Source of the DNA: Methanocaldococcus lauensis | GTDB lineage: Archaea > AGJL01 > Methanococci > Methanococcales > Methanocaldococcaceae | Assembly (NCBI RefSeq): GCF_902827225.1 | Contig: NZ_LR792632.1 | Location: forward strand, 1,321,030 to 1,385,029 | Direction of reading: 5' to 3' | Length of the DNA stretch: 64,000 bases | Notes under the pieces: model-generated | Seen by the model: the letters and a program-made list of their open reading frames with translations, nothing else | Databases searched by the model: none | Told to the model about the DNA's origin: nothing | Translations under genes and position numbers: made by a program | In this document: in pieces, positions 1-64,000 of the stretch | How the letters are laid out: each line of letters opens with the position of its first letter | Numbering within the stretch: position 1 is the stretch's first letter

Positions 1-366
1 TTTGAATCTTCAATAAATAATTTGAGAAAAGAAAATGAAAACATAAGAGTAGAGCTTGATAAAATTAATGAAAGCTTACAAGATATAATGGCTCTTTATG
101 AAGTAGTATCTAATCAAATTAATCCATTTATCGGTGTTTCAAAGATAACAGCTACAAGTTTAGAAAAACTTGAAAGATTAGAATCTGAGTATAAACGATT
201 AAAGAAAACGATTGATGAATTAACTAATGATTTGGTAATATTAGGTTCCTTATATTTAACTCAACTAAATATAGATCTAGATAAAATTATTGAAGAGGTA
301 TTAGAAGAAGATATTATAAAGGCAATGTCCGGAGAGGATACCCATGATACAAAAAACAATGAATGA
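1..366 (+). CDS. flaC: Archaellum accessory protein FlaC, 5' truncated by window edge
   Basis: The reading frame is open from base 1 and has no start of its own, so the true start lies upstream; only about 121 C-terminal residues are visible. The fragment is highly charged and predicted helical/coiled coil (many Lys, Glu, Leu heptad-like repeats), as in methanococcal FlaC. FlaC, D and E are cytosolic partners that join the archaellum motor in Euryarchaeota. It overlaps the next gene (flaD) by 23 bases, the usual arrangement of a translationally coupled fla operon. The assignment rests mainly on position before flaD-E-F-G-H-I-J. Confidence 0.85.
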   Translation, partial: FESSINNLRKENENIRVELDKINESLQDIMALYEVVSNQINPFIGVSKITATSLEKLERLESEYKRLKKTIDELTNDLVILGSLYLTQLNIDLDKIIEEVLEEDIIKAMSGEDTHDTKNNE

Positions 367-1330
367 AACATCTCATTCATCAAACCCTGTATTTTCTGAC
401 GAGGATTTTCTCACAGAAGACGAAATTGAAGAATATTTAAACAATCTTAAACCACCATTACCTTCCTTTGTTGTAATATTAATAAAGAATAATCTAAGGG
501 GAAAAAGAGTTACTAAAAGGCAGTTAGAAAAAATCGTTGAAAGAATTAGAGAGGTCCTATCTAAAGGAAGAGTAGATAAATCTGAAGAGCTAAATAAAAA
601 ACTTCAAACTCTTGAGCAGAAACTTGATACAATAATGAAACTCACCACCCGAGTATTTTCAACTAAAGTTTCAGAAAAAATTGAAAACACTTCTAAAAAG
701 TCTGATTTAATTACGATTGAAAAACCTAAAGAGAATTGGGAAATTAAAGAAGAGATTGATAAAATTGAAGTAATAAAAAAACCTGTAAAAAAAGAAATTA
801 CAGAAAAAATTGACGAAACTAAAAAAGAAATATTAGAAAGTAAAAAAGAGGATATTAAAAAAGTTGAGGGGATATTTAAAGAAGATATTAAAGAAAAAGA
901 GCAAAAACCATTAGAAATTCCTGAAGAGGGTGTTTATATGCAAGCCACTGTTGAAAAAGAAAAATATTATAGATTAAATGATATTCCTGAAGATGCTGTC
1001 TCAACAACATTAGTTTTTAAATGGTTAGAATTTTTAATAAGCAAGTGTGGAATTACTAATTTACCAGATATTTTAGATTATTATAATGAGATTGGATGGA
1101 TATCTGATAAAGTTATATTAAAACTTTTGAGATTTGCTAAAAATATGAAAATAATAATAAATACAGAAAATATAAAACCTAAAGATAAATTATCGCCAAG
1201 TGATCATATTATGTCACTATTATACATTGAAAAGCTTGCTGGTAGACCTGTAAATTCAGAAGTCCTTGAAATGTTAGAAATAGAAATTAGAAGAATAAAA
1301 AAATGGGCTGAGGGATTACAATTAATATAA
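344..1330 (+). CDS. flaD: Archaellum accessory protein FlaD
   Basis: This 328-residue protein belongs to the FlaD/FlaE family of cytosolic archaellum motor components. Residues about 1-85 are a small globular part, about 85-195 are a Lys/Glu-rich coiled coil, and about 205-328 are a conserved domain (LKWLEFL, DHIMSLLYIEKLAG-like motifs) that is paralogous to the whole of FlaE downstream. The ATG at 344 follows GGAGAGG. An in-frame ATG at 938, preceded by GAGGGTG, could give a second product of 130 residues covering only the conserved domain; M. voltae FlaD is known to be made in two sizes. The gene is inside the fla operon. Confidence 0.93.
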   Translation: MIQKTMNETSHSSNPVFSDEDFLTEDEIEEYLNNLKPPLPSFVVILIKNNLRGKRVTKRQLEKIVERIREVLSKGRVDKSEELNKKLQTLEQKLDTIMKLTTRVFSTKVSEKIENTSKKSDLITIEKPKENWEIKEEIDKIEVIKKPVKKEITEKIDETKKEILESKKEDIKKVEGIFKEDIKEKEQKPLEIPEEGVYMQATVEKEKYYRLNDIPEDAVSTTLVFKWLEFLISKCGITNLPDILDYYNEIGWISDKVILKLLRFAKNMKIIINTENIKPKDKLSPSDHIMSLLYIEKLAGRPVNSEVLEMLEIEIRRIKKWAEGLQLI

Positions 1331-1348
1331 ATAATGAGGTGAAATATT

Positions 1349-1750
1349 ATGGATTCAATGGCTTCAATATTAGAAGTACACAAACCTACTAAGTTAGAAG
1401 ATATTCCAGAAGAGGATTCTATTGCAATTATTTTGGCATTAAAGTGGTTAGAATACTTATGTGAAAGAATAGGTACTGAAAATGTTCCTGATGTGTTAGA
1501 ATTCTACTATATGATAGGATGGTTAGGAGAAAAAGCATTATCTAAATTGTTAAAATTTTTAAAGGGAATTAAAGTTGATGAAGAAAATGTAATTGACAGA
1601 TCTGGAAAACTAAATATAACAGACCATATTGTATCATTGTTATTTATTGAAAGGCTAAATGGAAAACAAATATCTATAGAGTTATTGGATAAAATTGAAT
1701 GGGAACTAAGAAAAATTAAAAAGGGGGCTGAACAGTTCTATGGGATTTAG
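1349..1750 (+). CDS. flaE: Archaellum accessory protein FlaE
   Basis: A 133-residue protein that is essentially the C-terminal domain of FlaD on its own: shared segments include LKWLEYL, EFYYMIGWL and DHIVSLLFIERL. In Euryarchaeota FlaC/D/E take the place of FlaX around the FlaI-FlaH motor and link it to chemotaxis input through CheF. The ATG at 1349 is preceded by GAGGTGA. Its last 11 bases overlap the flaF start, so translation is probably coupled. The family call is firm because of both the sequence relation to flaD and the operon order. Confidence 0.93.
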   Translation: MDSMASILEVHKPTKLEDIPEEDSIAIILALKWLEYLCERIGTENVPDVLEFYYMIGWLGEKALSKLLKFLKGIKVDEENVIDRSGKLNITDHIVSLLFIERLNGKQISIELLDKIEWELRKIKKGAEQFYGI

Positions 1751-2153
1751 TTCAGTTGTAGGTACTACAATAATGATTATTGCATTGCTTATATGTGGAA
1801 TGTACCTCTATACTACAATAGATAATCATTATGAAAGGATTTATGAATCGTATAATATTTATTATTCCCATATACAAGACAAACTAAACGAGAAATTAAT
1901 AATAACAAAAGTAGTAAGTTCAGGATATCAAACAAATATAACAATCTATAATAATGGGTCTGTAGTGGTTGAACCGCAAAAATTTACAATAATTTTTGAT
2001 GGATTAGTAGTACCCAAAATAAATATATCATACTTAAATTCAAAAAAATATCTTGAGCCGTTAGATAATATTACTATTATTGTAAATTGGTACTCTCCTA
2101 AAAGAATATGCATAGTATCTGACAATGGAAAGAAGTACTTTTACTTACAATGA
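1740..2153 (+). CDS. flaF: Archaellum stator protein FlaF
   Basis: A 137-residue protein with one N-terminal membrane helix (about residues 6-27, VVGTTIMIIALLICGMYLYT) followed by a beta-sandwich-like extracytoplasmic domain. FlaF and FlaG form the pseudoperiplasmic stator that anchors the archaellum motor to the S-layer. The start overlaps the end of flaE. An 87-base gap with TTATATTT-like sequence separates it from flaG, the only sizeable gap in this operon, so an internal promoter there is possible but not shown. Confidence 0.9.
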   Translation: MGFSSVVGTTIMIIALLICGMYLYTTIDNHYERIYESYNIYYSHIQDKLNEKLIITKVVSSGYQTNITIYNNGSVVVEPQKFTIIFDGLVVPKINISYLNSKKYLEPLDNITIIVNWYSPKRICIVSDNGKKYFYLQ

Positions 2154-2240
2154 GATTAACTCATTTAAAATTATTTATAATTAAATAATTAATCGTTATA
2201 TTTAAAATTTCAAATTTATTTGAACTATAAGGTGATTTAG

Positions 2241-2696
2241 TTGGCATCTAGTGCATTATCTGAAATTATTATGTTTGTTGCAGTATTATTAATTGCTGCA
2301 TTTGTTACTGGAATCTTAACAACATCCACCTATAAAATTTCTATAGGAATTGACAAAAAAGGAGATGAACTGTCAACGAAATTATCCCAAGATTTTGAAA
2401 TTATAAATGACCCTGGTAAAATTATTAGAAATTCAGAAAGTGGAATTACATATTTGTATATTAAAAATACGGGTAAAGATCCTATACTATTTACAAATGA
2501 CTCATTTACTGTAGTTATTGATGGAAATATTGTAACTATTAATGATACAGAGCAATTAACAACTCCTGGAAGTAATGTGTTATATCCCGGAGATGTTGGA
2601 GAGATCATAGTAAATTACAATGAAACTGGTTATCATAGGATAAAAATAATATCATATACAGGAATATCAAGAATTATTAAAGGTTATATCTCTTAA
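2241..2696 (+). CDS. flaG: Archaellum stator protein FlaG
   Basis: This 151-residue protein has an N-terminal membrane helix (about residues 5-28, ALSEIIMFVAVLLIAAFVTG) and an extracellular beta domain, the architecture of FlaG, the partner of FlaF in the archaellum stator. The start is a TTG at 2241 directly after AAGGTGATTTAG, which gives correct ribosome-binding-site spacing; no ATG upstream would serve. It sits between flaF and flaH. Archaellin-like N-terminal sequence is superficially present, but the position and length favour FlaG. Confidence 0.9.
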   Translation: MASSALSEIIMFVAVLLIAAFVTGILTTSTYKISIGIDKKGDELSTKLSQDFEIINDPGKIIRNSESGITYLYIKNTGKDPILFTNDSFTVVIDGNIVTINDTEQLTTPGSNVLYPGDVGEIIVNYNETGYHRIKIISYTGISRIIKGYIS

Positions 2697-2715
2697 ATTA
2701 TTTTGCGGTGGAATT

Positions 2716-3408
2716 ATGAAACTCGCAAGAATTGATTTAAGTAGAGACGATTTAGAAAAAAGAATTGGGGGTGGTATTCCATATGGTAGTTTAATAATAA
2801 TTGAAGGAGAAGAAAGTACAGGAAAATCTGTGTTATGTCAAAGACTTGCATATGGTTTTTTACAAAATAGATGTTTAGTAACATATGTTTCTACACAACT
2901 TACAACCTTAGAATTTATAAAGCAAATGTCATCTTTAAATTACAATATTAACAAAAAATTGTTATCAGGTGCATTGTTGTATATTCCTGTTTATCCCTTG
3001 ATTGCTGATAATAAAAAAAAGGATGGTTTTTTAAAAAAAGTTATGGAAACAAGAGCTTTTTATGAAAAAGATGTCATTATATTTGATTCTCTCTCAGCAT
3101 TAATAGCAAACGATGCCAGTGAAGTAAATGTTAACGATTTAATGGCTTTTTTTAAGAGAATTACAGCTTTAAAGAAAATAATAATTTGCACAATAAATCC
3201 AAAAGAATTACCTGAATCAATTTTAACTATAATAAGAACATCATCTACAATGTTAATAAAAACTGAATTATTTTCTTTTGCTGGAAGTTTAAAAAATGTA
3301 GCTAAAATATTAAAATATAATATGGCTCCTGGACCTTATCAAAAGAATATAGTGTTTAGAGTAGAACCTAAGATAGGAATAGCTGTTGAAATAGCATCCG
3401 TTGCATAA
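2716..3408 (+). CDS. flaH: Archaellum motor RecA-like ATPase FlaH
   Basis: A 230-residue RecA/KaiC-superfamily P-loop protein. The Walker A motif is GEESTGKSVL (about residues 30-39) and the hydrophobic strand ending in Asp, VIIFDSLSAL (about 114-123), is the Walker B region. FlaH binds ATP with little or no turnover and forms a ring that regulates FlaI and assembly of the archaellum. The ATG at 2716 follows GCGGTGGA. It precedes flaI closely in the operon, as in all known fla clusters. Confidence 0.95.
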   Translation: MKLARIDLSRDDLEKRIGGGIPYGSLIIIEGEESTGKSVLCQRLAYGFLQNRCLVTYVSTQLTTLEFIKQMSSLNYNINKKLLSGALLYIPVYPLIADNKKKDGFLKKVMETRAFYEKDVIIFDSLSALIANDASEVNVNDLMAFFKRITALKKIIICTINPKELPESILTIIRTSSTMLIKTELFSFAGSLKNVAKILKYNMAPGPYQKNIVFRVEPKIGIAVEIASVA

Positions 3409-3442
3409 TAGTTATATATATTTTCAAGTTTTGGTGATAAAA

Positions 3443-5086
3443 ATGAGTGAAGCTGAGTTAAGAGAAGCCATGAACAGAAATCCACATTTACGAAAATATA
3501 TCGAAAACTTTAAGAGAATCTATATGAAAATTCCTGATTTTATGGTGTCCCTATCAAGAGAGTTAAAAGAACTAAAATATCCTAATATTATATATCCAAT
3601 TGGTGACCCTATATTTATACATATATTTGGAACTCCTGAAACTAAAACGAAATATATTGTTATTGAGCCAAAATTAGAAACTCCTGAAGAAAAATTAAAG
3701 TATAAAATGATTTTAAATAGAATCTTAGAATTAGCCCCATACGAAAAAACTCCTAAAAGTGTAGAGGAATTTGAAGAAGTTTTAGTAAGATTGTTTGATG
3801 CTTCAACAAAGGTTACAGAAAACTTTAATGAAGGAGGATTTCTTAGGAGAATTTTTAAATTTGCAGACAACAAGATAAGAATCACTAAAGAAGAAAGAGA
3901 AAAATATCTTTACATCTTAAAAAGAGATTTAATAGGTTTAGGAAACTTAGAACCTATTGCAAGAGATCCATACTTAGAGGATATTCACGTTATTGGTCCA
4001 AAAAATTGTCATGTTGTTCATAAAATTTTCGGAATGCTGCCTACCAATATAACATGGGAAGATGAAGTAGAGCTTGCTGATTATTTAAAGAATATAGGAG
4101 AACGAATGGGAAGGCCTGTATCAGATGCTCATCCAATAGTTGATGGTGCTTTACCAGACGGTTCAAGAATTAATATTGTTTACTCCACAGATGTTTCTCC
4201 AAAGGGGCCATCATTTACAATTAGGAAATTTACAGATGTTCCAATTAGTGTAACACAACTTATTAGTTGGGGAACATTTTCTACAGAAATTGCCGCATAT
4301 TTATGGTTATGTTTAGAGTATGGTATGAGTATATTTATCTGTGGAGAAACTGCATCTGGAAAAACAACAACATTAAATGCAATATTACCATTTATAAAAC
4401 CTGATTCAAAAATATTTTCATGTGAAGATACTCCAGAAGTTAAACCACCTCATCCTGTATGGCAACAGCTAATTACAAGAGAAAGAGGACCTGAAGAAAG
4501 TAGAGTTACATTGTTTGATCTGTTAAGAGCTGCATTAAGATCAAGGCCCAATTATATCATTGTTGGGGAAATTAGGAGTGTTGAAGCAGCAGTTGCATTT
4601 CAAGCTATGCAAACAGGACACCCAGTATTATCAACATTTCACGCTGCTAATGTTAGAAAGATGATACAAAGATTAAATGGAGATCCAATTAATGTTCCAC
4701 TAACATTTATGGACAACTTAAACGTTGCACTGTTCCAGTTGGCAGTTTATCAGAGAGGTAAAGTCTTGAGAAGAGTAGTTACAATTGAAGAGATTGAAGG
4801 ATACTATAAAGAGGTAGATGGTGTAATTACAAGAGCTGTATTTCAATGGGAACCTGATAAAGATAGGCACATATTTACAGGTAAAAACAATAGTTACATA
4901 TTAGAAGAAAAGATTGCCAAGGCTGCAGGTTATGAAGATCCAAGAGACATATATAATGAGTTAGAATTAAGAGCAAGGATCTTAGAGGAGATGATTGCAA
5001 GAGAAATTTTTGATTATTATCAAGTTAGAGATATTATCTGGGCATTTTACGAGAAAGGTTTAGAAGGGCTTCCATTCCCAATCTGA
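3443..5086 (+). CDS. flaI: Archaellum motor ATPase FlaI
   Basis: A type IV pilus/secretion superfamily hexameric ATPase (547 residues with this start) that powers both assembly and rotation of the archaellum. Walker A is GETASGKTTTLN (about residues 299-310), the Walker B region is YIIVGEIRSVEA, and the His box is GHPVLSTFHA. The frame is open further upstream to a start at 3401, but GGTGATAAA just before the ATG at 3443, and the family-typical MSEAELREAM start, decide for 3443. It lies between flaH and flaJ. Confidence 0.96.
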   Translation: MSEAELREAMNRNPHLRKYIENFKRIYMKIPDFMVSLSRELKELKYPNIIYPIGDPIFIHIFGTPETKTKYIVIEPKLETPEEKLKYKMILNRILELAPYEKTPKSVEEFEEVLVRLFDASTKVTENFNEGGFLRRIFKFADNKIRITKEEREKYLYILKRDLIGLGNLEPIARDPYLEDIHVIGPKNCHVVHKIFGMLPTNITWEDEVELADYLKNIGERMGRPVSDAHPIVDGALPDGSRINIVYSTDVSPKGPSFTIRKFTDVPISVTQLISWGTFSTEIAAYLWLCLEYGMSIFICGETASGKTTTLNAILPFIKPDSKIFSCEDTPEVKPPHPVWQQLITRERGPEESRVTLFDLLRAALRSRPNYIIVGEIRSVEAAVAFQAMQTGHPVLSTFHAANVRKMIQRLNGDPINVPLTFMDNLNVALFQLAVYQRGKVLRRVVTIEEIEGYYKEVDGVITRAVFQWEPDKDRHIFTGKNNSYILEEKIAKAAGYEDPRDIYNELELRARILEEMIAREIFDYYQVRDIIWAFYEKGLEGLPFPI

Positions 5087-5096
5087 GGTGGTTATT

Positions 5097-6776
5097 GTGG
5101 TATTCGATTTATTACCAAGAATTGGGCTTAAGCCCAAAGATTATTTATTAAAAATTTTACTGCCCGCTATCATTATTTCCATAGTTTTAACTATAATTGG
5201 AATTGTATTTTTTAAAGGCTTTATCTTATATTTATATTTACTTTTGCCAATTATAATACTTTCAAGTGCAATTATATATCCTTACATTGTTTTAGATTCT
5301 CAAAAAAATAAAATAAATGAAAGATTACATATTTTCATAACAAAATTTGGTACTTTATCTATAACAGACTTGAATAGAAAAGATCTATTAAAAATACTTT
5401 CAGAAGAGACAGAAGAACTTGGAGAATTAGCAAAAGAATCTAATAAACTGTATGTATTAACTGACAAGTGGGGAAGATCATTAGCAGAAGCTTGTAGATT
5501 TTTATCTCAGAGAACTCCAAGTAGTGAATTTGCAGATTTCTTAGATAGATTAGCGTATGCTTTAGATAGTGGTGAAGAGCTTAAAGAATTTTTAATAAAG
5601 GAGCAAGATATAGTTATGGATGATTATGCAGCATTCTATAAAAGATGGTTATATTCTCTTGATATGTATAAAGAACTCTATGTTAGTGCAATGACATCTG
5701 TAGCGTTTTTTTTAGCTTTCTCCATATTAGTTCCATTCTTGCTACCTTATGATTTTGTTTTTATGGCTACTATTTCCTTATTTACATTTTTTGGAATTGA
5801 GTTACTTATTCTTATTATCATAAAAAACAGCATAATATTTGACAGATTGTGGCATACTGGAGAAAAACCTACAGATACTGATAAAAAGCTTAAAAAATGG
5901 TTAATTATATCTATAATTCTCACTATAATTTTGTTATCATTTTTAATATGGACTAAATTTATAATTGGGTTATCACCATTTTGTAGAATACCCTATATGA
6001 TATTAATAGCTTTAGGATTTACACCATTAGCCATAGTAGGAATTATTACATCAAAAGAAGAAAACAAAGTTAAAAGAAAGGAATTTGTATTTCCAGATTT
6101 TTTAAGGTCTTTAGGAGATTCAGTAAGTGCTAAAGGAGGAGGAATGGTAGAATCCTTAGAGTATTTATCAAATCACGATTTTGGACCTCTTACAGAAAAC
6201 ATTAAAAGACTATATAAAAGATTAGCTTTAAATATAGACTCTAATAAATCTTGGAGATTTTTTGGCTATGAATCTTGTAGCTACTTAATACAACTATTTT
6301 CAGATATATTTTCAAGGTGTATATACTTTGGAGGAGATCCAAAAATAGCAGCCAATATAATAAGTAACAATTTTAGAAAGATTGTTCAGTTGAGAAAATC
6401 TAAGTATCAAACAGTTCAACAATTTATTGGAATAATTTATGGTCTTGGTGGTGGTTTAGCTTTAGCATTATTTGCCTCATTAGGTGTAGCTAAGATGATT
6501 AATGAAATATACTCTTCATTAAGCATACCAGAAACGGTCGTCCAAATTTTACATGTAATACCTATCCAAAGTTCAGGGCTCCTTGAATATATAATATTTG
6601 GGACACTTATAGTTTATTCTGCAATTTCAGGAATTTTGATCAAAATATTAGATGGTGGTCATAAGTATGCAGCATTGTTACACTTCGTTATTATTCTATG
6701 GATATGTGCTATAGTTGCATATGTAACAAAACTGTTAGTTTCACAGGTATTAGGAGCTTCCGTTCCGATTTACTAA
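5097..6776 (+). CDS. flaJ: Archaellum membrane platform protein FlaJ
   Basis: The polytopic platform protein of the archaellum (559 residues), related to TadC/PilC-type proteins, on which FlaI acts. Hydrophobic helices cluster at residues about 18-66, 195-245, 265-315 and at the C-terminus (about 440-555), separated by two cytoplasmic helical domains. The start is a GTG at 5097; an in-frame GTG at 5088 overlaps the GAGGTG ribosome binding site and is unlikely. It is the last gene of the plus-strand fla operon and runs towards flaK. Confidence 0.93.
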   Translation: MVFDLLPRIGLKPKDYLLKILLPAIIISIVLTIIGIVFFKGFILYLYLLLPIIILSSAIIYPYIVLDSQKNKINERLHIFITKFGTLSITDLNRKDLLKILSEETEELGELAKESNKLYVLTDKWGRSLAEACRFLSQRTPSSEFADFLDRLAYALDSGEELKEFLIKEQDIVMDDYAAFYKRWLYSLDMYKELYVSAMTSVAFFLAFSILVPFLLPYDFVFMATISLFTFFGIELLILIIIKNSIIFDRLWHTGEKPTDTDKKLKKWLIISIILTIILLSFLIWTKFIIGLSPFCRIPYMILIALGFTPLAIVGIITSKEENKVKRKEFVFPDFLRSLGDSVSAKGGGMVESLEYLSNHDFGPLTENIKRLYKRLALNIDSNKSWRFFGYESCSYLIQLFSDIFSRCIYFGGDPKIAANIISNNFRKIVQLRKSKYQTVQQFIGIIYGLGGGLALALFASLGVAKMINEIYSSLSIPETVVQILHVIPIQSSGLLEYIIFGTLIVYSAISGILIKILDGGHKYAALLHFVIILWICAIVAYVTKLLVSQVLGASVPIY

Positions 6777-6789
6777 AAATAAATAATTT

Positions 6790-7497
6790 TTATAAATTTA
6801 AAATAGAAAGAAAAATTTCTATAATTTTATCTCCTATTATTGGTGTTAGTAGATATGATAAAAAAATAGGTACAACAAATGGAATAGATGGAGTTACCCA
6901 AACTTCCTCATTTTTATCATATTTTGAAATATCATAACTCTCTTCTACGCTTGGTAATAATTTTAAATTTTCTTGATTACCCAGAACTATCCTTTCTTTT
7001 TTTATAGCATCAGAAACCTTCATTTTTTCTCCAATAAACATACATATAATTTCTTTTTTTGTTCTTGGTTTATAACCTCTAATTATATTTTTTATAAATA
7101 TAACAATTGGGATAATTATAGATAAAAATAACGCATTAATAAATACCATTATTGGAAATGAAGGAATATAAGGATTGTAATTTAAAAGTAAACCTAATGA
7201 AGAATATATTGGCATAGAATACTTAGGTATTAACGCCCCAATACCCATAAACAATTTTCCATCACCTCCTCCTGCTCCTAATAAGAACATAAAATAACCT
7301 AAAAAGAAACAAACTAAAAATCCAATAGCTGATTGACAAATAAACAGTAGATTATGTGCTATTATTGTTAAATAAATACTATATAAGAACCCAAAAATAG
7401 CCATTATTATCCAGATATAATCACTAATTTCTCTACTTTTTATATCCTGAATTGAGGCGATTAACAATCCAACAACTCCTACAATATAATTTAGCAT
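6790..7497 (-). CDS. flaK: Prearchaellin (preflagellin) peptidase FlaK
   Basis: A 235-residue GxGD aspartyl membrane protease that removes the short positively charged leader from archaellins before assembly. The first catalytic Asp lies in SIQDIKSREISDYIW (Asp18 region) and the second in the GGGDGKLF segment (GxGD motif, about residue 78). Five to six hydrophobic helices are visible. The ATG at 7497 follows GAGGGGTATA. It is convergent with flaJ, with only 13 bases between the stop codons, and is transcribed separately from the main operon. Confidence 0.95.
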   Translation of the reverse strand: MLNYIVGVVGLLIASIQDIKSREISDYIWIIMAIFGFLYSIYLTIIAHNLLFICQSAIGFLVCFFLGYFMFLLGAGGGDGKLFMGIGALIPKYSMPIYSSLGLLLNYNPYIPSFPIMVFINALFLSIIIPIVIFIKNIIRGYKPRTKKEIICMFIGEKMKVSDAIKKERIVLGNQENLKLLPSVEESYDISKYDKNEEVWVTPSIPFVVPIFLSYLLTPIIGDKIIEIFLSILNL

Positions 7498-7687
7498 TAT
7501 ACCCCTCTAATAAATTTTTATTTATTGAATTATTGTTATAATATAATTTTTATTTGTAGTATTATAATTTCGATAATTGTAGAAATTAATTTAGGATAAC
7601 TAATTTATATAATTTACATTAATAAAGATTATATAACAAAATTGTAATAAATTACTTTAATTATAATTAAAATCTTAGGGGATTAGT

Positions 7688-10252
7688 ATGAAAAAGATTA
7701 TATTAATATTTTTGTTACTATTAATATTACCTACAATATTTGCAGATGTTAAAGTTTATAAAATATGGTCTCTCTACGATACTCCAAATTCTCCTATAAT
7801 TCATATAGACATTAGTGAACAGGTTATATATTTAGGAATCGTAAATAGAGATGATTATGCCCATAATGTAATCGTCGAAGCAGATTGTAATGGACATATA
7901 TGGAAATCTGGATTGATTACTTTACCACCTAATAGTCATATAGAAAAAATCGTAGAAGTCAGAGTTCCTGTATATGATGATAAAGAACACAATGTCAATA
8001 TAAAGTTAATTGAAAATGGAAAAACTATCTCTTCTACGACAGTCAGAGTTAAATCTTATTTTCCAGTAGATGTTAAGAATGTAACTTGCGAGGATTCTTA
8101 TAAAGAAGATAATTCTGAAGTTTGTTATAGTAATTGGTTTAATGTAATTTTAAAAAGCAATCCTATTGCTCAAAGTGATTACATTGCCAAAGTCTGGATA
8201 AATTTAAAAGATGGAAATAAAATACTTTACGATGGAATAAATGACACTAAAACTGTATATATCCCATATAGAAAAGAAGTAAAAATTTCCTTTAAAGTAC
8301 CTAAAATAGTTCTTAATAAAGATAAATTTACTATTGAAACTAATGTAGAAATTATGAATGTTACACATACTATAGATGGAATTGAAGAACTATCTGAAAA
8401 AAGGAGTAATAATGTAATATTTTATGAATATAAAACTAATGTAAAATACTTTAATTTGCCAATTATTATAAAAAATGTAGAACTTTACAGAAAGATTGAT
8501 GAAAATACTTCAAATATCGTTAAAGAGTTTTACGATTCTGCAGGTATTTTAGATGATGAAATATACAAAATATTATCAGATAAATATTTACAACAAAAAA
8601 ATAATGATGTAATTCCAAGGTATTATGTTGAAGGAGATCCAATTTTATCTATTTTAAAAATTACTGTAGAAAACAAATATAACAAAGATATTTTAGCAAG
8701 ATTGTTCATAAATTATGGTAATATAATTGTAAAAAATATAAAGCTTAATAAAACCAAAGATAATATTCTATATATTCCAATATATACCACTAAAGGGACA
8801 AAAAATATAGAAGTAAAGATATATCCTATAGATGCTGATAAACTTATTTTTGAGAAAAATTATTCTGTTAATATAAATCCAATACCTGTAGCTCCTGTAA
8901 TTATTGAAAACGTTATTTTACCTAAAGATGACAATATAAATACTGATACAAATATTGGAGGAGACGTTTTAGTAGGAAAAAAATACAATATGACAATAAT
9001 ACTAAAAAATATCTATAATAAAACATTATATGGTAAAATTACTATAGATGATAATTTTCCTAAAGGTGTAGCAAATTATACTAAAACAATAAACTTTAGC
9101 ATATATCCTCATACAACTAAAAAAATAAATGTTCCAATAATATTTTATAGGGAAATTAATGGGGATTTAAAGATTACTGTTTCTGTTGATGGGGGAGCTA
9201 AGGATTCCACATCTTTGGCACACTTTTGTGCAGTGCTACCAATAGATATAATTAGAGTATATTATAATAACACTTTACTATTGGGAAAAATAAATACAAT
9301 AAACAAAAATGGAGGAATTTACATAAATAAACCTATTGCAGGCTTTAACAACACATGTGTAGTTGAACTTAGAAATAAATTAAATAAAGATATTGTGTGC
9401 GATGTTTGGGTAGAAGTTATTGATGAAAATGGAACTATTAAAGCAAAAAGTAATTGCAAAACAGTTACTTTAAAAAAATTATCTACTACTGAAATATCAT
9501 TTCCAATATTTTTTGATGAGGGATTTGAAGGATATACTATAGCGCATATTATTCCAAAATCCTTAGAAAATGTTGATATTACATATACTGAAGGTTATGG
9601 AATACATCCTGTTCCAATATCAAACTACTATGAAATTGGGAGATATTCAGCTATTGATCTCTTAGGTAATAAAGTAGCAACAGGGACACATGTAGTTACA
9701 GAAGTTATTTCTCCAGTGAATATTGAAAATATATCGTATAATGATAGTATATTGATTGCAAAAATTAGAAATGACAAGTTTCCAGTAAATTTAACAATAC
9801 AGTATTGGGCAGTTATTGAAAATAATTCAAAAATATATTATAAAAGTCCAACCTATCAGGAAGAAATCTATCCAAAATCTGAAAAGAGTTTGAAAATACC
9901 TATAGATACTAAAACTCTAAAATTTGGAAGATACAATGTAACATTATACATAAAAATTGATGACTTTGCATTATACAATAATAAAAAAGTTCCAATAATT
10001 TTACAAAAATCAGTATCTCTTACAAATAATAAAAATATACTTAACGGACATCATAATAACCTTAAAGAACAATATAATATCACATCTAAAAATAAATCAG
10101 ATATTATAAATACAAAAGGAAATTCTACTGAAATTTCAAGAAAAAATGCTATAAATAGGACTAAAAAAACCTCAGAACATAAAAACATATTAAGTAACTT
10201 TTCTGAGTTTTTAGAGGGAATAGTTTCTACAATTATTGGAATTTTTAGATAA
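7688..10252 (+). CDS. Large exported protein of unknown function beside flaK
   Basis: An 854-residue protein with a clear signal peptide (MKKIILIFLLLLILPTIFA, predicted cut after Ala) and a mildly hydrophobic C-terminal end (EGIVSTIIGIFR). The body consists of repeated beta-rich, probably Ig-like/CARDB-like segments with many N-x-S/T sequons, so it is likely surface exposed and glycosylated. The last 90 residues before the C-terminus are rich in Asn, Lys and Thr and look like a linker. A similar gene next to flaK exists in M. jannaschii as far as I recall. A role in the archaellum base, S-layer or adhesion is inference only. Confidence 0.8.
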   Translation: MKKIILIFLLLLILPTIFADVKVYKIWSLYDTPNSPIIHIDISEQVIYLGIVNRDDYAHNVIVEADCNGHIWKSGLITLPPNSHIEKIVEVRVPVYDDKEHNVNIKLIENGKTISSTTVRVKSYFPVDVKNVTCEDSYKEDNSEVCYSNWFNVILKSNPIAQSDYIAKVWINLKDGNKILYDGINDTKTVYIPYRKEVKISFKVPKIVLNKDKFTIETNVEIMNVTHTIDGIEELSEKRSNNVIFYEYKTNVKYFNLPIIIKNVELYRKIDENTSNIVKEFYDSAGILDDEIYKILSDKYLQQKNNDVIPRYYVEGDPILSILKITVENKYNKDILARLFINYGNIIVKNIKLNKTKDNILYIPIYTTKGTKNIEVKIYPIDADKLIFEKNYSVNINPIPVAPVIIENVILPKDDNINTDTNIGGDVLVGKKYNMTIILKNIYNKTLYGKITIDDNFPKGVANYTKTINFSIYPHTTKKINVPIIFYREINGDLKITVSVDGGAKDSTSLAHFCAVLPIDIIRVYYNNTLLLGKINTINKNGGIYINKPIAGFNNTCVVELRNKLNKDIVCDVWVEVIDENGTIKAKSNCKTVTLKKLSTTEISFPIFFDEGFEGYTIAHIIPKSLENVDITYTEGYGIHPVPISNYYEIGRYSAIDLLGNKVATGTHVVTEVISPVNIENISYNDSILIAKIRNDKFPVNLTIQYWAVIENNSKIYYKSPTYQEEIYPKSEKSLKIPIDTKTLKFGRYNVTLYIKIDDFALYNNKKVPIILQKSVSLTNNKNILNGHHNNLKEQYNITSKNKSDIINTKGNSTEISRKNAINRTKKTSEHKNILSNFSEFLEGIVSTIIGIFR

Positions 10253-10293
10253 TTAATAAAATAAAAATTAATTTTGTGGGGAGGGGTAATATT

Positions 10294-10629
10294 ATGTGCT
10301 TAGTATTTATCGATCCAATGATCATTAGATCACTTAATAAAAGTAAATTAAGAAAAAAAATATTATATCTACTATATAAAATATATCCTAATGGCATTTA
10401 CTTATCAGAAATTTCAAGAAGAGTAAGATCTGACCCCAGTAATGTTCTTGGATGTTTAAAAGGTTTAAATGGAAGGTATAATGGTAATTTTTCCCTAATT
10501 GAATTAGGATTAGTAGAATGCGTTGAAGTGGGGGGAATGAAATTATATAAGCTAACAGATTATGGAAAAAAAATTGTTGATATATTAATGGATCAAGATA
10601 GTGATTTTATAGATACTTTAAGGTGGTAG
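10294..10629 (+). CDS. Winged-helix regulator, candidate archaellum regulator EarA
   Basis: A small DNA-binding protein (111 residues from the ATG at 10294, which is preceded by GGGGAGGGG; a GTG at 10276 in the same frame lies upstream of that site and is unlikely). The core is a winged helix: helix-turn-helix GIYLSEISRRVRSDPSNVLG with the wing and KLTDYGKKIVDIL tail. It resembles the archaeal family that includes EarA, the activator of fla transcription in Methanococcus maripaludis. Its place 3 genes after the fla operon fits, but the EarA identity is inferred, not proven. It ends 3 bases before the next gene. Confidence 0.75.
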   Translation: MCLVFIDPMIIRSLNKSKLRKKILYLLYKIYPNGIYLSEISRRVRSDPSNVLGCLKGLNGRYNGNFSLIELGLVECVEVGGMKLYKLTDYGKKIVDILMDQDSDFIDTLRW

Positions 10630-10632
10630 TAT

Positions 10633-11733
10633 ATGAGATTTGATTCTTTGAATATCGAAGAGATTGTTGAAGGAAGGTTTAACATAGATAAAGATACAAA
10701 AAAAGTAGATGAAATTATTTGTGAAGTTATAAATAATATAGTACCATCTGAAATTAAACTAAAAAAGAAAATTGAAATGATAGATAGCACCATAGAATAC
10801 TTAGGTTATGAATTACTTACTACCTTTATAAAGCAGGGAGTAGAATTTGGAATCTTTTCAATTATCTCAAAATATTCTCCAAAAATTGATGAGATTCCTT
10901 CGTTAGTTAAATATCCAAATACTCAGTTTGTTATTGACTACATAAAAACATCATTAAACATTGGAATTTTAAAGTATGATGACAATAAAATTAAAATAAA
11001 CGAAGATTATGAAGTAAATATAAAAATGCCAAAGTTTAACAAAATTATTAGTGATTACATAATGAAATATAACTTTATAACTTATATATCAAGGTATGCT
11101 TTAATTAGCTATACCCACCCAAAGATCTCTATAAATTTCAAAAAAGATCCTGACATATGGGATATGATATTAAGCAGTCCATATTATTCATTGTTTAGAG
11201 AAATTGCAAATGAGTATTTAAAAATTGAAGTGGATGACTATATACTAGATGTAGGGTGTGGTTCAAGATCTCCAAAATACTTTATAGATATTATTTATCC
11301 TAAAGGATTCTATATGGGTGTGGATATATCAAAAGGTTTATTACAAATTGCAGAATGTAGGGTAAAAAAATTATATTATGACTGTTACGATTTTAAAAAT
11401 ATAGATTTTACTAAAATAATTCCTAAAGAGAAATATGATTATGTTATATGCACACATACGTTAAAATATGCTTCATTGTTAAAACAATTTTTATTAAATA
11501 TGATGAATTCTATTCATAGGGGTGGAAAAATATTTATTTCAGAAGATTTTATTCCGAAAAACAGTAAAGAAAACTGTACTTATAAAGAGATATTTGAATT
11601 TTATAATAGACTAAATTGTAGATTTAGAAGATATTATTCAGAAGAAGATATCACTAATGTTCTTAATTTATTAGGATTTGATTTTAAAATTAAAAGATTA
11701 GGTAATGGAATTTTAGTCATTGAAAAGATATAA
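10633..11733 (+). CDS. SAM-dependent methyltransferase, substrate unknown
   Basis: A 366-residue protein whose C-terminal half (from about residue 195) is a class I Rossmann methyltransferase: motif I ILDVGCGSRSPK, then YMGVDISKGLL (acidic ribose-binding residue) and DYVICTHTLKY as motif IV. The N-terminal half is mostly helical and resembles the dimerisation/winged-helix part of O-methyltransferases. It is co-transcribed with the preceding regulator (3-base gap, AAGGTGG site). The target is unknown; small molecule, protein or surface glycan are all possible. Confidence 0.8.
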   Translation: MRFDSLNIEEIVEGRFNIDKDTKKVDEIICEVINNIVPSEIKLKKKIEMIDSTIEYLGYELLTTFIKQGVEFGIFSIISKYSPKIDEIPSLVKYPNTQFVIDYIKTSLNIGILKYDDNKIKINEDYEVNIKMPKFNKIISDYIMKYNFITYISRYALISYTHPKISINFKKDPDIWDMILSSPYYSLFREIANEYLKIEVDDYILDVGCGSRSPKYFIDIIYPKGFYMGVDISKGLLQIAECRVKKLYYDCYDFKNIDFTKIIPKEKYDYVICTHTLKYASLLKQFLLNMMNSIHRGGKIFISEDFIPKNSKENCTYKEIFEFYNRLNCRFRRYYSEEDITNVLNLLGFDFKIKRLGNGILVIEKI

Positions 11734-11800
11734 TAAAGATTCATTATATATTTTAAATTTATATAAAATTATAAATGATAATACTTAAAGTGGTAATATT

Positions 11801-12535
11801 ATGAAAGCTAAGGAAATTATAGAATTTATTGAAAGCTTTGCACCAAAGGAGTTAGCTATTGAAGGAGACAATGTAGGATTGCAGGTTGGGGATGACTTAG
11901 ATAAAGAAGTAAAAAAAATGGGCATAGCCTTAGACCCATCATTGTCAGTTATTAAAAAAGCTGAAAAAGAGAAAATAGATTTTTTATTTACTCATCATCC
12001 ATTATTAAAAGACCCAATAAGAAATTTTACAGGCATTATTTACAAAAAACTAAAAATATTAATGGAAAATGACATAATTTTATATTCTGCCCATACAAAC
12101 TTAGATATCTGCAAAAATGGGTTGAATGATGCTTTAGCTGAAGTTTATAATTTGGAGAATGTTGAGCCTTTATATGATAATGGACTTGGGAGAGTTGGAC
12201 TATTTAGAGAAACATTTGAAGAATTTTTGGATATAACTAAAAAATATATTCATAAAAATCCTATTGTTGTTAAGAGTAAAGAAGTTGGGGATAACTTTAA
12301 ATTAGCTGTTTTATCAGGATATGGTTTATCTCAATCCTCTATAAAATATGTTTCTGAAAAGGCAGATGTATATCTTTCTGGAGATTTAACTCACCATTCA
12401 AAAATTTTAGCTGAAGAGCTTGGTTTAGTTGTTGTTGATGCTACGCACTACTCAACAGAAGTTTATGGATTAAAGAAATTTATGGAATATTTATCTTCAA
12501 ATTTAGATGTAGAAATAGTCAGTTTAGATTTTTAA
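11801..12535 (+). CDS. NIF3/DUF34 family dinuclear-metal protein
   Basis: A 244-residue NIF3-family protein (annotated in databases as GTP cyclohydrolase I type 2 homolog; the M. jannaschii homolog has a solved structure). Metal-ligand motifs are visible: DFLFTHHPL (about residues 62-70), AHTNLDICKNG (about 99-109) and the C-terminal HYSTEVYG. The ATG at 11801 follows AAAGTGGTAAT. The family is conserved in all domains and may handle metal-dependent hydrolysis or metal delivery, but its true substrate is not settled. Confidence 0.88.
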   Translation: MKAKEIIEFIESFAPKELAIEGDNVGLQVGDDLDKEVKKMGIALDPSLSVIKKAEKEKIDFLFTHHPLLKDPIRNFTGIIYKKLKILMENDIILYSAHTNLDICKNGLNDALAEVYNLENVEPLYDNGLGRVGLFRETFEEFLDITKKYIHKNPIVVKSKEVGDNFKLAVLSGYGLSQSSIKYVSEKADVYLSGDLTHHSKILAEELGLVVVDATHYSTEVYGLKKFMEYLSSNLDVEIVSLDF

Positions 12536-12803
12536 ATATATTAATATGTTCTAAAACTATCTACCATTTAAATTAATATTACGGAAGGAAATTTCCTTCT
12601 GGTTTTATGGTATTATACACTAAACCCATCTAAAAAAATAACCTATTGAAAATAGACATCGGGATAAAAATTTCTCAGAAATTCAAAGTTTAATAGGCTA
12701 TTTACAAAATCTTATTAAAAAGTAATTATTAACTAAAGTTTTATATATTATTTCAACATTTAATTTTATATTATATTATATAATTTTTACATATTTTTGT
12801 AGT
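12536..12803. other. Non-coding gap with inverted repeats
   Basis: No gene is visible. A GC-richer patch at about 12575-12720 contains a palindrome AGGAAATTTCCT and two arms, AACCTATT (about 12651) and AATAGGCTATT (about 12702), that can pair across a 50-base interval. It bears slight resemblance to the insertion-element ends near 57.7 kb (ATCGGGAT-like words). It could be a terminator region, a decayed mobile-element end or an untranslated RNA. The promoter for the downstream regulator gene (TATATTATATAATTTT) is in the last 50 bases. Confidence 0.4.
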
Positions 12804-13148
12804 ATGATAAACTTTAAGTGTGATACTATGCCAATATTTCAAGTTCTTGGTAAAAAGGGAACAATAGAAATATTATATAAAATTAAAGAGGGGGTTAATT
12901 CTTTTACTAACATAAAGGAAGCTATGGATAGGGATGGCTGTAGTGTTAGTACAAGAACTCTTGCTGAAAGATTAAGTGAATTAGAGAACGAAAATTTAAT
13001 ACAAAAAATCGGAAATAAATATTATCTGACTAAAAAAGGAGAAGAATCTTTAGAAATTATTGAGAATATTTTAAAATGGGAAGCCAAGTGGGAAGAAGCA
13101 AAAATCCCAAAAATTATAATTGGAATGCTTGGAGATAAAGAAAGATAA
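12804..13148 (+). CDS. HxlR-like winged-helix transcriptional regulator
   Basis: A 114-residue winged-helix protein of the HxlR/MarR-like type: PIFQVLGKKGTIEILY is helix 1, STRTLAERLSELENENLI the recognition region, and KYYLTKKGEESL the wing. A Cys in the FKCDTMP segment aligns with the conserved redox/thiol Cys that precedes the G-G-K-W motif in HxlR proteins, which supports the start at 12804; the ATG at 12828 is the alternative. It is 14 bases upstream of the MinD-like gene. The ligand and targets are unknown. Confidence 0.8.
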   Translation: MINFKCDTMPIFQVLGKKGTIEILYKIKEGVNSFTNIKEAMDRDGCSVSTRTLAERLSELENENLIQKIGNKYYLTKKGEESLEIIENILKWEAKWEEAKIPKIIIGMLGDKER

Positions 13149-13162
13149 TGGGTGAATAATGT

Positions 13163-13933
13163 ATGAAAATAGTTACATTTTCTGTTGCAAAGGGTGGTGT
13201 AGGAAAAACAATCATTACAGCAAATGTTGCAGCAGCATTAGCAATAAAAAATAAGAAAGTCTTACTTATTGATGGAGATATAGGATCAAAATCCTTATCT
13301 CATCTTTTAAATATAAAATCAGAGGTATTTTTGTTGGATGTAATAGAAAGTGGAGGTTCAATAAAAGATGCCATAGTTAAAACATCAATTGAAAATCTTG
13401 AATTATTGTCAATTGGTAAGTCACTTACTGATTACTTAAAATTTGACATAGATGTGCTAAAAAAATTTGATGAGTTAAAAGATTACGACTATATATTTAT
13501 AGATGCCCCAACAACATCAAGTGGTATTGAGACATACTTAGCGTTAGGGTTTTCTAACTACTTTGTTCCAATTTTGGATTATACTGCATTTGGTCCAAGT
13601 TTGCAGGGGGCTATAAATACTATAGTAATTGGAAAAAATTATTTAGAAAGTGAGCCAGTAGGATTTATAATAAACAAAGCTGATGAGTTGCCAGAAACAG
13701 TTGTTAACGATGTTAAGAAAATATTAGGTTTGGAGTGTATCTCTATCATTCACAAAAGTTCTGTAGTAGAACAATCCTACGCAAAAAAAGAAATTGTCTA
13801 TTTAAAACATTCAGATAAAAAATTCAACTCTGAAATTAATAAAATCGTTAATGTATTAGAAAAACTAAAAGAAGCAAAGAAAAGAAACATTCCTAAGGTT
13901 CTTGAAAAAATAAAAGAAAGCACTTTGTTATAA
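13163..13933 (+). CDS. MinD/ParA-family P-loop ATPase
   Basis: A 256-residue deviant-Walker ATPase. The N-terminal motif KGGVGKTIITANVAAAL carries the signature lysine of the MinD/ParA/Mrp superfamily; VLLIDGDIGSKSLS is switch I and DYIFIDAPTTSSG is Walker B. A C-terminal amphipathic tail (RNIPKVLEKIKESTLL) could be a membrane-targeting helix as in MinD. Archaeal MinD homologs position polar structures including archaella and chemotaxis arrays, but no partner is evident here apart from the upstream regulator. Confidence 0.88.
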   Translation: MKIVTFSVAKGGVGKTIITANVAAALAIKNKKVLLIDGDIGSKSLSHLLNIKSEVFLLDVIESGGSIKDAIVKTSIENLELLSIGKSLTDYLKFDIDVLKKFDELKDYDYIFIDAPTTSSGIETYLALGFSNYFVPILDYTAFGPSLQGAINTIVIGKNYLESEPVGFIINKADELPETVVNDVKKILGLECISIIHKSSVVEQSYAKKEIVYLKHSDKKFNSEINKIVNVLEKLKEAKKRNIPKVLEKIKESTLL

Positions 13934-14824
13934 TTAATCTTTTTTAGTTTTTTTGTTATTTTTTAATACCATAATATCTACAATATTCATTAAAATTTCT
14001 TTTTGCTCTTCTTCAGAGGGTATTTTTAAATTATACTTTTTTAGTAATTTCTCATCTACATTAAATTTACGACCTAATTTTACTTCTTCATCAATGTATT
14101 TTCTTAATAATTCTTCTTTTAATTTTGTAGCATTTTTTAAGAAACATTTACTAATTTCTAATACAAGAATTACAAATATAGCTCCCACGATTGTCATAAC
14201 TATTCTTTCTTTTATATATTCGGGAATAGATATAATGTAATCCTCTGCATTTAGATGTAAATACAGTATTCCCAAAATAGAGCCATAAAGATGATCAACC
14301 ATAACTGATGTAAATGATAATATTAAAGCTCCAATTATGGTTTTTTTAAAATCTTTGTTGAATAATAATTTGCTTATTTTATCTCTACAAATAACAACAA
14401 GAAGTAAAGCAAAAATTGTTAAAATAGGATGATAAAATGCAACTCTACCAACATTTGTTGAATAAAATATTAATAACCCCACAATGAATATTAATATAGA
14501 ATACTTCCATTTACCTTCTGATAGTGCTCCTGCTGATATTGTTGCTAATACTGGAGGTATTATTGAATATAATCCAAAATAAAACGCTTTTGGTTTTATA
14601 AAGAAATAAATTAATGTAGATACTCCTATCGCAAGAGCTCCATATATAGGACCTAACACAAGACCACATAATGCGGAAATACTTGGATATGCATTTATTT
14701 TGTGCGGAACTCCTACCATTTCAAATCTGAGAAATGGAATAAATATAAATATAAATGTAACTATGCCACTAAAAAGCAATAATAAGGTTTTTTTATCTTT
14801 TCTAATGTATTTGAATAAGTTCAT
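13934..14824 (-). CDS. Multi-pass membrane protein, ECF S-component-like
   Basis: A 296-residue membrane protein with about seven hydrophobic helices and a charged C-terminal tail. The segment SALCGLVLGPIYGALAIGVS resembles the substrate-binding components of energy-coupling-factor transporters, where G-P-x-x-G motifs recur. The start is the ATG at 14824 after GTGGTAAT; a GTG at 14839 in the same frame is less likely. It converges on the MinD-like gene with no gap. The substrate is unknown and the ECF assignment is tentative. Confidence 0.65.
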   Translation of the reverse strand: MNLFKYIRKDKKTLLLLFSGIVTFIFIFIPFLRFEMVGVPHKINAYPSISALCGLVLGPIYGALAIGVSTLIYFFIKPKAFYFGLYSIIPPVLATISAGALSEGKWKYSILIFIVGLLIFYSTNVGRVAFYHPILTIFALLLVVICRDKISKLLFNKDFKKTIIGALILSFTSVMVDHLYGSILGILYLHLNAEDYIISIPEYIKERIVMTIVGAIFVILVLEISKCFLKNATKLKEELLRKYIDEEVKLGRKFNVDEKLLKKYNLKIPSEEEQKEILMNIVDIMVLKNNKKTKKD

Positions 14825-15211
14825 ATTACCACATAACACATATTATCCATTAAACCGAATATTAAAATTCATATTAAATTATTAAAATTCATATTAAATT
14901 ATTAAAATTCATATTAAATTATTAAAATTCATATTAAATTATTAAAATTCATATTAAATTATTAAAATTCATATTAAATTATTAAAATTCATATTAAATT
15001 ATTAAAATTCATATTAAATTATTAAAATTCATATTAAATTATTAAAATTCATATTAAATTATTAAAATTCATATTAAATTATTAAAATTCATATTAAATT
15101 ATTAAAATTCATATTAAATTATTAATGAGCATTTTATTTATGATCATAATTAATATAATATAAATTTTAATATAAAAAATTAATCCAATAAAATTTCAAT
15201 AGGTGTTATAA
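14825..15211. other. Intergenic region between divergent genes, mostly tandem repeat
   Basis: This gap lies between a minus-strand membrane-protein gene and a plus-strand CBS-domain gene, so it must hold both promoters. Two thirds of it is the perfect 20 bp tandem repeat at 14861-15120. The remaining 90 bases before the CBS gene are AT-rich with TATA-like words (AATATAATATAAATTTTAATATAAAA) and the AGGTGTT ribosome binding site. No RNA gene is apparent. Confidence 0.8.
14861..15120. repeat. 13 perfect tandem copies of a 20-bp unit
   Basis: Thirteen identical copies of ATTAAAATTCATATTAAATT in direct tandem without a single mismatch, 260 bases in total. The 20-base period is close to two helical turns, so identical bases recur on nearly the same DNA face. 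The unit is pure AT apart from one C. Perfect identity means recent expansion or active homogenisation. It could be a protein-binding iteron array, a bent-DNA element, or simply a slippage-prone satellite. Confidence 0.97.
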
Positions 15212-15637
15212 ATGGTTGATGCCCTAAAAGATATAAAAGTAAAGGATATAATGACAAAAAATGTTATAACAGCAAAAAAAGATGAAGGTGTTATAGAGGC
15301 ATTTGAAAAAATGTTAAAATATAAAATTAGCTCCTTGCCTGTAGTTAATGACGAAAATAAAGTTATAGGAATCGTTACAACAACTGACATTGGATACAAT
15401 TTAATAAGGGATAGATACACATTAGAAACTAAAATTGAGGATGTAATGACTAAAGATGTGGTTACCATAGATAAAAATGCAAGTATATTAGAGGCTATTA
15501 AAAAAATGGACATTACTGGAAATACAGAAATTATTAATCAACTACCCGTTGTTGATGATAATAACAAGTTAGTTGGAATAATTTCAGATGGAGACATAAT
15601 TAGGGCAATATCAAGATATATTATTAGAGATAAATAA
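15212..15637 (+). CDS. Tandem CBS-domain protein
   Basis: A 141-residue protein made only of two CBS motifs (about residues 8-60 and 77-135), each with the V-x-D-I-M-T-K entry and G-I-V/I-T/S-x-x-D-I exit pattern. Such Bateman modules bind adenine nucleotides or SAM and regulate partner proteins. The ATG follows AGGTGTTATAA. It is 16 bases upstream of the methanogenesis marker 11 gene and may be co-transcribed with it. Confidence 0.9.
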
Positions 15638-15653
15638 ATATTTAGGTGATTTT

Positions 15654-16580
15654 ATGCACCATCATGATATTCATTATAAAAAAGTTATAGCTATGGTTGA
15701 TGATGCTCTAAATTTTGTTGAAATAGTTGAGGAACATCCTTGTCCTAATGGCAGTGAGTGGGTTATATATCAATATAAGAGAACTTCTCCATTAATTTTA
15801 TCAGCGTGGAGAAATGGAAATAAACATCATTTTGTAACTAAAATTGGTAAAGAAAAATTAAATTTAGTTCCTTCATTATCTGCCGCTGGAATTGAAGAAG
15901 TTTATATTGAAAATGATAAAGTTCATATCGTCTATGCTGGATTAGCTGGAGGAGGAGTAGGGACTGAATTAAGAAAAGGGGCTGAAAATGTCATTGAAGT
16001 AAATATCTTAGAGAAGGGTGGCGGTTCAAAAGTAGGAAGGGCTGAAGTGGTAACTCCAAAAATGGAGAAGGTTATTATTGGTATAGATGATACAGACACA
16101 AAAGAGAAAGGAGCCACTTGGGTTTTGGCTCACGAAATTGGTTTAGAAGTAGAGAAACATAAGTTAGGTTATTACTTAGATCATACAATTGTCCAACTAT
16201 ATCCGGGAAATCCTAACAAAACTCAAAATTGCGTTTCAATTGCTTTAAGTTTTGCTGTTTATCCAGAATACAAATATAAAATTGATAAATTTGTTAAAAA
16301 ATTGTTAAAAGAGAGAAGTTTATCAGATAATACTGCAATGGCTGTATATTATGGACTATTTCCATCAAAAAGTATGAAATTATTTACTATGAAGGCAAAA
16401 AAGAAAATGGTTACATTAGAAGAAGCAAAATCTATCGCCTTAAGAAACAATATAAAAATAATTCCAGTTACTGGCGAAGGAGGAATTATTGGGGCTGTGG
16501 CAGCGTTAGGTTTGGCTGAACATCACAACTTAGCTCCTAAATTATGCGAAGATATTGAAATGAAGAAAACTATAATATAA
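15654..16580 (+). CDS. Methanogenesis marker protein 11
   Basis: A 308-residue protein recognised as methanogenesis marker 11, found essentially only in methanogens. The N-terminal part (HHHDIHYKKVIAMVDDALNF) is followed by a glycine-rich strand (YAGLAGGGVGTELRKGAEN) and, from about residue 140, a domain starting with VIIGIDDTDTKEKGATW, the same Asp-rich signature as in the tRNA-Ile2 agmatinylcytidine synthetase TiaS. This suggests an ATP-dependent activity, but the function is unknown. The start at 15654 follows TTAGGTGATTTT. Confidence 0.9.
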   Translation: MHHHDIHYKKVIAMVDDALNFVEIVEEHPCPNGSEWVIYQYKRTSPLILSAWRNGNKHHFVTKIGKEKLNLVPSLSAAGIEEVYIENDKVHIVYAGLAGGGVGTELRKGAENVIEVNILEKGGGSKVGRAEVVTPKMEKVIIGIDDTDTKEKGATWVLAHEIGLEVEKHKLGYYLDHTIVQLYPGNPNKTQNCVSIALSFAVYPEYKYKIDKFVKKLLKERSLSDNTAMAVYYGLFPSKSMKLFTMKAKKKMVTLEEAKSIALRNNIKIIPVTGEGGIIGAVAALGLAEHHNLAPKLCEDIEMKKTII

Positions 16581-16767
16581 GTAATATTAATTTTAATTTT
16601 TTATAAATTCTAATTACATCTTACATCTGAATTCATTATACCACCTTAATGATTATTTTAATAATTATAAATAATTATTAGAAATTCTAATTGGTAGTAT
16701 TTTATAGTTTTTTAAAGTTATTGATTATTACCTATTTATTAAGAATATTATATAAATGGTGATAATT

Positions 16768-17823
16768 ATGGATAAAAAGAATGAAAAAAATAAAATAAAA
16801 TTAACTGAATTGGTTAAATTACACGGATGAGCTTGCAAACTGCCCAGCACCGAGTTAGAGTATTTAGTAAAAGGCATAGTTACTGATGAGGATTTAAGCG
16901 ATAAAAATATTTTAGTTGGCTTAGGAGATGATGCATCAATAATTAAAAGAAATGGTTTAGTTATAGCAAAAACAGTTGATGTCTTTACGCCAATAGTTGA
17001 TGATCCATATATACAGGGAAAGATAGCGGCATCCAATTCTACAAGCGATATATATGCTATGGGACTTTTAGATATTATAGGAGTTTTGGCAATAGTAGGA
17101 ATTCCAGAAAAATTGCCAATACCAATAGTTAGAGAAATGTTAAAGGGCTTCCAAGATTTTTGTAGAGAGAATAAAACTTCAATAGTTGGAGGGCATACAA
17201 TACTAAATCCATGGCCCTTAATTGGAGGAGCAGTTACTGGTGTTGGTAGAGAGGAGGAAGTATTAACAAAAGGAGGAGCAAAAGAGGGAGATGTTTTAAT
17301 ACTAACAAAACCCTTGGGAACTCAAACAGCGATGGCTCTAAATAGAATTCCAGAAGAGTTTGAAAATCTATTAAATATAACTACTGAGGAAAAAAATTAT
17401 ATTGTTAATAGAGCAATAGAGATAATGACAACATCAAACAGATATGGATTGTTAGCTTTAAGAAAAGCAGAAGAAAGAGTTGGAGATAAAATAGGTAATG
17501 CATTAACAGACATTACAGGATTTGGAATATTGGGACATTCAAATGAAATGGCTAAAAATAGCAATGTTTTAATTGAAATTACTACTTTACCATGCATAAG
17601 AAAAACACCTGAATTAAGTAAAATGTTTGGCCACGCATTATTGGAAGGTTATGGAGCAGAAACTGCTGGAGGTTTATTAATATCAGCAAAAAAAGAATAT
17701 AAAGATGACTTAATTGATGAATTGGAAAAATATAAATGTTATTCATTTGAAGTTGGTAGAGTGTTAAAGAAAGGAGAAGGTAAGGCAGTTTTATCAAAGG
17801 ATGTTAAAGTTATTGAAGTATAA
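16768..17823 (+). CDS. selD: Selenide, water dikinase SelD containing selenocysteine (UGA at 16828)
   Basis: Makes selenophosphate from selenide and ATP, the Se donor for selenocysteine. A conventional frame starts only at 17059 and lacks the N-terminus; reading the in-frame TGA at 16828-16830 as Sec restores a 351-residue SelD from the ATG at 16768 (GGTGATAATT ahead of it). The Sec is residue 21 in HGUACKLP, the position of the catalytic Cys/Sec of the family, with the partner Cys two residues later. Other SelD features: GLGDDASI, FTPIVDDPY region, DIYAMG, and GGHTILNPWP. A 3'UTR SECIS follows. Codons 24-30 (CTG CCC AGC ACC GAG) are unusually GC-rich and form an arm of a long-range inverted repeat. 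Confidence 0.96.
16838..16857 (+). promoter_or_regulatory. 5' arm of 20-nt long-range inverted repeat, 8 nt... after Sec UGA (7 intervening bases)
   Basis: The sequence AACTGCCCAGCACCGAGTTA begins at 16838; seven bases (16831-16837) separate it from the UGA codon ending at 16830. It is the exact reverse complement of 17821-17840. The match does not extend on either side. Eleven of twenty bases are G or C in very AT-rich DNA. Pairing in the mRNA would put a stable duplex at the ribosome's mRNA entry when UGA is in the A site. Confidence 0.9.
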
Positions 17824-17840
17824 CTCGGTGCTGGGCAGTT
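17821..17840 (+). promoter_or_regulatory. 3' arm of the selD long-range inverted repeat, starting at the stop codon
   Basis: TAACTCGGTGCTGGGCAGTT starts with the TAA stop codon of selD and is perfectly complementary to 16838-16857. It ends 18 bases before the base of the SECIS stem at 17859. Its place outside the coding sequence means the match is not explained by protein conservation. The function (tethering the SECIS to the UGA) is inference. Confidence 0.9.
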
Positions 17841-17858
17841 ATTTAAAAATGTCTTTGG

Positions 17859-17895
17859 TCGATGTGCCGAACCCTTCCTTAGGGAGGCACATCGA
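17859..17895 (+). promoter_or_regulatory. Archaeal SECIS element in the selD 3'UTR
   Basis: A hairpin with a perfect 10-bp lower stem (17859-17868 TCGATGTGCC with 17886-17895 GGCACATCGA), an asymmetric internal loop of GAA (17869-17871) opposite a single A (17885), a 4-bp upper stem (CCCT/AGGG) and a short apical loop TCCTT. The GCC-GAA / A-GGC arrangement is the archaeal SECIS consensus that directs Sec insertion from the 3'UTR in Methanococcales. Confidence 0.95.
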
Positions 17896-17950
17896 AAATC
17901 TTTAAATAAAAATTTTTTCTTTTAATTTCATAAAGATATAAGGTGAAAAT

Positions 17951-18676
17951 ATGGAGATAAACTTAAATGAAATATTAAAAAAAGAGCCAATGTACAGTGG
18001 GAAGGCAAAGTCAATATATGAAATAGATGAGGATAAAGTTTTAATTGAATTTAGAGATGATATTACAGCAGGGAATGGGGCTAAACATGATGTAAAAGAA
18101 GGGAAAGGGCATTTAAACGCTTTAATTTCATCAAAGTTATTTGAAATTTTAAATGAAAATGGAGTGGAGACACATTATATTAAATATATAGAACCAAGGT
18201 ATATGGTGGCTAAGAAGGTAGAGATAATTCCAATAGAGGTTATAGTTAGGAATATAGCGGCAGGAAGTTTATGTAGGAGATATCCTTTTGAAGAAGGTAA
18301 AGAATTACCATTCCCAATTATCCAGTTTGACTACAAAAATGACAAATATGGAGACCCTATGCTAAATGATGATATTGCAGTTGCCTTAGGATTAGCAACG
18401 AGAGAGGAACTTAACAAGATGAGAGAAATAGCGTTAAAGGTTAATGATGTGTTAAAAAAATTCTTTGATGAGAGAGGAATAATATTAGTTGATTTTAAAA
18501 TAGAGATAGGAAGAACAAAGAATGGAAAATTAGTAGTTGCTGACGAAATTAGCCCTGATACTATGAGATTGTGGGATAAAAATACAAGAGATGTCTTAGA
18601 TAAAGATGTATTTAGAAAAGACTTGGGAGATGTTATTGCTAAGTATAAAATAGTTGCTGAAAAGATATTACAATAA
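17951..18676 (+). CDS. purC: Phosphoribosylaminoimidazole-succinocarboxamide synthase (SAICAR synthetase)
   Basis: A 241-residue enzyme that couples CAIR and aspartate with ATP in de novo purine synthesis. Typical motifs are MYSGKAKSIYEID (residues 11-23, ATP loop), FRDDITAGNGAKHD (about 33-46), and the C-terminal DEISPDTMRLWD. Length matches the family. The ATG follows AAGGTGAAAAT. purS follows after 23 bases, so the two purine genes form an operon, separate from the upstream selD by the SECIS and a T-rich tract. Confidence 0.97.
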   Translation: MEINLNEILKKEPMYSGKAKSIYEIDEDKVLIEFRDDITAGNGAKHDVKEGKGHLNALISSKLFEILNENGVETHYIKYIEPRYMVAKKVEIIPIEVIVRNIAAGSLCRRYPFEEGKELPFPIIQFDYKNDKYGDPMLNDDIAVALGLATREELNKMREIALKVNDVLKKFFDERGIILVDFKIEIGRTKNGKLVVADEISPDTMRLWDKNTRDVLDKDVFRKDLGDVIAKYKIVAEKILQ

Positions 18677-18699
18677 ATAAAATATGAGAGGGAACTTTT

Positions 18700-18948
18700 A
18701 TGTATAAAGCCACAGTTACAATAAAATTAAAAAAAGGAGTTTTAAACCCAGAAGGAATGACTATAAAGAGAGCTTTAAACTTTTTAGGATATGATAATGT
18801 CAAGGAAGTTCAAACATACAAAATGATAGACATTATAATTGATGAGGAAGATGAGGAAAAAGTTAAAGAAAAAGTCGAGGAAATGTGTAAAAAATTATTG
18901 GCGAATCCTGTTATTCACGACTATGAAATAGAGATTAAGAAACTATAA
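18700..18948 (+). CDS. purS: Phosphoribosylformylglycinamidine synthase subunit PurS
   Basis: An 82-residue protein with the PurS pattern (YKATVTIKLKKGVLNPEG at the start, then VKEVQTYKMIDI and a C-terminal ANPVIHDYEIEI). PurS is the small subunit that joins PurL and PurQ to make FGAM from FGAR, glutamine and ATP. The gene sits directly after purC with its own GAGAGGGA site. purL and purQ are not in the window. Confidence 0.95.
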   Translation: MYKATVTIKLKKGVLNPEGMTIKRALNFLGYDNVKEVQTYKMIDIIIDEEDEEKVKEKVEEMCKKLLANPVIHDYEIEIKKL

Positions 18949-19013
18949 AATTCTAAATTTTTAATCTTATTTATTATTTTTATAATTTCTAATTTTTTAC
19001 TTAGGTGATACTC

Positions 19014-19544
19014 GTGGATAAAAAATTAAAGTTAATAAAGTTACTCAAAGATGTTGGATGTGTAAAATTTGGAGATTTTATTTTATCCTCTGGTAAAAAA
19101 AGTAATTACTACATTGACATAAAAAAGGCTACAACAAACCCAGAGATTTTAAAGTTAATAGGAGAAATTATTGCTGAAAATATTAAAGATGAAAATGTGA
19201 AAGTTGCTGGTATTGAGTTGGGCTCTGTTCCAATAGCCACGGCAGTTTCTATTTTAGGGCAAAAACCACTATTAATTATTAGAAAAAAACCAAAAGATTA
19301 CGGAACTAAAAATAAAATAGAGGGAGAATTAAAAGAAGGGGATAATGTTATAGTAGTTGAGGATGTAACAACTACTGGAAACAGTGTTTTAAAAGCAGTT
19401 AAAGAAATTAGAAAATATGGAGGTGTTGTTAAAAAAGTTTTTGTTGTTGTAGATAGATTAGAAGGGGCTAAAGAAAATTTACAAAAAGCGAATGTTGAAC
19501 TAATCCCATTAGTTACTGTAAAAGAATTACAAGCCTCCCAATAA
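19014..19544 (+). CDS. pyrE: Orotate phosphoribosyltransferase
   Basis: A 176-residue type I phosphoribosyltransferase that makes OMP from orotate and PRPP. The signature GDFILSSGKKSNYYID lies near the N-terminus and the PRPP-binding loop VIVVEDVTTTGNSVL about residues 114-128. The GTG at 19014 is chosen because AGGTGAT lies at the right distance; the in-frame GTG at 19005 is part of that site. The 3' end overlaps the convergent minus-strand gene by 18 bases. Confidence 0.95.
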   Translation: MDKKLKLIKLLKDVGCVKFGDFILSSGKKSNYYIDIKKATTNPEILKLIGEIIAENIKDENVKVAGIELGSVPIATAVSILGQKPLLIIRKKPKDYGTKNKIEGELKEGDNVIVVEDVTTTGNSVLKAVKEIRKYGGVVKKVFVVVDRLEGAKENLQKANVELIPLVTVKELQASQ

Positions 19545-20987
19545 ACTTAAAAACTTTTTAGTTTTCTCTTTTTTGACTTTACCAAACTTTTCTAATTTCT
19601 TTATATCCACATTTTTACTGATTAATATTTCTTTTAATGGCTCAATTAAGGCAATTTTTTTGAGTAAATCTTCAATCTCCTTTTTATCAAAGTTAAATCT
19701 CTCCACAACATCCCAATCGTGAATTAAATATAAGGCAACTCCACCAACATTTTTTAAAGGAATCTGATATTTTGGTAATTCCTCTTCTAATTTAAATTTT
19801 AAATCTAAGACATTTACACAATCAACTCCTTCAACTTTCATCCAAGTTAAAAATCCTTTCTGTGGAGTTATCATAATAGATGGAAATAAATTACTCCTTG
19901 CTCTTTCATCAGGAGTTTTATATAAGTAAAATTTAAAGACATCCTCTGAAAATCTTTTTATTAAAATATCAAAAGATATTTTCTTAGATAATTCATTTTT
20001 AAGTTTAATTGCTTCTTTTAATGAGTCTATTGGCTCTCCATTTTTGTATAATCCTTCTTTTTCAAGCATTTCTTTAAGTTCAAGTTCTTTTAACTTTTTT
20101 TCCTCTACGCATCTTATGTCAAGAATTCCACCACTTACATCCTCTTCCGCTTTAAATGTTGAAGTTAATTCTAAATATTTTTTGAGATATTTTTTATCCT
20201 CTTTGCTAAGTAATCTATTAAGTTTTTCCTCAATGGTTTTTTCAATCTCATCTTTATATGTATTTAAATATCCAATAGCCAAAACTCTTCTTACATATTG
20301 ATCGTCAATAATTTTATTTTTTGAATAATTTCTCTTAATTGAAGTAATTATAACATTTCCATATTTTTCTTTAATGTACTTCTCATAATTTTTGTCTTCA
20401 ACTTTTATTCTTTTAAATTCTCTTTTACCTTTGTCAATTACTATAAAAGAGACTGTATAAGATGTTAAAATACCCCTGCCTTTCGGCTCTAATATATCTA
20501 AAAACTCTTTGTAAGTATTTATTAAATAAGGGGGAAATTCAGACATTATTTTTTTATAGGACCCATCTAATGGTAGACTTGGGGGTAGATTAATGTTACC
20601 AATATCTTCACTTAAATGACCTAATGCAATTTTATGTGCAACTAATGCATGTTTAACTCTCTCTAAAATTCCTTTTTTTTCACTGGCAATTCTTCTTAGA
20701 TATGAGCTATAATTTGCTATTTCCTGTAACCCTTCACTATCATAACTACCTCTTAATTTTCCAACATTTTTATATGGATAATCAAATTCTAAAAATTCCA
20801 TCTTTGATTTTAAATTCTGTAAAGTTTTTAAATTCTCTTCTAATGTAGATATTATATTATTTAATTCAATTTCATCAATATTTTTGTTTTTTATCTTAAT
20901 GACTACTTCTTTTAATTTGTTATTAAGTTCACTTAAAGAGTCCAAAAATTCATTAGCACTTTTTATTAAGTTACTGGCATTATCCAT
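19527..20987 (-). CDS. Conserved archaeal protein of unknown function (DUF530-like)
   Basis: A 486-residue soluble, charged protein with no catalytic motif that I recognise. The N-terminal 100 residues are coiled-coil-like (SELNNKLKEVVIKIKNKN), there is a short Pro-rich loop (INLPPSLPLDGS), and a central Cys-containing strand GGILDIRCVEEKK. It may be the DUF530 family, which is restricted to archaea, but this is a recollection of size and habitat only. Its start overlaps the end of cca by 8 bases, so it is translationally coupled to the tRNA-processing gene. Confidence 0.75.
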   Translation of the reverse strand: MDNASNLIKSANEFLDSLSELNNKLKEVVIKIKNKNIDEIELNNIISTLEENLKTLQNLKSKMEFLEFDYPYKNVGKLRGSYDSEGLQEIANYSSYLRRIASEKKGILERVKHALVAHKIALGHLSEDIGNINLPPSLPLDGSYKKIMSEFPPYLINTYKEFLDILEPKGRGILTSYTVSFIVIDKGKREFKRIKVEDKNYEKYIKEKYGNVIITSIKRNYSKNKIIDDQYVRRVLAIGYLNTYKDEIEKTIEEKLNRLLSKEDKKYLKKYLELTSTFKAEEDVSGGILDIRCVEEKKLKELELKEMLEKEGLYKNGEPIDSLKEAIKLKNELSKKISFDILIKRFSEDVFKFYLYKTPDERARSNLFPSIMITPQKGFLTWMKVEGVDCVNVLDLKFKLEEELPKYQIPLKNVGGVALYLIHDWDVVERFNFDKKEIEDLLKKIALIEPLKEILISKNVDIKKLEKFGKVKKEKTKKFLSLLGGL

Positions 20988-22314
20988 AATTGCTCAACTC
21001 TTCAATTTCTCCCTTCTTAGGATCTACATACTTTGGAATTGATATGTTCTGTAAATTTCCATTAACAATATCTTTAAATAAATCAATAATATGACAATAC
21101 TTTCTCTCGGTGTATGCAAATAATTTACAATTCTTAATAAATACTTTTTCATACTTTTTTAAAAACTTTTCAACTCTCTCCTTTTTAAATATTTCTGGCC
21201 CTTCCCTCAATGCAACCTTTGGTAATTTATATACTAAAAATTCCCAATATAGATAGCAATAATTATCATCTGCAAAGCACTTACTTTCCAAAATTACGAA
21301 CTCATTTTTAGCAATAATTTTATTTATACTTTTTTGAAGTTTTTCCATCTGTGGATATATTATATCATCAACAACATCTTTTCTTGGAATTTTTAATACC
21401 AATCTATATCCATGCTCTCTATCTTCTAAAATTTTATTTATTTTTTCTTTATAATCCTTAAAGAACTCAATAGATGGATTTTTTAAAAATCTTTGAGAAT
21501 AAAATATAAATTTACAGTAATTTTCCTTGCTTAATGGTGAAGCAACATTTCTATTTAAATCTACTGGGTCATAAACTACAAGGGAATTATCAAACTTTTT
21601 TAAATTTTTTATATCAACATTCTCATAAAGTTTAAAAATATCATCTAATATTATAATTTTTTTTAATTTCCAATTTTGGACATCCTTTAATAAATTTATA
21701 AATGATTTATAATGTAAAATTAATAATTCACATAGATAACCAGAAAATCCTTTTGTCTTAACATCAGAGCCATATAGTCCTAAACTTTTTAAAAATGCCT
21801 TTAATAATCTAACTTCATCGCATAATTTTTCATTTAATCTATCTTTTAAGAATTTGTGATGTAATGGGGTTCTATCAACAGCAGAAATTATCTTCTCTCC
21901 AAAGTTTATTTTATAGCATGGGACGATATCTACATCATATCTATCAACTTTACCTTTAACATAAGGGTGAGAGGCATAGTTTATTTCATAAAAACCATTT
22001 AATTTCTCTATAACTTTTACTCCTATATCTAAGCCTATAGATTCCAATTCATCTTCTGAAACTTTTTTATCAAATAGTATAAAAATATCAATATCATAAT
22101 CGTCTTTTAAATTTGTATTCCTTGCTGAAGAACCAACTAATAAGACATCCAAAACTGGATAGTTATTTTCTTTAACTATATTCCATATTTCTTTAATAAT
22201 AGTATTAGCCATTTTTTGTAATCTTTCCATCTCTTCCTTAGATGGCTTTATATTTTTTAAAACTTCTTTTAAAATGTTTTCTATATTTTTTAATTTATTA
22301 TCTTCCATTTCCAT
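20980..22314 (-). CDS. cca: CCA-adding enzyme (class I tRNA nucleotidyltransferase)
   Basis: A 444-residue archaeal class I enzyme that adds and repairs the 3' CCA of tRNAs. The nucleotidyltransferase head has VLLVGSSARNTNLKDDYDIDIFI (G-S-x-A-R-x-T and D-x-D metal ligands, about residues 56-78), with the third Asp in YDVDIVPCYK. Archaeal body and tail domains follow; the length is typical. The ATG at 22314 after GTGATTAGT is chosen over ATG 22332. It belongs to a minus-strand cluster with the GlcNAc-P transferase and asnB. Confidence 0.95.
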   Translation of the reverse strand: MEMEDNKLKNIENILKEVLKNIKPSKEEMERLQKMANTIIKEIWNIVKENNYPVLDVLLVGSSARNTNLKDDYDIDIFILFDKKVSEDELESIGLDIGVKVIEKLNGFYEINYASHPYVKGKVDRYDVDIVPCYKINFGEKIISAVDRTPLHHKFLKDRLNEKLCDEVRLLKAFLKSLGLYGSDVKTKGFSGYLCELLILHYKSFINLLKDVQNWKLKKIIILDDIFKLYENVDIKNLKKFDNSLVVYDPVDLNRNVASPLSKENYCKFIFYSQRFLKNPSIEFFKDYKEKINKILEDREHGYRLVLKIPRKDVVDDIIYPQMEKLQKSINKIIAKNEFVILESKCFADDNYCYLYWEFLVYKLPKVALREGPEIFKKERVEKFLKKYEKVFIKNCKLFAYTERKYCHIIDLFKDIVNGNLQNISIPKYVDPKKGEIEELSNYG

Positions 22315-22339
22315 ACTAATCACTATTTTCATTATGGAT

Positions 22340-23227
22340 TTAAATATATAATGATGTTATTATCCCCAAAATTCCAAAAAATATTCCTATAATCCACAAT
22401 ATTAAAACTAATTGATACTCTTTCATAGGTTTAAACTTTAAAATTAATCTTGGTAGTGATAAATAACCTCCTAAATAATATAGTTTTCCATCCTCTTTTA
22501 GAGTTGTTGGTTTATGCTCATCTCTACTCATAACTCCAGCACTAATATATTTTAAAGAGGCATCTATGATATAGGGTAAGGTTATAATTAAAAAGGGGAT
22601 GTATTCTTTATATAAAACTGCTAAAACTGATAAAAATGCTCCTATTGGTAAGGTTCCTACATCTCCAGGAAATATTTTTGCTGGATATTTATTAAATATT
22701 AACAATCCAAAGTATGAAGAGGCAAAGATTAAAGATAGTATAGAGCCAGTTATATGATTGTTTAAAAATAAAATTATACTCATTGAAATTGTTACTATTA
22801 TTCCTATCCCTATTTCTAATCCATTAAATCCAGCCAGCATATTTGTTAAATTTGAATATATGGTAATTCCTATGGCAATTAAAAAAATTCCGAATAAATC
22901 AATATATGAATATTTGTAAAATAATGTTCCAATGATTAAACCCGTTATAAACAACAATATCAATTTTTCTTTTGGAGAGAGTTTGGCTATATCATCAATC
23001 ACTCCTATTATTCCAGAGGCAATTATTGGTAAAGTAAAAATTGCATTTATAAATGATATAAATAAAACATTAGAAAATAATGGGGCTAAACCTCCCATTT
23101 CTGGAACTTTTACTTTTTTACTTTTGTGTAAATCGTAGCCAAATTTATAATTAATCATCTTTTTCATTAGGAAATAACATAATACAACTGAAAATAAAAA
23201 TGATAATATAATTAAAATAACAACCAT
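22340..23227 (-). CDS. Glycosyltransferase family 4, GlcNAc-1-phosphate transferase-like (AglH type)
   Basis: A 295-residue polytopic membrane enzyme of the MraY/WecA/GPT superfamily, with about ten hydrophobic helices. Diagnostic cytoplasmic motifs: VPEMGGLAPL near residue 43, IIGVIDDIAKLSPKEK (D-D motif), NLTNMLAGFNGLEIG, and FPGDVGTLPIGA. These enzymes transfer a sugar-1-phosphate to a polyprenyl phosphate; in Methanococcales the AglH member starts N-glycan assembly for archaellins and the S-layer. The exact sugar is not shown by sequence. Confidence 0.85.
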   Translation of the reverse strand: MVVILIILSFLFSVVLCYFLMKKMINYKFGYDLHKSKKVKVPEMGGLAPLFSNVLFISFINAIFTLPIIASGIIGVIDDIAKLSPKEKLILLFITGLIIGTLFYKYSYIDLFGIFLIAIGITIYSNLTNMLAGFNGLEIGIGIIVTISMSIILFLNNHITGSILSLIFASSYFGLLIFNKYPAKIFPGDVGTLPIGAFLSVLAVLYKEYIPFLIITLPYIIDASLKYISAGVMSRDEHKPTTLKEDGKLYYLGGYLSLPRLILKFKPMKEYQLVLILWIIGIFFGILGIITSLYI

Positions 23228-23249
23228 TATATCCCTCAGAAAACTTTAA

Positions 23250-24800
23250 TTAAATGTTTTTAATAAAATCTTCAATAACTCTGTTCTTTAATAACTTTAA
23301 AAATTCATTAATTTTTTTCTTTGAGAAGCCATATTTTTTAGCCACCTTATATATTATTTTTTCTCCACCACTACCATATTGAGCCGCTTTTTTTGGTCTA
23401 TATGCTATATAATCTGGAAGATATTTTGAGGCTACATCTCTTAGAATTCTTTTTCTAAGGTCTGAAATTAAATAATTTGTAGGTAGAGATAATGTCACTT
23501 TAACAACATCTTCATCTAAAAATGGAACTCTCAACTCTACACCATTAGCCATTGTGCAATGGTCATCTCTCTCTAAATTTACCTTGTATATATTGGTAAG
23601 ATCATTTATTAACATTTTTTTAAATTCTTCCTCTCCTTTTTCTTTATAAACTCTTTCGTGTCTTGCATAGCCACCAAATAGTTCATCAGCCCCTTGTCCA
23701 GATAGAACAACTTTTAAGCCATCTTTATTGGCAAGTTCAGAGGCAACATAAATTGGAATTCCCACACCTATTTTCATTAAATCAACTTCGTCAATTGCTC
23801 TACATACTTTAAAAACATATTCTTCATATTCATTTTCAGAGATTATCTTCTTTCTTAGAGGTAAATTTAACTCTTTACTTAATTTTTCAGCATAAATTAA
23901 ATCTTCGCTATTTTCTGTTCCTACTGCATATAAAATAACTTCTTTACAATATAAAGATGCTAATTTTGCAATTAAAGAACTATCAACTCCTCCAGAGCAT
24001 ATAACTCCCACTCTATATAGGTCTCTAACTCTCTTTAAGACAGCATTTTTTAATGCCTTTTCTAAGTATTTTTTTGCCTCTTCATAACATAAATTTGTTT
24101 TATAATTATTATTTAGATTTTTAAAGTCATCTTTGAAATTTTCTATAATCTCTATTCTGTGGTTATCTAAGTAATAGATTAGTTGAGAGTTTGGTTTCAA
24201 TGTCTTAATTTTGCTATTTAATATATCTAAATCTTTCTTGCAGTTATCGATATTTATCAACAAATGCCATAATGCTTTTCTTTCAGAAGCAAATGCGAAA
24301 TATTTTTTAGTATCAACATAAAATAATGGCTTAACTCCAAAAGGATCTCTCGCCAACAATAGAATATTTTTTAATTTATCATAAATTGCAAATGCATAAT
24401 CTCCATCCAATTCCTCCAATTTATCTTCTTCATATAGATGAATTATAACCTCATTATCAGTATCTGTTTTAAACTCATGATTTTCCTTTAAATATTCCAT
24501 TAATTCAATATAGTTATAAATTTCTCCATTACAAACTAACCATATATTTTCATCCTCATTAGGAATTGGCTGGTTTCCATATTTTCCTACAATTGCCAAT
24601 CTGTTATGCCCTATAGTGATGTTTTTAATGTCTACATTTAAGTTTTCAACATCCTTAAAATCTTTAAAGTAAATAATGTTATCATCAATTAACATTCCAG
24701 AACTATCCCTACCCCTATGTTTCAAAATCTTCATCATATCTATTGCATATTTTACAGGGATTGGTTGTTCTTTAATAATTATCCCACTTATCGAGCACAT
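23250..24800 (-). CDS. asnB: Asparagine synthetase, glutamine-hydrolysing
   Basis: A 516-residue two-domain enzyme. The start at 24800 (after TGAGGAAT) places Cys at position 2 (MCSISGII), as required for the Ntn-type glutaminase; the frame is open three codons further, but that would bury the Cys. Class II glutaminase signatures such as HNRLAIVG and LVCNGEIYNY follow, and the synthetase domain has VGVICSGGVDSSLIAK (PP-loop) about residues 265-280. A paralog role in amidotransfer to other substrates cannot be excluded. Confidence 0.9.
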   Translation of the reverse strand: MCSISGIIIKEQPIPVKYAIDMMKILKHRGRDSSGMLIDDNIIYFKDFKDVENLNVDIKNITIGHNRLAIVGKYGNQPIPNEDENIWLVCNGEIYNYIELMEYLKENHEFKTDTDNEVIIHLYEEDKLEELDGDYAFAIYDKLKNILLLARDPFGVKPLFYVDTKKYFAFASERKALWHLLINIDNCKKDLDILNSKIKTLKPNSQLIYYLDNHRIEIIENFKDDFKNLNNNYKTNLCYEEAKKYLEKALKNAVLKRVRDLYRVGVICSGGVDSSLIAKLASLYCKEVILYAVGTENSEDLIYAEKLSKELNLPLRKKIISENEYEEYVFKVCRAIDEVDLMKIGVGIPIYVASELANKDGLKVVLSGQGADELFGGYARHERVYKEKGEEEFKKMLINDLTNIYKVNLERDDHCTMANGVELRVPFLDEDVVKVTLSLPTNYLISDLRKRILRDVASKYLPDYIAYRPKKAAQYGSGGEKIIYKVAKKYGFSKKKINEFLKLLKNRVIEDFIKNI

Positions 24801-25253
24801 ATTCCTCACATTTTAATTTAAAAAGTTATTTGTAGTTAAGAGTATATACAGGGGTTAGGATATTTAAATTTTATGTTTTTAGTATATCTTCTCTCGCTAA
24901 AAATTTTTATTTTTTAATTTAGAGGATTTTAATTTAATATTTTTAAATTTTAAAAGATTTTATTAAATTTCGGAGGGTCTTCTATTTTGATTAATTTGAA
25001 TAATTAAGTTTATTAAATTATTGGGATTTTTAAGAGAATTTAGTAGTTTATTTTTATCTCTAATTTTCCCCGATAATTAGGTTAATAATAAAAATTTAAA
25101 GAATTTTTAAAGTAATAAATAAAAATAGAAAAGTTTATATATAAGTTCGGAGGTATATAAATAACAAGGGTTACTGACCCTCCAAACTATAACCCCCCAA
25201 CAAAGAAGCATAATAAAGTAATTTTAGTCCTTAATCTCAAAAAATTATGCCCT
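24801..25253 (+). promoter_or_regulatory. CRISPR leader with promoter
   Basis: A gene-free, very AT-rich stretch of about 450 bases between asnB and the first CRISPR repeat. The asnB promoter lies at its left end. A strong TATA box (TTTATATATA, 25134-25143) preceded by an A-rich BRE-like run would start transcription about 25165, reading into the array. Two arms, GGAGGGTC near 24973 and GACCCTCC near 25186, are complementary. Its identity as leader follows from position and from the intact repeats on this side versus the degenerate ones on the far side. Confidence 0.8.
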
Positions 25254-25780
25254 GTCTAAAATCAGACCCCTAAGGGGATGGAAAATTGCAGCAATGAGCT
25301 CCTTTTCAGATAATATTGATTCGTCTAAGTCTAAAATCAGACCCCTAAGGGGATGGAAAATATCTAAGTCCTTAACGTGCCATGTTCTTGTTTTTTTCCA
25401 GTCTAAAATCAGACCCCTAAGGGGATGGAAAATCTTTTCACCTCTAAAAATCGCTATTATCATATTTTACGTCTAAAATCAGACCCCTAAGGGGATGGAA
25501 AAAACATTATCAATATTATTTTTAGCTTGATAAATCAATTGCGTCTAAAATCAGACCCCTAAGGGGATGGAAAAAATTATAGATTTATTAAGAAGAATTT
25601 AAAGGTGATAGTCTAAAATCAGACCCCTAAGGGGATGGAAATATTAAGAAAATCTGTGTTAATGCCGTTGGGTCATTAGGTCTAAAATCAGACCCCTAAG
25701 GGGATGGAAATGTATATTCTCTTTCGGAAATCTTTGTTATCAAATCCTATGAGTCTAAAATCAGACCCCTAAGGGGGAAA
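25254..25780 (+). CRISPR. CRISPR array, first block (7 intact repeats and a degenerate eighth)
   Basis: The 31-base repeat starts GTCTAAAATCAGACCCCTAA and ends GGGGATGGAAA. Intact copies start at 25254, 25329, 25401, 25471, 25543, 25611 and 25680; spacers are 37-44 bases and all different. The eighth copy (25753) has lost the ATG of GGATGGAAA and runs into a trailer-like sequence. The repeat has an internal palindrome CCCCTAAGGGG and the ATGGAAA end typical of archaeal crRNA 5' handles; it resembles the M. jannaschii repeat. No cas gene is in the window. Confidence 0.98.
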
Positions 25781-25860
25781 ATGATTTTAATTTAAGAGGC
25801 ATTGCTTCCTAAGGGAAGCAATGCATCGGGGGTATACCAATAGGGGGTATCCCCCTATGG
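25778..25860 (+). repeat. Internal copy of CRISPR trailer element (two hairpins)
   Basis: After the degenerate repeat comes a 26-base word (25778-25803) identical to 26754-26779, then hairpin 1 with an 11-bp stem (25799-25809 / 25814-25824) and hairpin 2 with an 8-bp stem ATAGGGGG / CCCCCTAT (25840-25847 / 25851-25858). It abuts the next CRISPR repeat directly at 25861, with no leader between. The same order of parts is found at the end of the second block. Confidence 0.9.
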
Positions 25861-26757
25861 GTTTAAAATCAGACCCCTAAGGGGATGGAAATTCATACAC
25901 CATCTTATCTCCTTTATATATTGCTACATATACATTTGTCTAAAATCAGACCCCTAAGGGGATGGAAATATTTTTCAGCTTTTGCTAATTGCATAAGCAT
26001 ATTTATTAAAGTCTAAAATCAGACCCCTAAGGGGATGGAAATTTAACAGCACTTAAAACATCCTGAGCATATCCCATATTATCGTCTAAAATCAGACCCC
26101 TAAGGGGATGGAAATCCTATAATATCCTTCAAATATTCCTTATATATCGGCGGGTCTAAAATCAGACCCCTAAGGGGATGGAAATTTTTAATTTTTCCCA
26201 ATACATGAACAAAGCATGTTTTGTCTAAAATCAGACCCCTAAGGGGATGGAAATATATGAACATAGATTTTTTTAAATAAACTAACTATTTCGTTGGTCT
26301 AAAATCAGACCCCTAAGGGGATGGAAATGAGAATTGTGTTCATATTAATGAAGTTAAAGTCTATATCTTAGTCTAAAATCAGACCCCTAAGGGGATGGAA
26401 ATTTAATTGTAATGCCACATCTTCAAGTTTTCTCTTAATCTCGTCTAAAATCAGACCCCTAAGGGGATGGAAATGCTGTCGTAAATCTCGTCTGCATCTA
26501 CTTTATCGTGAATGTCTAAAATCAGACCCCTAAGGGGATGGAAATACGCATAAAGGAAAGATGGAAGTTGTAGAGGGAACTTGTCGTCTAAAATCAGACC
26601 CCTAAGGGGATGGAAAGGTTTGTGAGTGGCAGATTGCCGAATTCTATACTTTTATTGTCTAAAATCAGACCCCTAAGGGGATGGAAACTTTCTATAATTG
26701 TCATCTATTAAAAATAACTCTACATCTGAGTTTAAAATCAGACCTCTAAGGGGAAAA
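25861..26757 (+). CRISPR. CRISPR array, second block (12 intact repeats and a degenerate last one)
   Basis: Same repeat as the first block, starts at 25861 (variant GTTT), 25938, 26011, 26084, 26154, 26223, 26297, 26371, 26443, 26514, 26586, 26657, and a degenerate terminal copy at 26730 (GTTT start, CTCTAAGGGG then AAAATGA). Spacers are 38-46 bases. Together with the first block the locus has 21 repeats and 19 spacers. The first and last repeats of this block share the GTTT start, unlike all others. Confidence 0.98.
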
Positions 26758-26840
26758 TGATTTTAATTTAAGAGGCATTACTGAGCGTTAGCGAAGCAAT
26801 GCATCCCAGGTATCCCAATAGGGGGCAGAGCCCCCTATGG
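26754..26840 (+). repeat. Terminal CRISPR trailer element (two hairpins)
   Basis: This begins with the same 26-base word as the internal copy. Hairpin 1 (26775-26802) keeps the outer GCATT/AATGC pairs but has changed inner bases that still allow partial pairing. Hairpin 2 keeps the 8-bp stem ATAGGGGG / CCCCCTAT (26818-26825 / 26831-26838) with a different loop (CAGAG instead of TAT). Changes outside the stems and conservation within them suggest a structured RNA or terminator. Confidence 0.85.
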
Positions 26841-27210
26841 GATGGGAATATTTAAATTTTTAATTTTATTTCAGTATCATAAAAATTCATAGATTTCTAT
26901 ATTCACATATATTTTAAAAGTAATAACGACTCTCGGTAAATTCTAAAATCTTTATTATAAAATAATAAAAATATCAAAAAATTATTATAATAATTCTAAA
27001 TTGTGGTAGTTACACTGTTTATTTATAGAATTTTAATATATAATAAGAAAAATTTAATTTTTTTATGATTTATTATCATCTTTCCTAAAAAATTCCAAGA
27101 TTTGGTATTTATTATTATGAATAAATTTTAAAAATGTGTATGCATAAAGAAAAGTAAATTAATATAATATAGTTTTTCCATACTAATTTAAAATAATATT
27201 TTGTGAAACT
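26841..27210. other. AT-rich intergenic region before topA
   Basis: About 370 bases without a gene. It is almost pure AT with a few TATA-like words (for example TTAATATAATATAGTTTTT near 27158, which may be the topA promoter) and a lone GC patch AACGACTCTCGG at about 26927. I see no RNA gene or repeat in it. Confidence 0.7.
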
Positions 27211-29679
27211 ATGTGTATTTTAATTATTTGTGAAAAGCCAAGTGTTGCTAAAAAAATAGCCAATGCTTTGGGAAAACCTAAGAAAAAAACTATCTATAAT
27301 GTTCCATACTACGAATTGGAGAGGAATGGGAAAAAAATTATTGTTGCAAGTGCTGTCGGGCATTTATTTACGCTGGTTGAAAAAAACAATACTAAATTTG
27401 GACATTATCCTGTTTTTGATGTAAAATGGGAACCAGCAAGTGCTGAAAAAGGAAAAAAATATGTTGATAACTATATAAAGGCATTAAAAAAACTTTCTAA
27501 GGAGGCAGATGAAATATATATAGCAACAGATTGGGACATTGAGGGAGAATTAATAGGTTATCACGCATTGAAATACTGTTGCAGTAAAACAAAAGCTAAG
27601 AGAATGAGATTTTCCTCATTAACAAAAAATGAAATTATAAAAGCGTTTGAAAATCCTGATGAAATAGATTATGGTTTGGTAGATGCTGGTGAAAGTAGGC
27701 ATATCATAGATTGGTATTATGGAATAAACTTATCAAGAGCGTTGATGAATGCTATTAAGGCAGTAAATAGATGGAAAACAATGAGTGTTGGTAGAGTTCA
27801 AGGACCAGCATTAGCTTTTTTAACTGAGAGAGAGTTGGAAATTAAAAAATTTGTTCCAAAGCCATACTGGGTTATTGAGGCATTATTAAAGGATAATTTA
27901 AAGGCAATACATGAAAAAGAGAAATTTTGGGATGAAAAAGAGGCTAAAAATGTTTATGAAAAAGTAAAAAATGAAAAGTTTGGGAAAGTTGTAGAGATAA
28001 AAAGAACTGTGAGAAAGATAAAGCCACTCCCTCCCTTTGACTTAGGAACTTTACAGAGAGAGGCATACAACTATTTTAAGTTTTCTCCAAAGGAAACCCA
28101 AGAAATTGCCCAAAGTTTGTATGAAAAAGGTTTATGTTTGCATCCAGACACATTAATTTTATTACCTGATGGAGTTAAGAAAATTAAGGATTTAGACGAT
28201 GAAGGAAATATTTTATGTTTAAATAAAGATTTGAAATTAACAAAATCAAAATATAAACTTTTAAAAAGAACAGTAAAAGAGAAACTAATAAAAATTACCT
28301 TAAATGATGGAACTGAACTTATTGCAACAAAAGAGCATCCAATTTTGGTCTATAGGGATAAGTTAATATTTGTTCCTTCTGGAGAGTTGAAAGAAAATGA
28401 ACAAGTAGTAACACTTAATTATGGAGAGGTTTATATCCAAAAAATTAAAAAAATTGAAGAAATTGATTATGAAGGAGAGGTTTATGATTTAACAGTTGAG
28501 AAATACCACAACTTTATAGCCAATGGTGTAGTTGTGCATAACTGCTCATACCCAAGGACATCTTCCCAAAAATTACCAAAGGATAAAAACTATTTAGAGA
28601 ATATTTTAAATACTTTAAAGAATCATCCAATTTATGGAAAATGGGTTAAAGAGATTTTAACTAAGGGAGATTTAAAGCCAGTTGAAGGTAAAAAAGAGGA
28701 TCCTGCTCATCCTGCAATACATGTTGTAGATATTCCAAAAGATGAAGAATTATCAGAAAAAGAAAAAAAGATTTACGATTTAATTGCAAGAAGAACATTA
28801 AGTGCCTTTTGGGATAATGCAGAGAGGGAATATTTAAATATAAAAATTAACATAAATGGAGAGATTTTTAAACTATCTGGTTCAAGAACATTAAAAGAAG
28901 GTTGGCATGAAATTTATTACTTCCCAAAATTTGATGAGTGTGAGTTGCCAAAGTTAAATAAGGGAGATTTAATACCTATTCAAAAAATAACTATAACTAA
29001 AAAAGAAACTCAACCACCTAAAAGATACACTGTTGCAAGTATAATTAAGGAATTGGAGAAAAGAAAGTTAGGAACTAAGGCAACGAGGGCGGAAATCGTT
29101 GAGAAATTAATAAAAAGAGGGTATGTTATTGATGATGGCTCATTAAAAGTAACTGACTTGGGAATTTCAGTCGTTGAAACTTTAAAAAAGTTCTGTCCAG
29201 AAATTATTGACGAAAAAATGACGAGAGATTTAGAAGAGAAGTTAGAAAAAATACAGTTTAGAAAGATTAAAAAAGATGAAGTTTTGGATGAGGCAGAACA
29301 AAAATTAAGAAAAATTTTAGAAGAATTTAAAAAGAAAGAAAAAGATGTAGGAATGTTCCTTATAAAAAAGTTAGATTCTAATAATTCCTCAAACACAGAA
29401 AAAAATAAAAATGAAAGTAAAAAAGTTGTTGGAAAATGCCCTATGTGTGGTGGAGATTTAATTTTAAAGAAAGGTAGATATGGAGAATTTTACGGCTGTT
29501 CCAATTATCCTAAGTGCAAATATACTGAATCAATAAATAAAGAGGTTATAAAGAAATGTCCTAAATGTGGAGGAGAGTTAATAATTAGAGAAGGAAAGTA
29601 TGGAAAGTTTTTAGGATGTTCAAATTATCCAAAGTGTAAATATACAGAAAAATTAAATAAAAAGGTGGATAAAACATGA
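27211..29679 (+). CDS. topA: DNA topoisomerase I (type IA) interrupted by a mini-intein
   Basis: A precursor of 822 residues; 686 after intein removal. The TOPRIM domain starts at ILIICEKPSVAKKIA and includes ATDWDIEGE (metal-binding D-x-D). The active-site tyrosine is in CSYPRTSS, residue 447 of the precursor. Two C-terminal Cys4 zinc ribbons are visible (CPMCGGDL...CSNYPKC and CPKCGGEL...CSNYPKC). The enzyme relaxes negative supercoils by single-strand passage. The ATG at 27211 follows TTGTGAAACT. The next gene overlaps by four bases (ATGA), so the two are translationally coupled. Confidence 0.97.
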   Translation: MCILIICEKPSVAKKIANALGKPKKKTIYNVPYYELERNGKKIIVASAVGHLFTLVEKNNTKFGHYPVFDVKWEPASAEKGKKYVDNYIKALKKLSKEADEIYIATDWDIEGELIGYHALKYCCSKTKAKRMRFSSLTKNEIIKAFENPDEIDYGLVDAGESRHIIDWYYGINLSRALMNAIKAVNRWKTMSVGRVQGPALAFLTERELEIKKFVPKPYWVIEALLKDNLKAIHEKEKFWDEKEAKNVYEKVKNEKFGKVVEIKRTVRKIKPLPPFDLGTLQREAYNYFKFSPKETQEIAQSLYEKGLCLHPDTLILLPDGVKKIKDLDDEGNILCLNKDLKLTKSKYKLLKRTVKEKLIKITLNDGTELIATKEHPILVYRDKLIFVPSGELKENEQVVTLNYGEVYIQKIKKIEEIDYEGEVYDLTVEKYHNFIANGVVVHNCSYPRTSSQKLPKDKNYLENILNTLKNHPIYGKWVKEILTKGDLKPVEGKKEDPAHPAIHVVDIPKDEELSEKEKKIYDLIARRTLSAFWDNAEREYLNIKININGEIFKLSGSRTLKEGWHEIYYFPKFDECELPKLNKGDLIPIQKITITKKETQPPKRYTVASIIKELEKRKLGTKATRAEIVEKLIKRGYVIDDGSLKVTDLGISVVETLKKFCPEIIDEKMTRDLEEKLEKIQFRKIKKDEVLDEAEQKLRKILEEFKKKEKDVGMFLIKKLDSNNSSNTEKNKNESKKVVGKCPMCGGDLILKKGRYGEFYGCSNYPKCKYTESINKEVIKKCPKCGGELIIREGKYGKFLGCSNYPKCKYTEKLNKKVDKT
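28135..28542 (+). mobile_element. Mini-intein (136 residues) in TopA
   Basis: Precursor residues 309-444. Block A is CLHPDTLILLPDG with Cys1; block B GTELIATKEHPILVY with the T-x-x-H motif; block F VYDLTVEKYHNFIANG; block G VVVHN followed by Cys+1 of the C-extein. No LAGLIDADG or other endonuclease segment is present, so it is a pure splicing domain near the lower size limit for inteins. The joined extein reads EKGL-CSYPRTSS, a normal topoisomerase IA active site. Confidence 0.95.
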
Positions 29680-30836
29680 TTCCGAAATTGTATGTTGATT
29701 TTGGAGGTTATTCAGCAATAGAAAAAGGAAATTTAATAATTCCAAGAGAGAATATCTTAAATAAAGAAGATTTTGATAAAATAGAAATTGGAGAGGTAGT
29801 TGATATATATTCAAAGAGAGGGAAATTTTTAGGAAGAGGTTTTAAAAATCCAAGAGAAGTTAGAATAATGACACTAAAAAAAGAAAATTTGGATGAAAAC
29901 TACATAAGAGAGAAAATAATTAAGGCTAATGAATATAGAGTAAATTTTTTAGGATTTAAAGACACTTATAGGATGGTTTATACTCAATCAGATTGGTTAA
30001 ATGGTTTGGTTATTGACAAATATAATGATATTGCAACAGTTCAAATATTCAACTACGGTATTGAAAAAATGAAAGATGTAATTGTAGAGACACTTTTAGA
30101 TTTAGGGATAGATAGTATTTATGAAAAAAGTTCTGGAAGAAATAGGAAAAGAGCAGGATTGCCAGAGGTTGAGGGTATATTAGTTGGAAAGAAAACAGAG
30201 ACAATTATTAAAGAAGGGGATGCAAAATTTAAAGTTACCTTTGATGGACAAAAAACAGGCTTTTTCTTAGACCAAAGAGAGAATAGATTGGCTATAGAGA
30301 AATTTATAAAAGAAGGAGATAGAGTTTTAGATGTCTGTTGCTATACTGGTGGATTTTCTGTTCATTGTGCTATTAAAGGGGCAGAGGTTGTAGGAGTAGA
30401 TTTATCTAAAAAGGCGTTAAAAGTAGCGGAGGAAAATATGGAATTAAATAATATTCCAAAAGATAGATATGAATTTATAGAAGGAAATGCATTTAAAGTT
30501 ATGGAAGAGTTTATAGAGGATGGAGAGAAATTTGATATAGTAATTTTAGACCCTCCTGCATTTGCTCAATCAAAAAAATCTTTGAAGGATGCTATTAGGG
30601 GCTATCATATGTTAAATAGATTTGGAGCTAAATTGGCTGATAGATTGTTAGTAACTTGTTCTTGCTCTCAACCATTAGAGCCAGATGCATTTAAAGCGTT
30701 AGTTATAGATGCATGTCTAAAAGCAAAAAAATGGGCCAAAATCATTAAATATGGCTCACAAAGTCCAGATCATCCAATAACTTCTAAGGGAACAGAATAC
30801 TTAAAGTGTCTATTTTTAAGTTTAGAAAAAATTTAA
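29676..30836 (+). CDS. PUA-domain class I rRNA methyltransferase (RlmI/RlmO-like)
   Basis: A 386-residue protein with an N-terminal PUA domain (to about residue 75, including GEVVDIYSKRGKFLGRGF), a central EEHD-like linker and a C-terminal Rossmann methyltransferase: VLDVCCYTGGFSVHCAIKGA (motif I), VVGVDLSKKAL, and FDIVILDPPAFAQSKKSL (motif IV, D-P-P). Members methylate cytosine-5 of 23S rRNA; the catalytic Cys is within LVTCSCSQPL. It starts inside the topA stop codon. Confidence 0.9.
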   Translation: MIPKLYVDFGGYSAIEKGNLIIPRENILNKEDFDKIEIGEVVDIYSKRGKFLGRGFKNPREVRIMTLKKENLDENYIREKIIKANEYRVNFLGFKDTYRMVYTQSDWLNGLVIDKYNDIATVQIFNYGIEKMKDVIVETLLDLGIDSIYEKSSGRNRKRAGLPEVEGILVGKKTETIIKEGDAKFKVTFDGQKTGFFLDQRENRLAIEKFIKEGDRVLDVCCYTGGFSVHCAIKGAEVVGVDLSKKALKVAEENMELNNIPKDRYEFIEGNAFKVMEEFIEDGEKFDIVILDPPAFAQSKKSLKDAIRGYHMLNRFGAKLADRLLVTCSCSQPLEPDAFKALVIDACLKAKKWAKIIKYGSQSPDHPITSKGTEYLKCLFLSLEKI

Positions 30837-30855
30837 TTTTATTTTTGGTGAAAAT

Positions 30856-31455
30856 ATGAGATATGTTGCCTATAAAATTTATCCAGAAGAATTCTTAAAA
30901 AATGAAGTTGTTGAAAATTCTTTAATTATAGAGGGTAGAAAGGTTAGAAGAGTAAGAATTTTAGGAAAAGTGGAAAATATAAATGTTGGAGAAATTTTAT
31001 CTTTTTATGTTGATGGAGTAAATGTTAAGTATTTTGAAGATAAACCAGTTTATATCAAAGAGGGAGATATTGTTGATGTAATTGGAAGACCAAGAACATT
31101 CAATGGAGATAAATATTTAATGGCTGAAATTATTAGAGTTAGAGATGAAAAATGGGTAAAACTTAGAGATTTAGAAATAAAAAAGACAAGAAAATATTTA
31201 TTAGAAAATGCTGAATTGGCAGATGAGGAAACTGAAGAGGAAGAATTTGAAGAAGATATAGAAATTGAAAATTTAGATCCAGAAGTTATAAAAGAAAAAA
31301 TATTATCCATTATTGAAAAATTTGGAGAAATTACATTTGAAGAACTCTCTGGTATGGTTAGACTCTCAGAGGAAGAGTTAGAAAAGTATTTATCTGAATT
31401 AATAGAATCTGGAGACATCCTTGAGCCCATACCTGGAGTTTATAAAATACAGTAA
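30856..31455 (+). CDS. OB-fold protein with C-terminal winged helix (RPA-associated type)
   Basis: A 199-residue protein. The N-terminal 110 residues form an OB fold (RRVRILGKVENINVGEILSF, DVIGRPRTFNGDKYLMAE), followed by an acidic stretch rich in Glu (about residues 118-140) and a winged helix (FGEITFEELSGMVRLSEEEL). It fits the archaeal COG3390-type proteins associated with replication protein A. It is clustered with topA, which supports a DNA role. Biochemical function unknown. Confidence 0.75.
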   Translation: MRYVAYKIYPEEFLKNEVVENSLIIEGRKVRRVRILGKVENINVGEILSFYVDGVNVKYFEDKPVYIKEGDIVDVIGRPRTFNGDKYLMAEIIRVRDEKWVKLRDLEIKKTRKYLLENAELADEETEEEEFEEDIEIENLDPEVIKEKILSIIEKFGEITFEELSGMVRLSEEELEKYLSELIESGDILEPIPGVYKIQ

Positions 31456-31470
31456 TTTGGAGGTGGAAAA

Positions 31471-32028
31471 TTGCTATTAGAAGAAACTTTAAAATCCTGT
31501 CCTATTGTAAAAAGAGGAAATTATCATTATTTTATTCACCCAATAACTGATGGGGTTCCAATTGTAGAGCCAAAGTTATTGAGAGAAGTAGCAATAAGAA
31601 TAATCAAAATTGGAAACTTTGAGGATGTTGATAAAATAGTAACTGCCGAGGCTATGGGAATACCTTTGGCAACTATTCTCTCCTTATATACTGATATACC
31701 CTATGTAATTATGAGAAAGAGAGAATACAAATTACCTGGAGAAATTCCTGTTTTTCAAACTACTGGTTATAGTAAAGGGCAATTATATTTAAATGGAATA
31801 AATAAAGGAGATAAAGTAGTAATTGTAGATGATGTTATCTCTACGGGAGGAACGATGATTGCTATAATTGAGGCATTAAAAAAAGCAGGGGCTGAGATAA
31901 AGGATATAATATGTGTTATAGAAAGAGGAAATGGTAAAAAAGAAGTTGAAGAAAAAACTGGCTATAAAATTAAAACATTAGTTAAAATTGATGTTGTAGA
32001 TGGAAAAGTTGTAATTTTAGATAAATAA
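31471..32028 (+). CDS. hpt: Purine phosphoribosyltransferase (hypoxanthine/guanine type)
   Basis: A 185-residue type I PRTase for purine salvage. The PRPP loop is [15 protein letters not shown] (about residues 112-126). The N-terminus ([24 protein letters not shown]) is typical of archaeal hypoxanthine/guanine PRTases of the adenine-PRTase-like fold. The start is TTG at 31471 after GGAGGTGG, with ideal spacing. Specificity between adenine and hypoxanthine cannot be read from sequence with certainty. Confidence 0.85.
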
Positions 32029-32049
32029 AATGTTAATGTTGGTGGTCAA

Positions 32050-32676
32050 ATGGACATAAGAAGTATAAACCCTACAAAGATTGTATGCGTTGGTTTGAAC
32101 TATATAGACCACGCTAAGGAGTTAAATATGGAAATTCCTGAATATCCAATAATATTTTTAAAACCCACATCATCTATAATTTACAACGAAGATTATATTA
32201 TAAGACCAAAAATTTCCAAAAGAGTTGATTATGAAGTTGAATTAGCAATTGTTATAGGAAAAAAATGTAAAAATGTTAAAAAATCAGAAGCTGAGGATTA
32301 CATAATGGGATACACAATTTTAAATGATGTAACAGCAAGAGATTTACAGCAGAAAGATGGGCAATGGACGAGGGCTAAGTCATTTGATACATTTTGTCCA
32401 ATAGGTCCAAGAATAGTTAAAGACATAGATCCAATGAACCTAAATATTGAGTGTAGAGTTAATAATGAAGTTAAACAAAAATCTAACACTAAAAATATGA
32501 TTTTTGATGTCTATGAATTGGTAGAATTTGTTTCATCAATAATGACACTGTATCCTGGAGATATTATTTCAACTGGTACTCCTCCCGGAGTTGGAGAGTT
32601 AAAAGCAGGAGATGTTGTAGAATGTGAAATTGAAAATATAGGAATTTTAAGAAATTATGTTAAAGACGAAGAATAG
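32050..32676 (+). CDS. Fumarylacetoacetate hydrolase family protein
   Basis: A 208-residue single-domain FAH-fold enzyme. Metal-binding acidic residues are in DYEVELAIVIGK (E-x-E pattern), with GYTILNDVTARDLQQ and the catalytic-loop segment TGTPPGVGELKAGD. Family members include acylpyruvases, decarboxylases and isomerases acting on 2-oxo/ene compounds; the actual substrate here is not evident. It follows the PRTase gene by 21 bases (GGTGGTC before the ATG). Confidence 0.85.
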   Translation: MDIRSINPTKIVCVGLNYIDHAKELNMEIPEYPIIFLKPTSSIIYNEDYIIRPKISKRVDYEVELAIVIGKKCKNVKKSEAEDYIMGYTILNDVTARDLQQKDGQWTRAKSFDTFCPIGPRIVKDIDPMNLNIECRVNNEVKQKSNTKNMIFDVYELVEFVSSIMTLYPGDIISTGTPPGVGELKAGDVVECEIENIGILRNYVKDEE

Positions 32677-32778
32677 TGAGTGTGCAAAAGGTAAATTTAA
32701 TAAAATGTTTAACTTACCTATTTTTAAAAAGAAATTATCTAAATTTATAGTTTTTAAGATTTTAATGGTGATATTTAT

Positions 32779-33552
32779 ATGGAAAAGCCAATTATTTGTA
32801 GAATAAAAAAGATCATAAAAGAAAGTCCTACAGTAAAAACATTTGTAATAGATAGAGATTTTGATTTTAAGCCAGGACAGTTTGCAATGCTTTGGCTACC
32901 AGGAGTTGATGAGAAACCATTTGGTTTCTCTTCCAAAAACAGTTTTAGCGTTGCGAGAGTTGGAGAATTTACTAAAAAAATGCATGAATTAAAAGAAGGA
33001 GATATAATAGGAGTTAGAGGGCCTTATGGAACATATTTTGAGCCGTTGGGAGATAAAATCTTGGCTGTTGCTGGAGGTATTGGAGCTGCACCAATTATAA
33101 CAGCAGTTGAAGAATTTTCAAAGCAAGGGATTGAAATAACAACTATATTGGGAGCAAGAAGTAAAGATGAATTGTTATTTTTAGATAGATTTAAAAAAGC
33201 GGGAAGATTGGAAATATGTACAGATGATGGTAGTTTTGGATTTAAAGGCTTTACAACTGAAAAAATGAAAGAAGTTCTTAAAGAAGAGAAATTTGATTTA
33301 ATTATTACTTGCGGGCCAGAAATAATGATGAAGAAGGTTGTTGATATTGCCAATGAACATAATATTCCAGTTCAAGTTTCAATGGAGAGATATATGAAGT
33401 GTGGTATTGGCATCTGTGGGCAGTGTTGTGTAGATGATGAGGGGCTTTGTGTATGTAAGGATGGACCAGTATTTTGGGGAGATAAGCTGAGATTTATTAG
33501 AGAATTTGGGAAATATAAAAGAGAGTCCTCTGGGAAGGTTATTAAGATTTAA
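32779..33552 (+). CDS. pyrK: Dihydroorotate dehydrogenase electron-transfer subunit (PyrK)
   Basis: A 257-residue ferredoxin-reductase-like flavoprotein. FAD and NAD(P) domains are shown by FKPGQFAMLWLPG, GPYGTYFEP, ILAVAGGIGAAPII and TCGPEIMMKK; the C-terminal CGIGICGQCCVDDEGLCVC binds a 2Fe-2S cluster. PyrK passes electrons between PyrD and NAD in pyrimidine synthesis. pyrD is not adjacent here. A 102-base gap with complementary AGGTAA/TTACCT arms precedes it. Confidence 0.87.
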   Translation: MEKPIICRIKKIIKESPTVKTFVIDRDFDFKPGQFAMLWLPGVDEKPFGFSSKNSFSVARVGEFTKKMHELKEGDIIGVRGPYGTYFEPLGDKILAVAGGIGAAPIITAVEEFSKQGIEITTILGARSKDELLFLDRFKKAGRLEICTDDGSFGFKGFTTEKMKEVLKEEKFDLIITCGPEIMMKKVVDIANEHNIPVQVSMERYMKCGIGICGQCCVDDEGLCVCKDGPVFWGDKLRFIREFGKYKRESSGKVIKI

Positions 33553-33635
33553 TATTCACTTAATTTCCAACATTTATTTGGTTATTCATACTTTGTTTTT
33601 AATTATTTGTAAAAAAATTTTATGCTGTGATCAGT

Positions 33636-34775
33636 ATGATAAAGTTTGGCGAGGCAGTTTTAGGGAATGAGATTAAAGCAATAGTTAATGTATCTATTGG
33701 AAAAGGTAAAGATATAGATAATATATTTACCAATGCTTTAACAAGAGGTAACTGTGTTTTTGCAAACTTAAGACCTAATTTAATAGTTAAGCCATTAACC
33801 TTGGTAGTTCCAAGGCATAATATTGAGAGCAATATACAAGATGAGCTATTTCAAGGAGTTATTCAGTATGCAGTTGCTAAAGCAGTTGCTGATTTAGATT
33901 TAGATGAGGATTTAAAAATTGTTGTTTCTATTAATGTCCCAGAGCTTCCAATAACAAATTTAACAAAAAGAAAGCTTTTCCAATACTTTTATGCTTCAAC
34001 AAAGTTAGCTATAAACAGAGCTTTAAATGAATATCCATCAAAAGAAAAGGTAAAGAAAGAGAAGTATAGGGCTTTGCATCCATTAGTTGGGTTTAGAGAT
34101 GTTAGATTAGAGTATCCTCCATATCTACAAATTGCTTTGGATGTTCCAACAATGGAAAACTTAGAATTTTTATTACACAATATTCCAAAGAGCGACCACA
34201 TTATCTTAGAGGCGGGAACTCCATTAATTAAAAAATTTGGTTTAGAAGTTATTGAGATAATGAGAGAGTATTTTGATGGTTTTATTGTTGCTGACTTAAA
34301 AACATTAGATACTGGAAGGGTTGAGGTTAGATTGGCTTTTGAAGCAACTGCTAATGCTGTAGCAATAAGTGGATTAGCACCAAAATCAACAATAATTAAA
34401 GCTATTCATGAATGCCAAAAATGTGGTTTAATAAGTTATTTAGATATGTTAAATGTCTCTAACCCTCAAAAATTATACGATTCTTTAAAATTAAAGCCAG
34501 ATGTTGTTATTTTACATAGAGGTATTGATGAAGAGACTTTTGGAATTAAAAAAGAGTGGAAGTTTGAAGGTAATTGTTTATTGGCAATTGCTGGAGGAGT
34601 TGGGATAGAGAATATTGAAGAGCTATTGAAAGAATATCAAATATTAATTGTTGGTAGAGCAATTACAAAATCAGGAGACCCTGGAAGAGTTATTAGAATG
34701 TTTATAAATAAGATGGGCTATGATATAGACACTTATAGGCTTTATTTTGATGAGGATGAGGATATTGAATATTAG
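33636..34775 (+). CDS. fae-hps: Bifunctional formaldehyde-activating enzyme / 3-hexulose-6-phosphate synthase
   Basis: A 379-residue fusion. Residues 1-160 are a Fae domain (MIKFGEAVLGNEIKAIVNVS, and HPLVGFRDVRLEYPPYLQI), which condenses formaldehyde with tetrahydromethanopterin; residues about 165-379 are hexulose-6-phosphate synthase of the OMP decarboxylase superfamily (ADLKTLDTGRVE carrying the D-x-K-x-x-D motif). In methanogens without the oxidative pentose pathway it makes ribulose-5-phosphate from fructose-6-phosphate. The ATG at 33636 follows GTGATC. Confidence 0.96.
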   Translation: MIKFGEAVLGNEIKAIVNVSIGKGKDIDNIFTNALTRGNCVFANLRPNLIVKPLTLVVPRHNIESNIQDELFQGVIQYAVAKAVADLDLDEDLKIVVSINVPELPITNLTKRKLFQYFYASTKLAINRALNEYPSKEKVKKEKYRALHPLVGFRDVRLEYPPYLQIALDVPTMENLEFLLHNIPKSDHIILEAGTPLIKKFGLEVIEIMREYFDGFIVADLKTLDTGRVEVRLAFEATANAVAISGLAPKSTIIKAIHECQKCGLISYLDMLNVSNPQKLYDSLKLKPDVVILHRGIDEETFGIKKEWKFEGNCLLAIAGGVGIENIEELLKEYQILIVGRAITKSGDPGRVIRMFINKMGYDIDTYRLYFDEDEDIEY

Positions 34776-34792
34776 TTTTTGTTGGGATATTT

Positions 34793-35914
34793 ATGTATGA
34801 TTTTGCAATTATAGGCTCGGGAGTGGCTGGTTCTACAATAGCTAATGAATTAAGTGAAAAGTATAAAGTATCTGTATTAGAAAAAGGAAGTAATCCAAAA
34901 TATGTTTTGGAAGGGAAAAATGTTGAAATTAATTATGTTTACGGATTGGGAGGAAGTGCAGTATATTCCTTAGGCAATGCGATGAAAATTGATATTAAAG
35001 GATACAAAATAAAAAAAGACATATATAAAGAAATTTGGGAGGAATTAAATATTAAATGTCCAGAAGATCGTTTTTTAAATGAAATTGATAAAAAATTTAT
35101 TGAATTAGGGTTTAAAAAGATGGAGAAATTTATTGACTTTGATAAATGTAATAAATGTGGAGAATGTGCAAGAAAGTTGTGTAAAGCAAAATGGACTCCA
35201 TTAAATTATTTAAAAGATTCAAATGCTGATATATTTACAAACTTTAATATAAAGGATATAGAATATTGCGGATACTATGAAATTTTAGATGAAAATGGAA
35301 AAAAAATTAAAACAAAAAATATAATAATCTCTGCTGGTGGAATAAACAGCCCAAGAATTTTAAAAAAATTGATTGATGATGAAAATATAGGAAAAAATCT
35401 TTTTGTAGATATTTTTGTAACAGTTGGAGGAATTTTAAAAGATAGTTATTTAAATAAAGATGTTTCTATGCTCGTTTATAAAAAATACAAAAATTTTATA
35501 CTATCAACACATTACTCAAAACTCCTCTATAATGAAATAAAAAAAGATTATAAGGATGTGGAAGAGAAGGATATTGTAGGAATTATGATAAAAATTAAAG
35601 ATGAAAACTGTGGAGAAGTTTTAGATAAAAATACAGTTAAAGAGATAACTAAGGAGGATTTTAAAACACTTGCAAAGGGTGTAAGTGAAGCAACAAAATA
35701 TTTATACAAGTTAGGTGTTGATGAGGATATTTACACAACTATTCCAAGAGGTTCTCATCCAGGGGGTAGTTTAAGTTTAGTTGTTGATGATTTTGAAATT
35801 AAAGAAAATCTATATGTTTGCGATGCCTCTTTATTTAAAGAATCCTTAGGAGTTCCACCAATTGTTTCAATAATAGCGTTATCTAAAAAATTTGCCAGAG
35901 AAATGTTATTATAA
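34793..35914 (+). CDS. FAD-dependent GMC-like oxidoreductase with a ferredoxin-type cysteine motif
   Basis: A 373-residue flavoprotein. The Rossmann motif is FAIIGSGVAGSTIANELSE (residues 4-22). At about residue 120 a CNKCGECARKLC motif (C-x2-C-x2-C-x4-C) suggests one 4Fe-4S cluster. A second glycine motif (NIIISAGGINSPRILK) and the C-terminal PRGSHPGGSLSLV...VCDASLFKESLG segment are GMC-oxidoreductase-like. It is shorter than usual GMC enzymes (over 500). Substrate unknown; it lies between fae-hps and marker 14, hinting at C1 or cofactor metabolism. Confidence 0.75.
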   Translation: MYDFAIIGSGVAGSTIANELSEKYKVSVLEKGSNPKYVLEGKNVEINYVYGLGGSAVYSLGNAMKIDIKGYKIKKDIYKEIWEELNIKCPEDRFLNEIDKKFIELGFKKMEKFIDFDKCNKCGECARKLCKAKWTPLNYLKDSNADIFTNFNIKDIEYCGYYEILDENGKKIKTKNIIISAGGINSPRILKKLIDDENIGKNLFVDIFVTVGGILKDSYLNKDVSMLVYKKYKNFILSTHYSKLLYNEIKKDYKDVEEKDIVGIMIKIKDENCGEVLDKNTVKEITKEDFKTLAKGVSEATKYLYKLGVDEDIYTTIPRGSHPGGSLSLVVDDFEIKENLYVCDASLFKESLGVPPIVSIIALSKKFAREMLL

Positions 35915-35984
35915 GAAAAATATAAAAAATTCAAAAATGAAAATTTAATTAGATAGAATCATCCCATAAATAGGGGGTTATAAA

Positions 35985-37442
35985 ATGGGAATTTTTGATA
36001 TAATTTCAAAAATGTTTAAAAAGGAGAAGACAAAAATTGCCTATGCAAAGTCACAAAGTGTTGATTTAATTGAATTAAAGAGAAATCCATACTACATAGT
36101 GGCATCAGTAGAACTGGGGAATACAACAACTAAATCTATTATTACAGCCACAAATATGGATACTGGAAAAACTTATATAATTAGTAAGTATGTAAAAATG
36201 ACAAGAGATGTTAGAAAACCAAAAAAAGGAGAAGAAGTTTTTGGAGAAACATTGTGGGGAGTTAAATTAACAAGGGAAGCTGTTGCAGATATGGTTAAAG
36301 AGGTTTTATTAAAAAGTTTGGAAGAGGCAGGTTTGACTGTTAATGACTTACACTTTGTAGTAAGAAGTACTGGAGTTACTGCAGGATTTGCTTCTCCTGA
36401 AGAAGTCGGAGAGATGATTATAGCTTTAGCCCAAGGTTGTATGAAAGCTGGAATACCTCCAGCAAAGATGACTCCAGCAATGACTAAAGATCAAATCCCA
36501 AAACCCTTTGACAAATACTCCTTCTTAGATAAAATTATCTTCGATGGGGCAGTTACTGGAGTTCTTCCACCAACAGGAAAAGAAGTTGTAGCAAACGAAA
36601 TGGAGGGAGAATTAGTAACAGCAGGAATAAAAGTTGGATGTAAATGGACTAATGTAGATTTTAGAAATCCTTGTATGAGTATTGACTTTGGAACGACATT
36701 GGCAGGTAGAATTACTAACGATACTTTACCATATGCAAAAGTTATTGGCAATCTGTGTGGATTGGCGGGAGCTATAGCGGATGCAATTGCAAGAGGTTCT
36801 GGAAAAATTGATGAAAAAACAGGGGCGGCATTAGATTTAGCAAATGTAAAAGGTAAAGCAAATGAGGAGTTGGCAAGAGAGTATGCAGAAGAGATTCATA
36901 AATATATTATTATTAAGGAGGTTCCAAAGGATGTTGATAGATTTGGAACTGTCCCAGTAGACCCAAAATCTGCAGAAAAGGCAGGAACTACACTTATTGG
37001 ATGTGATGTCGGTAAAAATGGAAGTGATTTAATTAAGTTAGAAGAGTTAGGTAGAGAGTTGGTAGAAAAAAGTAATATTCCTACATTAATGTGTTGCTTA
37101 GATTATGTTATGAGTGAAGTTGTTAGGAGATTGGTAGAATTGGCTTATAAAAAAGAATTAATTAGCGAAAAATCAGCAATAGGAATTACAGGAAGAGCAG
37201 GAATTACTGGAAAAAAACCAGAGTTAATTATTGAAAAACTCAAAACCTTAGAAATTTGGGATAGTGTAGAGGAGAATGTTGTATTCGTTGAAGATGGTTT
37301 AGCATTAGGGGCAAGTGTTATGGCAAGATGTATGAACTGTTTAGGAACTCCTTCTGTTCCATTAGGAGGAGTTAGAGGAGGAGGTTGTATATTAGGTTTA
37401 AGAAGAAAATGGCAAAAAGAGAGGGGAATGATAAGAGATTAG
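35985..37442 (+). CDS. Methanogenesis marker protein 14
   Basis: A 485-residue protein of the methanogen-specific marker 14 family (DUF2114). It has an ASKHA (actin-like ATPase) look: YIVASVELGNTTTKSIITA at about residue 37 resembles a phosphate-1 loop and MSIDFGTTLAGRI at about 231 the second. Conserved Cys residues occur in LMCCLDYVM and near the C-terminus (GVRGGGCILGL). A role in reductive activation of a methanogenesis enzyme is plausible by analogy with ASKHA activases, but is inference. The ATG follows AGGGGGTTATAAA. Confidence 0.92.
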   Translation: MGIFDIISKMFKKEKTKIAYAKSQSVDLIELKRNPYYIVASVELGNTTTKSIITATNMDTGKTYIISKYVKMTRDVRKPKKGEEVFGETLWGVKLTREAVADMVKEVLLKSLEEAGLTVNDLHFVVRSTGVTAGFASPEEVGEMIIALAQGCMKAGIPPAKMTPAMTKDQIPKPFDKYSFLDKIIFDGAVTGVLPPTGKEVVANEMEGELVTAGIKVGCKWTNVDFRNPCMSIDFGTTLAGRITNDTLPYAKVIGNLCGLAGAIADAIARGSGKIDEKTGAALDLANVKGKANEELAREYAEEIHKYIIIKEVPKDVDRFGTVPVDPKSAEKAGTTLIGCDVGKNGSDLIKLEELGRELVEKSNIPTLMCCLDYVMSEVVRRLVELAYKKELISEKSAIGITGRAGITGKKPELIIEKLKTLEIWDSVEENVVFVEDGLALGASVMARCMNCLGTPSVPLGGVRGGGCILGLRRKWQKERGMIRD

Positions 37443-37641
37443 GCTTAATAAGTAAAATAATATTTATAATAATTACATTAAGATATTTGTTATTTTTTAT
37501 GTAATATTTGGTTAATTTTTATTACAATATCACAACTACTATTTTTTATACCAAAACCAACATTCTATAATCAGTATTGTGATTATCAAATTACTCAATA
37601 ATTAATTTATTTAAGTTTAACAATATTTTTATGTGATGACT

Positions 37642-40600
37642 ATGGTTCATGTTGCATGCTCTGAGAAAATGAGAAAATATTTTGAGAATATTATTAAGGA
37701 AGTTGAAAGATGCTATAAAATTGCTGAGGAGTGTAGAAAAAAAGGACTTGACCCAGTTGATGACGTTGAAATCCCTTTAGCGTCAGATATGGCTGACAGA
37801 GTTGAAGGATTGGTTGGGCCTAAGGGAGTTGCTGAGAGAATTAGAGAGTTAGTTTCAGAGTTAGGTAAAGAACCGGCGGCATTAGAAATTGCCAAGGAAA
37901 TTGTAGAAGGTAAATTTGGAGATTTTGATAGAGAAAAAAAGGCTGAGCAGGCTGTTAGAACTGCACTAGCAGTATTAACAGAGGGTATTGTTGCCGCTCC
38001 ATTGGAGGGAATTGCAGATGTAAAAATCAAAAAAAATCCAGATGGAACTGAATATTTAGCCATCTATTATGCAGGACCTATAAGAAGTGCTGGAGGGACA
38101 GCTCAGGCATTGTCAGTATTGGTTGGAGATTTCGTTAGAAAGGCTTTAGAGTTGGATAGATATAAGCCAACTGAGGATGAGATTGAGAGATATGTTGAAG
38201 AGGTTGAATTGTATCAATCAGAAGTAGGTAGTTTCCAATATACTCCAACGGCTGATGAGATTAGAACTGCAATAAGAAATATACCAATTGAGATTACTGG
38301 AGAGGCTACTGATGACGTTGAAGTTTCTGGACATAGAGATTTACCAAGAGTTGAGACAAATCAACTCAGGGGAGGGGCTTTATTAGTTTTAGTTGAAGGG
38401 GTTTTGTTAAAAGCTCCAAAAATTTTGAGGCATGTTGAGAAATTGGGAATAGAAGGATGGGATTGGCTTAAAGAGTTGGTAAGTAAAAAAGAAGAAAGTG
38501 AGGAAGAAGATAAAAAAGATGATGAGGAGGAAAGTATAGATGGAGAGGAAGATATTGAAATGGAAGGATATTGGAGAGATATTAAAATAGAGGCTAATAA
38601 AAAGTTTATAAGTGAAGTTATTGCTGGAAGACCAGTATTTGCTCATCCTTCAAAGATTGGTGGGTTTAGATTAAGATATGGTAGAAGTAGGAATACGGGC
38701 TTTGCTACTCAAGGATTTCATCCAGCATTGATGTATTTAGTAAATGAATTTATGGCTGTTGGTACTCAGTTAAAGACAGAAAGACCCGGAAAGGCTACAT
38801 GCGTAGTTCCAGTTGATAGCATTGAGCCCCCAATTGTAAAGTTAAAAAATGGAGATGTTATTAGAGTTGATACAATAGAGAAAGCTATAGAGGTTAGAGA
38901 TAAAGTTGAAGAAATCTTATTTTTAGGAGATGTTTTAGTAAATTATGGAGATTTCTTAGAGAATAATCATCCTCTACTTCCAAGTTGTTGGTGTGAGGAG
39001 TGGTATGAACAGATTTTAATATCTAAGAATATAGATTATGATAAAAAATTTATAGAAAATCCAAATCCTGAAAAGGCTGTAAAATTTGCTTTAAAAACAA
39101 AAACTCCACTACATCCAAGATTTACATACCATTGGCACGATGTTTCCAAAGAAGAAATTATATTATTGAGAAATTGGTTGTTAAAGGGATATGAAGATTA
39201 TTTTGAGAATAAAAAGGTTTGGATTGTTGATTTAAAGACAGAGGAAGATAAAAAAGCTAAGAGAGTTTTAGAGCTAATTGGCTGTTGCCACTTAGTGAGA
39301 AACAAAAAGGTAATTATTGAAGAGTATTATCCATTACTTTACTCCTTAGGATTTGATGTTGAAAATAAAAAAGATTTAGTTGAAAATATAGATGAAATTT
39401 TAAAAACTGCAAAAAATAGTATGCATCTAATTAATTTATTAGCCCCCTTTGAAGTTAGAAGAAATACCTATGTTTATGTTGGAGCGAGAATGGGAAGACC
39501 AGAAAAAGCGGCTCCAAGAAAGATGAAGCCTCCAGTTAATGGATTGTTCCCAATAGGTAATGCTGGAGGGCAGGTTAGATTAATAAACAAGGCAGTTGAT
39601 GAAAATAACACAGATGAAATTGAAGTTTCTTATGGAATATGTCCAAACTGTGGAAAAATATCACTATATAGAGTTTGTCCATACTGTGGAAATAGTGTGG
39701 AGTTAAACAAGTTTGGTAAAATTACTGCTCCTTTAAAAGATTATTGGTATATCGCATTAAAAAGATTGGGAATAAATAAGCCAGGAGATGTTAAATGTAT
39801 TAAGGGGATGACATCAAAGAAAAAAATTGTAGAACCATTAGAAAAGGCAATATTAAGGGCTATAAATGGAGTTTATGTATTCAAAGATGGAACTGCAAGA
39901 TTTGACTGTACTGATGTCCCTATAACTCACTTTAAGCCAAATGAAATAAATGTTAGCGTTGAAAAGTTGAGAGAGTTAGGATATGATAAAGATATATATG
40001 GAAATGAGTTAGTTGATGGAGAACAGATAGTAGAGTTAAAGCCACAGGATGTTATAATTCCAGAAAGTTGTGCAGAATATTTTATTAAAGTAGCAAACTT
40101 TATTGATGATTTATTAGAAAAATTCTATAAAGTTGGAAGATTTTACAATATAAAAAATAAAGATGACTTAATCGGACATTTAGTTATTGGTTTGGCTCCC
40201 CACACATCTGCTGGAATGGTTGGGAGAATTATTGGATATTGTAAGGCAAATGTCGGTTATGCTCATCCATACTTCCACGCAGCAAAGAGAAGAAACTGCT
40301 TCCCACCAGATACTGAAATTTTAGTAAATATAGATGGATATGTTGAAAGAATAACAATTAAAGAACTTTATGAGTTGTTTGATGAAAATGAGGAGATTTT
40401 TGAAAATGGGGCATATGTTAGAAAGAAGCCAAAGAGAAATATTAAAGTTTATTCATTTGATGTAGAAAATAAAAAAGTTGTTTTAACAGATATTGAGGAA
40501 GTTTTAAAAATGCCTTCTCCAAACCATCTTATAAAAATAACATTAGATGGTGGTAGAGAATTTATAACAACTCACAACCACCCAGTATTGGTTTATGAAA

Positions 40601-42510
40601 ACAATAAGTTTATAAAAAAATTGGCTATGGATGTTAAAGAAGGGGATTTAATACTAATTCCAAAGATTGAGTTTGAAGAGGAAGATATAGAGGAAATTGA
40701 TTTATTGAAAGAATTTTCAAAAGAGGAGTTTAAAGATTTATGGAATATTTTGAGAGTTAGGGGAATTAGTAATTGGATTAAAGAAAATATTGATAAAAAA
40801 TTAATTAGAGAGTTGAAGTTAAATGATTATTTAAGACATAATACTATACCACTAAATTTATTGTTAGAAATCCTTGAAAAATCAAATTTAAGTTTAGATG
40901 ATGTTCCAAAAGATTGTTATATTGCCGTTAGGAGAGATAAAGTAAATATTAAAAGAATTGTTAAAATTGAGCCATTATTAAAGGTTATTGGCTACTATCT
41001 TTCTGAAGGTTACGCAAGGGAATCAGAAAGTGTTTATCAATTAAATTTCTCAAATTCAGAGAAAGAAATAAGGGAAGATATTAAAAAATCAATAAGAGAA
41101 GCGTTTGGAGACGTTAAAATCTATGAAAATGAAAAAGAAGGAAAATTAACATTATCATCAAGAGTTGTTTATCTATTCTTTACAAGAGTTCTAAAGATTG
41201 GAAAAAAGGCAAAGTCAAAGAGAGTTCCAAGTTTTATATTTAAACTGCCAAAGGAGAAAGTTAAACTTATGTTATCAACATACTTTGCAGGAGATGGAAC
41301 GACAATAAAAACAAGACCATTGGTTGCAGTGTATAGTGCAAATAAAAAATTGTTAATGGATATAGATACATTGATGATTTCTAAATTTAACTTATATGCA
41401 AGTTGGGGCGTTGATGAAAACGCTAATAGTAGAGAAGGGAGTGTAGTGAAGAAATACTATGAAAATAAAGGAAAAGAAGTTCCAAAATCTGTTGTTTATA
41501 GGTTAGATTATTATGGAGAGCAGGCAAAGAGATTTTTTGAGGAAATAGGTTTCTCCTTAGAAAGAAAACAGAATATTTATAACTATCACGAAAATAGAAA
41601 CTATGTAAATAAAAAATGTATAGAATCCTTTGGATTGTTGTCAAAAGTTAAAAAAGTTGATATAATAAAGAGTGAAGATAACTATGTCTATTCAGTAAAT
41701 GCTAAAAAGTATCACACCATAATTATAAATCAAAATATTCAAATACATAATTGTGACGGCGATGAAGATTCTTTATTTTTGCTTATGGATGCGTTTTTGA
41801 ACTTCTCCAAGATATTTTTACCAGATAAAAGAGGAGGACAGATGGACGCTCCATTGGTTTTAACTACAATATTAGATCCTAAGGAGGTAGATGGAGAAGT
41901 TCATAATATGGATACAGTTTGGAGATATCCATTAGAATTTTACGAAAAAACTTTAGATATGCCCTCTCCAAAAGAAGTTAAAGAGTTAATAGAAACTGTT
42001 GAAGATAGGTTAGGTAAGGTAGAGCAGTATGAAGGGATAGGATATACTCATGAAACGAGTAGAATTGATTTAGGTCCAAAAGTTTGTGCTTACAAAACCT
42101 TAAATACTATGCTCGATAAAACTACCGCTCAACTGGCAGTGGCTAAGAAAATTAGAGCCACAGATGAGAGAGATGTCGCTGAAAAAGTTATTCAATCTCA
42201 CTTTATTCCCGACTTAATCGGTAATTTAAGAGCATTTTCAAGGCAGGCAGTTAGATGTAAGTGTGGAGCTAAGTTTAGAAGAGTTCCTTTAAGAGGAAAA
42301 TGTCCAAAATGCGGCTCTAATTTAATATTAACAGTATCAAAAGGGGCTGTTGAGAAGTATATGGATGTTGCTGAGAAGATGGCTAATGAATACAATGTAA
42401 ATAATTATATAAAACAAAGATTAAAAATAATTAGGGAGGGAATAAATTCAATATTTGAGAATGAGAAGAGTAAGCAAGTTAAGTTAAGTGAATTCTTCAA
42501 AATTAGCTAA
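37642..42510 (+). CDS. polC: DNA polymerase D large subunit DP2, interrupted by an intein
   Basis: A 1622-residue precursor (1137 after splicing) of the catalytic subunit of the archaeal-specific replicative polymerase D. Visible: N-terminal [36 protein letters not shown], a Cys4 zinc finger [17 protein letters not shown], the catalytic [14 protein letters not shown] with its Asp ligands, and the C-terminal zinc motif CKCGAKFRR...CPKCG. An acidic insert ([19 protein letters not shown]) lies near residue 290. The start is the ATG at 37642 after GTGATGACT. It pairs with the small subunit DP1, which is not in this window. Confidence 0.97.
40297..41751 (+). mobile_element. Intein with LAGLIDADG homing endonuclease in DP2 (485 residues)
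   Basis: Begins at Cys of [14 protein letters not shown] (block A) and ends IQIHN before Cys+1 of the catalytic NCDGDED motif. Block B is [15 protein letters not shown]. The endonuclease motifs are [13 protein letters not shown] (block C) and [14 protein letters not shown] (block E), both with their acidic residues (E and D), so the enzyme may be active. Removal restores an uninterrupted [11 protein letters not shown] active site. Inteins at this same catalytic site are known in Pyrococcus DP2. Confidence 0.95.
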
Positions 42511-42546
42511 ATTTTAAATTTATTAAATTTATTTTTGGTGATTGTT

Positions 42547-43425
42547 ATGAAAATTTTACCATTAGCATCTGAAAGTTTAGGAGTAAGGTCTATGGCTACC
42601 TATGTTAAAACAAATGATGTGGGTATATTAATAGATCCAGGGGTAGCCATAGCTCCAAAAAGATCTGGTTTAGAACCTAACGATATTGAATTTAAAATAT
42701 TAAAAGAATTAAGAAAAAAGATCAATGATTATGCAAAAAAATCAGACATTATAACAATATCTCATTATCATTACGACCATTATACTCCATTTTTTGACGA
42801 TATATACTTAGAGTCAAAAGATTACGCCAAAGACATATATAAAGATAAGATTTTGTTAATAAAGCATCCAACTGAATATATAAATAAAAGTCAAATGGAT
42901 AGAGCAAAAAAATTCTTAGATAATGTTAAAGATATTGCAAAAAAAATTGAATATGCTGACAATAAAACATTTAAATTTGGAAATACAGAGATAAAATTCT
43001 CTCCTCCATTTCCTCACGGAAAAAATGATAAATTAGGTTATGTTTTAATAACTACAGTTAAAGAGAAGGATTTTAAATTTATGCATACATCAGACACTCA
43101 AGGAATACTTTCAGATGATGTTAGAGATTACATTGTAAATGAGAAGCCAAATTTAATATACATTGGAGGGCCACCAACCTATATGATGCATAGATATGGA
43201 AAGAAAAACTTGGAGAAAACCAATGAAAACTTAAAATATATAGTTGAAAATACTGGAGCTGAAATAATAATTGACCACCATTTATTAAGAGATAAAAAGT
43301 TTAGAGAAAGAATAAATATTGACTTTAAGACCGTTGCTGAATTTTTAGGACAGAAAAATTTGTTATTGGAAGCCTATAGGAAAGATATTAAGAAAGGTAA
43401 AACAATAGAGGAGTTATTTGGATAG
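42547..43425 (+). CDS. Metallo-beta-lactamase superfamily protein (UPF0282)
   Basis: A 292-residue protein with the MBL fold: ISHYHYDHYTPF (H-x-H-x-D-H zinc motif, about residues 72-83), FPHGKNDKLGYV and HTSDTQG, and a C-terminal IDHHLLRD. It belongs to the archaeal UPF0282 family; substrate unknown, RNA or phosphoester hydrolysis being possible. The ATG at 42547 after GGTGATTGTT is chosen over an in-frame TTG at 42535. It follows polC by 36 bases. Confidence 0.88.
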   Translation: MKILPLASESLGVRSMATYVKTNDVGILIDPGVAIAPKRSGLEPNDIEFKILKELRKKINDYAKKSDIITISHYHYDHYTPFFDDIYLESKDYAKDIYKDKILLIKHPTEYINKSQMDRAKKFLDNVKDIAKKIEYADNKTFKFGNTEIKFSPPFPHGKNDKLGYVLITTVKEKDFKFMHTSDTQGILSDDVRDYIVNEKPNLIYIGGPPTYMMHRYGKKNLEKTNENLKYIVENTGAEIIIDHHLLRDKKFRERINIDFKTVAEFLGQKNLLLEAYRKDIKKGKTIEELFG

Positions 43426-43541
43426 ATTAATTAATTCAGAGTTTTTTATTTTTTTATTATTGACTTAAACCAAAATATATAAAAGGTTGGATTATCAAAT
43501 AATTAAATTATTTTATTAAAATAAATAAAAATTGTGAAAAT

Positions 43542-44573
43542 ATGAAAATTAATAACAAAATATTATTTTTTATTACTCTATTTATTTTAATGGCATTAAC
43601 TTTTATTTTAGTAATTCAACTAATTCCAGTGGATAGAGGAGTTCCTGCAATTTCATATACGCACTTTAAGGTTGAGTATCAACATTTAGATAACAATGGC
43701 TGTTTAATCTCCTATATAATATATAATCCATACAATTTCAGTAAAAAATCACCAATGCTTGGAGAAATTCCAGAAGAGATTCTGAATAATACTGAAATTA
43801 TAATTGTCGATTATAGATTACTTCCAACTACTGTTAAAGAATATGCTCCTAAAAATTACAAATTTTCAAAAGTAAATTGGAACAAAGATATGATTAATCT
43901 AAGTAATGGTATAATTGAAGTTATAGATATTCCTCTTGAACCAAAGGCATATACGATATTTCCAATGTATTGCCTATTTAAAAATCCCCCAGTTTATCCT
44001 TATGGAAAATTGATAAAGGCAAATATTTCAAAAATTGGAAATAATACTTACGAATTAGAATATAATGTGGAACCTAACTGGACTTTAAATTATGTTATAA
44101 TTTTAGTTCCGCAAAAGGTTGGCTATGATGAAGAATATAAAATGGCTGTAATTGAATATAAAAATAATATATCAAAAGAGATTGAAAAGATTAAAGAGAA
44201 ATATGGATTATTTATTTTTGAAAATGAAACTGATGAACTATTTAATGTTTTATCAAAATATTATGATGTTAAACATCCAGAAAACTATACAATAGAACAG
44301 AAAGCCAATGGAAACCTAATAATTTCAAAAGATTTCTTAGGCTACTATCCAGAATATTATGGCTATTACACTAATGGAAAATATTATGAGATTGTTTTGA
44401 AAAAAACTTCTGGAAAATTGATATTTTATTCAACTGGAAAGCCAATTGTAATAATCAACATAAAATTATCAAAACATTATGTTAATAAACTATACTTTGA
44501 AAATAAAATTACGGAGGTTAATCAGGAAATTGTAATTTCCTATGAGAATTTAAATATTGTTTTAGTTTTTTAA
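43542..44573 (+). CDS. Membrane-anchored or exported hypothetical protein
   Basis: A 343-residue protein with one N-terminal hydrophobic helix (about residues 7-28, ILFFITLFILMALTFILVIQ) and a long beta-rich extracytoplasmic part rich in Tyr and Asn with several N-x-T/S sequons. The Tyr-rich stretch near residues 266-285 (FLGYYPEYYGYYTNGKYYE) is notable. I do not recognise a family. It stands alone after the UPF0282 gene and 300 bases before a lipoprotein gene; a surface role is inferred. Confidence 0.7.
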   Translation: MKINNKILFFITLFILMALTFILVIQLIPVDRGVPAISYTHFKVEYQHLDNNGCLISYIIYNPYNFSKKSPMLGEIPEEILNNTEIIIVDYRLLPTTVKEYAPKNYKFSKVNWNKDMINLSNGIIEVIDIPLEPKAYTIFPMYCLFKNPPVYPYGKLIKANISKIGNNTYELEYNVEPNWTLNYVIILVPQKVGYDEEYKMAVIEYKNNISKEIEKIKEKYGLFIFENETDELFNVLSKYYDVKHPENYTIEQKANGNLIISKDFLGYYPEYYGYYTNGKYYEIVLKKTSGKLIFYSTGKPIVIINIKLSKHYVNKLYFENKITEVNQEIVISYENLNIVLVF

Positions 44574-44873
44574 ACGAATTTTTATTTTTATATGTGGTTA
44601 TTAATATTTTTAATATTATTATTCTTTATAATTAAATATCCATAATATAAATAATACTGGTTATTAAAAAGACATTATTTTAATAATCATATAATTTCAA
44701 TAAATTTCAATATTAATAATTAAGGAGGTAATACTATGAAGTATATGACTATAATATAGATTGTGAAATAATATTATTCATAGCAGTATATTTATTATTT
44801 TAAATATTATTTTAAATTCAGAAATCTAAAATGATGTTAGGTTATTCTAAAGAATTGATGAAGGTGATTTAGT
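44574..44873. other. Intergenic region with a seven-codon ORF
   Basis: Very AT-rich, with a TTATTTTAAATATTATTTTAAAT-type direct repeat near 44795-44817. It contains a short ORF with a consensus ribosome binding site (44736-44759, listed separately). The promoter of the downstream lipoprotein gene should lie here. No RNA gene seen. Confidence 0.6.
44736..44759 (+). CDS. Seven-codon ORF with perfect Shine-Dalgarno (leader peptide or gene remnant)
   Basis: ATG AAG TAT ATG ACT ATA ATA TAG, encoding MKYMTII, stands 6 bases after AAGGAGGT (44722-44729), one of the strongest ribosome binding sites in the window. The strong site with an almost empty ORF means either a short leader peptide upstream of the lipoprotein gene or the 5' stump of a gene that was deleted or frameshifted; the following 110 bases have stops in all frames I checked. 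Confidence 0.35.
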   Translation: MKYMTII

Positions 44874-45998
44874 ATGATAAATACAAAAATTATTAAAATG
44901 CTAATATTATTCGTTGTTCTGGGTGTTGGTGTTATACTGAGTGGATGTGCAGAAAAACAGGAAACTTCAGAATCAGGTTCTTCTTATCAAACATCTCTAA
45001 GTCCTTCTGAAGAATCAACAGAATTGCCAATTTATCCAGGTTCTCATGAAAATAATCAATATAATATGTGGGCTACAATGACTGGATATTCTCATCAGTT
45101 TTCAGAGTTCCATTCATATGTTGTAGAAGGTGCCTCTCCTACAGATATTATAAATTGGTACAAATCTAAGTTTCCAGGTTATACTGTCAGTCAAGGTACT
45201 GTAAATGTTGAAGGGTCAACTATTGCCTCATTAACACTTAAAAAAGGAAATACCATTATTGGTGTTATGGCGTTTGAGCATGAGGGAAAAACAGTTTATT
45301 TTGTAGGAAAGACAGCTGTATCTGAAGAAAATAACAAAAATACACTACCAAATCACGATATGATAAGTGGTGAAGAGCCATTACAAAGATATCCAGGATC
45401 AGTAATGTTATCCTATACAAAATCAAAGGATGGTAATTTCCCAATATATTATGACATAACTTATGGTACAAAGGATGACTACGATAAAGTAGTTAATTGG
45501 TTTAAAAAGACATTAACATCTAAAGGTTGGAATATAACTTATCAAAGCGGAAGCTCAGATTCCGTTGAAATGGTCTTTGAAAAGGATGATGATGAAGTAA
45601 CTGTATCAATTGCGGCACCTTGTGAAGGTATAGACTACACTGAGATAACTATTTATTATACAAAAAGAAGCATACCGAATCAAGATTTAGCAAGGGGCAA
45701 TGAACCATTACCAAGGTATCCTGGTGCAGTGATGATTGAATATCACAATACTACCATGACTATTCAGGGTCAAACTTCAACTGAAATAAAGGCAGTTTAT
45801 TTAGCCCCCGACTCAAATGACAAAGTCAAACAATGGTATTTAGAAAAATTAAGAAAAATGTTTCCTAATATATATAGTGATGAAAGTAGTATAGATGCCG
45901 GAGGATATATTGGAAACAAGATGGTATCAGTGCATATTGATTTTGGAAACTATAAAACATATACTGAAGTATCAATTGATTATATTGTAGGAGGTTAA
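44874..45998 (+). CDS. Lipoprotein with three repeated YPG domains
   Basis: A 374-residue exported protein. The signal peptide ends in a lipobox, VILSGCAEKQ, so Cys25 is the probable lipid anchor. After a Ser/Glu-rich linker come three related domains, each beginning with a P-x-x-x-YPG motif: ELPIYPGS (about residue 50), EPLQRYPGSVMLSY (about 168) and EPLPRYPGAVMIEY (about 275), each followed by a D-x-V-x-x-W-x-K-x-x-L-type helix. The protein presumably sits outside the membrane; ligand unknown. The ATG follows AAGGTGATTTAGT. Confidence 0.82.
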   Translation: MINTKIIKMLILFVVLGVGVILSGCAEKQETSESGSSYQTSLSPSEESTELPIYPGSHENNQYNMWATMTGYSHQFSEFHSYVVEGASPTDIINWYKSKFPGYTVSQGTVNVEGSTIASLTLKKGNTIIGVMAFEHEGKTVYFVGKTAVSEENNKNTLPNHDMISGEEPLQRYPGSVMLSYTKSKDGNFPIYYDITYGTKDDYDKVVNWFKKTLTSKGWNITYQSGSSDSVEMVFEKDDDEVTVSIAAPCEGIDYTEITIYYTKRSIPNQDLARGNEPLPRYPGAVMIEYHNTTMTIQGQTSTEIKAVYLAPDSNDKVKQWYLEKLRKMFPNIYSDESSIDAGGYIGNKMVSVHIDFGNYKTYTEVSIDYIVGG

Positions 45999-46077
45999 GA
46001 TAATAACTATTTAAGTTTTTTATCTTTTTTGTCTTCTAAGTACTCTGATGTATATTACAAAATAAAAATTACAAAAA

Positions 46078-46144
46078 GCGTCGATGATGAAAGTTACCCC
46101 CACTAACCTTTTTGGAATGAAGAAATCGGCACTAACTGAGACGC
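46078..46144 (+). ncRNA. C/D box guide RNA
   Basis: A 67-nt candidate with terminal stem GCGTC / GACGC, box C GATGATGA (46083-46090), box D CTGA (46136-46139), and internal D' (CTAA, 46103-46106) and C' (AATGAAGA, about 46116) boxes at usual spacing. The guide before D' contains AGTTACCCCC, complementary to GGGGGUAACU, which I recall from the conserved helix 68-71 region of archaeal 23S rRNA. The guide before box D is ATCGGCACTAA; its target is not assigned. It sits free between two genes. Confidence 0.8.
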
Positions 46145-46178
46145 ACCATTTTTAAAGAAAAAACCTTTGGGAGTAAAT

Positions 46179-47528
46179 ATGCTTATAGATGAAATTATAT
46201 CTCATTTAAAAGAAAATGAATTTTTAAATTTATCTCTTTTAACTAAAAGTAATAAAAATAGAGTATATTATGCTGTAAGACAGCCAGATGGTAATATAAA
46301 GGTTGTTTTACCTTTTATTTTTAAAAATGATAATTTTTTAAAACTTTCTGAATATAGAGATGGGATAGAAGGGGCTACACAGAGGGTTATTGAAGAAATA
46401 AAACAAGAAATTATTAAAAAAAAGAGATTTTTGCCATTGGCAGGATATTTTGGTAGAATATATAAAGCGTTGTATGAGCCACTTACAGTAGTTAATTGCG
46501 ACTTAAATTTGGGCTATGATTTGTGGAGAGTTGATAACTACAATTACATTGAAAAAGATAAAATATATTTACTTTTAAGAATGATTTTTAAAGAAAAAGA
46601 TGCTAAATCTATCGCTAATCAAATAAATGATTTATGTATCGAACTAAATGAATTTATTAAAAACATTCCAATTAATTTATTAATAGAAGAAGCAAAAAAT
46701 ATAATAAATCAAAAATATCTTAGAGACCTCTTAGATAATCTTAATTTAGTGTGTTTTATTGGCAACAACTCAAAGCCTGCAAGAAAATACACTGAGGTTA
46801 GGAAGCATTACAGAATTGCTGGTCCTAAGGAAGTAAATATTCCCTTCGAATGTCCTGAAGAATTAGAGCCAATAGAAATAGAGTTAAAATATGGAAAAAG
46901 AGTTAAAGGTTTAGGGATTAAAAAGAAAGAAATATTTATAATTACTGGTAGAAATGCTCAAGGAAAAACTACCCTATTACAGGCAATTGAGAGTGGAATG
47001 GACGACCACTTAATTGGAGATGGGAGAGAATATATAATTACTACTAAAAGTCTATCTAAGGCATCTACTGGAAGTATGGAAATGAGTGGACAGGATATAA
47101 GTTTATTTTTTCAAAAATTGCCACCAGGACTTAAAGGAAGTCCAAAATCAGTTTATGGAACTGCCTCTGGTTCAATGTATATGGCTTATCAAATACAGAG
47201 AGCAATAAAAAATAAAACTAAGCTTATTTTGATTGATGAGGATAACTCTGCTGTAAATCTCCTTGTTAGTGGAGTTTTAAGTAAGTGGTTTGAGGGAGTT
47301 GAATCTTTGTCTGAAATAATTATGGAAAATAGAGAAAAGTTAGGAGATAGTTCATTTATAATTGTTACGAGTTCCTTAGATTTATTAACAGCCTTGGGAG
47401 ATAGAGCAATTTATTTAGAAAATCATAAAGTTCATTATCTTGATTTAGATTACTTTAGAGAGGAGTTAGGAAAATTTTATTTAGAGTTAGCCTCTAAAAT
47501 CTTTAACTTAAAAAAACTTAAAAAATAG
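46179..47528 (+). CDS. Predicted ATPase of the ABC class (COG3044-type)
   Basis: A 449-residue ATPase. Walker A is ITGRNAQGKTTLLQAIESG (about residues 250-268) and Walker B is TKLILIDEDNSAVNLL. The N-terminal 230 residues are the family-specific domain. The presence of ABC-like nucleotide sites without membrane segments marks it as a soluble ATPase of unknown role. The ATG at 46179 follows GGGAGTAAAT; an upstream in-frame TTG at 46167 overlaps the site and is rejected. It is followed after 15 bases by the UPF0179 gene. Confidence 0.82.
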   Translation: MLIDEIISHLKENEFLNLSLLTKSNKNRVYYAVRQPDGNIKVVLPFIFKNDNFLKLSEYRDGIEGATQRVIEEIKQEIIKKKRFLPLAGYFGRIYKALYEPLTVVNCDLNLGYDLWRVDNYNYIEKDKIYLLLRMIFKEKDAKSIANQINDLCIELNEFIKNIPINLLIEEAKNIINQKYLRDLLDNLNLVCFIGNNSKPARKYTEVRKHYRIAGPKEVNIPFECPEELEPIEIELKYGKRVKGLGIKKKEIFIITGRNAQGKTTLLQAIESGMDDHLIGDGREYIITTKSLSKASTGSMEMSGQDISLFFQKLPPGLKGSPKSVYGTASGSMYMAYQIQRAIKNKTKLILIDEDNSAVNLLVSGVLSKWFEGVESLSEIIMENREKLGDSSFIIVTSSLDLLTALGDRAIYLENHKVHYLDLDYFREELGKFYLELASKIFNLKKLKK

Positions 47529-47543
47529 TAAATTGGGATAATT

Positions 47544-48011
47544 ATGGACAAAGAGCGTAAGATAACACTAATAGGCAGTAGGTTAGCAAAAACTGGGAAG
47601 GAATTTATATACTTAGGAATGATTGAAGAATGTAACAACTGCAAATTTAAAAGATTATGCCATGGAAACTTAGAAGTAGGAAGAGTATATAAAATAATTT
47701 CTGTTAGGTCAGCAAATCATCCTTGCCCAGTTCATGAAGATGGTGTTAAGGTGGTTGAAGTAGTTTTGGCAGATTTAACAATTATGGTAGAATCAAAAAA
47801 AGCTATTGAAGGAGTTATTTTAAACTACGAACCAATAAATTGCGATAATTTTGACTGTGAGTATTATAATTTTTGCAAACCAGAATTCATAAAAGAGGGA
47901 GAAAAATTCAAAATAAAAAATGTTATAAATGAAAAAATCAACTGTCCTAATGGAAAGTCATTAAAAAAGGTTGTAATTGAATTAATTGAAAACAAAGAAA
48001 ATAAATTATAA
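47544..48011 (+). CDS. UPF0179 family cysteine-rich protein
   Basis: A 155-residue archaeal protein with conserved Cys pairs: [10 protein letters not shown] near residue 31, [21 protein letters not shown] near 110 and INCPNGKSL. The C-x2-C-x5-C type spacing points to zinc or Fe-S binding. The family is confined to archaea, and its function is unknown. It is probably co-transcribed with the ABC-class ATPase before it. Confidence 0.85.
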
Positions 48012-48039
48012 AATTTTTTATACTTTTGATTAAATAACA

Positions 48040-48160
48040 CTCTGAAATCCTCTCCGCCCTAAAGGGACGAAGATTCCCATAGAGGACACTTACTATCATT
48101 TCTCATTTTCATAGCATGAAAATAGGTTATCTTCCATAGTTTCCATTGGGAATACTATAA
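48040..48160 (+). mobile_element. Remnant end of an IS200/IS605-type element
   Basis: A GC-richer patch containing a CCCTAAAGGG hairpin followed by a 57-base stretch (48099-48155) related to the sequence at 57659-57753 on the opposite strand: 19 identical bases (TTTCTCATTTTCATAGCAT), then GAAAATAGG/CCATAG/GGGAATAC words shared in the same order. At 57-58 kb this lies downstream of a tnpB fragment, so it is probably the right-end or guide-RNA region of such elements. No open frame is left here. Confidence 0.6.
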
Positions 48161-48230
48161 AATAATCAATTAATTCTAAATATAAAGCAGAGTTCCTTAG
48201 CAACAATTTATGGTAAGGTGGTGGTAAAAT

Positions 48231-48911
48231 ATGCATATTGTTGGAGTTTTAGATATTGCAAAGGATATATTAAAGGCAAATAAAAGATTAGCAGACAAAA
48301 ATAGAAAACTTTTAAATAAACATAATGTTGTTGCCTTTGACTTTATGGGGGCAATAGGTAGTGGAAAAACATTATTAATTGAAAAATTAATTGAAAATTT
48401 AAAGGATAAATATAGAATTGCATGTATTGCAGGAGATGTTATAGCAAAATTTGACGCTGATAGAATGAAAAAGCATGGAGTTGAGGTAGTTCCATTAAAT
48501 ACTGGTAAAGAGTGCCACTTAGATGCTCACTTAGTAGGGCATGCATTAGAGGATTTAAATTTAGAGAATATAGATTTATTGTTTATTGAAAATGTAGGAA
48601 ACTTAATCTGTCCAGCAGATTTCGATTTAGGAACTCACAAAAGAATTGTAATTGTTTCAACAACTGAGGGAGACGATACAATAGAGAAACATCCGGGAAT
48701 TATGAAAACTGCTGATTTAATAATAATCAATAAGATTGATTTGGCAGATGCTGTTGGGGTAGATTTAAAAAAGATGGAAAATGATGCTAAAAGAATTAAT
48801 CCAGACGCAGAAGTTATTTTATTAAGTCTAAAAACTATGGAAGGATTTGATAAAGTTTTAGAGTTTATTGAAAAGAGTATTAAAGAAATTAAAGAATCTA
48901 ATAAATCATAA
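48231..48911 (+). CDS. hypB: Hydrogenase nickel-incorporation GTPase HypB
   Basis: A 226-residue SIMIBI GTPase that helps insert Ni into [NiFe] hydrogenases with HypA. Walker A FMGAIGSGKTLLIEKL (about residues 37-52), CIAGDVIAKFDADRM, the metal-site Cys/His segment TGKECHLDAHLVGH, and NKIDL as the G4 motif. It lacks the His-rich N-terminal stretch of some bacterial forms. No hydrogenase gene is in the window. The 3' end overlaps the convergent TauE-like gene by 14 bases. Confidence 0.95.
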   Translation: MHIVGVLDIAKDILKANKRLADKNRKLLNKHNVVAFDFMGAIGSGKTLLIEKLIENLKDKYRIACIAGDVIAKFDADRMKKHGVEVVPLNTGKECHLDAHLVGHALEDLNLENIDLLFIENVGNLICPADFDLGTHKRIVIVSTTEGDDTIEKHPGIMKTADLIIINKIDLADAVGVDLKKMENDAKRINPDAEVILLSLKTMEGFDKVLEFIEKSIKEIKESNKS

Positions 48912-49698
48912 CTAATCCTACTCCTCCCAATATGATGCCAAGAATTATTCTTAAATATCTTGGAGAAATTTTTTGATGAATATGTAATCCTAATTTTGAG
49001 GAGTATATTATTGGAGCTACTGTAATTAATGCTATTGGTATTGACACATAGCCAACATTATAAATATAATTTTGAGTGTTTGCCGTTAAGTATGTAATTA
49101 TTCCACCAATTGAAATTAAAGGGACTACACTTATTGTAATTTTTATTACTCTTTTAATTGGATATTTAAATAAAGACATTATTGGAATAATGGTTATACC
49201 TCCGCCGATACCAAATAAACCTGCCAATGAACCAGCAATAACCCCACAAACAATAAAATGGACAATACTTCCATTATAAAATTTGTAATGATCTCTATTT
49301 TCTTTTGATTTTATTAAATATACACCAATTATTATTAAAAAAATTCCAAAGAGTTTTTTTAGGATGTAAGTGTTGATATAATTAACAACTAAAAAACTAC
49401 TAAGTTTTGAAAAAACTAATCCTGTAATTCCTAATGCAATTATAGATTTCCACTCGATATTAAAATTTTCATAATGTTTCATATGTCTAATAAATGATAC
49501 TATTGAATTTATAAAAACAACAAATAGAGATGTCCCTATAGCAAATTTTATACCATTAGGGATTCCTAAATAATTAAAAACTATTACTAAAATTGGAGCA
49601 ACTAAAAAACCTCCCCCTAAACCACACAAACTTGCTAAAATCCCAATTATAAAGCCTAAAATTATAAACAAAGGTATAAATAAAAATATATCCATCAT
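48898..49698 (-). CDS. TauE/SafE family membrane protein (UPF0721)
   Basis: A 266-residue transporter-like protein with about eight hydrophobic helices and two symmetric glycine motifs, ASLCGLGGGFLVAPILVI and AGLFGIGGGITIIPIMSL, which are the hallmark of the TauE/SafE family (export of sulfite, sulfoacetate or other anions). The ATG at 49698 after GAGATGATAATT is preferred to an upstream GTG. The substrate is unknown. It forms a minus-strand pair with the DUF63 gene 16 bases upstream. Confidence 0.88.
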   Translation of the reverse strand: MMDIFLFIPLFIILGFIIGILASLCGLGGGFLVAPILVIVFNYLGIPNGIKFAIGTSLFVVFINSIVSFIRHMKHYENFNIEWKSIIALGITGLVFSKLSSFLVVNYINTYILKKLFGIFLIIIGVYLIKSKENRDHYKFYNGSIVHFIVCGVIAGSLAGLFGIGGGITIIPIMSLFKYPIKRVIKITISVVPLISIGGIITYLTANTQNYIYNVGYVSIPIALITVAPIIYSSKLGLHIHQKISPRYLRIILGIILGGVGLVMIY

Positions 49699-49714
49699 AA
49701 TTATCATCTCAATT

Positions 49715-50518
49715 TTAAACACCCATAGCCATTCTAAATAAATCTCTAAGTCCTGGGGCTAATCCAAGAGCCATTATACAAAGTTTTATAATATTCCTTA
49801 TATTTATGTCATCAACTTCTTTATTTAAAATATATAAAATTACTAAAACTACCAAAAGTTTAAAAGGAATAAAGGCATAAACTCCAAAGTGTTCCATTAA
49901 AAATCTTGGTATTGGATGTTGTTCCCAGTAACCATAAAGTCCAATTCCTATTGTTGTGGCTGATGCATCAATTAACTGCCCTATTATTACATAACTGTCA
50001 ATTTTTGATTGAAAAATATTTAATTTTAATATTTTATCTAAATATTTAATTAAATAATAAAAAAATCCTACTAAAATTATAATATATAAAATTACTTCAA
50101 AATGTTTAAGATGTTGTAAAAATATGAAAATAAAATATAATAAAGGAATTAACCCAACTATTGCTGAAATCTTATAATAATTATCTTTGAAAATAATCCT
50201 CGTGGTTAAAATAGTTACTATAAATAATCCTCCAACTAAAAAAATAATTCCTGGTGTTATTGTTAAAAAACTTCTTTCAATATATCCGCAATCAACTAAA
50301 GCTCTCATCAATGCTATCAATACAGCAAATACAATTCCTGGAATTGCAAACTTTTCATCTATATTTACATTTAACTTTCTCAAAGCTCTATAAAATAAAT
50401 ACAATGCCAATGCTAAAATAGTTCCATAGGTTATTTCCTGAATTATGTTATAGCCAGTTCCATATTCTGCTGGATAAATATAATATTTGTAAATAAAATT
50501 TTTTATTTCCTCTATCAT
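49715..50518 (-). CDS. DUF63 family membrane protein
   Basis: A 267-residue archaeal membrane protein with about eight helices, recognised as DUF63 by [29 protein letters not shown] and the [14 protein letters not shown]-terminal segment. Function unknown; the conserved Arg/Asp in membrane segments may suggest an enzyme or transporter. The ATG at 50518 follows GAGGGACAAA. It is followed by trm14 upstream on the same strand. Confidence 0.85.
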
Positions 50519-50549
50519 TTTGTCCCTCAAAAATTTTTATTATGTAATG

Positions 50550-51695
50550 TTATAATGTTAAATAGAATACTTTTGTCATTAGACCACCAAACATAATATT
50601 AAACTCCTCTTTAATCTCTAAGTTACTTTTTATTACTGCCTCTTTGAATAATCTATCCTCTCCTGTTATAACAATAAGCCTTGAATTTCCATGCATAATA
50701 TTCTTTGCTGACATTAAAAATTCATTATATAGTTTTTTAACCATTCTTTTACTACCCATCCTTATGCCGTAGGGTGGATTTACTATAATAACATCAACAC
50801 TATCAAATAAATCCTGCAACTTAGTAGCATCTCCACAGACAAACTTTATAGTGTCTAAAACTCCTGCACTTTTAGCGTTTTCTTTTGCTCCCTCTAAATA
50901 TTTTTGGTTTTTATCTAAACCAATTATATTATAATAATTTTCTTTTTCAACAACTTCCTTTTTTACTTCATTTAAAAGATCTTCTCCAAACATATTCACA
51001 AATATAAATCCATATTTCTTTTCTCTAAATTTGCCGGGTGGGATATTTCTTTTTATTAATGCCCCTTCAATTGGAATTGTCCCACTACCACACATAGGGT
51101 CTAATAATATCTCATCATCCTTCCAATCACTTAAATAAATTAAAGATGAGGCTATAGTTGAATCTATATGTGCTGGATGATTAAAAACTCTATAACCTCT
51201 TTTATCTAACGCTGTATCTCCTGTTGTATCAATTCCAACTATTAACTCATCAAATACAACTTCCACTCTAACAATAACATCTGGATAATCTAAATTTACT
51301 TTTAATCTCACATTTTTATCTTTTTGATATGATTTTATTAACGCCTCTCCCGCAACTCTTCCAATGTCTATTGATGTAAAATTATGCTCTCCAATTCTTA
51401 ACGGTCTAATGGCGAAACTTTGAGATTCTTTAATATAATCAGTCCAATCAATGTTATAAACTCTGTCATAGACATCTTCTAATGAGATATTTGGAATTTT
51501 TTCTTTATGCAATAAAATATTTAACCTTTTTATAGTCCTTGAAAAATAGTTAATCTTAGGAATTAAATATAGATCTCCATTGAAAAATATTCTACCCTTT
51601 CCTTCTCTAACTTCTCTAATTTTTCCTCCAAATTCTTCAATCTCTCTCTTAGATATTTTTTCCAATCCCGGAGATAATGTAACATAGAAATCCAT
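50550..51695 (-). CDS. trm14: tRNA (guanine(6)-N2)-methyltransferase Trm14
   Basis: A 381-residue protein with an N-terminal THUMP domain (about residues 1-155) and a C-terminal Rossmann methyltransferase: ILLDPMCGSGTIPIEGAL (motif I region), IIGLDKNQKYLEGAK, and VIIVNPPYGIRMGS with the N-P-P-Y active motif typical of exocyclic amine methylation. The M. jannaschii homolog was shown to make m2G6 in tRNA. The ATG follows CGAGGAATTTTT. Confidence 0.92.
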   Translation of the reverse strand: MDFYVTLSPGLEKISKREIEEFGGKIREVREGKGRIFFNGDLYLIPKINYFSRTIKRLNILLHKEKIPNISLEDVYDRVYNIDWTDYIKESQSFAIRPLRIGEHNFTSIDIGRVAGEALIKSYQKDKNVRLKVNLDYPDVIVRVEVVFDELIVGIDTTGDTALDKRGYRVFNHPAHIDSTIASSLIYLSDWKDDEILLDPMCGSGTIPIEGALIKRNIPPGKFREKKYGFIFVNMFGEDLLNEVKKEVVEKENYYNIIGLDKNQKYLEGAKENAKSAGVLDTIKFVCGDATKLQDLFDSVDVIIVNPPYGIRMGSKRMVKKLYNEFLMSAKNIMHGNSRLIVITGEDRLFKEAVIKSNLEIKEEFNIMFGGLMTKVFYLTL

Positions 51696-51896
51696 AAAAA
51701 TTCCTCGTTACAGTTTTATTATAGATAACAGGTAGACATATTTATATCAAATTTTACCAACTTAACATTTTACGAGAGTATATTTTTGATTACTTATTTA
51801 GGTACATTAGTACTGAATACAAATCGAAAAATATATATACTTATAAGTGATAAAATATAGTGCGTGAATTATACACAACTATTCACAGGTGAGACA

Positions 51897-52598
51897 ATGG
51901 ATGTAAATGAAATCAGAGAATATGGGAAAAAGTTAATGGAATTAATGATGTTAGATAAACCATTTGTTGCTGTAAAATTGGCAAAATCAAAAGAAGAAAT
52001 ACCTGAAGGATATGAGGAATTACCAGAAGAAAAAAGACACTGTGAAATGATTCAACTTGCAAGATTAGAGAGAAAGAAATTATATGCAACAGTTGATAAA
52101 CATTTATGTAAGGGAGGGGCTTATGCTATAGGTATTTTTAAAAATCCACCAGAACCTTTAGCAACAGGAAAATTGTATGTTAAGTTAGGAAACTTCAAAG
52201 ATGAGGAAGCCGCTAAAAAAACAGTTGATGCAATTCCAAAAGTTGAAGAAGAGATATATGCCTCAATATATGCTCCTTTAGATGAAACTGACTTTGTTCC
52301 AGATTCAATAATATTCATTGGAGAGCCATTATATGCATTAAGATTGGTTCAGGCAATGCTCTACCATAAAGGAGGAAGGTTCCAAGCAGATTTCTCAGGA
52401 ATCCAGTCATTGTGTGCTGACGGTGTAGCGGCAGTTTATACAAGAAAAGCACCAAATATGACCTTAGGATGTAACGGTTCAAGAAAGTATGCTGGAATTA
52501 AGCCAGAGGAAGTTGTTGTTGCCTTCCCACCAGAAAAATTAAAAGACATTGTTGAAGCAATTGAACACTTTAGACAAGTATGGACTTGTGGTCATTAA
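51897..52598 (+). CDS. DUF169 family protein
   Basis: A 233-residue DUF169 protein. Conserved parts: HCEMIQLARLERKKLYAT, CKGGAYAIGIFKNPPEP, GGRFQADFSGIQSLCADGVA and TLGCNGSRKYAGI. Several conserved Cys suggest a metal or cofactor site. An ATG at 51897 preceded by CAGGTGAGACA is preferred to an upstream in-frame start at 51864. Function unknown; the gene is followed by a thioredoxin-like gene and a small Cys protein, suggesting redox work. Confidence 0.87.
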   Translation: MDVNEIREYGKKLMELMMLDKPFVAVKLAKSKEEIPEGYEELPEEKRHCEMIQLARLERKKLYATVDKHLCKGGAYAIGIFKNPPEPLATGKLYVKLGNFKDEEAAKKTVDAIPKVEEEIYASIYAPLDETDFVPDSIIFIGEPLYALRLVQAMLYHKGGRFQADFSGIQSLCADGVAAVYTRKAPNMTLGCNGSRKYAGIKPEEVVVAFPPEKLKDIVEAIEHFRQVWTCGH

Positions 52599-52630
52599 AT
52601 AAATTTATTTTAAATTTGGAGGGATAATAT

Positions 52631-52888
52631 ATGTCAAAAGTAAAAATTGAACTCTTTACATCACCTATGTGTCCTCATTGTCCAGCGGCTAAGAGAGTTG
52701 TTGAAGAAGTTGCAAGTGAAATGCCAGATGCTGTTGAAGTAGAATATATAAATGTTATGGAAAATCCACAAAAGGCTATGGAATATGGGATAATGGCTGT
52801 TCCTACAATTGTAATTAATGGAGAAGTTGAATTTGTGGGGGCTCCAACAAAAGAGGCATTAGTTGAAGCAATTAAGAAAAGATTATAA
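52631..52888 (+). CDS. Thioredoxin/glutaredoxin-like protein
   Basis: An 85-residue minimal thioredoxin fold with the active site TSPMCPHCPAAKRVV (C-P-H-C) and the cis-Pro segment VPTIVINGEVEFVGAP. It is the size of the small M. jannaschii/M. thermautotrophicus thioredoxins, which act as disulfide reductants. TTGGAGGGATAATAT ahead of the ATG is a strong ribosome binding site. It is between the DUF169 gene and the 63-residue Cys protein. Confidence 0.93.
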   Translation: MSKVKIELFTSPMCPHCPAAKRVVEEVASEMPDAVEVEYINVMENPQKAMEYGIMAVPTIVINGEVEFVGAPTKEALVEAIKKRL

Positions 52889-52901
52889 AAAGTGAAAAAC
52901 T

Positions 52902-53093
52902 ATGAAGTTAAGAATTGTGTGTAAGGATGAAAATATTTCTAACAATGATGAACTTTCCATAAAATGTGAGGTTTGTAGAGGAAAAGATATAGTAACAATG
53001 ATAAAAATGCTAAAAGAAGAATATGATATTGATGAAGTAATTATACCAAACTGCGAAATCCTTAAACATAGATGTGAATATTTAATTCAATAA
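52902..53093 (+). CDS. Small cysteine-containing protein of unknown function
   Basis: A 63-residue protein with five Cys: one near the start (RIVCKD), CEVC in the middle and NCEIL-KHRCEYL at the end. It begins 14 bases after the thioredoxin-like gene with AAAGTGAAAAACT before the ATG. Sequence, size and position suggest a small redox or metal carrier served by that thioredoxin, but no family is recognised. Confidence 0.65.
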   Translation: MKLRIVCKDENISNNDELSIKCEVCRGKDIVTMIKMLKEEYDIDEVIIPNCEILKHRCEYLIQ

Positions 53094-53122
53094 TATTATT
53101 TATTTTTTATTCTAAAATTAAT

Positions 53123-54313
53123 TTAAAATCTTATATATTTAAATATTGTATCAAACTTCGTTGTTTGATACCCTATAACTGCCCCTATCGATGATGGAAC
53201 TGCAAAATCAAAGCCAAAAATCTCTGTACATAAAACAGCTCCTCCCAAAGGAGCATTAGTTGAGGCAGATAATGATGTAGCTATTCCTAAAACTATATAT
53301 GGGACGGGATTAGCTCCAATAATACTACCAAATATTGCTCCAGAAATCGCTCCAATACACATAGATGGAAATATCAAACCTCCAGGAACTCCAGAACCTA
53401 CTGTGAAAGATGTTGCAAATATCTTTCCAATAAGTATTAAAACCAATAATATCAAAGAATATTTTATAAAAAATAAATCTTTTATAAGATCTAAACCTAA
53501 ACCAAAAATTTCTGGAATAAAGTAGCCAATTACTGCCACTATAATTCCACCAATCAATGTTTTAATACAGTAGGGTAGTTTAATAGTATCAAAGGTTGAA
53601 GATATTTTTCTATATGTTTTTATGTAAAGATATGCAATAAAAGAACAAAAAAACGCCCCAATTATAAACCAAATAAAGTCCATTGGATGTAAAGTATAGA
53701 TAAAATAAACATTAAATAAATGTCTTTTTCCAGTGCTGAGATAATAAATAATATAACCTACGACACTTGCAATAATTGGGGGTAAAATGTTAATATAGCT
53801 AAAGTTTTCGTGCTCAATAATCTCACATGCTAATATTGCAGTTCCTAAAGGAGCGGCAAATGCCCCACTTAATCCTCCTGCAATTCCGGTAATTATAACT
53901 AACTCTCTATTTCTTAACTTCAATAATCTATATAGCTCATCAGCAAAGGATGCACTTGATTGAACACAAGGTCCTTCTTTCCCAGCACTACCTCCAACTG
54001 CTATAACTATCCCAGCCAATAAAACTTTTAAAAGTCCTTTAATCCAAGTTAATGGAATATTGTTATTTAACGCCTTTAAAACTCTATCTATCCCAGAACC
54101 TTTCAATTCATAAATGTAATCTACAAATAATCCACAAATAAAAAATACTATTGGAATTAATAAAATATTATTTTTTTCTGGGAAGTGTTCTATAATAATT
54201 GATAAAATAATAGAACTTAATCCTCCAACAATTCCAATTAGTGAGGCAATACTTATCCATTTTAACATTTTTATTAATCTATTTATTTTTTTACTAACAA
54301 TATTCATAATCAT
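53123..54313 (-). CDS. ClC family chloride channel or H+/Cl- exchanger
   Basis: A 396-residue ClC protein with the expected many helices. Selectivity motifs are visible: GSAGKEGPCVQ (about residue 109, with the gating Glu) and GSGVPGGLIFPSMCIGA (about 315). The presence of the gating Glu is compatible with exchanger activity; the proton-glutamate position is not decided here. No cytosolic CBS domains. GGAGGAATATT precedes the ATG at 54313. Confidence 0.93.
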   Translation of the reverse strand: MIMNIVSKKINRLIKMLKWISIASLIGIVGGLSSIILSIIIEHFPEKNNILLIPIVFFICGLFVDYIYELKGSGIDRVLKALNNNIPLTWIKGLLKVLLAGIVIAVGGSAGKEGPCVQSSASFADELYRLLKLRNRELVIITGIAGGLSGAFAAPLGTAILACEIIEHENFSYINILPPIIASVVGYIIYYLSTGKRHLFNVYFIYTLHPMDFIWFIIGAFFCSFIAYLYIKTYRKISSTFDTIKLPYCIKTLIGGIIVAVIGYFIPEIFGLGLDLIKDLFFIKYSLILLVLILIGKIFATSFTVGSGVPGGLIFPSMCIGAISGAIFGSIIGANPVPYIVLGIATSLSASTNAPLGGAVLCTEIFGFDFAVPSSIGAVIGYQTTKFDTIFKYIRF

Positions 54314-54401
54314 AATATTCCTCCATAATAAAATAATTACTACTATATAATATAATATTTAATATTTTTTGAAAATTTATTTTAAAGTTTCTGGTGAAAT
54401 T

Positions 54402-54872
54402 ATGATTTCAAAGACAGCAAAAATAGCAAAAACTGCTGTAATCGTTGGAGATGTAACCATTGGAGAGTATTCTTCAGTTTGGTACAACGCTGTAATTAGA
54501 GGAGATTTAGAAAAAATAATAATTGGTAATTATTCCAATGTTCAAGATTGTTGTGTAATTCATTGCTCTAAAGGATATCCAGTAAGAATTGGAGATTATG
54601 TTTCAATAGGGCATGGAGCAGTAGTTCATGGCTGTATTATAGAGAATAATGTCTTAGTTGGAATGAATGCTACAATATTAAATGGAGCGAAAATTGGAGA
54701 AAATTGTATAATTGGGGCCAATGCATTAGTTACTCAAAATAAGGAGATTCCACCAAACAGTTTAGTTTTAGGAGTCCCTGGTAGAGTGGTTAGAACCTTA
54801 ACAGACGAGGAAATTAAAAGTATAAAGGAAAATGCTTTAAGGTATGTTGAACTATCTAAAAATCTTAAATAA
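54402..54872 (+). CDS. Gamma-carbonic anhydrase-like hexapeptide-repeat protein
   Basis: A 156-residue left-handed beta-helix protein of the gamma-CA/YrdA family. Hexapeptide repeats run from AKIAKTAVIVGDVTIG to GVPGRVVR; metal-ligand His are in CVIHCSKG and SIGHGAVVHG. The ATG at 54402 is preceded by GGTGAAATT; a TTG at 54369 extends the frame but has no such site. Whether it is an active carbonic anhydrase or a relative lacking activity is open. Confidence 0.88.
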   Translation: MISKTAKIAKTAVIVGDVTIGEYSSVWYNAVIRGDLEKIIIGNYSNVQDCCVIHCSKGYPVRIGDYVSIGHGAVVHGCIIENNVLVGMNATILNGAKIGENCIIGANALVTQNKEIPPNSLVLGVPGRVVRTLTDEEIKSIKENALRYVELSKNLK

Positions 54873-54946
54873 ATAACCATAGAGCATAAATAATAAATAA
54901 TAGGTATTTAAAATTTTAAATAAAAATAAATTGTAGGGTGGTATTT

Positions 54947-55363
54947 GTGGTAAATTTAGGATTTGTTATTGCCGAATTTAATAGAGACATAACCTATATG
55001 ATGGAAAAAGTTGCCGAAGAACACGCTGAATTTTTAGGGGCTACTGTAAAATATAAAATTATAGTTCCAGGAGTTTTTGATATGCCTTTAGCTGTAAAAA
55101 AATTGTTAGAAAAAGACGATGTCGATGCTGTTGTGACAATTGGATGCGTTATTGAAGGAGAAACAGAGCATGATGAAATTGTTGTCCATAACGCTGCAAG
55201 AAAAATAGCAGATTTAGCACTACAATATGATAAACCAGTAACTCTTGGAATTTCAGGGCCAGGAATGACAAGATTACAGGCACAGGAGAGAGTAGATTAT
55301 GGTAAAAGGGCTGTAGAGGCGGCTGTTAAAATGGTTAAGAGATTAAAAGTCTTAGAAAAATAA
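54947..55363 (+). CDS. ribH: 6,7-dimethyl-8-ribityllumazine synthase
   Basis: A 138-residue lumazine synthase of riboflavin synthesis, which joins 5-amino-6-ribitylaminouracil and dihydroxybutanone phosphate. Motifs: [12 protein letters not shown] (N-terminal substrate site), [29 protein letters not shown] with the catalytic His, and a C-terminal [11 protein letters not shown]. The GTG at 54947 after AGGGTGGTATTT is chosen over GTG 54938. hisE follows by 16 bases. Confidence 0.95.
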
Positions 55364-55379
55364 AATTTTTGGGATATTT

Positions 55380-55670
55380 ATGATTTTAGAAGAAGTTTAT
55401 GAAATTATTAAAAAAAGAATAGAGGAAAAGCCAGAAAATTCTTATGTGGCTAAATTAACAACTGATGATGAAAAAAAATCAGCCATAAATAAAATATGTG
55501 AAAAAATTGGAGAAGAATCTACGGAGTTAATTTTAGCCGCTAAAGATGACAAAAAAGATGAAATCATTTATGAGGCGGCAGATTTAATATTTCATACAAT
55601 GGTTTTGTTAGCATACAAAAATATAGAGTTTAAAGAATTATTACAAGAATTTGAAAGAAGAAGAAAATAA
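55380..55670 (+). CDS. hisE: Phosphoribosyl-ATP pyrophosphohydrolase
   Basis: A 96-residue all-helical HisE of the MazG-like superfamily; second step of histidine synthesis (PR-ATP to PR-AMP). Conserved [28 protein letters not shown] carries the metal-binding E-x-x-E and E-x-x-D pattern (residues about 42-68). TTTTGGGATATTT precedes the ATG. hisI is not fused, in keeping with archaeal methanogens. Confidence 0.95.
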
Positions 55671-55776
55671 AAAGAAATAAAAAACAAATTATATTTTAAA
55701 AATCTTTCTTTTACTTTCTTTTATTAACTCTTACATTCTTATATTATTTTTACTTAATAATCAAGACAGTATAAAC

Positions 55777-56667
55777 TTATATATTTGTAACAAACTCCCA
55801 GAATGACTTAACTGCACTTGGGTTTTTAGGTCTTCTACTTTTAACTAAATATAGGTATCTTACAATGTCCAAATCTTCTACAGGAACTATTTTAACTAAA
55901 CCAGCATCTTCTGCCTTTTTTGCTGGAATTTCAGAAACTATACTAACTCCATATCCCTCAGATACTGCTGTAATTACTGCTGAATGACTACCTACTCTCA
56001 TTACTACATTTAAATCCATTATTGAATAACCTTTTTCATTTAATGCTTTTATAAACGCCTCTCTTGTACCTGAACCTACTTCTCTATCTATGTAATCCTC
56101 TTTTAAAATATCCTCTAATTTAGCAACTCCTTTTTTAGCAAGTGGATGATTAGGAGGAACAATTAAAACTAATCTATCTTTACCAATAATCGTATATTCA
56201 TAATTTTTGTTTTTTAAGTAGCCTACTGCTGCTATGTCAGCCAATCCTTCATCTAACGCTTTGAAACATCTCTCAGAGTCAGATATAGTCATTTCAAAAT
56301 CTACATTTTTGTATGAATTTTTGTATTCTTTAATTATTGAAGGGAGTATATGTTCTCCAGGAGTTGTAGAAGCATAAATTCTAATAATCCCCTCGGGATT
56401 TTCATGTATTGCTCTCATAAGCATTTTAGATTCATTTAACAAATCTAAAATTCTCTCAGCTCTTTCATATAAAATTTTTCCTTCCGGAGTTAAATCTACA
56501 CCTTCTGGTGTTCTTAAAAATAGTTGAGCATCAAAAAATTTCTCTAGTGCTGATATATGATTACTTACAGTACCCTGCGTAATTCCTAATCGTTTAGCTG
56601 CCTTAGAAAAACTTTTTGTTTTACTTGCCACTATAAATGTTTGAAAATAACTTATTTTTGGATCCAT
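55777..56667 (-). CDS. LysR-type transcriptional regulator
   Basis: A 296-residue LysR regulator. The N-terminal helix-turn-helix is FSKAAKRLGITQGTVSNHIS (about residues 17-36) and the C-terminal two-lobed ligand domain starts at IIRIYASTTPGEHILPSII. It resembles the CysB/CbbR group with DREVGSGTREA in the effector pocket. The ATG at 56667 follows AGGTGAATAAT. No divergent partner gene is present, since the next gene reads the same way; targets unknown. Confidence 0.92.
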   Translation of the reverse strand: MDPKISYFQTFIVASKTKSFSKAAKRLGITQGTVSNHISALEKFFDAQLFLRTPEGVDLTPEGKILYERAERILDLLNESKMLMRAIHENPEGIIRIYASTTPGEHILPSIIKEYKNSYKNVDFEMTISDSERCFKALDEGLADIAAVGYLKNKNYEYTIIGKDRLVLIVPPNHPLAKKGVAKLEDILKEDYIDREVGSGTREAFIKALNEKGYSIMDLNVVMRVGSHSAVITAVSEGYGVSIVSEIPAKKAEDAGLVKIVPVEDLDIVRYLYLVKSRRPKNPSAVKSFWEFVTNI

Positions 56668-56794
56668 ATTATTCACCTATGTTTTGTATTTTGTAATTCC
56701 TATTAAGATAACTAATAATAGATATATATAAAGTTAATGTATTGTCATAAATTGAAAAACATAAAACTATCAATTGCTTATATATTAATATATA

Positions 56795-57439
56795 TTAATA
56801 TCCTGAAAAATCCTCTAAAACTACAATGTTCTTTTTTGTGTCATAAATAAAATAACTCTTGGGAGAAGGATTTACAATAATTGTTTTTCCTATTTTGTCA
56901 ATACACCTACTCTCGTGTATATGACCACATGCACAGAATATAATATTATCATTAAACTCTTCAATTATTTTCCTTATAGATTTACTTCCAACATGAATAT
57001 CATTATTTAAATCAATAATATCAGCCATAGTGTTATAAGGAGGGACATGAGTTATTAAAAATACATTTTTTAGATTTCTTACTAAATTTAAAAGTTTACA
57101 GTATAGTTCTTCCTCAGTATATTCATTTGGTGTATTAAAAGGAGTTTTATTACTTCCACCTAAACCAACAAAATTTATATTTTCAACTTTTTTTACTTTC
57201 CCATCTATGTTTAGTCCGTAATTGTTTAATTCATCTATAACTTCTTTAGTGTCACAATTCCCTGGAATGCAAAAAACATCCATATGGTCTGATAACTCAG
57301 ACAACTTTTCTATAATCTCAATATTTCTTCCAAAGTGAGTAATATCTCCAGAGACTATTAAAACATCTGCAAAATCCTTAAATTCTTTAATTATTGGGGG
57401 AAATCTACCATGTAAATCTGTAATTCCCACGATTTTCAC
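56795..57439 (-). CDS. Calcineurin-like metallophosphoesterase
   Basis: A 214-residue phosphoesterase with all usual metal motifs: GITDLHGRF (D-x-H), IVSGDITHFG (G-D), CIPGNCDTKEV (G-N-C-D variant of G-N-H-D/E), LITHVPPYN, and CGHIHESRC (G-H-x-H). The GTG at 57439 after GGTGAGATTT is chosen over an in-frame GTG at 57448. Substrate unknown. The gene stands alone beside the mobile-element remnant. Confidence 0.88.
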   Translation of the reverse strand: MKIVGITDLHGRFPPIIKEFKDFADVLIVSGDITHFGRNIEIIEKLSELSDHMDVFCIPGNCDTKEVIDELNNYGLNIDGKVKKVENINFVGLGGSNKTPFNTPNEYTEEELYCKLLNLVRNLKNVFLITHVPPYNTMADIIDLNNDIHVGSKSIRKIIEEFNDNIIFCACGHIHESRCIDKIGKTIIVNPSPKSYFIYDTKKNIVVLEDFSGY

Positions 57440-57792
57440 AAATCTCACCGTGAGTTTTATATACTTGAAATTAATTGATTATTTTATGAAGGCCCGAAAC
57501 AGTTTCTTAATTTTTGTAACACCACAATATATAAATATCTTTAGTTAATTAACCGACGAGAGGGCTCTGCCTTCGAGGTTAATATAAATGCTTATAAATT
57601 TCATTTAAGGAGATGTTTCCTTTCTACCCAAGTCAATGAACCTATAACAGAAAGATTGGTATTCCCGATGAAGCTATGGGATGAAAACAACCCATTTTCA
57701 TATCTATCGGATTTTATATAAATTAAGTTATTAAATGCTATGAAAATGAGAAACGGCCTTGGGATTCTCCCGATGTAGTAATATATGGGCGA
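57440..57792. mobile_element. Non-coding stretch holding an IS200/IS605-type element end
   Basis: Contains an imperfect hairpin AACC-GACGAGAGGGCTCTGCCTTCGA-GGTT (57551-57580), and the sequence 57659-57753 that matches, in reverse complement, the remnant at 48099-48155, with 19 bases identical and a 35-base insertion relative to that copy. On the minus strand it lies just after the tnpB fragment, as expected for a right end. The rest is AT-rich with no gene seen. Confidence 0.6.
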
Positions 57793-58428
57793 TTATAAAC
57801 AATTATAAAATTTAGTTAGATATTTTTCATTATAATCGACTTTATAGACCACGTTGGGATTGGGCGTCATCAATTTCCGAATGGAAATCTCTGCCCCTGT
57901 CATGGACATAAAACCCTTATGGTTTTTAAGTTCTCGTCGCTTCACTCCGAGATAACCCCCGAGCCACCCATAATATCTTTGGTAATTCTTTAACTTTATC
58001 AAAAAACCATTTATCTTTAATGTTTAAAATTAGGTATTCTTTTCTTGGTTTTATCATTATTCTTATCTCTCTTTTGTCTTTATCGTATTTTATTAATGTT
58101 GTTTTAACTCTAACAAATAACCTTTTAACTATCGGTTTTGTTTTTGTTCTATAACCATTTTTATAATTCGATTTCCAACTATTTAGGATAGAATAGGAGG
58201 TTTTAATAATACCATCGATATAATGAGAGACATAATTCCAATTCTTTAGCAGTTTGTTTCTTAAATTTCTTTTGAATTCATTAGATTTCGGTAGTTTTGG
58301 TTTATCTTTTTTTAGTCCATTCGATATTATTCCAAATTAATGTCTATGCATTCGTTTAGTTTTTCTCTGCATTCGGTTAAAAAGGACTTAAGTTGATAGT
58401 TATGGCTAATCTTATAAGATATACTTGT
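57793..58428 (-). pseudogene. tnpB: Decayed tnpB (IS200/IS605 family) N-terminal fragment
   Basis: Minus-strand translation from about 58426 gives SYKISHNYQL, FLTECREKLNE and a stop; a shifted frame from about 58318 stays open for about 120 codons without a start, with LKNWNYVSHYIDGIIKTSYS, KPIVKRLFVRVKTTLIKYD and KPRKEYLILNIKDKWFF, all typical of the N-terminal half of archaeal TnpB. It then shifts again into a short tail frame (57793-57960). The RuvC catalytic part and zinc finger are missing, so it is a dead internal-deletion remnant. Confidence 0.75.
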
Positions 58429-59541
58429 CTATGAAAAATTAAACAGCTTCAAATGGCAATATTTCTCATACTTAACATTATTATTTTTAAATATACTTTC
58501 AACAGTGTTTAAAATCTCTCCATAACTATATTTTTTATTTAAATCTATATTATCCTTTAAAATTCTTCCAGCATCATCATCTCTCATATTTTTTATTAAA
58601 AATATTACAGAGCCATTTAATATTGTTGGATTTTTTAATATCTCATCTCTATCTCCATCTGTAATTCCCAAAATTTTTATTCCAAATCTTGATAATATAT
58701 CTCCACATACTGTTGTAGTATCATCTCCTATTGTTATAGCACATATAACATCCTTATCTTTAATCATCTCTAAGACATCTTCTCCCGAGTGATTAACAAA
58801 AATAACATATCCTTCATTTATATCTTTATTAACAATTTTTGGTTTTGTAGGATGCCTCCTTAAAATTCCAGTTTTTATTACAGCCTTTTTTAAATCAATA
58901 TTTTTTAATTTATTTATTCCTTCTTTTTTTAATTCTCCTCCAATAATATCAACAATTTTTCCATTCTCAGAAACTAAAATAACTTCATTACTATTTGCCT
59001 TTCCTATAACGACACCATTAACTAATATCGATTCTCCAACATCTACACCATGAACTTTTCTATAAACTCTCTTCTCATTTTCCCAAATCTCTAAGCCGTT
59101 ACTTATGCATCTTTCAATTCTCAAATTTAATTCTTTTGATAGATAGTTAGCAATATCTTTTACAATTTTTGAGCCATTATCGTTCCAAATTATTATTGTT
59201 CCATCTTTTTCTCCAGGTCTTTCAATTTGAATAATTGGTTTATCTATATTTGCTCTTTCAACTACAATCTTTCCAAAAGTATGTCCAGTAATCTTTGACT
59301 TTCCATAGTTCATTAATATTAAAATATCACTGTCAGATAACTTCTTTAAAGATTGAGAGGGCATTAATTTTTCAGAAATGTCTATAATATCTTCCAATTC
59401 ATTATCTATAACTGCTACTCTTCCCATTGTTCCTCCTAACTTAGCCTTAACTTCTCCAAATTTCTTTAATAAATTTATAATTTTTAATGCGTAGCCGCTA
59501 TCAACAATCTCTGGACCATGAACAACAACCCCTATTTTCAT
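58429..59541 (-). CDS. DUF2117 family methanogen protein
   Basis: A 370-residue soluble protein that I take for DUF2117, a family found in methanogens. The N-terminus MKIGVVVHGPEIVDSGYALK is highly characteristic. GGTMGRVAVIDNELED and GDDTTTVCGDILSRFGIKI suggest nucleotide or phosphate handling, but no known catalytic motif is present. It starts directly after the stop of the PAPS-reductase-like gene (GGTGAATTAA before the ATG), so the two are an operon. Function unknown. Confidence 0.8.
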   Translation of the reverse strand: MKIGVVVHGPEIVDSGYALKIINLLKKFGEVKAKLGGTMGRVAVIDNELEDIIDISEKLMPSQSLKKLSDSDILILMNYGKSKITGHTFGKIVVERANIDKPIIQIERPGEKDGTIIIWNDNGSKIVKDIANYLSKELNLRIERCISNGLEIWENEKRVYRKVHGVDVGESILVNGVVIGKANSNEVILVSENGKIVDIIGGELKKEGINKLKNIDLKKAVIKTGILRRHPTKPKIVNKDINEGYVIFVNHSGEDVLEMIKDKDVICAITIGDDTTTVCGDILSRFGIKILGITDGDRDEILKNPTILNGSVIFLIKNMRDDDAGRILKDNIDLNKKYSYGEILNTVESIFKNNNVKYEKYCHLKLFNFS

Positions 59542-60978
59542 TTAATTCACCATCTTATACTTCCATCTCCATAAACCTTTTTTTATCCATTCTTCTCCTA
59601 AATTATTCTTTTTAGCGAATTCCTTTAAGATATTTTCCCATTTTACCCATAACTCTGGAAATTCTTTTTTAATTTTATCCATTTCACCCATTTCCATAGC
59701 TGGACATATAAAACATCCGATTCTGTCGAAGCCTTTTTCATACAGTTTATTGTAAGGAGCTTTCTCCTTTAATAAATATATCCAAACGTGTAAAGAACTC
59801 CAATGATATATTGGTAAAGCATTTATCTGTTTTTTAATGTAAGTATTTCTATAAATCATTCTTTTTTTTGCTCTACTAAAACTTTCATACTTTCTAATTC
59901 CAACAAATGCTAAAACATCATCTTTATAATTTTCTTCAATAAATTTTTTTAAAGGTTCCAATTTACAAATTTTAGAACACCATCTATTATCTCTTGAAGG
60001 AATTCCGTATTCTCTAACTTTCTCCCAAAAATCTTCGCCTTTTAATCTTATAATTTTAATATTATAATATTTTTCTACATCTTCAACATTTTTTAAAGTT
60101 TCCTCAAACTCTAAGCCAGTATCTATAAACACAACATCAATATTTTTTCCTAATGCTTTTAAAGTTAAAATTAATGTTGCTAAACTGTCCTTTCCGCCAG
60201 AAAACGCTACCATAACTGGCTTTTTTAATTTTTTATAGGTATTTTTTATAAATCCAATGGCATTTTTTTCATAGGATTCAATAACTCCTTTATTAGCCTT
60301 AACCATTATGTTAAAAGCCTCCTCTAAGTTGTTATAAATCTTTTTAGGTTTATAATTTTCATTTTCATTATCAGATTTAATAAAAAATCGAACCTTAACA
60401 ACTTTGCCTTTTTCCATCTCTTTAATTTTTTCAGAAGAAACTACAGATAAACCTACACCAACTACTCTGTTATTTTCATCTAATATAATAACATCATCTT
60501 TTTCTTCAATATCATTAGTAAATTCAACGATTCCGGGCTTTAAAATAGAACCTTTTCTATTTTTTAAAATATCAACTATATCGTTTTTTATTTTGACTAT
60601 TTTTTTATATGCTCCCTTTTCCATTAAATCTCTCGCTCCACTTAATTTTAATTTAATTTTCCATTTTTCTTTATTTTCATCAAAGTATAAGATATATTTA
60701 ACTTCTCCATCAACTATAACTTCATATGCCTCTTCATTTCCGGGCAGTTTATTTAATAAAATTATTTTTCCATTTAATACATTTTTTGCACCAAATTCTT
60801 CCTCAATGACTTTGTTTATAAAATCAATATCATACTGAAATCCTAATCTTGGATCTCCTGGAGGTGTTAATTTTACTTCTTTAGCCTCAGAACCACAAAC
60901 TTCGCAGATTCTACCTAATAAAGGAATATTACAATTATTACACCACTTCACGTGAATCTTTCCAATGTATGTTTTCAT
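59542..60978 (-). CDS. PAPS reductase-family protein with zinc ribbon and PUA domain
   Basis: A 478-residue protein. Start ATG at 60978 (AGTGTGATACTT before it); the frame is open further but without a site. Residues 1-35 hold a zinc ribbon WCNNCNIPLLGRICEVCG, a PUA-like domain spans about 120-200, and the PP-loop domain has MVAFSGGKDSLATLILTL (about 250-267), followed by NRWCSKICKLEPL and IGCFICPAMEM, with four Cys that could bind Fe-S. Although annotated as PAPS reductase, the PUA domain suggests RNA thiolation or similar. Confidence 0.83.
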   Translation of the reverse strand: MKTYIGKIHVKWCNNCNIPLLGRICEVCGSEAKEVKLTPPGDPRLGFQYDIDFINKVIEEEFGAKNVLNGKIILLNKLPGNEEAYEVIVDGEVKYILYFDENKEKWKIKLKLSGARDLMEKGAYKKIVKIKNDIVDILKNRKGSILKPGIVEFTNDIEEKDDVIILDENNRVVGVGLSVVSSEKIKEMEKGKVVKVRFFIKSDNENENYKPKKIYNNLEEAFNIMVKANKGVIESYEKNAIGFIKNTYKKLKKPVMVAFSGGKDSLATLILTLKALGKNIDVVFIDTGLEFEETLKNVEDVEKYYNIKIIRLKGEDFWEKVREYGIPSRDNRWCSKICKLEPLKKFIEENYKDDVLAFVGIRKYESFSRAKKRMIYRNTYIKKQINALPIYHWSSLHVWIYLLKEKAPYNKLYEKGFDRIGCFICPAMEMGEMDKIKKEFPELWVKWENILKEFAKKNNLGEEWIKKGLWRWKYKMVN

Positions 60979-61054
60979 AAGTATCACACTTAAAAGAAAC
61001 TTTTTTATACTTAAATTAATAATAACCAAATAATTATTAAAAAGGTGAGTAGTT

Positions 61055-61357
61055 ATGGACATTACACAATTTATTCCTGACATTGGAGGAGGATTTATTA
61101 TTGGTTTTGTTGTAGGATGGGCTGCAAAAAAGGCGATAAAAATAGTAGCGTTTTTAATAGGTATCTATATATTAAGCTTACTTTACTTAGCAAAAATAGG
61201 AGTTATAAGTATCAATAAAGATGCTTTTTTAGCATTAATTGGAAACTTTGAAAGTTCTTTAATAGTTTTTGGAAATAAACTTGTTGGTTTAATACACTCC
61301 CTTTCATTTGGAACTTCATTTTTAATTGGCTTTGGGTTAGGATTTAAAAAAGGTTAA
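61055..61357 (+). CDS. FUN14-domain small membrane protein
   Basis: A 100-residue protein with three hydrophobic helices and glycine-rich segments ([19 protein letters not shown] and [15 protein letters not shown]), typical of prokaryotic FUN14-family proteins. AAGGTGAGTAGTT precedes the ATG. It is divergent from the PAPS-reductase-like gene with 76 bases between. Function unknown in archaea. Confidence 0.8.
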
Positions 61358-61366
61358 TTTTATTGT

Positions 61367-62491
61367 TTATAAAACTCTTTTTATTGCATTCCAAACTAAA
61401 TAACTTTGAGGCTTTAAAGTTCCTTCAATTGAATTTAAGAATAATATATTCTTTTTAACTAAATACATATACACTGGAAGTGGAATTTCTCTTTTTGAGA
61501 TTTCATATTTATTTTTAAACATTTTTAATGCATTAATTATATCCTCTTTTTTAACCTCTATGACTTTATTTCTTATTTCTATTTTTGGCTCAATATAATC
61601 TAAAATATCTAAAAACATCTCCAACTTCGAAATCTCATCCTTAAGCATAAAATTTAATATCTCATCTAATTTATTATACCTCATCTCATCAATTACACTA
61701 TAAATGTCCAAAGGCTTCCCACCAACATAATAATATATTTTCTCTTTTTCTTCATTTGAGAGTTTTTTATTTAAAATATTTTTTGCTAAAAAATCCATAA
61801 ACTTTAAAGCCGTTTCCTTATCAAAATCATCCACTAAAATATATTTAGCTCTACCTTCTAACTCCCCAGCATTATAAACATACTCAATAAACAAACTATC
61901 TGAAGAGATACAAAAGACATGACAGAGATGTTGGACTTTAGTTAAAGCTACTAAAAATTGAAACAAACTCCACAATAGTAATCTATTTCCATTTAATGTT
62001 ATTTCTTTAATCATCTGCAATTCATCGAATATTAATATTGGCTTTTTACCCTTTTCATTTAATTTAGCAAATAAATATTCAATATATTGATATACATCTC
62101 CAGATTTATCTTTTTTATTGAAAATTTTATCAAAAAATGGTTTAGGGATTTTTATCGACATACCCAAATAGAATTTACTAACCTCTTCAGAACCTTTAAC
62201 TAACAAATCAGATAATGATTTAGCATACTCCCTAAAATCATCAATATTAGATTTTTCATCCACTTCAAATAGGCATTCAATAAAATTATCAACATTTACA
62301 ACATTCCTTGCTCTAAAATCTATAAAAAATAGTATATACTTATTTTTATCCAATCTATTTGTTATAATCTCTCTAATCACTGTTGATTTCCCACTATTTA
62401 TAGGTCCAAATATAAAATAAATAAAATTTGGCTCTCCTTCTAAAATGGATAAGATTTTATTAATCTCCTTCTCTCTATTGAAGAATTTCAT
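61367..62491 (-). CDS. Archaeal-type P-loop ATPase (MJ/SSV-like, AAA superfamily)
   Basis: A 374-residue STAND/AAA ATPase of the archaeal ATPase family that is expanded in Methanocaldococcus. It begins with [15 protein letters not shown], the Walker A is [17 protein letters not shown] (about residues 27-43) and Walker B is [15 protein letters not shown] (about 160-174). A C-terminal winged-helix-like part follows. Such proteins are often linked to mobile or defence loci, but no partner gene is visible here. AAGGTGTTATT precedes the ATG. Confidence 0.87.
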
Positions 62492-62618
62492 AATAACACC
62501 TTAAAATTTAATTGAAAAAGAAATTAATTAGGTTCAAAAACTAATTAAGATTATGTTGTTCTTACAGTTCCTGTTTTTTCTTTTAATTTAATTCTTTAGT
62601 TTTTTCTTCATATTTTAA

Positions 62619-63389
62619 TTAAATTTCTGGTGTTGGAGGAAGAGTTCTTTTATGCTCACTCTTTTTAATTAAATCAAATACATGTTCAACATCATCTATT
62701 GGAATATTTAGCTCTTTAGAAATTTCTTCTGGATTTTTTCCTTCTTCATACAATTTCAATATTTTATCCAAAGTTTCATATTTAATTCCAAGCTCTCCCT
62801 CATCAGTTTGCCCCTCCCAAAGTCCTGCTGATGGGGGTTTTTCAATAATCTCTTTTGGAACTCCAAGATACTTAGCAAGTTCTCTAACCTCTGTTTTAAA
62901 TAAATTTCCAATGGGTCTTATATCACAAGCAATATCTCCATATTTAGTTCCATATCCTACATAAATCTCTGACTTATTAGATGTTCCTGCAACTAATAGA
63001 TTATATTTGTTTGCAAAATAATAAAGAATACACATTCTAATTCTTGCCTTTAAATTTCCATCAGCTATTTTATCAAATTCTTTTGTTGGAACATAACCTC
63101 CAGCACCAAATGCCTTTAAAATATCTGTTATCTCTGAAATAATGTATTTTATATTTAACTTTTCAGCAATCATTTTCGCATGTTCTACATCTTTAGGATT
63201 TGTATTTTTCTCTGGCATTATTATACCTAAAACTTTATCACTTCCAAGGGCTTTAACACATAGATAGGCGGTAACTGTAGAATCAATTCCCCCACTTAGT
63301 CCAATAACTACACCGTTAGCATTAGCTTCTTTAACCTTTTCTCTAATAAAATTTGTTATTTTCTCAATAACGTCATTAATATTATTCAT
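62619..63389 (-). CDS. nadE: NH3-dependent NAD+ synthetase
   Basis: A 256-residue enzyme that converts deamido-NAD to NAD using ATP and ammonia. The PP-loop is VVIGLSGGIDSTVTAYL (about residues 23-39); GTSNKSEIYVGYGTKYGD and the C-terminal PPSAGLWEGQTDEGELG are diagnostic. The start at 63389 after GGTGATAACA is chosen over 63398; it overlaps the stop region of the next gene upstream by 8 bases. No glutaminase domain, as usual in archaea. Confidence 0.96.
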   Translation of the reverse strand: MNNINDVIEKITNFIREKVKEANANGVVIGLSGGIDSTVTAYLCVKALGSDKVLGIIMPEKNTNPKDVEHAKMIAEKLNIKYIISEITDILKAFGAGGYVPTKEFDKIADGNLKARIRMCILYYFANKYNLLVAGTSNKSEIYVGYGTKYGDIACDIRPIGNLFKTEVRELAKYLGVPKEIIEKPPSAGLWEGQTDEGELGIKYETLDKILKLYEEGKNPEEISKELNIPIDDVEHVFDLIKKSEHKRTLPPTPEI

Positions 63390-64000
63390 TGTTATCACCC
63401 TTAAAAGAATTTTTTTTCTTTTTTATAATACTCTCTAAATACTTTAAATTCTCCTCAGTTCCAAACGCATATATTATATCTCCAGGTTTTAAAATAAATT
63501 CTGGATATGGATTTATATAAAGTTTATTTCCTCTCTTTATTCCTAAAATTGTAGCTCCAGTTATAGCTCTTATATTTGACTCTTTTAATGTTTTATATGC
63601 TAATTTAGAATCTTCTTCAATGACATATTTTTTTAAATCAATATCTTCTTTATACTCATTTTTAGCAACTTTAATAAATGTGCTTAGGAAGTCTAAAATT
63701 CCAGGTCTAACAGAGACTTCTGCCATTCTTAAACCGCCAATTAAATAAGGAGATACTACTCTATTAGCCCCTGCTATTTTTAATTTTTTTATAGCCTCTT
63801 TTTCATCCGCCTTTGCAGTTATTAAAATATTTGGATTTAATTCTCTTGCAGTTAGTGTAATAAAAACATTGTCAGCATCTGTTGGTAGTGTGGCAATTAA
63901 TCCCTTAGCCTTATCAATTCTTGCCTTTTTTAATATCTCATCTTTTTTAGCATCTCCTACTATATATAAAAACTTATCAGGATGCTTTTCATATTCTTCT
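63382..64000 (-). CDS. Potassium channel/transport RCK (TrkA-N/TrkA-C) protein, 5' truncated by window edge
   Basis: The frame stays open from the internal ATG at 63726 up to base 64000, giving at least 206 residues. The upstream part reads FLYIVGDAKKDEILKKARID and LIATLPTDADNVFITLTAR, an RCK N-domain; the downstream part (AEVSVRPGILDFL... then LKPGDIIYAFGTEENL) is the TrkA-C ligand-binding domain. It is the C-terminal part of an MthK-like channel or a Trk subunit; the missing N-terminus would decide. It overlaps nadE by 8 bases. Confidence 0.88.
   Translation of the reverse strand, partial: EEYEKHPDKFLYIVGDAKKDEILKKARIDKAKGLIATLPTDADNVFITLTARELNPNILITAKADEKEAIKKLKIAGANRVVSPYLIGGLRMAEVSVRPGILDFLSTFIKVAKNEYKEDIDLKKYVIEEDSKLAYKTLKESNIRAITGATILGIKRGNKLYINPYPEFILKPGDIIYAFGTEENLKYLESIIKKKKNSFKGDNNE

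Follow-up and report, generated by a model that had tools for sequence, protein, structure and literature searches.

A perfect 20-bp minisatellite adjoining a quasi-palindrome between divergent genes of Methanocaldococcus lauensis

The intergenic region separating a membrane protein gene from a divergent two-CBS-domain protein gene in Methanocaldococcus lauensis (genome G000; 1,537,427 bases, 2 contigs) holds a perfect head-to-tail array of a 20-bp unit, TATTAAAATTCATATTAAAT, that runs into one arm of a 33-bp quasi-palindrome. We judge it probable that the array is a non-coding, strain-specific minisatellite that arose by recent hairpin-provoked slippage, in which one arm of the palindrome was amplified. 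The window, by which we mean the whole 64,000-nucleotide stretch that was analysed, corresponds to positions 1321030-1385029 of contig 1; feature coordinates (Table 1) count from its first base.

Table 1. Features of the intergenic region and of its two flanking genes, in window coordinates
Feature	Position	Strand	Description
Membrane protein gene	13934..14824	-	296 aa; ATG 14822-14824; the array is its upstream region
Block unalignable to SG1	14855..15128	.	Array with 5 bp of left flank and 3 bp of right flank
20-bp-unit array	14860..15125	.	13.3 perfect head-to-tail copies of TATTAAAATTCATATTAAAT (TRF)
Quasi-palindrome, left arm	15100..15132	+	Last array unit, partial next copy, TGAGCAT
Quasi-palindrome, right arm	15140..15172	+	28/33 positions complementary to the left arm; CBS-gene side
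Two-CBS-domain protein gene	15212..15637	+	141 aa; ATG from 15212

TRF describes the array with a period of 20, 13.3 copies, 100% matches and 0 indels (score 532), and exact copies of the 20-mer number 13 (14861-15120), in agreement with a preliminary description of this DNA that had reported a perfect 13 x 20-bp satellite. Allowing up to 3 mismatches, the window contains 14 matches to the unit, against a mean of 0.76 and a maximum of 3 in 100 dinucleotide shuffles. The unit has a single C among its 20 bases (95% AT). The array takes up 266 bp (69%) of the 387 bp between the two start codons, beginning 35 bp from the membrane gene ATG, and the preliminary description was thus right to place it across most of a divergent promoter region; its remark that the period equals about two DNA turns holds only approximately, the wedge model giving a twist of 693 rather than 720 degrees per unit (assumed wedge values). 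With 13.3 identical 20-nt units, the array qualifies as a satellite/minisatellite as PMC6749651 defines it (four or more regular units of 10-200 nt). Identity as a CRISPR array was ruled out: the units abut without spacers, and Rfam matches nothing in the window except 12 CRISPR repeats (CRISPR-DR39, at gathering score; 25612-26545).

No other exact tandem array was found in 464 kb (30%) of G000, comprising the window and 20 stretches of 20 kb (period 6-79, repeated run of at least 1.5 periods and at least 20 bp); in 400-kb samples of three relatives, surveyed at periods 6-120, G005 and G001 had 0 and G006 had 1, of period 70 and CRISPR-like by eye. The preliminary description had proposed a check for the same 20-mer elsewhere in the genome, and across the whole of G000 (up to 2 mismatches) this returned a single inverted near-copy, adjoining the array. 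At the same stringency the unit was matched in 6 of the 14 genus genomes, the five besides G000 having one match each, all with 2 mismatches, and single matches turned up about as often with a reversed control pattern. Joined units, sought with a 30-base pattern (up to 3 mismatches), are present in G000 alone among 36 genomes of the order, the 35 others having none; among the CBS loci fetched (30 of 35 matches), an exact array lies upstream only in G000. Confinement of the unit to one locus in the genome rules out a transposed satellite or MITE, and a viral origin was dismissed too, the 20-mer occurring once each in 6 viral contigs, never in tandem, as expected of chance. Separately, two loci of another genus of the order (L155 1-89 and L159 3018-3076, in G025 and G032) carry a (GATATA)n-type 6-bp microsatellite ~1.1 kb downstream of the CBS gene.

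A scan of genome contigs recovered one relative, SG1 (Methanocaldococcus sp., LR792634.1; G005), which is of the same species and 97-99% identical in the array flanks; G009, of the same genus by listing, encodes a membrane protein that is 99% identical. The array is absent from both and other sequence stands at the site: the intergenic gap is 228 bp in each, and the 187-bp allele tested is identical between them. The alignment of G000 to SG1 ends at 14854 and restarts at 15129, setting 274 bp in G000 opposite 119 bp in SG1, and on the CBS side the flank is strongly diverged at 15129-15172 and the same from ~15173 to the CBS gene. Since no relative has the array, the comparison points to the G000 allele being derived relative to that of SG1. 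A recent copy-number change, as the preliminary description had suggested, fits the perfect units, the single locus and the absence of the array from the two closest genomes. Within window positions 1-25000, G000 and G005 differ at 326 of 22,971 coding bases and 30 of 1,647 other non-coding bases, and an array as old as the strain split would be free of substitutions with a probability of 0.15 or 0.09; the lack of substitutions is compatible with a recent array, and the dating argument by itself is weak. At the left edge of the array, SG1 has a seed-like match that is only suggestive, since 2.3% of shuffles and 1.5% of AT-rich controls (1000 each) did as well. Divergence between G000 and G005 is uneven over positions 1-25000 (3-9 substitutions per kb at 1-8000, up to 44 per kb past 15000), perhaps marking a recombination border, and the alignment to 70 kb of G005 stops at 26971, slightly past the CRISPR repeats.

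The quasi-palindrome joined to the array is a new observation, absent from the preliminary description. Its 33-bp stem (28/33 pairs, 7-nt loop) scores 18; the highest score was 15 among 500 right-flank shuffles and 10 among 73 AT-rich windows taken from the G000 sample, so that a stem as good arose in 0 of the 500 and 0 of the 73. Compared with the arm's complement, the SG1 allele matches at no more than 18/33 positions and the best of 3000 AT-rich controls at 23/33. Like the array, the palindrome is absent from the sister genomes. Folded as DNA, it is only moderately better than its shuffles (z -1.65, 18/200 as good), and the array alone is worse than its own (z +4.0, 200/200 as good), hence the array itself forms no special hairpin. 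A genus search with 15100-15180 returned one full copy, and the remaining matches were partial and weak, on which grounds origin of the palindrome from a dispersed element was rejected. The 13 units are all identical whereas the two palindrome arms differ at 5/33 positions, which suggests that the palindrome predates the array expansion.

The palindrome also bears on the reality of the array. Perfect arrays of 266 bp are difficult for short reads, and the copy number rests on the assembly and may be an assembly estimate. Even so, it seems improbable that the array is an artefact, either inflated or with a true copy number different from that given: the right arm both complements the unit and is missing from SG1, so unit-related sequence is really present, and the array lies in the interior of a 1.53-Mb contig.

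At the array site, SG1 and G009 instead hold a decayed MITE-like palindromic element with inverted repeats, its left half within the 119 bp, which matches a 13-copy nhmmer profile of the family at E 7e-4 (over the targets searched). The Methanocaldococcus family in question thus resembles the present locus in having a decayed copy at the same intergenic site; it differs in that the G000 array and quasi-palindrome are single-locus and give no nhmmer match to the family profile at E 10. The family itself consists of palindromes of ~85 bp with ends ACTTTCGCAG...CTGCGAAAGT (L185, L186, L187, L188, L036, L038 and L040, from G001, G004, G006 and G011), and copies with the searched ends number 20 in G001, 19 in G004, 9 in G006 and 1 in G011, with 0 in the other 10 of the 14 genomes. 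Its central stem varies with pairing mostly kept (by eye; GATGCC/GGCATC, GACATC/GATGTC, GACACC/GGTGTC). Rfam gave no match at gathering score in L185, L186, L037 or L160, and an imperfect family copy is present in G000 (L037 1490-1599, C1 near 697091, also in L059; nhmmer E 2.8e-13).

The mechanism that we propose would start from the quasi-palindrome, as a hairpin at 15100-15172 in the divergent intergenic region. Replication would pause at this hairpin and the nascent strand would misalign; the outer 20 bp of the left arm would then be amplified head to tail ~13-fold, recently, and unequal exchange would afterwards keep the units identical. What is observed is the array, the palindrome, the lack of both in the sister genomes and the different 119 bp found there; from these we infer slippage as the cause, the palindrome first and the array second, a derived G000 allele and no selected function. 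The order of events can only be deduced, since no allele with the palindrome and one unit was found among the genomes compared, and an imperfect palindrome could have been made later from the array by template switch. In a study of Pyrococcus abyssi polymerases, both PolB and PolD underwent slippage in vitro where a hairpin had short direct repeats on either side (PMC4134008); the slippage described there yields deletion, not expansion, which counts against the mechanism here. Because it stands immediately 5' of the membrane gene, the array may incidentally affect the flanking promoters.

The membrane gene is present in 13 of the 14 genus genomes, with the CBS gene next to it in divergent orientation in 9 of the 13 (8 by script, and L012 by eye in agreement with the coordinates) and not as its divergent neighbour in the other 4 (L015, L016, L019, L020). 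For the membrane gene the ORF list offers a longer GTG start at 14839, and searches of Pfam and NCBIfam place its product in no family at E 0.001 (the best Pfam match has E 0.21). The CBS gene has a Shine-Dalgarno-like AGGTG immediately 5' and outside the array; indeed, the Shine-Dalgarno-like motifs of both genes lie beyond the array limits.

To score promoters we learned a BRE/TATA-like matrix from 732 upstream regions, the best run being seeded from an assumed consensus and the Shine-Dalgarno region excluded, since an unrestricted search recovered the Shine-Dalgarno motif. The matrix is weak: real and shuffled medians are 5.7 and 4.6 bits, the 10th-90th percentile ranges overlap (3.7-7.8 vs 2.6-6.4), and its best sites do not cluster at any particular distance from the ATG. 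By this weak model the array units score 3.2-3.5 bits, under the 10th percentile of the maxima in real upstream regions (3.7), so multiplication of promoters by the units is not supported; such a prediction can only lower the likelihood of a promoter role, not remove it. In the SG1 allele the same weak matrix predicts a site of 7.3 bits at position -112 relative to the membrane gene, against at most 3.5 in the array and 4.7 at -346, beyond the array, in G000 (real median 5.7). Replacement of the better site would suit a copy-number switch, in which the number of units shifts or weakens the divergent promoters and varies expression of the membrane and CBS genes, by phase variation or tuning; so would the share of the divergent gap filled by the array, its closeness to the membrane ATG, and a TTTATAAATATATTTC-like box seen by eye 5' of the membrane gene in four relatives (L012, L014, L017, L018). 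We nevertheless regard such a switch as unlikely. The three near-identical genomes show no other unit numbers, only presence or absence, and the matrix has the weaknesses given above. Moreover, genomes with systematic repeat-based phase variation carry multiple such arrays, unlike here, where the samples of G000, G005, G001 and G006 contain no comparable one. A young contingency locus, at which the hairpin keeps generating unit-number variants that retune the divergent membrane and CBS genes, we consider decidedly improbable.

The phased bends envisaged in the preliminary description were not borne out: with assumed wedge values throughout, the predicted curvature of the unit falls at the 82nd-86th percentile when compared with shuffled versions of itself. 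The net bend of the 266-bp array is 17 degrees against a mean of 70 in dinucleotide shuffles, the vectors largely cancelling, and ranks at the 40th percentile among arrays built from 13 copies of a shuffled unit. Among windows of 120 bp, the first 120 bp of the array do rank in the top 1.3% by predicted curvature (again by assumed wedge values), and the array is the least stable predicted 266-bp duplex of the window (assumed stacking values), a property expected from its AT composition. As the array is also not conserved, we consider it very improbable that it is maintained as a phased intrinsic bend or DNA-unwinding element serving chromatin or promoter architecture. The low duplex stability and the direct repetition of the 20-mers would equally suit a binding array (iterons, origin-associated or centromere-like), perhaps serving the winged-helix and ParA/MinD-like genes at 12804-13933 (the former ~1.7 kb and the latter ~0.9 kb from the array). 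An array that is absent from G005 and G009, and whose joined units occur in only 1/36 genomes of the order, can hardly be an essential site, and no second array was found in the genome; we give this reading next to no credence, and with the site not conserved, the active constraint, iteron and origin element put forward in the preliminary description find no backing.

The locus is a clean case of a Methanocaldococcus minisatellite right beside a hairpin, with near-identical genomes that lack the array. That combination makes the hairpin-provoked slippage by archaeal polymerases that we favour testable in vivo, and if unit number were also to alter expression, the locus would be an archaeal contingency locus.

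Bacterial VNTR or minisatellite loci consist of identical head-to-tail units that differ between strains. The G000 array is alike in its identical head-to-tail units and in the strain difference, but differs in showing presence or absence only, with other sequence at the site where the array is lacking. In Haemophilus hif, for example, phase variation is caused by tandem repeats of a 2-bp unit that lie between divergent promoters; our array shares the position between divergent genes, whereas its unit is 20 bp and, by the weak matrix, has no good promoter-like site. Methanococcus voltae belongs to the same order as Methanocaldococcus. Its AT-rich short satellites are ascribed to probable local DNA duplication errors (Subirana and Messeguer 2019, PMC6749651), and the G000 array resembles these and other archaeal AT-rich satellites (short unit, 90-100% AT, probable local duplication errors). 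Among the literature matches listed, judged by title, no such locus appears apart from PMC6749651. M. voltae has 48 listed satellites where G000 has one array in the 464 kb examined, and no microsatellite origin is visible by eye in the G000 array, which is further set apart from the M. voltae satellites by being perfect over 13 units and joined to a quasi-palindrome (PMC6749651).
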